Source: a virus. From it: DNA of 26,600 nucleotides. The position numbers were made by a program, and so were the translations under genes. This document shows, in pieces, positions 1 through 26,600 of the stretch (the first letter of the stretch is position 1; each line of letters opens with the position of its first letter). The notes below the pieces were generated by a model that had not been told where the DNA came from, made no database searches, and saw only the letters and a program-made list of their open reading frames with translations. The stretch spans positions 1 through 26,600 of the IMG/VR virus record IMGVR_UViG_3300050821_004524. The stretch is one strand, 5' to 3'.

Positions 1-82
1 AGCCTGAAACGCCGTGGGCAAGGTCAGGCCCGCGCCAAGGAGCAAAGGATTTGATTTCAGCGAGTAAATCTTCGTAAGTCAT
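1..82 (-). CDS. Partial small ORF, unknown function (3' end off left edge)
   Basis: The reverse strand reads an open frame from an ATG at 82 to the window edge, giving 27 codons that begin MTYEDLLAEIKSFAPW. The start overlaps the stop of the preceding minus-strand gene as ATGA (79-82), the usual sign of translational coupling. No domain can be recognised in so short a piece. It is the last visible member of the minus-strand operon led by the RHH gene. It is called a gene because of the overlap junction and the consistent operon, not because of any homology. Confidence 0.5.
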   Translation of the reverse strand, partial: MTYEDLLAEIKSFAPWRGPDLAHGVSG

Positions 83-255
83 TGTTCGGCCTTTCTGATA
101 GCCCGCAGTAGTTCCCCGTATTCGTCGGTCATTGGATTGACAAGATGTTTTACTGCTTTCGCTGCGGCGAGCAAGGCGCGATTGGATTCACGCAATTTGT
201 CGCGTTCATCAAGAATCTTCAGCATCGTATCTTCTCGAATCGGCATAGTGTTCAT
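79..255 (-). CDS. Small charged helical protein, unknown
   Basis: This 58-residue protein begins MNTMPIREDTMLKILDERD and ends in RKAEQ. It is rich in Lys, Arg, Glu and Leu and is probably helical throughout, with a heptad-like pattern around residues 11-36 (MLKILDERDKLRESNRALL). No family is recognised. A good ribosome-binding site (GGGAGC) lies about nine bases before the ATG. Its stop overlaps the start of the next minus-strand gene by ATGA, so the two are probably co-translated. It was found by reading the strand directly because it is short; the ribosome site and coupling are the main support. Confidence 0.6.
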   Translation of the reverse strand: MNTMPIREDTMLKILDERDKLRESNRALLAAAKAVKHLVNPMTDEYGELLRAIRKAEQ

Positions 256-312
256 GGATGTTGCTCCCTTCTAGGCTTCATCGGCCAGCGCTTGTTCTAG
301 CCGCGCATTCCT

Positions 313-519
313 TCATGGCAACTCGTTTGCGGCTTCTCTAATGGCTTGCTCTCCGCCATTAGCAATAAAGACCTCGAAGGCTTTGGCGATGATGTCGGCT
401 TGCGCCTTGTAAGGCGTATACGGGCATGGGCAAAGCACAAAAACGCCCTTGTCCAGTACTCGCACGGCGTATTCCTTAGCTTTTCGTGGGTATTCAGCAA
501 CCTTGATTTCGATTTCCAT
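313..519 (-). CDS. Small phage protein, unknown
   Basis: A 68-residue protein beginning MEIEIKVAEYPRKAKEYAVR and ending in AANELP. The ATG at 519 is preferred over the in-frame GTG at 537 because a strong GGAGGAG ribosome site sits just upstream of it and inside the longer reading. The N-terminal half alternates hydrophobic and charged residues, suggesting beta strands. The middle has CPCPYTPYKAQ, and the C-terminal half is helical (IIAKAFEVFIANGGEQAIREAANEL). It follows the RHH gene almost directly and should share its transcript. No family is recognised. Confidence 0.65.
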   Translation of the reverse strand: MEIEIKVAEYPRKAKEYAVRVLDKGVFVLCPCPYTPYKAQADIIAKAFEVFIANGGEQAIREAANELP

Positions 520-533
520 TTCTTCTCCTCCAT

Positions 534-707
534 TCACCCTTGAGAGTCTGGCTTCGGATGAGCCTGCGACTGGAAGTACAAGTCCAGCGCGTAATTCAGC
601 AGCCAGCTAATCGTGTGCCCGTTAGCCTTGGCGATGCGCCGCAATTCCTTGTAGCGCTTCTTGGTGACTCTGACTGGTACTGTCTCGCTCATGCGGTGGT
701 CGCTCAT
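534..707 (-). CDS. Ribbon-helix-helix (CopG/Arc-type) DNA-binding protein
   Basis: A 57-residue protein with the ribbon-helix-helix arrangement: a short beta strand (about residues 9-14, TVPVRV), helix A (15-28, TKKRYKELRRIAKA), a GHTIS turn and helix B (33-45, ISWLLNYALDLYF). Such proteins dimerise and insert the paired strand into the DNA major groove, usually as repressors of their own operon. It is the first gene of the minus-strand operon. The promoter directly upstream carries a perfect 7-bp inverted repeat over its -35 box, which suits autoregulation (inference). The ATG at 707 was chosen; a GTG at 716 and an ATG at 692 are possible. The predicted transcript start lies only a few bases before 707, so the mRNA may be nearly leaderless. 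Confidence 0.75.
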   Translation of the reverse strand: MSDHRMSETVPVRVTKKRYKELRRIAKANGHTISWLLNYALDLYFQSQAHPKPDSQG

Positions 708-716
708 GGTGAACAC

Positions 717-746
717 AATGTAGCATGTTGCCTACTTTTGTGTCAA
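717..746 (-). promoter_or_regulatory. Sigma70-type promoter for the minus-strand RHH operon
   Basis: On the minus strand a consensus TTGACA (741-746) is followed after 18 bp by TACATT (717-722), four of six matches to the -10 consensus. Transcription would start near 710, almost on the ATG at 707. It is the only promoter-like sequence seen before the minus-strand operon. Confidence 0.6.
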
Positions 747-754
747 GCACAAAA
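736..754. promoter_or_regulatory. Putative operator: 7-bp perfect inverted repeat over -35
   Basis: The plus strand reads TTTTGTG-TCAAG-CACAAAA, two perfect 7-bp arms around a 5-bp centre. The repeat covers the -35 box of the minus-strand promoter, the position expected for a repressor site. The RHH protein encoded immediately downstream is the natural candidate ligand (inference). A second short dyad, GTAG-N8-CTAC, lies in the promoter spacer. Confidence 0.5.
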
Positions 755-1149
755 TGAAACTATTTTTAGGGCTGTTGAAAACAAGGGCAAGAGACACGGC
801 TGCAATTCTTCCACCCAGAGGGGTTTCCCTGCTTTTGACTCTCTCTTAGCCGCGTGCAGCGCAAGTTACAAAGTCGGCCTGCGGCAGCAATGATTTAGAG
901 TCTGGTCAGGCAATCACGTTTCCCTATATTTGGCTCCGCACGCCAGAACTGCACACTTCGGGCACCTGCCGTTAAAGCGCCGTCCACCGGATTCGATTGT
1001 GGCTTTTCTTCTCGCGGAGTGGAGAATACGTCGCACTCGCACCCCAGCGTGGAATCAGGGATGGAGCCGACTAACTGAAATTGCACCCTCGATTGGAGCA
1101 GGAGTCGAGGCCGTGAACCTGCCTGATAGGTTGTGGGGAAGTGAAGCAG

Positions 1150-1200
1150 AAACCCTCCCTATAAGGGTTTAAGGCGAGGTGTATAGGGCACCCCGCCCTA
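1150..1200. other. Pair of adjacent hairpins
   Basis: Two perfect stems lie side by side: AAACCCT (1150-1156) with AGGGTTT (1164-1170) around a 7-base loop, and TAGGGC (1184-1189) with GCCCTA (1195-1200) around ACCCC. Neither is followed by a T-run, so a rho-independent terminator is unlikely. The pattern of a GAAGCAGAAACCC-like string followed by GC-rich palindromes resembles the right end of IS200/IS605-type tnpB elements, but no intact tnpB frame precedes it. Confidence 0.4.
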
Positions 1201-1407
1201 AAAGTTCGGCTCGAAGTGTGCGAATTACATGCCCACCGCAGCCGCGCGTACCAGCAATCTAGCCCGATCCGAGGAGAAACGCAAGCAGAAAGAATTTAGG
1301 CCCTAGCCCCTCCGTCTCTAAAAACAAAAGCAGAAAGGGCCAGCTCTAACGCGGCTGACCCGTAGGCGTGACTAGCGCCGGCGCAACACGCGAGCGGAGG
1401 GCTGGAC

Positions 1408-1440
1408 TAGGACTGATTCAGCAAAGCATATTCAGTCCTA
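1408..1440. repeat. 9-bp perfect inverted repeat
   Basis: TAGGACTGA (1408-1416) pairs exactly with TCAGTCCTA (1432-1440) across 15 bases. It lies about 60 bases before the first plus-strand gene. It could be a regulator site, an RNA hairpin or part of a packaging signal; the sequence does not decide. Confidence 0.5.
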
Positions 1441-1461
1441 AGCAGATATTTTGTTTTCTTC

Positions 1462-1491
1462 TTGACCAGCGCACAGCAAAAGGACTAAGCT
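1462..1491 (+). promoter_or_regulatory. Possible promoter for the plus-strand operon
   Basis: TTGACC (1462-1467), an 18-bp spacer, then TAAGCT (1486-1491). The -10 match is weak (three of six). The predicted start falls at about 1498, at the GTG of the first gene. Confidence 0.3.
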
Positions 1492-1498
1492 AGGAAGC

Positions 1499-1669
1499 GT
1501 GAGCGAGAATGCGCAAATCTGGCTAAAGATACTAGCTGAAGCTGACTGCGGAGCCTATGACTTTGGACAGATTGACGATTCTCTGCTAGACAGCCTAAAA
1601 CCCACTGAAAGCCTAGAGCTTACTAAACAAGACAAACAATGGCTCAAAGAGCTACGGATAGCGCCATGA
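1499..1669 (+). CDS. Small acidic protein, unknown
   Basis: Translation from GTG gives a 56-residue acidic protein, VSENAQIWLKILAEADCGAY at the N-terminus and WLKELRIAP at the end. It is mostly helical in appearance, and no family is recognised. The frame is open from 1466; GTG at 1499 is the only plausible start and has AGGA just upstream with short spacing. Its stop overlaps the next ATG as ATGA (1666-1669), which supports both being real. It is the first plus-strand gene after the non-coding region. Confidence 0.55.
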   Translation: MSENAQIWLKILAEADCGAYDFGQIDDSLLDSLKPTESLELTKQDKQWLKELRIAP

Positions 1670-1878
1670 GCAGCGCGTCAAAACTCTATGACGTTACGGA
1701 TGCTATCGAAGCTCTCGAATGGGGCAGTTGCGATGGCTGTGGACAGCATTATACCTGCCCTGTATGTGGCGCAACCAAAACAACTTGGGATGAATCTGGC
1801 ATGAATGAACTGCCCGGCAAACACAAGGAAGATTGCCCCATCCCAGCGCTGATCGCAAAGCTAAGGGCAGCGCCATGA
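1666..1878 (+). CDS. Small zinc-binding phage protein (paralogue A)
   Basis: A 70-residue protein with a dense metal-binding pattern: C22-x2-C25, C31-x2-C34, then H53-x3-C57 in the string HKEDCP. It probably folds as a small treble-clef or zinc ribbon. The core LEWGSCDGCG (residues 17-26) is repeated almost exactly in the protein encoded at 3215-3472, so the two are paralogues. The ATG at 1666 is preferred over one at 1639 because it overlaps the previous stop as ATGA; its own stop overlaps the next ATG in the same way. Function is unknown. Small proteins ending in H-x3-DCP are common in phage genomes, and nucleic-acid or protein binding is the usual guess. Confidence 0.75.
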   Translation: MSSASKLYDVTDAIEALEWGSCDGCGQHYTCPVCGATKTTWDESGMNELPGKHKEDCPIPALIAKLRAAP

Positions 1879-2372
1879 GTCAGAACCCTTCTCAGGATGC
1901 CCCGCCAAGCGATTCCCAGCCCCGCAGAGCCTACAAACCTACCAGATCACTCAAGCCCCCAGCGATTCAGAGCGCCGTGCTAGCTAAAAGAGCGAATGGA
2001 AGCTCCAAGCGTCAAATATCGAAAGACTTAGGCGTAGCATTTAATACCGTCACTAACATATTGGAACTAAACAACTTTGACGCGAATCTCGACGCAGAAC
2101 GTAAAGAGAGTTTGAGCTTGATTCCTTTGGCTCGCGCAGCCGTGAAAGCTCGCCTTGAAAAGAACGACGGCGCAATAGGAATCAAAGTCCTCGAAAACTC
2201 CATATGGCCTTTGAATGCAAAGACTTCCAGGCAGCCTGACGCGGGCCTCACGCTCGCAATAGGCCAGCTTATGGGTAATGTAACCGTAGCAAGTACTACC
2301 GAGCTAAAGCCAATAGAATCAGCCGCTATTTGTGTCAGCACAGACACGCCAAAAGCAGAGCCAGCCAAGTAA
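1875..2372 (+). CDS. terS: HTH protein, probable terminase small subunit
   Basis: A 165-residue protein with a proline/serine-rich N-terminus (1-30). A helix-turn-helix follows at about 33-63 (AVLAKRANGSSKRQISKDLG then VAFNTVTNIL), and then a helical segment (77-112) containing RAAVKARLEKNDGAIGIKVL. An N-terminal HTH plus a helical oligomerisation region is the usual build of phage terminase small subunits, which bind the packaging site and hand DNA to the large subunit. The gene lies 1.1 kb before terL rather than next to it. Start chosen at ATG 1875 by the ATGA overlap. It could instead be a transcriptional regulator; the assignment rests on domain order and location. Confidence 0.55.
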   Translation: MSQNPSQDAPPSDSQPRRAYKPTRSLKPPAIQSAVLAKRANGSSKRQISKDLGVAFNTVTNILELNNFDANLDAERKESLSLIPLARAAVKARLEKNDGAIGIKVLENSIWPLNAKTSRQPDAGLTLAIGQLMGNVTVASTTELKPIESAAICVSTDTPKAEPAK

Positions 2373-2515
2373 CTCACCACAACAGCCGATATTGTAAGGT
2401 TTCGTACCCGTTAACTCCTCGCCACTACGAGACATAATGCTTTTTATATGACACGTAAGCTATTGATTTATAAGCACGATAGATTGGCGCTCAGGACGTA
2501 CAGTACCAGGAGGCA

Positions 2516-2565
2516 GGGAAGCAGCCGAAAAGGGGCTACCCACGCTCGCATATGCATAGCTTCCC
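2516..2565 (+). other. Candidate structured RNA element in the 2373-2622 gap
   Basis: GGGAAGC (2516-2522) pairs perfectly with GCTTCCC (2559-2565). Inside it lie AGCC-N7-GGCT (2523-2537) and the palindrome GCATATGC (2548-2555), allowing a three-way-junction-like fold. It sits in the 250-base gap between the HTH gene and the promoter at 2587. An ORF starting at 2448 covers it but shows no protein-like pattern or ribosome site. No known RNA class is recognised. Confidence 0.35.
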
Positions 2566-2586
2566 CCATAACTTTTGCGATTTCAC

Positions 2587-2616
2587 TTGACACATATGTA
2601 CGACATGCTGTAGGTT
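2587..2616 (+). promoter_or_regulatory. Promoter before the second RHH-like gene
   Basis: Consensus TTGACA (2587-2592), 18-bp spacer, then TAGGTT (2611-2616). The 9-mer CTTGACACA and a downstream ACATGCT are both shared with the minus-strand promoter at 717-746. The predicted start falls at about 2623, the GTG of the next gene. Confidence 0.5.
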
Positions 2617-2622
2617 TGCGAA

Positions 2623-3063
2623 GTGCGAAAGATATTCAGCCAACGTGCCAGAATCGTGGTTTATTTGGAGAACGAGGCGGTAGACCGGATGCTGGAGAAG
2701 GCGCGTGGCGGGGGCCAGACGCTGGTGGAATGGGCGCGGGAGACGCTGCTTGGAGAACTTGAGGACGATACAGCGAAAGATGGAGCTTGCCGAAGGTGCG
2801 GAGAGAAGTGCGACTACTGTGATGCTGGTGACGACAAAGCGATGCGACGGGTTGAGCCAGTACGTGTGGCTGGACGGCGGACTGGTACGCCTAAGCGAGT
2901 TGCCGAGCCTGCCGCGTCACCTGAAGGTGCGGTTGATGGAGTTGTCCACGAATATGTTGAGCAGGTTGCCGTACAGCAAGTTAGGGGCACCAAGACCTGC
3001 GTTCACGGAGTCGCAAAAGGCTGGCGCTGCTGGCAGTGCGGCGGACCAGCGATAATCGAATGA
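2623..3063 (+). CDS. RHH-like N-terminus with two cysteine clusters
   Basis: A 146-residue protein. Residues 9-47 (ARIVVYLENEAVDRMLEKA then LVEWARETLL) fit a ribbon-helix-helix DNA-binding fold. A first cysteine cluster follows at C56, C59, C63 and C66, then a Pro/Arg-rich linker. A second cluster of the form C126-x-H128-x7-C136-x2-C139-G-G closes the protein. It could bind DNA through the RHH and zinc through the cysteines, perhaps as a regulator (inference). Start is GTG at 2623, with no strong ribosome site but a promoter right upstream. The stop overlaps the next ATG as ATGA. An overlapping frame at 2705-3055 is also open; this frame is preferred for its domain patterns and junction. Confidence 0.6.
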   Translation: MRKIFSQRARIVVYLENEAVDRMLEKARGGGQTLVEWARETLLGELEDDTAKDGACRRCGEKCDYCDAGDDKAMRRVEPVRVAGRRTGTPKRVAEPAASPEGAVDGVVHEYVEQVAVQQVRGTKTCVHGVAKGWRCWQCGGPAIIE

Positions 3064-3218
3064 ACAACCTCAACAATAGCTGGATGGTGGTTTTAGGGTA
3101 TGCTGTCTTGACGCTGGCGTTCATCCGCGTTTGGGGCTGGATTGACGGAACGGATGCCTGGTACGAGAAACAGAGGGCGGAATGGAAGAAGGATTTGCCG
3201 AAAAATGGCCGGAAATGA
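3060..3218 (+). CDS. Small single-span membrane peptide
   Basis: Fifty-two residues: a short polar N-terminus (MNNLNNSW), one hydrophobic span at about 9-28 (MVVLGYAVLTLAFIRVWGW) and a charged tail rich in Lys and Glu. This suggests a single-pass inner-membrane peptide with the tail outside the bilayer; orientation is uncertain. The function is not known. The ATG at 3060 overlaps the preceding stop (ATGA), and its own stop overlaps the next ATG at 3215. The pattern is too generic to call it a holin, and its position before the terminase large subunit would be unusual for one. Confidence 0.55.
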   Translation: MNNLNNSWMVVLGYAVLTLAFIRVWGWIDGTDAWYEKQRAEWKKDLPKNGRK

Positions 3219-3472
3219 ACTGCCTGACGTTCGCCACGCCTGAAGATGCGAAGAAGGCCGAATCTCTGTTCAATAAGATGCAGGGGCGAATAGACATGCT
3301 CTCATCCTTGGTCCGTTTGCTCGAATGGGGAAGTTGCGACGGCTGCGGTAACCACGCTTATTGCCCACTTTGTAGCCAAGCCAAAGAAAGTATGAGTTGG
3401 GACGAAGATGAGCCCGTTAACCATGCAGGATTCCACAAGCCAGACTGCCCAGTAAAAATCGCTTTGGGGTAA
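3215..3472 (+). CDS. Small zinc-binding phage protein (paralogue B)
   Basis: An 85-residue protein with a helical N-terminal 35 residues followed by a zinc-binding core: C41-x2-C44, C50-x2-C53, then H74-x3-C78 in HKPDCP. The core LEWGSCDGCGxHxxCPxC matches the product of 1666-1878, including at the DNA level, so it is a duplicate that has gained a longer N-terminus. The ATG at 3215 overlaps the preceding stop (ATGA); an in-frame ATG at 3182 would add 11 residues and cannot be excluded. It ends two bases before terL. Function unknown; its place beside the terminase may hint at a packaging or regulatory role. Confidence 0.7.
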   Translation: MNCLTFATPEDAKKAESLFNKMQGRIDMLSSLVRLLEWGSCDGCGNHAYCPLCSQAKESMSWDEDEPVNHAGFHKPDCPVKIALG

Positions 3473-3474
3473 AA

Positions 3475-4971
3475 ATGGGCTATCGGCAAGGCATTCTCGA
3501 ACTCAAGGACGCGATAGTTGGCCTTGAGAAACTTCCAAAGTCCAAGCAATTTGTGACATCCAAGTTCTTTGGCTCCGCCTACGTCGGTGGCGAGGGTTCC
3601 TCTAAGACTGCCTCTCTTTGCTGTGCGGCGATCTGTAATGCTTGGCTAGACCATGGTGGGAAGTCCCTCATTGGCCGTCTTAATATGCCTGCCCTTGAGT
3701 CCACCACCATGAATGACTTCCTTTCGATGGTCCCCGCCGACATGGGAGAGTGGAAAGAACAGCCTAAAACATGGGTTTTCTCTAACGGCCACACGGTCAT
3801 TTTCCGTCACTTGGATATTTCCGATCCCAAAGTCACAGGTCACATCAAATCCGAGAACCTTAGCGCCGCCTACGTCGATGAAGCCTCGGAAGTCGATGAA
3901 AAGGTGTTTTTGCTGCTAGTCGGACGTATGCGCCGGGCTGGTTCGCAGCGGCGGATTCTCCGTCTTTCTTCCAACCCTGCTGGCCACGACTACATGTGGA
4001 AGCACTTTTTCGACCCCAACCGGAAACCAGAGTGGAAACAGCTTTTTGAGGGTATCAGCGCGTCCTCGATGGACAATATTTTCCTTCCCGCCGACACCGT
4101 AAACAGGAACCTGAGTATTTATCCGGCAGATTGGGCCGACCGCTTCATTTATGGGCATTTTTCTGACTTCACCGACCTGGTTTATAAGGAGTTTACAGAA
4201 GAATCCCACGTCTGGGATGACCGACCGGGCCTGGAATATGAGATTTTTAATGGCCGCTCGAATCCGCCGCTGGATTGGCCCGTGATCGTAGGCATGGACA
4301 TCGGCGGCGGTGAGGAAGGCGACCCGTGGGCGCTCACTTTCGATTCCATAGCCCCCGATGGGCGGCTGTATCAGTTTGCCGAGATTTACGGCTCTGAACT
4401 TCGCATCAAGCCGATTGCCGAACAGTTCCATGAAAAAATGGAAGGCCGAACTCTTGACGGCATGGCCTACGATTATGCCCAGCGCGCGGCAGCGATTGAA
4501 CTCGAAGAATACGGGATAGGCGGTCAGTCGGCCATCAAGGATGTTAAACCGGGCCTCTTTAAGACTGCTCAGTACATGCACGTTGACCCCACGCTTTCGC
4601 ACCCGTTTAATTCCAGAATTTCCGGTTCTCCGCGTTCTTTTATGGCCAAATCCTGCATGAACACGATTCGGGAACACGGCAGTTATAAGTGGGCGAAAGA
4701 TAGGTCAGGCAACGCCAAAAACGAACCATCCCACGAAAACAGCCACGGTCCCGACGCCAAGCGCTACGCGATTCATACTTTCCGGCCGCTGCCGGCACAA
4801 ATCACAGAGCCTAAAATCTGGGAAAACAGGAAACTCGACATCGCCAGTCGCCTCTACTGGCAGCGCGCCAAAGAGCACGAAGAGAAGGAACCTTTGCGCC
4901 GCAAAGGATTTAGTACTTTCACTTTAGCCAGAAAAAGAGTAGAACAAAGACGGGAGATACCGCCGCAATGA
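3475..4971 (+). CDS. terL: Terminase large subunit (packaging ATPase/nuclease)
   Basis: This 498-residue protein is the DNA-packaging motor, which cuts concatemeric DNA and drives it through the portal using ATP. The ATPase half carries a Walker A-like loop GGEGSSKT (38-45, K44), Walker B ending in YVDEAS (D135/E136) and a coupling motif SSNPAG (165-170). The RNase H-like nuclease half has candidate metal ligands at D275 (VGMDIGGG), D333 (MAYDYAQR) and D427 (SHGPDAKR). Length and motif order are typical of the family. ATG at 3475 follows the previous stop by two bases, with a GGGGT ribosome site. The stop overlaps the next ATG (ATGA). Confidence in family is very high. Confidence 0.95.
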   Translation: MGYRQGILELKDAIVGLEKLPKSKQFVTSKFFGSAYVGGEGSSKTASLCCAAICNAWLDHGGKSLIGRLNMPALESTTMNDFLSMVPADMGEWKEQPKTWVFSNGHTVIFRHLDISDPKVTGHIKSENLSAAYVDEASEVDEKVFLLLVGRMRRAGSQRRILRLSSNPAGHDYMWKHFFDPNRKPEWKQLFEGISASSMDNIFLPADTVNRNLSIYPADWADRFIYGHFSDFTDLVYKEFTEESHVWDDRPGLEYEIFNGRSNPPLDWPVIVGMDIGGGEEGDPWALTFDSIAPDGRLYQFAEIYGSELRIKPIAEQFHEKMEGRTLDGMAYDYAQRAAAIELEEYGIGGQSAIKDVKPGLFKTAQYMHVDPTLSHPFNSRISGSPRSFMAKSCMNTIREHGSYKWAKDRSGNAKNEPSHENSHGPDAKRYAIHTFRPLPAQITEPKIWENRKLDIASRLYWQRAKEHEEKEPLRRKGFSTFTLARKRVEQRREIPPQ

Positions 4972-5288
4972 TTCCCACTGGCCCAGCGCCGACACCCGAT
5001 GAACTCGTAGAAACGCTTTTCGCTGAAGTGCTCCTCCCGCCAGAAGGCTATGAATATCATGGCAACAACGGCCAGTTGCTTTTCCCTGTATTTGGCCAGG
5101 ACCGCTGGCGCATTCTCCTGCACAAAAAAGATACTGACTTCATCGACAAAGCCAACTTCACGCCCGTTTTCCTAGAAGGCGCTTTCATCCTGAAATTGAC
5201 CAAAGCCCTAAATGCCATGCAACGCGAACTCAACCAGGCGGTGAGCGAAGAGATTCCCGAGCCAGTGGGCAGCAAGGTTGTGATGTGA
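4968..5288 (+). CDS. Unknown protein coupled to terL
   Basis: A 106-residue protein beginning MIPTGPAPTPDELVETLFAE and ending SKVVM. The N-terminal third is helical after a proline-rich start. The middle (FPVFGQDRWRILLHKKD) looks like paired beta strands, and the C-terminal third (FILKLTKALNAMQRELNQAV) is an amphipathic helix. No family is recognised. The ATG overlaps the terL stop (ATGA) and the stop overlaps the next start as GTGA, so it is translationally coupled on both sides. A role with the packaging motor is only suggested by position. Confidence 0.7.
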   Translation: MIPTGPAPTPDELVETLFAEVLLPPEGYEYHGNNGQLLFPVFGQDRWRILLHKKDTDFIDKANFTPVFLEGAFILKLTKALNAMQRELNQAVSEEIPEPVGSKVVM

Positions 5289-5935
5289 GCAGAGGAAACC
5301 TCGACATCGAATCTGGCGGCTTCCCTATTTACCCATCGGGCGGCAAGGACGCAGCTAAGGCTATCGCCAAATGGAACGCCCAGCGCCGCGTTGAGAGTAT
5401 GCCAGATTTGAAAGACCCTCCGATTCTGACTCGTTCGCAAGTAATGTTCTCCACCGCTGAATCGGCGCACGATGAGCCTCGCTCCTGCTTCAACTGCCCG
5501 ATGTATTTCGAGAAAGCCGGGCGATGCAAATACTTCGGGCCTCGCACCAAAATCTACAAGTTCACCGAAGGCGAGAAAGACGGAAACCCCATTGAATACT
5601 GGCCCGTTTGCGGCTATTGGTTTTACGGCAAGCCAAGTCAGGACTCCCCGAAATATTTCGAGACGCTTCTCGACCCAGAAGATGCGGGACTTGGATGGGT
5701 CAATGCTCCTAAACCCGGCCTTGAACAATCAGGGACTTGCTGCGGCGGCGGGAATGACGGAGACGATTGCGATTACTGGCGCACGCAAGGCAAAGAAGCT
5801 AAATGGGATGCTGTCGTCGGAACTTGCCGGGTGTTACAATCTGCCACAGCAAACATGGATTGCTGTGCGGTATGGACCGACGATGATTGGATAACTTGGC
5901 AAATTGGGCAGCAATTCCTTAAGGGAAAACCGTGA
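5285..5935 (+). CDS. Ten-cysteine protein, possibly iron-sulfur or zinc binding
   Basis: A 216-residue protein with ten cysteines at 68, 71, 81, 109, 152, 153, 162, 181, 193 and 194. The first four, C-x2-C-x9-C then PVCGYW, resemble the cysteine order of high-potential iron-sulfur proteins (C-x2-C, C, then a C next to aromatic residues), although the last spacing is longer. This is a visual resemblance, not a confirmed match. A TCCGGGNDGDDCDYW segment and a final DCCAVW form a second cysteine-rich half. Starts with GTG overlapping the previous stop; its stop overlaps the next GTG. It could equally be a zinc-stabilised structural protein. Confidence 0.7.
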   Translation: MSRGNLDIESGGFPIYPSGGKDAAKAIAKWNAQRRVESMPDLKDPPILTRSQVMFSTAESAHDEPRSCFNCPMYFEKAGRCKYFGPRTKIYKFTEGEKDGNPIEYWPVCGYWFYGKPSQDSPKYFETLLDPEDAGLGWVNAPKPGLEQSGTCCGGGNDGDDCDYWRTQGKEAKWDAVVGTCRVLQSATANMDCCAVWTDDDWITWQIGQQFLKGKP

Positions 5936-6327
5936 GAATACAGACGCAAGAGCAGAAAGATAAACTGAATGAGTACAAGCGCAACTGGTCGAAGGACAAA
6001 CCGGAATTGCGTTTCATGCGATATTTTCGCCATCGCCTGAAGAGTCGCTATGGCATGACGCCCGAGCAGTTCTATGAACTTGCGAACGCCTTTCACGGGA
6101 AATGTTTTATTTGCCAGCGCGAAATGATTTTACCCGACAAGGTGAAACGCCCTGTTAGGCATGGTCGCTGTGCTGTGGTTGACCACGACCATGCTATCAA
6201 TCAAGTTCGCGGAGTCATTTGCAATAATTGTAATCGCGCCCTTGGATTTCTGAACACATCATCTACCCTGCATCGAGCGATGGTCTATCTAGACACGTTC
6301 AACAAGGTGGCCTATGGCGCAAGCTGA
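5932..6327 (+). CDS. Endonuclease VII / HNH-family nuclease
   Basis: A 131-residue nuclease of the recombination endonuclease VII type (beta-beta-alpha-metal/HNH). Residues 40-50 read YGMTPEQFYEL, as is common in this family. They are followed by a zinc knuckle C58-x2-C61, the active-site string VDHDH (83-87), then RGVICNNCNRALG (93-105) with C97-x2-C100 and an active-site Asn at 101. Family members resolve branched DNA or act as homing nucleases. HNH enzymes near terminase genes are also known to assist end cutting in some phages. GTG start overlaps the previous stop. A basic N-terminal 35 residues precede the domain. Exact role (packaging, recombination or homing) is open. Confidence 0.85.
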   Translation: MRIQTQEQKDKLNEYKRNWSKDKPELRFMRYFRHRLKSRYGMTPEQFYELANAFHGKCFICQREMILPDKVKRPVRHGRCAVVDHDHAINQVRGVICNNCNRALGFLNTSSTLHRAMVYLDTFNKVAYGAS

Positions 6328-6466
6328 CCTTAGCGGCATGGGCAATATGATGAAGCCTTTGGTTATGGCAGCCATGAAACTGGCGCAAAAAGGAAAAACT
6401 CCCGACAAGCGCAAAGCGAAAATTAGCGCGAAGATGAAGATGTCCGTTAAGGCCAAGCATGGGTGA
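6314..6466 (+). CDS. Small basic methionine/lysine-rich protein
   Basis: Fifty residues, starting MAQADLSGMGNMMKPLVMAA and ending in a strongly basic tail (KISAKMKMSVKAKHG). Nine methionines and many lysines make it unusual; it may be a short helix that binds nucleic acid or membranes. It overlaps the end of the HNH gene by 14 bases and has a good AAGGTGG ribosome site just before its ATG. Its last codons (AAGCATGGGTGA) contain the start of the next gene. No family is recognised. Confidence 0.6.
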   Translation: MAQADLSGMGNMMKPLVMAAMKLAQKGKTPDKRKAKISAKMKMSVKAKHG

Positions 6467-6632
6467 ATTAATCTGTCCGTTGTGTGGTAAGTCGGCTATC
6501 CGCGATAATTGGGACGGCCACATAATAGAATGGGCAGGTGATGGATGGAAATTAACTTGTCCTGAACCCATTGTCGTTGAAAAGCCATTGTCGCATTGCG
6601 AACTAATCGGTGTTGAGGTTAAGCATGGTTGA
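6459..6632 (+). CDS. Small zinc-ribbon-like protein
   Basis: Fifty-seven residues beginning MGELICPLCGKSAIRDNW. C6-x2-C9 is a classic zinc knuckle with CPLCG, and C34 (in LTCPEP) with C47 could complete the site. The start ATG lies inside the final codons of the previous gene, and its own end (AAGCATGGTTGA) again contains the next start, so three genes are chained by the same kind of overlap. Function unknown. Its base composition looks more AT-rich than its neighbours. Confidence 0.6.
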   Translation: MGELICPLCGKSAIRDNWDGHIIEWAGDGWKLTCPEPIVVEKPLSHCELIGVEVKHG

Positions 6633-6852
6633 AAAAACCGCTCTCGAAGTCCAAATCGAGCAGGAAGCCAAGGAACTAAAAGAAGCTCCGGTAATTCAGC
6701 CGATTATTGGCCAAGTGAAGCGTTGCCATATTTGCGGAGCGGTGTTCAGCGCCAGCGATTTGCGGCCCTTCGATACGCACGTTCCAGCCGAAAGAGGCAG
6801 GCAAGTACGTGAAGCGTGTCCAAACTGCCATCCAGACAGGAGCATCACATGA
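6625..6852 (+). CDS. Zinc-ribbon protein
   Basis: Seventy-five residues. The N-terminal 25 are a charged helix (EVQIEQEAKELKEA). A four-cysteine zinc ribbon then follows: C34-x2-C37 (RCHICGAVF) and C65-x2-C68 (ACPNCHPD), 27 residues apart. ATG at 6625 is chosen because it sits within the end of the preceding gene, matching the junction one gene earlier. The stop overlaps the next start (ATGA). Likely a small nucleic-acid or protein-binding zinc ribbon; its partner is unknown. Confidence 0.7.
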   Translation: MVEKTALEVQIEQEAKELKEAPVIQPIIGQVKRCHICGAVFSASDLRPFDTHVPAERGRQVREACPNCHPDRSIT

Positions 6853-7085
6853 GGTTTGAAACATCGTATAAAAACGGCGATGCCGTGGCGTATTTCCATG
6901 ACTCGGAGAATAAGATTGTTGTGCCAATCATCATGCCGGATTCCTATAAAGACGACGCGGAAGTGAATGCCAAGCGCATCGAACAAGCGCAAAAAGCTGC
7001 ATTACGGAACTGGATTGAGAAAGCCTTCAAAGAAGGTATCCTCACGCCAGAAGAGGCAGAATGGTGCAGGAAACAACATGCCTAG
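6849..7085 (+). CDS. Small protein of unknown function
   Basis: A 78-residue protein. The first half (MRFETSYKNGDAVAYFHD then KIVVPIIMPDSYKDD) looks like beta strands; the second half is a long helix rich in Lys, Glu and Ala ending EEAEWCRKQHA. ATG at 6849 overlaps the previous stop (ATGA); an upstream in-frame ATG at 6816 lies deep inside the previous gene and is less likely. No family is recognised. Confidence 0.65.
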   Translation: MRFETSYKNGDAVAYFHDSENKIVVPIIMPDSYKDDAEVNAKRIEQAQKAALRNWIEKAFKEGILTPEEAEWCRKQHA

Positions 7086-7263
7086 CGAAAAAGATTGGGA
7101 CGACATCCCGGTAGAGGAGATAAAAAGTGTTGCATCTTCCTTGCTATATCTCAAGCGCACTTTTGGGACTGATGTTGGTCATCCAGCAAATCCAGCACAA
7201 CCGGACCAACCGGGGGCTAATCGACAAGATACTCGAAAGCAAGGGACTGACCCCGCTGCCTGA
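7078..7263 (+). CDS. Possible small ORF overlapping the next gene
   Basis: An ATG at 7078, overlapping the end of the previous gene, opens a 61-codon frame. Its first 30 residues (MPSEKDWDDIPVEEIKSVAS then SLLYLKRTF) look protein-like. The rest is rich in Pro, Gln and Asn and lies out of frame under the gene at 7127. It either encodes a short peptide or is a chance frame. The ribosome site of the 7127 gene lies within it. Confidence 0.3.
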   Translation: MPSEKDWDDIPVEEIKSVASSLLYLKRTFGTDVGHPANPAQPDQPGANRQDTRKQGTDPAA

Positions 7264-7396
7264 CGAGCATCCGCTGGTGGAAACAGTGAAGAAGCTGGCG
7301 ACGAAAGAGCCGCTGACGGAGCAGCGCAAGAAAGAATTACTAGAGCGCGTGAGGTTCAAGATACCGGGGATGCCAGAATACATGGCGAAAAAATAA
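7127..7396 (+). CDS. Small membrane-anchored protein upstream of portal
   Basis: Eighty-nine residues from a GTG at 7127 with a strong GAGGAG ribosome site eight bases before it. The N-terminus holds a hydrophobic stretch (about 2-20, LHLPCYISSALLGLMLVIQQ) that could be a signal anchor. It is followed by a charged helical region (KKLATKEPLTEQRKKELLER) and a proline-bearing tail. Its stop abuts the portal ATG with no gap. The build recalls small membrane-bound phage proteins such as spanin-like peptides, but no lysis gene is nearby and no motif supports that, so function is left open. Confidence 0.65.
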   Translation: MLHLPCYISSALLGLMLVIQQIQHNRTNRGLIDKILESKGLTPLPDEHPLVETVKKLATKEPLTEQRKKELLERVRFKIPGMPEYMAKK

Positions 7397-9763
7397 ATGG
7401 CTGGAACTGTCAGCGGGATAATGCAGAAGGTCACGAGCCTCTTCAAAGGCGGTAGTGATTCCCTCGTCCGCGACAAGCAGGAGAAACAGTCGAAGGAAAG
7501 CATTGTCCCCAGCTATCCGTGGGGCAGTCCCATTGAGGAACGCATCAAATGGATGCTCGACCAGAGATACTGGCAGCTTCAATACGAAAAACTTCAGCTC
7601 CATCGCAAGTGGTTCCGCAATCACCTCTTCTACTGCGGCTACCATGATTCCGTTCTAAGTGACATCGGGTTTTCCTTCGATAGCATCGGAGTGAACAGCG
7701 CGGAGTACGGATTCGCTTCAAACTACTACAGGAGCTACATCCGCTATGGCGCAGCCATGTACGTGCAGACGGCCCCGGAGTTTATTGCTCAACCGACATC
7801 TCCTGATTCAGAGTCTCAGGGAGTCGCAAGCGCTGCTCGGGCCACTCTGGATATTCAGAAGGAGAATATTGGCTACGACGCTATTCGAGCCAGAGAAGCC
7901 ATCAATCTTCGACTTTTTGGAAACTCTTTCCGCTACAACTATTATTCCATCGACCCTCGCTATGGTTTTGTAACCCAGCCGGTCTATGAAGATGTCGAAG
8001 TGCAGATTTCCGAAGGTTCCTGGCAGTGTCCGGTCTGCCAGTTGCAAGGCGAAGGGCAAACCCAAGTCTGTCCCGCTTGCGGCCCTGACGCGCAAGCACC
8101 GCCGATTAACACGCCCCCGCAAACCGCACAAGTCCCACAACTGAAAGGGAAAGTCGCTTATCCCAAGGGCCAGGAGATTTGCGAAGTGGTATGGCCGTTC
8201 GAGGCTTACGTGCGGAGTTCAGTCAAGACGCTGAGAGAAGCACCGGAGTTTCTGCGCGTGCGGATGGTAGATTCCGTAGCCCTCCATTCCAACTTCCCGA
8301 ACGCCCAGTTTGGAGGCATGACGGCAGGCGAAGGGGTGAACGTCAGCGAGGACATTGGGCTTGTTTATCAGCAGGCTATTCCAGATTTGCCGAGCGACCC
8401 GACACAATATCCAGGGTGGTATGAAAGAGCCGTAGCACAGCAGAAAAAGACTTTCATCCAAGGTTGGATTCGGCCTAGCCAGTATTTCTTTGACGATGAA
8501 TTACGGAAGAAATTCCCCGTAGGACTCTATGCCGGGAAAGCCGGTGACTGCTTGTTAGAAACTCGCAATGAGTCGATGGATGACCATTGGACGCATTTCA
8601 AGCATATCCACGTCGAAGGGCGCTTCTGGGGCGACGGCGACGACGATCTTATCCCGCTCCAGATGCAATTTGATGAATGCGACCGGATGCTCATGCGGCA
8701 TGTGGATTACAACACTATGCCGCTGCTCTTGGCAGATACACAGAAAATCGACAAGAACAACATCATCCGCGATGGCGGCTACATGATTGAAGTGAAAAAT
8801 CTTGGTCAGCGGAACATCGACCAGGCGGTGAAATGGCACGCTGGAGGGCAGATTTCCACTGACGTTTGGAACTGGAAGAACACTCGGTTACAGGATATGC
8901 AGTTCCATTCCGGGGTCAGTCCGGCAGCCATCGGCCAGCATGAAACCGGGATTAATACTTTTGGGGGGCAGCAGATTGCCGCCGCGCAGTCTCAAGGGAT
9001 GCTCGCTCCCTTGCAGCTCATGTATAAGGAAGAAAACGAATTGTGGGCCATGCAGATGACCAAGCTGGCTTGCGAGAACTGGCTTGATGACCGCGTGCAA
9101 GCCACGATGGGGAATAATGGCCAGTGGGAGTTCAAGATGTTGCGCGGCGAGATGCTGAAGATGGACGGCATCCGCTGGGTAGCGAGAATTATCCCTCTCG
9201 ACCCGACTAAACAGCAAAACTTGAACCAAGCGATTGCTGTTGGAGCTTTCAACCCGCAGTTGCCTCCACAGGTTCGCCGCAAGGTTTTGGAACTCTACCA
9301 GATGCCGGTGGATTTGGACGAGGACAGCAAAGACGCCAAAGTACAGACCAAAGAGATTCAGCAAGCCACGACTACAGGGCAATGGCCCGAGCCGACGCTG
9401 GGCCGCGACAACGACCAAGCCCATGCGAAAACTTTGCGCGATTGGATGAACTCGGACGATTGGGACAAGCAGCCGCCAGAGGTCAAAGTCGGCGCTCAGG
9501 GCCATCTCTTCAAGCACTTTATGAACATGCAGAAAATGGCGCAGATTATGGGCGCGATTCAGGCTGGAGGACAAGAAGCGGGAGGCCAGCCCCCGGAGCA
9601 AGGAGCACAATCCAGTCCTGAGCAGCGTCAACACGCAGGCCAACAAAAAGGCAATGCCATGAAACCACATCAAAGCCAGCCAACAGCGGGTAATCAGCAT
9701 CACGTAGGTAATGATGTCGGCATGTCGCGTTCAGCACAACAGCGTAGGAGAAACCGCCGATGA
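7397..9763 (+). CDS. Portal protein
   Basis: A 788-residue protein, identified as the portal from its size, its position after the terminase and before scaffold and coat genes, and its podovirus-type sequence. The portal is a twelve-fold ring at one capsid vertex through which DNA is packed and to which the tail joins. Features: a tyrosine/tryptophan-rich N-terminal region (residues 40-120), a four-cysteine zinc-ribbon-like insert (C211-x2-C214 and C225-x2-C228), then acidic and aromatic segments. The last 90 residues are Gln/Gly/His-rich with a basic tip ending in RRRRNRR, probably disordered. ATG directly follows the preceding stop. The final codon overlaps the next ATG. Confidence 0.8.
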   Translation: MAGTVSGIMQKVTSLFKGGSDSLVRDKQEKQSKESIVPSYPWGSPIEERIKWMLDQRYWQLQYEKLQLHRKWFRNHLFYCGYHDSVLSDIGFSFDSIGVNSAEYGFASNYYRSYIRYGAAMYVQTAPEFIAQPTSPDSESQGVASAARATLDIQKENIGYDAIRAREAINLRLFGNSFRYNYYSIDPRYGFVTQPVYEDVEVQISEGSWQCPVCQLQGEGQTQVCPACGPDAQAPPINTPPQTAQVPQLKGKVAYPKGQEICEVVWPFEAYVRSSVKTLREAPEFLRVRMVDSVALHSNFPNAQFGGMTAGEGVNVSEDIGLVYQQAIPDLPSDPTQYPGWYERAVAQQKKTFIQGWIRPSQYFFDDELRKKFPVGLYAGKAGDCLLETRNESMDDHWTHFKHIHVEGRFWGDGDDDLIPLQMQFDECDRMLMRHVDYNTMPLLLADTQKIDKNNIIRDGGYMIEVKNLGQRNIDQAVKWHAGGQISTDVWNWKNTRLQDMQFHSGVSPAAIGQHETGINTFGGQQIAAAQSQGMLAPLQLMYKEENELWAMQMTKLACENWLDDRVQATMGNNGQWEFKMLRGEMLKMDGIRWVARIIPLDPTKQQNLNQAIAVGAFNPQLPPQVRRKVLELYQMPVDLDEDSKDAKVQTKEIQQATTTGQWPEPTLGRDNDQAHAKTLRDWMNSDDWDKQPPEVKVGAQGHLFKHFMNMQKMAQIMGAIQAGGQEAGGQPPEQGAQSSPEQRQHAGQQKGNAMKPHQSQPTAGNQHHVGNDVGMSRSAQQRRRNRR

Positions 9764-10212
9764 TGAATTGGGCTTATATTGCTGGATTTTTCGATGGTGA
9801 AGGCAACATCAATGAGCGCGGTCATGGGGTATTTATTTATCAGAATGACTTGGAATCTCTAAACCAAATAGCCAAATTCCTCGGTGAGCAAGGAATGAGA
9901 CGTTCAAAATTCAGCGTCAAAGAAAGCGGTTTCAGGAAGGACGGCACGAAACGTTGCAACGTGCTCCATTACGGAGCGAAAAGAGAAGTTCTTATTTTCC
10001 TTAATGGCGTGCTGCCATATCTTATCGTTAAGCGTCAGAGGGCGGAAGATTTGAGGCGCTATCTCATACTCTTTCCGCCAATGAGTGCAAAACAAGCCTC
10101 TGTTCTAGGAAATCAGTGTGGCTCCAAACGAATGCGCACTATTTATGGGTATACATCTGTCGATAAACGCGGATGGCCCTTGGGTCAGCGAAGGCATCAT
10201 GGAACGCGATAG
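9760..10212 (+). CDS. LAGLIDADG homing endonuclease (free-standing)
   Basis: A 150-residue protein carrying one LAGLIDADG motif, IAGFFDGEGNI (residues 7-17, catalytic acid E14), plus the downstream LPYLIVKRQRAEDLRRYL helix usual in these enzymes. Single-motif members work as homodimers that cut a long DNA site and copy their gene into it. The gene starts at the last bases of the portal gene (ATGATG), with AGGAG upstream, and is not inside an intron or intein as far as the sequence shows. The portal frame is intact. The extreme C-terminus runs under the start of the next gene. Base composition looks more AT-rich than the portal, fitting recent arrival. Confidence 0.85.
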   Translation: MMNWAYIAGFFDGEGNINERGHGVFIYQNDLESLNQIAKFLGEQGMRRSKFSVKESGFRKDGTKRCNVLHYGAKREVLIFLNGVLPYLIVKRQRAEDLRRYLILFPPMSAKQASVLGNQCGSKRMRTIYGYTSVDKRGWPLGQRRHHGTR

Positions 10213-10420
10213 TTGTGAAATAGCTTTGCCTGAGAAGCACAACTTCCCTTGCTCGCACCCTGCTTCAAAGGTCTATTTGGATTTAGTGCAAAGTGAGATG
10301 CGCGGGAAGCCAAAGACGGTCCTAGTGTGCCTTCGCCATGCGGAAGTATTGGATTTTCTGAGAAGTGAAGAGTTGACGCTATTGGGCATTTTTCGGAGAC
10401 GCAATGGGCGCACTCGTTGA
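10199..10420 (+). CDS. Small Cys/His protein, unknown
   Basis: Seventy-three residues beginning MERDSCEIALPEKHNFPCSH. Cysteines at 6, 18 and 45 and histidines at 13, 20 and 48 could bind a metal, but there is no standard CxxC pair. The C-terminus is helical and basic. ATG at 10199 is chosen because GAAGG precedes it and it overlaps only the last codons of the homing endonuclease; a GTG at 10118 is possible but would overlap that gene by 95 bases. No family is recognised. Confidence 0.5.
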   Translation: MERDSCEIALPEKHNFPCSHPASKVYLDLVQSEMRGKPKTVLVCLRHAEVLDFLRSEELTLLGIFRRRNGRTR

Positions 10421-10691
10421 GTGGCTGAGAAGTCTATGGCGAAGATGGTTCCCCAAGCTAGTTGTTGCCGTTCCTTCAGTTGTGAATGAACGCGCACCCG
10501 CAGCCAATATCTCTTGCCCTTATTGCCAGTCGGACTACACAGAGGCTTTGCGGTTTATCCCCGTAACTACTTCACAGGCTACGCTAGTTTGCTCCAACGA
10601 GGATTGTCAGCAACAGATGGAACTCTATCCTGATGGGCATTGGGGCTGGCTAGTCCCTCATGTAGTTGCGCGAGAGAGAATTTTGCGATGA
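10404..10691 (+). CDS. Zinc-ribbon protein with N-terminal aromatic helix
   Basis: Ninety-five residues. The first 25 are rich in Trp, Leu and Arg (LVEWLRSLWRRWFPKLVVAV), an amphipathic helix that could sit on a membrane. A zinc ribbon follows with C38-x2-C41 (SCPYCQSDY) and C63-x4-C68 (VCSNEDCQQ). ATG at 10404 has GGAG before it and overlaps the preceding gene by 17 bases; the stop overlaps the next ATG (ATGA). Function unknown. Confidence 0.65.
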   Translation: MGALVEWLRSLWRRWFPKLVVAVPSVVNERAPAANISCPYCQSDYTEALRFIPVTTSQATLVCSNEDCQQQMELYPDGHWGWLVPHVVARERILR

Positions 10692-11206
10692 GCAATAGCC
10701 CAACAATCCGACCGCCAAGCATTTATAAACAGGGCAATGCTCCCGACCAGCAAAGCGGATTTATCAGCCCGATTCCCTGGACCGATGATTTGTGGGTAGA
10801 CATTGCCAACCATCTGGTAAAACGCTGCACGGCCATGAACCCGTATATCTGGGTTTCGATTGAAGGCTCCGGCTCGCTGACGCTAGTTTTCAATCGTGGC
10901 GCAGCTATGCTCAATCCCACCGTACCCATCAACATCATCACCTGGCAGGCTCCCGTGGCTTGTACTGTGACGAACGTGCGCGGCTATCAGGATGTAGGAA
11001 CAGGCTCGACATTCAACGCGCGTAAAAACGGCGCTCTGACTCATCTCGCCAGTGATGGTACGATTGGTTCAGCGGCTACTTGGATTGACGGCGGAGCAGT
11101 GCAAAATACCGCCTACTCCATCAACGACAAGCTCGAAGTGATGATTACCGGAGTCGTGGGCAGTCCAAATCAGATTGCGATTCTCGTTGACTATACGCAG
11201 CCATGA
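10688..11206 (+). CDS. Virion structural protein, beta-rich
   Basis: A 172-residue protein beginning MSNSPTIRPPSIYKQGNAPD. The body is rich in Gly, Thr, Val and Asn in alternating patterns, as in beta-sandwich virion proteins. A C-terminal half with FNARKNGALTHLASDGTIG and an end IAILVDYTQP suggests a surface or head-tail joining protein. No specific family is recognised. ATG at 10688 overlaps the stop of the zinc-ribbon gene (ATGA). It stands between small zinc-ribbon genes, so this part of the structural region appears to have been interrupted by insertions. Confidence 0.6.
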   Translation: MSNSPTIRPPSIYKQGNAPDQQSGFISPIPWTDDLWVDIANHLVKRCTAMNPYIWVSIEGSGSLTLVFNRGAAMLNPTVPINIITWQAPVACTVTNVRGYQDVGTGSTFNARKNGALTHLASDGTIGSAATWIDGGAVQNTAYSINDKLEVMITGVVGSPNQIAILVDYTQP

Positions 11207-11224
11207 GAGTATGAAAGACTAGAA

Positions 11225-11512
11225 ATGCCCGAACTCCTGCCGAATTGTTTGACGCGCGAAGCTCCTACCGACTGGAACGCTTCTCGCGTTGGCATCGAAC
11301 GTATCCGGCTCTACTGCGCTAATTGTGGGAAATTTGAAAGCTGGGTTAACCGTACCGACCTTTCAAAAGAGTTCGCTTTCTATCTATGCAATCCCTGTGC
11401 GGAAAAGTACGGCGACATCCCAAATCATCTGATGGTTCCCGACGAAGTGTTTTGGAATAATTTGAAACAAGAAACTGAGGAGAAACAAAAATGCCATTTG
11501 TCTATGATTTAG
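11225..11512 (+). CDS. Zinc-ribbon protein
   Basis: Ninety-five residues with a clear four-cysteine ribbon: C31-x2-C34 (YCANCGKFES) and C55-x2-C58 (LCNPCAEKYG). The spacing of 20 residues between the pairs is normal for zinc ribbons. An extra Cys lies at position 8. The C-terminal quarter is charged and helical. It starts 18 bases after the preceding gene, and its end overlaps the next gene by 22 bases. Function unknown; it is another member of the zinc-ribbon set in this module. Confidence 0.7.
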   Translation: MPELLPNCLTREAPTDWNASRVGIERIRLYCANCGKFESWVNRTDLSKEFAFYLCNPCAEKYGDIPNHLMVPDEVFWNNLKQETEEKQKCHLSMI

Positions 11513-11988
11513 CTTTGGCTACGGCTGGCAACTCGACCACCAACGGCACGACCAACACGGAATCAAGCGTGTTCACTTGTGCGACGGCTGCGGCGCTGCC
11601 ATCGAACACCGTCTCACTGTTCATGGTGCAAGTACAGGGCAAGGCAAACGCTTCGACAACCATCTCCGGCATTGCGTTCCGCATCATCAAGTTGACGACC
11701 GCTTCAGCGACGGCTGGCGGAGTAGCAGTTACGCCACGACCTACAAACGTAGGCACTCCCGCCGCTACTAGCGTAGTGTTCTCCGCCGTCACGACGATTG
11801 GCGCAACTGGCCGCACGGCTGGCCCTATTTTTGGTTGTGGCATCGCTGGTCCTGGTGGATGGGTAGCCGCTAACCCCGATGCGATGCAAACAATTCACCC
11901 TCTTGCCACGGCAGGTTCCATCGACCTTGTTTCCTCGACTGCTCCCGTTTCTCAGCCTTTTGAGTGGTCTGCTCAAATCATGGAATAA
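11491..11988 (+). CDS. Small Thr/Ala/Gly-rich virion protein
   Basis: A 165-residue protein of low-charge, beta-prone sequence (MPFVYDLALATAGNSTTNGT at the start, PFEWSAQIME at the end), typical of phage capsid decoration or tail proteins. No family is recognised. ATG at 11491 has a good AGGAG ribosome site within the end of the previous gene. It is followed by three further virion-type genes, so it probably belongs to the particle. Confidence 0.6.
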   Translation: MPFVYDLALATAGNSTTNGTTNTESSVFTCATAAALPSNTVSLFMVQVQGKANASTTISGIAFRIIKLTTASATAGGVAVTPRPTNVGTPAATSVVFSAVTTIGATGRTAGPIFGCGIAGPGGWVAANPDAMQTIHPLATAGSIDLVSSTAPVSQPFEWSAQIME

Positions 11989-12000
11989 TCGGCAGGTGAA

Positions 12001-12750
12001 ATGCCTGCTCCAACGATAACTCAGCATAAAAGCACGTTCGCTATCAATCCGGCCAGCGGCGGAGCTATTACCGCGACTTTCACCTCTTCGGTTACAGCCG
12101 GGAACATGATTCTGGCGCTTGTTGGGGCGGCTCATAACTCAAACAATGCTTCCGCAGTAACTATAAATACGCCAACCATGACAGGTGAGACGTTTACGGC
12201 TTGGGCTAACTCTGCCAATGCTGGTTCTAGCAACAATGGCCAAACAGCGATTTTTGCGGTAAATAGTGCCGCTGGAGGCCAAACCTCCGTCAGTGTGACA
12301 GTGACTTATGCCGGAGGCACATCCGTAGACGTACACCTCCACATTATCGAGGTTCATGGGCAAGCAGGCAGCCCACGCGACATTCAAGGCAATACTGAAT
12401 CCACAACCATGTCGGTGTCCACTTCCGGCACTACAACAACTGCTAACGATCTCATCATCGGATTTTTCTACGACGATATAAACAACATCACTTTTACCCA
12501 CGGCGGAAGTTACGCGCAGGTCGAACAATCCAACAATTCAACTAGCGGTGACGCGGCATTCAGTGAATCCCTATCCGTTTCTAGTACCGGGACGCAAATA
12601 GCGACGGCCACAGGAAATGGGACAGACATCGTAGAACAAAGCATCATTGCCATTGCTGGAACGGGCGCTGGAGGGTTGGTATTTGAGGATGACAGTTTCA
12701 AGGTTCAAACTTCGCAACAATTTGAACCAATAGTGAGTATCTGGGGATGA
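12001..12750 (+). CDS. Beta-sandwich virion protein
   Basis: A 249-residue protein made mostly of Ser, Thr, Ala, Gly, Asn and Val in alternating strands (SGGAITATFTSSVTAGNMIL; TSVSVTVTYAGGTSVDVHLH), as in jelly-roll or Ig-like surface proteins. The last 25 residues (FEDDSFKVQTSQQFEPIVS) are more acidic and aromatic. AGGTG precedes the ATG. The stop overlaps the next ATG (ATGATT). No specific family is recognised; a capsid surface or tail accessory protein is most likely. Confidence 0.6.
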   Translation: MPAPTITQHKSTFAINPASGGAITATFTSSVTAGNMILALVGAAHNSNNASAVTINTPTMTGETFTAWANSANAGSSNNGQTAIFAVNSAAGGQTSVSVTVTYAGGTSVDVHLHIIEVHGQAGSPRDIQGNTESTTMSVSTSGTTTTANDLIIGFFYDDINNITFTHGGSYAQVEQSNNSTSGDAAFSESLSVSSTGTQIATATGNGTDIVEQSIIAIAGTGAGGLVFEDDSFKVQTSQQFEPIVSIWG

Positions 12751-13157
12751 TTCTCTATCGGCATCCCAGCGATGAAGAGAACTACCCATTAGCTCCGTTT
12801 GGGCCAAATTCAGATAGTTTTACGCTTGTCGATGCCAATGGGAATAGATGGGATGTGGGAGTGCAGAATACCGGGCTCCTGCAAACCGCGCCTTCAACAA
12901 GAGCCTCGGTAACGGTTATTCTGAACTCTCAGGACAATCTGACTTCATGGCTTCTTGGCGTGACAACCAGCGGCCTGCTCACCACCACAGCCATTTCTTT
13001 CCTGGCAGGTTCTCCGACGCTTCGTTGGATGGGCAGCGTTACCGGAGCAAGTGTTTGGGGCTTGGGAGTACTGGACAAAGGCCAGCTTTTTACGGAGCAG
13101 TCGCCTGCGATATTCGAGGAAACGAGCGTAAGTTTCCTCAGTTTGAAGGCGTGGTAA
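12747..13157 (+). CDS. Virion protein with a domain shared with the nozzle-like protein
   Basis: A 136-residue protein. Residues about 25-112 match a segment near residues 766-860 of the 951-residue protein encoded at 20441-23296. Shared marks are a NxWDV string, SWxLGV, GLLT and SVTGxSVWxxG. The two genes even share near-identical DNA around AGCGTTACCGGA. This points to a mobile beta domain reused within one genome, probably in surface or tail attachment. The N-terminus (RHPSDEENYPLAPFGP) faintly recalls the repeats in the next gene. ATG overlaps the previous stop. Confidence 0.65.
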   Translation: MILYRHPSDEENYPLAPFGPNSDSFTLVDANGNRWDVGVQNTGLLQTAPSTRASVTVILNSQDNLTSWLLGVTTSGLLTTTAISFLAGSPTLRWMGSVTGASVWGLGVLDKGQLFTEQSPAIFEETSVSFLSLKAW

Positions 13158-14261
13158 ATGGCTCTGCTTGAAGATGATGCTTGGTTTGGCGGAGTACAGA
13201 AGTGTTTCGTCAGCATAGCTCTGGCCAACATCGTTTGGATTGTCCCGCAGTACCAGAGTCATTCAACAGCCATACAAGCTCCATTTGCCTATGAGGAGTA
13301 CTGGCAGAATCCAGTACCTCCAGTCCCGCTAAGTCTGACCTATCCACAGCCTTGGATATTTGACGAACAAACCCCAGCTCTCTTTCCGCAGCCCGACGAA
13401 GATTTCTGGAACAATCCCGTTCCGCCAGTTCCGCTTACTTTCCAGTGGCCGCAACAGTGGACGTTTGACGAACAAACTCCAGTACTTTATGCGCCCGCAA
13501 ACGAGGAGTATTGGCAAAACCCTGTCTCACCTGTCCCTGGCTCGCTTACCTATCCGCAGCAATGGATTTATGACGAGCAAATACCGGCTCTCTTCAGCGG
13601 GATGGAGGAGTACTACTGGCAGAACCCTGTCGCGCCGGTTTCAAGCTATCCCGTTCCCTTCGTATTCACGGATGATTTCTCTCTCGTCCCGCAGCCAGGA
13701 GCCTTTGAGCCCGATGAGGACTTCTGGCTAAATCCAGTCGCTCCAGCCCCTCTCACCTTCACCCTTGTCAGCCCTTGGCAGGACGAACAGACCCCCTTGC
13801 TTTTCCCGCAACCCGATGAGGACTTTTGGGTTAGCGGAGTCGCGCCCGTTCCATTAACGCTTGCGCCGCTTTATCTGCCCGACCCCGAGCAGTATCCATT
13901 GCTCCTTGGCCAGCCGGACGAAGATTTTTGGGTGAGCGGCGTAGCTCCGCAACTCTGGCCTGCCTGGACGCTTCCATTTACCTACGATGAAGTCATTGTC
14001 CCGCAGCCTATAGCGTTTCAACCGGATGAGGATTTTTGGGTCAACCCGGTAACTCCAACGGCATTTGCTTTTGCTCCATTCCAGCCGTGGCAGGATGAGC
14101 AAACACCAACCTTGTTCGGTCAGCCGGACGAGGACTTCTGGATTAATCCCGTACCTCCGATCATGGCTTACCCTGTTCCATTAGTGTTTATGGATGACGG
14201 CAACTTCGTGCGGCAAGTGATAACCGGGCAGATTATCTGGCTGCAAGGTGGGCCAGTTTGA
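13158..14261 (+). CDS. Nine-repeat Trp/Asp/Pro-rich virion protein
   Basis: A 367-residue protein built from nine tandem repeats of 34-36 residues. Each is centred on DEDFWxNPVxPxPLTF followed by a short PWxxDEQTPxLFxQP segment. The nine marker tryptophan codons lie at 13302, 13407, 13512, 13617, 13725, 13827, 13929, 14037 and 14139. The protein is acidic, aromatic and proline-rich, with an unusually regular build. It could be an extended fibre or a surface appendage (inference). The first 45 residues and last 25 (ending IIWLQGGPV) are unique. ATG follows the previous stop directly. No known family is recognised. Confidence 0.75.
   Translation: MALLEDDAWFGGVQKCFVSIALANIVWIVPQYQSHSTAIQAPFAYEEYWQNPVPPVPLSLTYPQPWIFDEQTPALFPQPDEDFWNNPVPPVPLTFQWPQQWTFDEQTPVLYAPANEEYWQNPVSPVPGSLTYPQQWIYDEQIPALFSGMEEYYWQNPVAPVSSYPVPFVFTDDFSLVPQPGAFEPDEDFWLNPVAPAPLTFTLVSPWQDEQTPLLFPQPDEDFWVSGVAPVPLTLAPLYLPDPEQYPLLLGQPDEDFWVSGVAPQLWPAWTLPFTYDEVIVPQPIAFQPDEDFWVNPVTPTAFAFAPFQPWQDEQTPTLFGQPDEDFWINPVPPIMAYPVPLVFMDDGNFVRQVITGQIIWLQGGPV
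13302..14141 (+). repeat. Nine in-frame tandem coding repeats
   Basis: Spacing between the marker TGG codons is 105, 105, 105, 108, 102, 102, 108 and 102 bases, always a multiple of three. The sixth and seventh repeats read WVSGV where the others read WxNPV. Purifying selection on the frame and slippage or recombination between units are both implied. Confidence 0.85.
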
Positions 14262-14269
14262 GAATTTGC

Positions 14270-14298
14270 TTGACAGGTATGGACTTGTAGTCTAAAAG
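14270..14298 (+). promoter_or_regulatory. Promoter before the scaffold/coat genes
   Basis: Consensus TTGACA (14270-14275), a 17-bp spacer, then TAAAAG (14293-14298, four of six). It lies in the 44-base gap between the repeat protein and the scaffold gene, the largest gap in the structural region, so an independent start for scaffold and coat genes is plausible. The predicted transcript start (about 14305) is after the AAGGTGG ribosome site, which argues for some caution. Confidence 0.45.
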
Positions 14299-14305
14299 GT
14301 GGAAC

Positions 14306-15196
14306 GTGGACAAGATTACCTTCGAGGAGCTTGAGAGCACTGCAACTCAGCAGACCACCGTTAAAGCTGCTGAAACGACAGCGACCGAAACCAAGGCGGC
14401 TGAAACTGCCGCAGTGGTGGAAACCAAGCCCCAATTCACAGACACGGATGTAGAGGCGTACAAGCAGTTGGTCGATATGGGGATTACTCCCCAGAATGCG
14501 TCGGAGTTCAAGGCCGCGAAGCAAGCCCTTGAAAACCTCCCGATGCTTCTCAAGAACAATCCCGATTTGCTTTTGGATGAAATTGAGAAGAATGACCCCG
14601 AGCTGCATAAAATGCTGCTCGAAAAGGTCAGCGACCGCTGGTTCAATCGCCTCCCGTCCGATGTGCGTGAGGGAAAATCTAACGGCAATGGCAGTGAGAG
14701 CAGGACTGTCAGTTCGGCTACCAACCCCATGATTGAAAAGCTCCAGCGGCAAGTCGATTCTCTCGTTCAAGAACGCACGCAGGAAAGAACGGACGCACAG
14801 CAAAAGACCATCTTGAGTGGACTCAACACCACTTTTGAGAACTTGATTGCTAAGCTCCCGGCGAGCGTTACGGACAAGGACAAAGACTACATTCGCCTCA
14901 AGGCAGAACGCTTGCTTTGGTCGGATGGCAATGCCGCGAAGAGAATCAATTCGGGCGTGTACGTGGATGTGCCGACCTATTTCTCGAAGGCTGCGAGCCT
15001 CGTTACTGCTGAAACCAAAGCTGCTACAACCGCCGAGCACGCCGCACGCGCTGGAGTCGAAGCGCGAGGCGTAAAAGAGATTCCCGCCGCTGCCGAGAAC
15101 GTCAACGGCAGCGCTTCCTCAAAGCAAGAAGGTCATGGACATGACCCGATTTGGGGAAACATCTCTCCCGAGGAACTGAAGTCGGCCTACAAGTAG
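14306..15196 (+). CDS. Scaffold-like protein
   Basis: A 296-residue, acidic, Ala/Lys/Glu-rich protein with no globular core visible, located directly before the coat gene, the classic place of the scaffolding protein. Residues 1-45 are Thr/Ala/Glu-rich and disordered-looking. Residues 50-115 are helical (LVDMGITPQNASEFKAAKQA). A coiled-coil-like stretch runs over about 140-175 (MIEKLQRQVDSLVQERTQER). The tail ends in WGNISPEELKSAYK, a short helix that could bind the coat subunit. GTG start with AAGGTGG four bases earlier. Scaffolds direct shell assembly and then leave. Assignment is from position and composition. Confidence 0.7.
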   Translation: MDKITFEELESTATQQTTVKAAETTATETKAAETAAVVETKPQFTDTDVEAYKQLVDMGITPQNASEFKAAKQALENLPMLLKNNPDLLLDEIEKNDPELHKMLLEKVSDRWFNRLPSDVREGKSNGNGSESRTVSSATNPMIEKLQRQVDSLVQERTQERTDAQQKTILSGLNTTFENLIAKLPASVTDKDKDYIRLKAERLLWSDGNAAKRINSGVYVDVPTYFSKAASLVTAETKAATTAEHAARAGVEARGVKEIPAAAENVNGSASSKQEGHGHDPIWGNISPEELKSAYK

Positions 15197-15198
15197 CA

Positions 15199-15214
15199 GC
15201 CTGCTAAAGCAGGC
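15199..15214 (+). promoter_or_regulatory. Hairpin over the coat-gene ribosome site
   Basis: GCCTGC (15199-15204) and GCAGGC (15209-15214) form a perfect 6-bp stem with a TAAA loop. The only ribosome-site-like bases before the coat start (GCAGG) are in its right arm. There is no T-run, so termination is unlikely; control of translation or mRNA processing is possible. Confidence 0.45.
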
Positions 15215-15219
15215 CCACA

Positions 15220-16512
15220 TTGGCGCAATTCGATTTATCCGCCGCAGACCCTATTTTCAAAGTAGTTTTCAATCCCAGAATTGAGAAACAGTTCAATACA
15301 GCCGCCGTGCTCTGGAACGATGTTTTCGAGGGCTCAGGAACCATGATTAGCAACCGCGGCCTTGAAATCCCTGTCCACATGGCAGGGAACGGTCAGCACG
15401 CATGGTACGGCGATGGTGGAGCGCTACCGGCTGGCGACTCGCAGCGCGTCAACCGCGCTATCGTGGGTTTCTATAGCTACGTCAAGCCCATTCAGTTTAC
15501 CGGCGCAGCTTTGGATGCAGGCGGGGGCGGAGACGCTACGAACTATGTGAAGTCTCTGGCCTTCAACGTCCGCAATGGTGTCGTGGATGCCATCAAGGAA
15601 CTGAACTGGTATTCCTTCCTCGATGGTTCGGCCACGCTTGCCAAGGTGGGGGGCTCCGTAACGCTCTCAACGACCGTAAACACAACGGTAGACGTAACAG
15701 GATTGGGTGACGGCGCGCGGTATTTGCGTCCCGGCCTGACAGTGGACTTCCTGACTGGCACGGTCAACACCGTGAAGGGCACGGCAACCATCGTTTCCGT
15801 ATCGAACCTCTTAGGCGTGGCTGGCACCACGAACCTGACTTCGGCAGGCGGCGCAGTAACTATCGTGGTTGGTCCGGCGTCGGCGGCTGGGTCACTTGTC
15901 TCTGGCGATGCCATCATCTCCTCTGGTTCCTTCAATAAGGCGATGGCTGGCCTGAAAGTCATCATCGACAACGGTACGTTCGCGGCCAACTTCCAGAACA
16001 TCAATCGGGCGAACAATCCTCAGTACAACGCCAACGTGATTTCGCTTTCCGGCACTCCAGCCCTTACCCGTGATTTCCTTCGCAGGGGCATCTGGACGAT
16101 TCAGCAAGTGCGCGGGGCGGTGGACCTATCGAAGCTCCGCATCTGGAGCCATGGCTCACAACTTCATGCCTACGTGGACATGGGCTGGACCATCAAGCAA
16201 TTCAACGGCAACGCCATGAAGATGGACCTTGGCTTTACAGCCTACGAGTTTGAAGGCATCCCTTGGGTCATCGACACGGACGCTCCGCGCGACACGCTGT
16301 ACTTCGTGAACAAGGAATCCTTGCTCAAGGTGACAGCGCGGAAATTGAGCTTTGACGACCGCACAGGCTCGATTCTCAACCGCGTGCCCACGACCACGGG
16401 CGGCTACAACGATGCGTTTGTGGCGTATCTTGAGTTCCGTGGGAATTTGGGTGCCTACATGCCGAACGCAAACACAGCAGTCACGGGCTTGAGCATCCCA
16501 GCCGGATACTAA
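15220..16512 (+). CDS. Major capsid (coat) protein
   Basis: A 430-residue protein placed just after the scaffold gene, with the size and composition of a phage coat protein. The N-terminal 130 residues (IEKQFNTAAVLWNDVFEG; VKPIQFTGAALDAGGGG; ELNWYSFLDGSATLAKVGG) resemble coat proteins of the HK97-fold group. A central beta-rich insert (about 145-240) contains PGLTVDFLTGTVNTVKGTAT and AGSLVSGDAIISS. The end is LRIWSHGSQLHAY through YNDAFVAYLEFRGNLGAYMP. Start is TTG at 15220, unusual for an abundant protein; an ATG upstream in this frame is not seen. The fold is inferred from sequence character, not a search. Confidence 0.8.
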   Translation: MAQFDLSAADPIFKVVFNPRIEKQFNTAAVLWNDVFEGSGTMISNRGLEIPVHMAGNGQHAWYGDGGALPAGDSQRVNRAIVGFYSYVKPIQFTGAALDAGGGGDATNYVKSLAFNVRNGVVDAIKELNWYSFLDGSATLAKVGGSVTLSTTVNTTVDVTGLGDGARYLRPGLTVDFLTGTVNTVKGTATIVSVSNLLGVAGTTNLTSAGGAVTIVVGPASAAGSLVSGDAIISSGSFNKAMAGLKVIIDNGTFAANFQNINRANNPQYNANVISLSGTPALTRDFLRRGIWTIQQVRGAVDLSKLRIWSHGSQLHAYVDMGWTIKQFNGNAMKMDLGFTAYEFEGIPWVIDTDAPRDTLYFVNKESLLKVTARKLSFDDRTGSILNRVPTTTGGYNDAFVAYLEFRGNLGAYMPNANTAVTGLSIPAGY

Positions 16513-16514
16513 AA

Positions 16515-16691
16515 ATGGCGAAGTGTGACAAAAACATTTACGGGTGCGAACCGGACGGCGGAGCGAAAGAAGCTGGCGAGCAAGCGCTCCGCCGCATGGG
16601 TTCACTCAGCATCACGGACAAGGCCGCGAAGTCAGATGGGCCTGACGTGTCCAATTCCGATGATTTGGTGAAAGACCGGGCAAAGCCCTGA
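16515..16691 (+). CDS. Small protein, unknown
   Basis: Fifty-eight residues beginning MAKCDKNIYGCEPDGGAKEA and ending VKDRAKP. It is polar, highly charged and likely disordered, with two cysteines at 4 and 11. It begins three bases after the coat gene ends and is followed closely by another small gene, so it is probably translated from the same message. No family is recognised. Confidence 0.55.
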   Translation: MAKCDKNIYGCEPDGGAKEAGEQALRRMGSLSITDKAAKSDGPDVSNSDDLVKDRAKP

Positions 16692-16704
16692 AGGGAGAAT
16701 TGCG

Positions 16705-16890
16705 ATGGCAAAAGTGAACACCAGTGGAAGCGGGACTTCCATTATGGGGCAGGTTCCTGAACTTGGAGGGCAGGCTAGCAAAGCGCTGAGTGAAGCACTG
16801 GACGATCTGGGCGACTCGTTCAGCAACAAAATCAATGGGCCTGTGGATGACAAGCGCCGGGTGGAATACGACCCCGAGGATGGAAAGTAA
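16705..16890 (+). CDS. Small polar protein, unknown
   Basis: Sixty-one residues (MAKVNTSGSGTSIMGQVPEL at the start), Gly/Ser-rich first and charged at the end (RRVEYDPEDGK), with a helical centre (ASKALSEALDDLGDSF). A strong GGGAG ribosome site stands before the ATG. Together with the gene before it, it occupies the space between coat and the next structural genes; it may be a minor virion protein. No family is recognised. Confidence 0.6.
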   Translation: MAKVNTSGSGTSIMGQVPELGGQASKALSEALDDLGDSFSNKINGPVDDKRRVEYDPEDGK

Positions 16891-16893
16891 TCT

Positions 16894-17235
16894 ATGGCTC
16901 TGGCAGCAACACCCAAATACAAATGGGCTTGGGGCAGTTCGGAGTTCTTCGTTATCATCTCGGTGAACGACGCTGGGACCTACGTTCCTGGCGGATATAC
17001 CCTGACTCCAGCCCTTTTTACGTTGAACACATTTGCTTCCACGTCTGACTCACAACTTCAGGTTCCGCCAGCTTTCGGGCCAGTTGGCATTTGGGCAGAT
17101 GGGCAGGTGGCGAATTACGCCATTATTGACCAGACCACTGGCGCTCTAAAAATTGCCGTATCCAGCACTGGGGTGGAACTGGGTTCCGTTTCCGCTGCCG
17201 GTATCGTCACGGCACTTTGCGCGTTCGGACATTAA
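16894..17235 (+). CDS. Small structural protein, beta-rich
   Basis: A 113-residue protein with alternating hydrophobic and small residues (MALAATPKYKWAWGSSEFFV; VGIWADGQVANYAIIDQT), beta-rich and almost without charge, like capsid decoration or surface proteins. It lies four bases after the previous gene and six before the next. No specific family is recognised. Confidence 0.6.
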   Translation: MALAATPKYKWAWGSSEFFVIISVNDAGTYVPGGYTLTPALFTLNTFASTSDSQLQVPPAFGPVGIWADGQVANYAIIDQTTGALKIAVSSTGVELGSVSAAGIVTALCAFGH

Positions 17236-17240
17236 GCTAA

Positions 17241-17663
17241 ATGCCGATTGCCAACATCCCGAGCGCCAATAGCCCGAACGTCGGCTCTTATACACTGTTG
17301 ATTGGAGAGGATTTACCGCTCTATTTCACGGCGGCAGGATTTTTCGGTGGTTCTGCGAACGGGCCAGTTTTCGGGCTTCCGCCACAGTCCTCTATCCCTC
17401 GCGGGACACTGTGGATTGAAGCGGTTCCCAATGCGGCTCCAGGAGGGACAGGGGCTATTTCCTTGGCGCTTCAGGCATCATTTGATGGCGGAACTACGTT
17501 TCAAAACGTGGCGGCGGCGACTGCGGCATGGACGGCTGGGACAGGGACTATTATTTCGTTCAACGTCTCAGGGCTTGGCGGGAACGGGCAACTCCGACTG
17601 GTATCTTCCGGTGTAACCTTGGGCACGGCAACAGGCTTCAACATTTACGCGCATCTAGGATAA
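17241..17663 (+). CDS. Small structural protein, Gly-rich beta sandwich
   Basis: A 140-residue protein, Gly/Ala/Thr-rich. The segment IEAVNAAPGGTGAISLALQA-like (about 60-80, reading WIEAVPNAAPGGTGAI) is followed by SFDGGTTFQNVAA. This last string, a strand followed by DGG(T)xFxxV, is common in virion beta-sandwich proteins that report on deviation about a mean plane of subunits. No family is recognised. It lies in a run of small structural genes after the coat gene. Confidence 0.6.
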   Translation: MPIANIPSANSPNVGSYTLLIGEDLPLYFTAAGFFGGSANGPVFGLPPQSSIPRGTLWIEAVPNAAPGGTGAISLALQASFDGGTTFQNVAAATAAWTAGTGTIISFNVSGLGGNGQLRLVSSGVTLGTATGFNIYAHLG

Positions 17664-17672
17664 GGAGACTCT

Positions 17673-17912
17673 ATGGCGACGTTGGTTGCGACAAGGCTGG
17701 CTTGCATCAATCTAGTAAGTTCTTCAGGCGCTTGCCGCTTGCAGATACTTACTGGAACTCTGCCTAATCAATCTTTGCTTGTGGATATGGAACTGACAGC
17801 GGCGCAGAACGCAGCGCTTTCTACGGCGCTCGCGGCGGCTGCCGGAACCACGACAAACTTTGATTTTGCGGCAGCCGAATCACCGTTGGCAGGCGTCTAT
17901 CAGGTAGCGTAA
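17673..17912 (+). CDS. Small Ala-rich protein, unknown
   Basis: Seventy-nine residues. The first 40 look beta-rich with two cysteines (12 and 21), then an alanine-rich helix (AQNAALSTALAAAAG), then a short polar tail. A strong AAGGAG ribosome site precedes the ATG. The last A of the stop codon is the first base of the next ATG (TAATG). No family is recognised. Confidence 0.65.
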   Translation: MATLVATRLACINLVSSSGACRLQILTGTLPNQSLLVDMELTAAQNAALSTALAAAAGTTTNFDFAAAESPLAGVYQVA

Positions 17913-18286
17913 TGGCGAGCTTGCCTGATGGTTGGAAGCTCCGCCAGAAGAAGCGCACTGACGGGCGCGTGGATATTCTGGGTAAAGATGCTTGCGGTGC
18001 TGATTATGTGGCGCGGACGACGGAAGGTCCGGGCGTAACGGAGAGGGATTTGCAGATTCTTTCTGTTGGTAACCGCGAGACGAGCACAGCGGCAGAAGTC
18101 GTTAAGTTCTACCAGAAAGAGCGCGAGGATTTCAACGCACGCAAAGCCGACGAGATGACCGACAGCTACATGGATGGCGCGGAGCGGGTCGTGCGAGCGG
18201 GATTGCATTTAAGCGAAAGCCGGGCAGGGTATTCCAGAGCTTATGCTGACGCTTGGGAAAGACTTGAAAGGATGGGAAACCTCTAA
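17912..18286 (+). CDS. Virion-associated protein, unknown
   Basis: A 124-residue protein. It begins with a compact segment of likely strands (LPDGWKLRQKKRTDGRVDIL; GADYVARTTEGPGVTERDLQ). The C-terminal half is strongly helical and charged (FYQKEREDFNARKADEMTDS; YADAWERLERM). This strand-then-helix pattern is often seen in small phage head-completion proteins, but no family can be named. It overlaps the genes on both sides by one base (TAATG), so it is tightly coupled. Confidence 0.65.
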   Translation: MASLPDGWKLRQKKRTDGRVDILGKDACGADYVARTTEGPGVTERDLQILSVGNRETSTAAEVVKFYQKEREDFNARKADEMTDSYMDGAERVVRAGLHLSESRAGYSRAYADAWERLERMGNL

Positions 18287-18840
18287 TGGCTACAAAAATC
18301 AACACTCCTGTTCCAGTAGGAGAATTTGCGACTTTCGGCTTTACAACCGACTTGGTGGAGCCGTATAGGTTTCAATGGAAGCGCAATGGCATCTTTGTTG
18401 GCGGAAACAACAAGAGCTATACCACGCCGCCCTTGCGCCCCGAGGATTTCAAGGCCAAGTACAGCGTCATCGTTCATGGCCAGGATAAGAGCGAAGAGAG
18501 TGATGCGGTGGTGCTTGGCGATGTGGTTGTGCGGCCTTCCGCCAAGCCCGGTCCTCCGCCTACTCCCCCGGTCGGCACCGTAGCTCCGAAAATCACCGCC
18601 CAGCCAACTAGCGTATCCGTCAGTGCCGGGCAGCCAGCTTCCTTCTCTGTGCAAGCTACCGGGACTCCTCCGATTGCTTATCAGTGGCAGAAGAACGGCG
18701 TCACTATCCCGAATGCCGTTTCCTCGACCTATTCCATTCCGACAACCACGCTGGCCGATAATGATTCCAAATTCATCGTCATGGTCAGCAACATGGCTGG
18801 AACGATACCCAGCGATGCCGCCGTGCTGGGGGTGAAGTAA
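18286..18840 (+). CDS. Virion protein with Ig-like domain
   Basis: A 184-residue protein with two beta domains joined by a proline-rich linker (about 85-100, KPGPPPTPPVGT). The second (about 101-184) is a clear Ig-like fold: ITAQPTSVSVSAGQPASFSV, AYQWQKNGVTI, then SSTYSIPTTTLADNDSKFIV and AVLGVK. The first (about 10-80) has a similar FQWKRNGIFVGG segment and may be a divergent Ig repeat. Ig-like domains are common on phage capsids and tails, where they weakly bind carbohydrates at the host surface. It overlaps its neighbours by one base on either side. Confidence 0.75.
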   Translation: MATKINTPVPVGEFATFGFTTDLVEPYRFQWKRNGIFVGGNNKSYTTPPLRPEDFKAKYSVIVHGQDKSEESDAVVLGDVVVRPSAKPGPPPTPPVGTVAPKITAQPTSVSVSAGQPASFSVQATGTPPIAYQWQKNGVTIPNAVSSTYSIPTTTLADNDSKFIVMVSNMAGTIPSDAAVLGVK

Positions 18841-19469
18841 TGCCCTGGCAAATCTGGAGTCCCGAGGACTTCCCGAAGCGCGGCGATAGCGGCTACCTAA
18901 TAGACTACGTGCAAGCCTACCGCATCACCATCAACCTCAAGGCCGGGCAATGGACGCAGCTTGACCCCGATGGCTTCTACAAGGACAGCTATGTGACAAG
19001 CTGGGTGGACAAGGAAGCCGATCAGAAGGAAATCACTATCTCGGCGCGGGAGTTGGCTACGCGCATCTGCCGCGACAAGGGCATGGACTTCAACGGAGCG
19101 TTTTATCCCGTAGGCTTGATGTTCTGCAACAGCGACCATACGAAGCCGGAAGAGATTGCTGCTCTCGAAGAAGAGGGCCGAAACCGCAATCTTGCTTATA
19201 GGAAGAAAGTTATCGAATCCTTTGAAGTGCAGTTCCGCGTGAAGTCGCAAGGCGGGCCGGGGCGTTGGTCCCCAAACACTTACGAGTTGGAATGTTACAA
19301 GATTTGGGAGATGGACCCTCCGCAAGTGGTCAACAGACCGACCGTGCAAGCTCCAGCGAACATTCAGATTGTCCAGCCGGACCCGGCACTGATGGCCCAG
19401 CTTGTCGCAGCGGAAGTGCAGAAGGAATTGGCGAAGCTGACGGCGCGCCCAAGAGGTAACAGTGCGTGA
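18840..19469 (+). CDS. Structural protein, unknown
   Basis: A 209-residue protein beginning MPWQIWSPEDFPKRGDSGYL. It has a beta-rich N-terminal 75 residues, a helical middle containing KPEEIAALEEEGRNRNLAYR, and a Pro/Gln-rich stretch (PTVQAPANIQIVQPDPALM) followed by a helical basic tail. It is located just before the connector-like gene. GGGGGTGAAG precedes the ATG. The stop overlaps the next GTG. A head or tail completion role is a guess from its position; no family is recognised. Confidence 0.6.
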   Translation: MPWQIWSPEDFPKRGDSGYLIDYVQAYRITINLKAGQWTQLDPDGFYKDSYVTSWVDKEADQKEITISARELATRICRDKGMDFNGAFYPVGLMFCNSDHTKPEEIAALEEEGRNRNLAYRKKVIESFEVQFRVKSQGGPGRWSPNTYELECYKIWEMDPPQVVNRPTVQAPANIQIVQPDPALMAQLVAAEVQKELAKLTARPRGNSA

Positions 19470-20437
19470 ACTCTTTGTCTCTGGTACAACTCGTTGCAAG
19501 ACGTAACCCGGTCTATGCCCAGAGCGAATATCTTTCGGAAGTCAACGAAGCCTATCAGGAGTGCTGGAACTATTTGCTCCAGCTTGAGGACTCCTATTTC
19601 ACCGACATCAAGATTGTCACCGTCACAACCTCAGCGACAGAGTTTGACTTCCTAACCAACTTCGCAAATAACCTGAGCAGCGCTGTTTCTTTGCGGGCTT
19701 TCCAGATTGATCGCATCCGTATCCTCCAGCCGGGAGATACCCGCTGGGTCAAAGCTGCGCCACGCAACTGGAACGATGATGATTTTCAGGCCCAACAGCA
19801 GCTTACTCCACAGGTAGCCTCGACTTCCGGCCCCTATCTCTATCAACTATTCAGCAAGTTTAGCGTGCTCTTTGCCCAGCCGCTTCCCGTAGGGACGCAG
19901 ATTGAAGTGGTCTATAGCTTCATTTGGATGCCGCTAGTGATTCTATCGGGCGGGACGATTACAACGAGTGGCGTTAACGTGACGGGCGCATCCACCAACT
20001 TTACTCAGGTTGTCCCGCCCGACTTCCAGCTTGCCTTGCCGGGTAACGACCAGGACACGGATATTGGCCTAGAAGTCGTTATAGGGCCGGTAGGGGCGCA
20101 GCTTGCCTATCGTGTAAAAACGCTGACCAGTAACACGGCCTTGACCACGCTGACAGCCATTACTCCGGCTCTGGGTTCCGCCACGGCTTACAATCTTTGT
20201 TCTGTCCCCGACATTCCAGACGGGCACCACAATACGATTGCCACGCTTGCCACGCGCAATTTTATGTCTACACCAGGGAACGACACTCGGGCAACGTTCT
20301 GGGCGGCGCTGGCCGAGAAACAACTGGACGCCATGCGCGACAGCATCATGGTCCGGCAGCGACAGGAGCCAGCGAGAGTGAAACCGTTCCCGCAGAGGAT
20401 TTTGCGTTATACCGTTTCGCCGTCCAGTTCAAGGTGA
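19466..20437 (+). CDS. Head-tail connector-like protein
   Basis: A 323-residue protein. The N-terminus (LSLVQLVARRNPVYAQSEYL then EVNEAYQECWNYLLQLEDSY) and the C-terminus (DGHHNTIATLATRNFMSTPG; EKQLDAMRDSIMV) are helical, and between them is a beta insert (about 161-242). Gene order (just before the nozzle-like gene) and size fit the ring protein that joins portal to tail nozzle in short-tailed phages. The beta insert (GGTITTSGVNVTGASTNF) resembles a segment in the next protein (GTITSSLVSTTVTGVGTQF). GTG start with GAGGT upstream. The assignment is from order and shape rather than motif. Confidence 0.6.
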   Translation: MNSLSLVQLVARRNPVYAQSEYLSEVNEAYQECWNYLLQLEDSYFTDIKIVTVTTSATEFDFLTNFANNLSSAVSLRAFQIDRIRILQPGDTRWVKAAPRNWNDDDFQAQQQLTPQVASTSGPYLYQLFSKFSVLFAQPLPVGTQIEVVYSFIWMPLVILSGGTITTSGVNVTGASTNFTQVVPPDFQLALPGNDQDTDIGLEVVIGPVGAQLAYRVKTLTSNTALTTLTAITPALGSATAYNLCSVPDIPDGHHNTIATLATRNFMSTPGNDTRATFWAALAEKQLDAMRDSIMVRQRQEPARVKPFPQRILRYTVSPSSSR

Positions 20438-20440
20438 TGA

Positions 20441-23296
20441 ATGCCGCCACGCCGAAGGCCCACCTCCGAGTTCGAACAAACCCAGAGTGAAGCTGGGCCG
20501 CGCGTCGTTACGCTTGATTCTCCCATCGGCGGATACCAAGGATATGTCAGTCCTGACCTTCTCAGCCCTAAATTCTGGCAGGCTAGTTCCAATGTCTATG
20601 CTGGACAGTTTGGCGTCATTCGCCGCGCACGCTGGGCACCTGTAGTCAACAGCGCTTTCTTTTTCTCTGTCGGGAAAAGGATTATTGACCTCTACTCTTT
20701 TAATCCCACGGGAGCGCCAGCGCCATTCGTCATCATCGACAACAACAATCCTGCGCTGACAACTTCCATGCTTATCTGGAGATACGGGAATGCCTCTGCT
20801 GGAGGGCCCTTAGACTTAGTGAATTACCTGATTTTTACAGGGTCACAAGCGCCTTTCTTCGGGCCGTATATGCGGTACACGGCAAATCCGGGGATGATTT
20901 TGCAGGCAAATGGGCTAGTCCGATCAAAGCTATATTACGGGATACCCACAGTCGGCGCACTTCCGCCAAATGTTTTTTACATAGAGTTCTGGGGATTAGA
21001 CGCTCCTGATTCCTCGCCAGCCATCACCTTGGCCGCTGGGAGCACAGCGACGATTTCCGCCGCTCCTACAGGAGCGGTGCGGGCAAACAATATCGCTACC
21101 ATCACAACCACAGCCCCACATGGTCTGAGCACTGGCCAATACGTCGGCATTTCTGCGGTTACAGATACTTCCTTCAACACCTTGGCCGGTGTCGCAGTGC
21201 AAATCACAGTAACAGGCGCTTCTACCTTCACCTACGCAAATGCAGGTATTTCAACGACAAGCGGCAGCGGAACAGTAACATTCGGCATCACCAAGACGGT
21301 AGGACGCTCTTACCAATGGGCTTGGGAGAATGCTTTAACTGGCCATATTTCGGCTCCGAGTCCGGCCTCGCAATTTGTGAAATATACGAACCAGGTAGCA
21401 ACCATCGACCTGATTCAACCGGGGACCATTACTTCAAGCCTGGTGTCTACGACAGTAACAGGAGTAGGAACGCAATTCACGAGCGCTTGGGTAGGCAGAA
21501 GTTTATGGGTAGTTGGAGGATTTCTGGGGAATGTTGCTTCCGTGAGCAGCGCTACATCGCTGACTCTGGCAAACAATGCTGCCGTGGCCGCAGCAGGCGC
21601 TTCCTTCCAAGTATTTGACTTTCAAAGCACCCACATCCGGCTGTATGCCACAGGCGACGGCGGGTCTGTTTATTTCCTGATTGCTAGAAACCAATGGTTC
21701 AACGGAAATATTACTCTTGCAAATTCTGGCCTGGAGTTCACAGACACCGCCAACTCGGAGCCTCCCAATCCGCCATTTGGGAGTGAAATCACGCAGATTT
21801 ACAATGTGCCTCCGCCCATTGGCTCTTTCTTGCAGGATTATCAAGGAAGAGTGCTTGTCTATGGCGTTAAGGCCGCACTGCAAACTTTCTTCTACTCCAA
21901 TATTGAAGCAACGGTCGTCGGCCAGCCGCCTGAATCTTTCGGTACGCTTAACACTGTGACGCTTCCGATTGGCGACGGGCAGCTCTTTGGCATGGCCAAC
22001 TTACCCACGGGTTTGCTTATGTGGTCAAACCGTCAAGATATGTTCAAGCTGACAGGCCTGCTCACAGATAACACGGTAGCCAATGCCACGCAGTTGGGCG
22101 CAACGATTCAGAGACTCCCCTATAAGATTGGCTGCGCTTCGCCTTACGCCACTTCTGTAACTCCGCTTGGCGCTATCTGGCTATCGAGTGACCGCGAAGT
22201 GTGGCTCTTTACCGACCACTACGCTCCAAAGAATGTCGGGAAGCCTGTTCAGGATGTGCTCAATAGAATCAATGGTTCACGCCTAGCTTTTGCCAAAATG
22301 TCTTACTACAAACGGGGAGACAGGTCTTGGCTGGCGCTGGCCGTTGCTCTCGACTCCTCGACATTCAACAACAAACTGCTTCTACTGGACTTGGACCTAC
22401 TTGCCTCGAATGGTCAGCCATCGTTCTTCACCTTCGACCTGGCGACCAACGCTCCGACTTGGTATCAGTTCGACATCAACTGCGAGTCGATAGCAACAGC
22501 TTATGACGCAAATTCCGTAAATCACCTGCTCACTGGAGACGTAGACCTGATTACGGACGTGGACTGGCAGCCTGGATTTTATACCGTCAGCGCAGAGCAA
22601 ACCGTTACAGGCAGGGCGAAACTTCATGCCTTCGGCAATGAAGATGCCCACATGATTAAAACCTTCCAATGGATGCGCGTGCTTACCAACCAGCCTCCAG
22701 CTTCCTTGATAGGCAACTTCGCCGGGCATGGTTCTTATCTGACTTTGCAGGATTCAGGCGGGAGCAACTGGGATGTTTTTGTGCTCGACAATGGAAACTT
22801 GCAGGTAGTCGGCGGCTCAATTAGTACGCCAGCAACGTTCATCGTCAATGACCCTTCTAACGCCGCTTCTTGGCAGTTAGGAGTCTCAACGATTGGTTTG
22901 CTAACCATGACTTCGGTAGCCTTCAATGCCGGGTATCCGCAAGCACTGACGATTCAAAGCGTTACCGGAAACAGCGTTTGGGCTATCGGCACAACCTTGA
23001 TTGGGTTCTTGACCACCACCCCATCGGCAGGAACTGGCTGGGCATTTAGCATTGATGCTTTCGATGACGACGTGAACATCATAGGAGTGAATCCCTTGGT
23101 GACGAATCTTATTCCGGGCATGAGCAACAATGCCAACAGCTTGTTTCAAGAGTATTCCCCGGCACTATTCAAGTTTGGCGGGGTCATTCCCGTGAAGGGG
23201 CGCAGATTCCAGATTGGCGCTGTTTTACCGAGCACCCCTGGATTATATGAGTTGCGCGGCTATCAGGTGGGATATATTAACGTCGTGGGACGGTGA
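20441..23296 (+). CDS. Tail nozzle-like protein with inserted beta domains
   Basis: A 951-residue protein placed after the connector, the position of the tail nozzle (T7 gp12-like) in short-tailed phages. Its core looks like a beta-propeller-type protein, with aromatic- and glycine-rich strands such as AIWLSSDREVWLFTDHY and LDLDLLASNGQPSFFTFDLA. Inserts include a ThrSer-rich block (about 185-290), a GTITSSLVSTTVTGVGTQF block (about 327-397) like one in the connector-like protein, and a segment (about 766-860) like the product of 12747-13157. AGGTGAT precedes the ATG. The name rests on size, order and general character. Confidence 0.65.
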   Translation: MPPRRRPTSEFEQTQSEAGPRVVTLDSPIGGYQGYVSPDLLSPKFWQASSNVYAGQFGVIRRARWAPVVNSAFFFSVGKRIIDLYSFNPTGAPAPFVIIDNNNPALTTSMLIWRYGNASAGGPLDLVNYLIFTGSQAPFFGPYMRYTANPGMILQANGLVRSKLYYGIPTVGALPPNVFYIEFWGLDAPDSSPAITLAAGSTATISAAPTGAVRANNIATITTTAPHGLSTGQYVGISAVTDTSFNTLAGVAVQITVTGASTFTYANAGISTTSGSGTVTFGITKTVGRSYQWAWENALTGHISAPSPASQFVKYTNQVATIDLIQPGTITSSLVSTTVTGVGTQFTSAWVGRSLWVVGGFLGNVASVSSATSLTLANNAAVAAAGASFQVFDFQSTHIRLYATGDGGSVYFLIARNQWFNGNITLANSGLEFTDTANSEPPNPPFGSEITQIYNVPPPIGSFLQDYQGRVLVYGVKAALQTFFYSNIEATVVGQPPESFGTLNTVTLPIGDGQLFGMANLPTGLLMWSNRQDMFKLTGLLTDNTVANATQLGATIQRLPYKIGCASPYATSVTPLGAIWLSSDREVWLFTDHYAPKNVGKPVQDVLNRINGSRLAFAKMSYYKRGDRSWLALAVALDSSTFNNKLLLLDLDLLASNGQPSFFTFDLATNAPTWYQFDINCESIATAYDANSVNHLLTGDVDLITDVDWQPGFYTVSAEQTVTGRAKLHAFGNEDAHMIKTFQWMRVLTNQPPASLIGNFAGHGSYLTLQDSGGSNWDVFVLDNGNLQVVGGSISTPATFIVNDPSNAASWQLGVSTIGLLTMTSVAFNAGYPQALTIQSVTGNSVWAIGTTLIGFLTTTPSAGTGWAFSIDAFDDDVNIIGVNPLVTNLIPGMSNNANSLFQEYSPALFKFGGVIPVKGRRFQIGAVLPSTPGLYELRGYQVGYINVVGR

Positions 23297-23299
23297 CGA

Positions 23300-23863
23300 A
23301 TGCCAGCGATGTATATGGGGCGCGGAGGACTAGATGGGCTGTTCAGCCCCAAGCCGCCTAGTTCTGTCGGCCCTGTCAATGCCGGTCAGTTCAATTCTGG
23401 TGGTCTACCGATGCCCGGTCCGGCGCAAAGCGGAGGTTCTGTCAGCCCCATTACAACTCCTATGAGTGACCCCAGCGCTGCGCCTGCACCAACAGGCCAA
23501 CCGAATGTTCTAGGAGCGCAAAGCATCCGTGCCACAGGCGACCCCAAGGGCTACGACCCCAGCTACCTGCAAAACCTGGCTACGTCCATTGGGGCACTCT
23601 TTGCGCGTCCGCAAGGGAACATGAACTTCAATCCGCTCGGCAACTTGAGCGAAGTTAGTCCTCCATCCGGTCAGATGGGGAATGCGCCGGGATTTGGCGA
23701 GCCGCTGACATGGCTCCAACAAGCTCTAAATGGGTTAGGTTTTAGCTGGGCACTGCCAACTCCAGCGCCTCCCGATACTAGCCAGAATGGTAGCGGAGGA
23801 GGCGGGGGAAATAATGTGAGAAGGTATGGAGGCGGCGGCAACGCGCCGATGTACCCGCTATGA
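23300..23863 (+). CDS. Gly/Pro/Ser-rich low-complexity protein
   Basis: A 187-residue protein rich in Gly, Pro, Ser and Asn. It begins MPAMYMGRGGLDGLFSPKPP and ends with a glycine run (NGSGGGGGNNVRRYGGGGNA). Only the middle (YDPSYLQNLATSIGALFARP; WLQQALNGLGFSW) looks able to fold, as short helices. It lies between nozzle and ejection-type genes, so it may be a minor virion or chaperone-like protein. The stop overlaps the next ATG (ATGA). Confidence 0.55.
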   Translation: MPAMYMGRGGLDGLFSPKPPSSVGPVNAGQFNSGGLPMPGPAQSGGSVSPITTPMSDPSAAPAPTGQPNVLGAQSIRATGDPKGYDPSYLQNLATSIGALFARPQGNMNFNPLGNLSEVSPPSGQMGNAPGFGEPLTWLQQALNGLGFSWALPTPAPPDTSQNGSGGGGGNNVRRYGGGGNAPMYPL

Positions 23864-24210
23864 ACTACGGACTTCTAACGCCGGAGGAATGGCCGCAAGC
23901 GAAATTCATTCTGGATAGTTTTGGGCAAAACTTCCAGCAATATGGAGCGGCTATCATCGCTTCCTGTAAAGATGATGAACGCATTGTGGGACTTCATTGC
24001 CTGCACCCAGTGCTGCATGGCGAACCTGTGTGGATAGACCCTGACTACCGTGGCAGGGTGAATTTTCTATACATGAAAGAGCAACTGACTTCTTCGCTCA
24101 AGCCGGGAACGGAGTATTATGTGTTTGCGCCTGACAGGAAGATTTCCGTTATGGCTGGAGTCGCTGGCATGAAACGGCTCGCATGGGAAGTTTGGAAGGG
24201 AGTAGCCTGA
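23860..24210 (+). CDS. Possible GNAT-fold virion-associated protein
   Basis: A 116-residue protein whose strand-and-helix order suggests a small GNAT (N-acetyltransferase-like) fold. IVGLHCLHPVLHGEPVWIDP fits the central strands, YRGRVNFLYMKEQLTSSL the following helix, and TEYYVFAPDRKISVMAGVAG a late strand. The usual acetyl-CoA loop (R/Q-x-x-G-x-G/A) is not visible, so catalysis is doubtful. T7 gp13, a virion protein encoded after the nozzle, is known to resemble this fold, and the gene lies at a matching place here (inference). ATG overlaps the previous stop. Confidence 0.5.
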   Translation: MNYGLLTPEEWPQAKFILDSFGQNFQQYGAAIIASCKDDERIVGLHCLHPVLHGEPVWIDPDYRGRVNFLYMKEQLTSSLKPGTEYYVFAPDRKISVMAGVAGMKRLAWEVWKGVA

Positions 24211-24950
24211 TGCCTCCACTTTTAGCTGTAATCCCTGCACTCATCGCTGGCGGCGCAGGTGTAGCCGGGGCTGTAGAGGGCGCACAGGCTGGTGGACGGC
24301 AGCAAAAGGCTCTTACTCAGCAAGAACAGATTGCTCAACAGGAGATGGCCGACAAACAGGCGGCATTCAAGCAACTCACCGATTTCTTCGCTCCTTACCT
24401 CAAGGAAGGCAGCCCGTTTTTGCAGATGATTCAGCGCTCGGCGGCGGAGACTAATGCTACTGGAGCGAATAATGCAGCCGGGGCTGTCAGGGGCGGCGTG
24501 GAACGCAGTGGCATGGGCTACGGGCCTTCTGGTACGGAAGCAGCGGCGCTAGGCGGAGTGGCGACCGAAGCGGCAAAGACAGGTTCCTCGAACTATCTCC
24601 AGAACTTGCTGGCGAATGAACAGGTAAAATTCCAAGCAGCGCAAGGGATTCAAGGAGCAGGGCAGATGGTAGGTTCCCCGCAGAATCAACCGAACGTTAG
24701 TGCTCAGTTGCCATACCAGAGCACAGGCAGCGGGTTGACTGGATTAGCGCAAGTCCTGCAAGGAATTTTGAACAATACGAATACCAATCAGGTTCCCACA
24801 GGGCCATCGACTGCTGGTGGGCCATTGGGACCGATTATCGCTGGTGGGCCAGTAGGGACGGGGACGATTCCACCCCCAGGCGCTCCGCCACAGATTCCTG
24901 GCGTACCGGGGCCTAGTGGCACACCGACAACGCAGGGATGGACAATGTGA
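24210..24950 (+). CDS. Ejection-type internal virion protein (Gly/Ala/Gln-rich)
   Basis: A 246-residue protein. The N-terminus is hydrophobic and glycine/alanine-rich (LLAVIPALIAGGAGVAGAVE), able to enter a membrane. A Gln-rich helix (QQKALTQQEQIAQQEMADKQ) and further Ala/Gly-rich helical sequence follow, and the last 60 residues are a Pro/Gly-rich tail. This composition is typical of internal proteins of short-tailed phages that leave with the DNA and form a channel across the envelope. ATG at 24210 is preferred because it overlaps the previous stop (TGATG) and has GGAAGGGAG before it. Confidence 0.6.
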   Translation: MPPLLAVIPALIAGGAGVAGAVEGAQAGGRQQKALTQQEQIAQQEMADKQAAFKQLTDFFAPYLKEGSPFLQMIQRSAAETNATGANNAAGAVRGGVERSGMGYGPSGTEAAALGGVATEAAKTGSSNYLQNLLANEQVKFQAAQGIQGAGQMVGSPQNQPNVSAQLPYQSTGSGLTGLAQVLQGILNNTNTNQVPTGPSTAGGPLGPIIAGGPVGTGTIPPPGAPPQIPGVPGPSGTPTTQGWTM

Positions 24951-25873
24951 GCACTCCCAACCCAATTTCCTCAATGATGGGCCAAGCGCAACAGACGCTA
25001 AACAATCCAATGGCCTCGGCTGTCCCGCAGCCTTCTGGAACGATTGATTCAGGAACGCATCCGGTGATCGCGGCCATTATCAAGGCGCTCGCTGGTGGAG
25101 CAGGAGCCTACGGCTGGACTTCCATGCCGCCGCAGCAACGCATGGAAGCGCAAAACATGGAAGCGCAGAAGGCCGAGACAATGGCGCGGTTAGCGCAGAC
25201 TGGAGCCTACCAGCAAGGGGAGCTGGCCTATCGCGGAGATTTGGCCAAGACCGCAGCGGACAGAGCAGGTTCCTACGCCGAGGATGTGGAGAGCAAGAAA
25301 GCCTCGCGCGACACGCAGAACCAAATCAAGCAGCAGGCCGTTGACTTACAGCAGGAAAAGAGCAACTGGCAGAAAGAAATGGCGCAAGGGCGATTAGACC
25401 AAGCCAAAACGCGCATCTCGAACCAAGCCGCTCAGTTTGAGAAAACCTTCAAGCTCCGTGCTCAACAGGTAGGGATTGAACAGGCGAAGCTGGAACTAGC
25501 CGAGCAGGGCATGGGCATCAAGCAAGGCTTCCTTGATCTTGCCAATTCCGCTCTTAGCCAGAAGGGGACTGCCGAAGGATTGAACACCATCACCAAGCTG
25601 CAAGGTTTGGCCTACGAGCATCCGATTCTCTCGCAGGTATTCGGGCTGGACGATGTAACGAAGGCGGTCAGCGAATCGAAGGGTGCGGGGATACCGGGAG
25701 TAGGGACAAGTGCTCCACCCACGGTCGGCGCTCCGACATCGGCTCCCGTACAGACGCCAGCGCCAAACAAGATCGCCGCCAAACGGCAGCAGAAAACTCC
25801 GCCGAGTAGTGTACCCACCTTCCACTACGACGCGCAGGGGAATCGCATAGCAGGGCCGGGGACTTCACAGTAA
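24938..25873 (+). CDS. Coiled-coil internal virion protein
   Basis: A 311-residue protein with a glycine/alanine segment (45-60, HPVIAAIIKALAGGAGAYGW), a long Gln/Lys/Glu/Ala-rich helical region (about 66-205, likely coiled coil) and a Pro/Thr-rich tail ending in YDAQGNRIAGPGTSQ. Helix-rich proteins of this kind, in the ejection cluster, are usually released into the host with the DNA. Start is ATG at 24938, 13 bases inside the previous gene; a GTG at 24947 is an alternative. Its stop overlaps the next ATG (TAATG). Confidence 0.6.
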   Translation: MDNVSTPNPISSMMGQAQQTLNNPMASAVPQPSGTIDSGTHPVIAAIIKALAGGAGAYGWTSMPPQQRMEAQNMEAQKAETMARLAQTGAYQQGELAYRGDLAKTAADRAGSYAEDVESKKASRDTQNQIKQQAVDLQQEKSNWQKEMAQGRLDQAKTRISNQAAQFEKTFKLRAQQVGIEQAKLELAEQGMGIKQGFLDLANSALSQKGTAEGLNTITKLQGLAYEHPILSQVFGLDDVTKAVSESKGAGIPGVGTSAPPTVGAPTSAPVQTPAPNKIAAKRQQKTPPSSVPTFHYDAQGNRIAGPGTSQ

Positions 25874-26600
25874 TGCCGAACGATAGCATCATTGCGCAAG
25901 CCGCTGACGGGACACAGCACGTATTCCCGGCAGGCACGGACCCGTCTGTGATTGACCGGGCAATGAAGCAATACGTCTTGCCGCAAGTCAATGCTTCCAA
26001 CCTGAAGCGCAGTGCCATGGAGACTCCTTTCGAGGCGAAGAATAAGGGCGGGGCTGTTAGTGGTCCTGCTAGAGAAGCGGCTCTCGGAGCGTTCTCTGGC
26101 GCTGGTATCCCTGAAACACAGACTCCTATTAAGGACTTGGGTTCAAATCTAGTCCAGCAATTTCAGGACATGGCAGGTAAGAGAGGCGCGGAACAAGCCC
26201 TTAGAGCAAACCCCGCTGTGGCCATTCCTACAAGCCTAGCTGAAGGCTTTGGAAAAACGGCGGATGCTACTAATCCTCTAATCGACAACCTTTTCCGCTG
26301 GTTGAGCAACAACCTTGGCGGAAGAAAGTTTGACTACAAGCCAGTCGATGCCGGACAGACGGCCCACGATGTTACGTCATTCGCAACCCAGGCCGCCTTG
26401 CTCAAAGGTGGTTCTGAAAAGGTTCCAGAAGCGCTTGGTGACCTCTCTGGCAAAGCAGGATTGCGGAAGATGGGTCAAGAAGTCATGGGGCAAGGGCCAT
26501 CAAAGATTAACGTACTGTCCGACCAGCACGCCCATGCGATTTCCACTCAACAGCATCTTGCCACGGTAGCGGATGCCGTCCATCAAGATGCGCAAGCAGC
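25873..26600 (+). CDS. Partial large internal virion protein (runs off right edge)
   Basis: An open frame of 242 codons from ATG at 25873, overlapping the previous stop (TAATG), with no stop before the window ends. The N-terminus (MPNDSIIAQAADGTQHVFPA then GTDPSVIDRAMKQYV) has a short DGTxHxFPAGTxxxVIxRAMKxY segment that often opens large virion proteins of tailed phages. The rest visible (AREAALGAFSGAGIPETQTP; FRWLSNNLGGRKFDYKPVDA) is Ala/Gly-rich and helical. It is probably the long ejection protein; a cell-wall-degrading domain may follow beyond the edge, but cannot be seen. Confidence 0.6.
   Translation, partial: MPNDSIIAQAADGTQHVFPAGTDPSVIDRAMKQYVLPQVNASNLKRSAMETPFEAKNKGGAVSGPAREAALGAFSGAGIPETQTPIKDLGSNLVQQFQDMAGKRGAEQALRANPAVAIPTSLAEGFGKTADATNPLIDNLFRWLSNNLGGRKFDYKPVDAGQTAHDVTSFATQAALLKGGSEKVPEALGDLSGKAGLRKMGQEVMGQGPSKINVLSDQHAHAISTQQHLATVADAVHQDAQA

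Follow-up and report, generated by a model that had tools for sequence, protein, structure and literature searches.

The window, by which we mean the whole stretch of 26,600 nucleotides that was analyzed, covers 26.6 kb of an uncultured tailed phage (IMG/VR record IMGVR_UViG_3300050821_004524). A preliminary description had placed a tandem repeat protein among its virion genes, and this placement was borne out by PHROG matches to terminase, capsid, and tail-fibre-like proteins around the open reading frame and on the same strand (Table 1). The repeat gene sits within a same-strand run, with the portal-position gene on one side and the scaffold-position and capsid genes on the other. The portal-position gene, which had no PHROG match, encodes a zinc-ribbon-like insertion at residues 205–229 (weak match to Pfam Zn_ribbon_RanBP, E 8.8e-4). 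LAGLIDADG-like (9760–10212) and HNH-like (5932–6327) endonuclease genes were recognized by eye in the structural region. Other viral contigs are cited below by L numbers.

Table 1. Features of the window, and tail-bearing genes of related contigs (positions in each contig's own numbering).
Feature	Position	Strand	Basis
Terminase large subunit	3475..4971	+	phrog_2, E 3.7e-31; Pfam Terminase_3
Portal-position gene	7397..9763		Position
Zn-ribbon partner, four invariant Cys, first module gene	11225..11512	+	Alignment; upstream of repeat gene in most contigs covering the region
Conserved beta protein, core GCGxAGPGGWVAxNPD	11491..11988	+	Alignment; 42 viral loci; upstream of repeat gene
Adhesin-like double beta-sandwich protein	12001..12750	+	AlphaFold pTM 0.75; fold matches; alignment
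C-terminal tail of adhesin-like protein, FEDDSFKVQTSQQFEPIVSIWG	12682..12750	+	C-terminus survey; unstructured in model
136-aa protein, domain also in tail-fibre-like protein	12747..13157	+	BLASTP
Acidic repeat protein gene	13158..14261	+	ORF, translation, profile match, relatives
N-terminal anchor, DDAWFGGVQKC + hydrophobic helix (residues 6–33)	13173..13256	+	AlphaFold helix; motif in relatives
Repeat unit 1	13293..13394	+	Unit profile
Repeat unit 2	13395..13496	+	Unit profile
Repeat unit 3	13503..13604	+	Unit profile
Repeat unit 4, divergent	13605..13706	+	Unit profile
Repeat unit 5	13713..13814	+	Unit profile
Repeat unit 6	13815..13916	+	Unit profile
Repeat unit 7	13917..14024	+	Unit profile
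Repeat unit 8	14025..14126	+	Unit profile
Repeat unit 9, shortened	14127..14216	+	Unit profile
Scaffold-position gene	14306..15196		Position, between repeat gene and capsid gene
Major capsid protein	15220..16512	+	phrog_14242, E 7.4e-31
Tail-fibre-like protein, 951 aa	20441..23296	+	phrog_1980, E 3.9e-6
Tail-bearing gene, L006	4872-5600		
Tail-bearing gene, L007	3605-4519		
Tail-bearing genes, L012	3137-3829, 3833-4231		
Tail-bearing gene, L014	6713-7453		
Tail-bearing gene, L019	3398-4138		
Tail-bearing gene, L028	70-870		

The repeat gene has its ATG at 13158 and its stop codon ending at 14261, exactly as first described, and encodes 367 aa. The full unit profile delimited nine units in residues 46–353. 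An independent profile, trained on other viruses and without any unit of the window, recovered nine domains in residues 46–348 with a start-to-start spacing of 34–36 residues; together they scored 224.9 bits, compared to −0.4 for the best of 1000 composition-preserving shuffles. The nine-unit repeat of the preliminary description was therefore confirmed. That description had called the periodicity nearly perfect, which holds for the period of 34–36 residues and not for the letters, as the exact motif DEDFWxNPVxP occurs in units 2, 5, 8, and 9 and DEQTPxLF in units 1, 5, and 8, with variants in the remaining units. At the DNA level, a repeat finder returned a weak family (D1, seven copies, 63–78% identity) and TRF found no array of unit length in the window, so the array is a repeat at the protein level. 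A possible two-fold symmetry inside the unit (PVPASLY vs. EIPAGSLY) was rejected, as the best run of 4.47 fell below the 95% permutation limit of 5.57. The protein is strongly acidic and aromatic, as first described, with 16.9% Pro, 17.2% Phe+Trp+Tyr, 12.5% Asp+Glu, and 0.5% Lys+Arg; it has two basic residues in all, one Cys, a pI of 4.05, and a charge of about −44.

Structure prediction had been proposed earlier as a check. Helix 6–33 was the sole confident part of the AlphaFold single-chain model (pLDDT ~82–84 over residues 11–30), whereas the repeats were returned without secondary structure at pLDDT ~45, a value at which real disorder and a failure due to a shallow alignment are inseparable, so the model yields no length per repeat. 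Charge–hydropathy placed the protein at the border between folded and unfolded chains (H 0.467 vs. 0.462). The repeats may be disordered, or their folding may depend on an oligomer or a partner.

The helix belongs to an N-terminal anchor that nearly all members share, composed of an acidic stretch, WWxGxQxC, and a 17–20-residue Ala-rich hydrophobic helix, followed by the array. The anchor of the window carries this architecture as EDDAWFGG + VQKCFVSIALANIVWIV, in which WF replaces WW. In nearly every member the helix after the WW motif is the most hydrophobic segment, with a mean Kyte–Doolittle value of ~1.5–2.3 over 19 residues, which is borderline for a transmembrane segment, and with mainly acidic flanks. 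The anchor is retained at about residue 210–240, behind a fused beta-type domain, in L023, L024, and L025, and it is present in L059, L064, and L070 although their repeats have drifted past detection by the profile. In one further contig (L005, 2–1639), the WWxGxQKC segment occurs twice and the second copy merges into the repeat pattern, which suggests that the anchor is a modified unit.

Relatives were gathered by a DNA pattern for the motif, which had many matches in IMG/VR, and by a search with the partner beta protein. We defined a DEDFW acidic-repeat family by three marks: at least two units of 34–38 residues with [DE][DE]D[FY]W, a proline-rich middle, and D-x-E-x-P; the N-terminal anchor described above; and genes for a Zn ribbon and a GPGGWVAPNPD beta protein upstream in the same orientation. 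The window protein has all three, its nine units being those detected by the independent profile. More than 20 distinct uncultured-virus contigs in IMG/VR carried profile-confirmed arrays of ~3 to 38 units in proteins of ~340 to >1400 aa. The median period was 34–37 residues in most members, with an approximate consensus unit of PDEDFWQNPVAPVxATLYxxLPLxDPEEIPAGSLxGQ. Members commonly consist of WWxGxQxC plus the hydrophobic helix, the unit array, and an optional extra domain. L054, L059, and L064 retained the acidic, aromatic, and proline spacing despite a drifted unit consensus. L026 and L030 were rejected as chance pattern matches with no match to the unit profile. Repeat number, which the preliminary description had suggested could vary between relatives, differs widely from lineage to lineage. 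The closest related group (L006, L014, and L019; 481–495 aa, 56–60% identity) aligned nearly over its full length, which indicates that repeat number is not fast-changing in every lineage.

The family had been described as unknown, and the repeat protein indeed matched nothing in Pfam, PHROGs (0 families), NCBIfam, or PDB (by sequence and by profile). tblastn with the window protein and its relative from L012 gave no match in 50,697 deposited phages, and the DNA motif pattern matched none of 84,980 genomes of bacteria and archaea. A tblastn match to an AIDA-I-annotated plasmid gene (24.8% identity, E 1e-3) was dismissed as repeat and composition noise. Literature searches on the motif and on disordered phage repeats returned nothing relevant. 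Judged by these searches, the family is previously uncatalogued and seen only in uncultured phages.

Among the units of the window, pooled pS was 0.85, with synonymous sites near saturation, and pN was 0.39; the array is consequently old and kept by selection. The highest DNA identity of any pair of window units was 69%. The reading frame was also conserved in the relatives; the preliminary description had listed a frame that is not conserved among its refuting conditions. In L003, L007, L015, L020, and L025, some units were 92–100% identical in DNA, indicating recent duplication. A second record from another metagenome, L013 (IMGVR_UViG_3300020579_000092), was 100% identical to the window over a stretch of 14,874 bases that contains the array. 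The copy number was thus assembled alike in two records, which speaks against an assembly error, though the two records may come from one site despite their separate metagenomes. L002 and L013 were consequently rejected as relatives, since they represent a contig that overlaps the window and belongs to the virus of the window itself. L013 also reaches upstream of the start of the window, so the genome of this virus is longer than the window. L015 and L020 are the two ends of a single contig of 118,881 bases, which starts and ends inside a repeat array, with 38 unit matches altogether, and these ends resemble an assembly break or a circular join within near-identical units.

Partner genes upstream of the array were conserved as well. 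In the window, two of them share the strand of the repeat gene, with the Zn-ribbon gene 1649 nt and the beta protein gene (here GPGGWVAPNPD) 1173 nt before it. In all 14 motif-found contigs with enough readable sequence upstream, window included, the beta protein is encoded 30–4112 nt ahead of the repeat gene and in its orientation, and the Zn-ribbon gene usually comes directly before the beta protein gene; L029 showed the same order. The contigs of L012, L014, L016, L018, and L021, which have no beta protein, end before or near that point, and an incomplete copy (L028) lacks the gene that its fuller locus (L040) has. The order of the module is thus Zn ribbon, beta protein, interchangeable adhesin or glycosidase genes, and repeat gene. 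When bacterial and archaeal genomes were scanned for the beta protein, the single match was a 4.2-kb contig filed under a Proteobacteria MAG; it had no repeat gene and does not suffice for naming a host.

Interchangeable genes of several kinds lie between the beta protein gene and the repeat gene. In the window, the adhesin-like protein has a fold resembling phage minor tail proteins (Mycobacterium phages Gaia, Shauna1, and Tweety), and the 136-aa protein shares a domain of ~100 aa with the tail-fibre-like protein, located towards the C-terminus of the latter (BLASTP, 43% over 103 aa, E 3e-17). Elsewhere, glycosidase domains lie near the repeat gene (Apiosidase, E 1.2e-31 and 5.8e-45; Glyco_hydro_16, E 5.6e-7), with Apiosidase- or GH16-type domains in L059 8481–9857, L064 812–2113, and L019 773–3394, and there was one weak match to a beta-helix-like protein. 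Other domains are fused directly to the array. L003 joins it to a kelch propeller; L020, L023, L024, L025, and L072 carry N-terminal beta-type domains; and L006, L014, L019, and L021 carry a conserved C-terminal Zn-ribbon-like segment (CRICNSGKPLVVRxDYAIWCQDCCAF) after the repeats. Domains comparable to the adhesin-like protein are among the N-terminal fusions; the window adhesin had no significant BLASTP match to the fusion protein of L023, so this kinship is drawn from alignment and architecture. Large proteins with Sec signals were encoded in L006 (1813–4869), L014 (7457–12178), L019 (773–3394), L023 (3355–6893), L038 (133–3293), and L041 (8490–10327). Classical Sec signal peptides inside a phage structural cluster are unusual for virion proteins. 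The conserved anchor and these partner genes are more telling than the features first noted. The preliminary description was right about the repeats and their setting; that the protein is part of the virion and of a surface structure, and that repeat number sets a length, we infer.

A survey of C-termini found a recurrent tail of the approximate form [FV][ED][ED]D...EPxISVW (FEDDSx...EPxISVW), with Trp final or penultimate, on unrelated module proteins. In the window, L006, L007, L012 (two), L014, L019, and L028, the proteins that carry it are encoded immediately before the repeat gene, and further tails occur in L035, L060, L061, and L064. The unit profile convincingly matched one of 12 tails. 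The outline of the tail recalls a shortened unit, and if this likeness is real, units and tails would both be docking peptides, a weaker lead than the tether proposed below.

The capsid families beside the module differ between viruses: phrog_14242/9953 in the window and L022, 1357 in L006 and L017, 752 in L003, 10 in L012, and 4523/133 in L025. In L012, a head maturation protease follows directly downstream of the repeat gene. Placed among head and packaging genes with at least five families of capsid protein, the module behaves as exchangeable, and its genes have probably passed together from one phage lineage to another.

We propose, at about even confidence, that the repeat protein serves as the stalk or tether in an adsorption module of the virion, a module that is exchangeable. 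The acidic WWxGxQxC segment and the hydrophobic helix would lock the protein into the particle, with a docking site probably at the head or neck, judging by gene position. The acidic units of 34–38 residues, rich in proline and aromatics, would form an extended stalk, flexible or dependent on assembly, that holds the receptor-binding and sugar-active domains of neighboring genes or spaces them from the shell; in some viruses those domains would be fused to the stalk itself. Added units would lengthen the reach or add binding sites. This tether is supported by the array fusions, the minor-tail-like fold of a partner, and the domain held in common with the tail-fibre-like protein. It is likewise supported by the nine units found with the independent profile and the ~3–38-unit range, by the retained anchor helix, the beta protein in all readable contigs, and the glycosidase partners, and by the location of the module next to head genes whose capsid families differ. 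Against it stand the pLDDT of ~45 for the repeat model and the borderline charge–hydropathy. In addition, the window repeat protein lacks a binding domain of its own, its hydrophobic helix might just as well anchor it in a membrane, and the Sec signal peptides of the modules in L006, L014, L019, L023, and others fit export of those partners rather than virion assembly.

These last points lead to the alternative of a membrane protein of the infected cell, with the helix in the inner membrane and the repeats spanning the periplasm or coating the cell as a TonB-like spacer, for example in superinfection exclusion or in the display of exported enzymes. The borderline hydrophobicity of the helix and the typical Sec signals among neighbors in six contigs (L006, L014, L019, L023, L038, and L041) suit such a protein, which we consider unlikely given that the Ala/Thr/Ser-rich helix lacks strong basic flanks, lies behind a beta domain of ~200 aa in L020, L023, L024, L025, and L072, and is encoded inside the head cluster. 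Arrays of 20–38 units, if extended, would also greatly overshoot the periplasm. Also unlikely is a multivalent docking scaffold, in which every unit would act as a short linear motif that binds a module or capsid protein, the single-copy proteins having one such C-terminal tail and the repeat protein many. The recurrence of one tail form on different proteins encoded directly before the repeat gene, the unstructured tail in the model of the window partner, and the spacing kept in the drifted L054, L059, and L064 point toward it, and the single convincing tail and the putative status of the acceptor point away. A broader version, by analogy with the cellulosome, we regard as quite unlikely. Here an exchangeable adsorption cassette of Zn ribbon, GPGGW beta protein, interchangeable adhesin or glycosidase, and acidic repeat scaffold would be plugged into the head cluster of unrelated phages, with the repeat protein as the multivalent scaffold whose units, together with matching C-terminal tails on the adhesins and enzymes, would dock the components to one another on the virus particle; if true, such a cassette is so far undescribed in uncultured phages.

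Gene order also bears on an internal head or assembly protein, for instance an acidic scaffold-like or DNA-mimic protein between portal and capsid. The repeat gene directly precedes the scaffold-position and capsid genes in the window and the maturation protease in L012, and the protein has almost no basic residues. The kelch and beta-type fusions and the grouping with glycosidases speak against this role, and the spread from ~340 to >1400 aa would be odd for a packed internal protein, leaving it very unlikely. Ordinary low-complexity drift, with repeats of no specific role, is disfavored and in our estimate highly improbable: the near-identical units of five contigs are what replication slippage gives, but the window units are old and under protein-level selection, and the consensus and partners recur across unrelated viruses.

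The protein represents a new family, its gene module is new as well, and its role is plausibly of a known kind. If the tether proposal is true, a group of uncultured phages has a common, swappable surface module that is independent of capsid type, and one repeat protein determines how far adhesins and sugar-cleaving enzymes reach, or their valency. With the unit profile, anchor motif, and partner genes as a handle, many phage genes that now lack annotation could be named, and repeat number could be related to host adsorption.

Several known systems can be compared. Capsid decoration proteins and head fibres such as Dec of phage L are accessory head proteins of tailed phages (PMC6449081). The repeat protein would resemble them by gene position only and matched no PHROG family. 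The likeness to actinobacteriophage minor tail proteins, with their double beta-sandwich, concerns the fold of the adhesin-like partner and not the repeat protein; the minor tail names are annotations, and a PDB fold search with the partner gave no convincing solved structure. The TonB linker, which follows a hydrophobic N-terminal anchor, and the PEVK region of titin are spacers that, like the repeat protein, are rich in Pro and Glu/Asp and probably extended. The repeat protein differs from both in being 17% aromatic with a near-invariant Trp, and no sequence relationship was found. Viral fibre shafts with short tandem repeats include the triple beta-spiral of the adenovirus fibre and the collagen-like fibres of phages. 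The repeat protein differs from these in its period of 34–38, in its residues, and in having no PDB sequence or profile match, and resembles them in its short tandem units, their variable number, and the stalk-like role proposed here.
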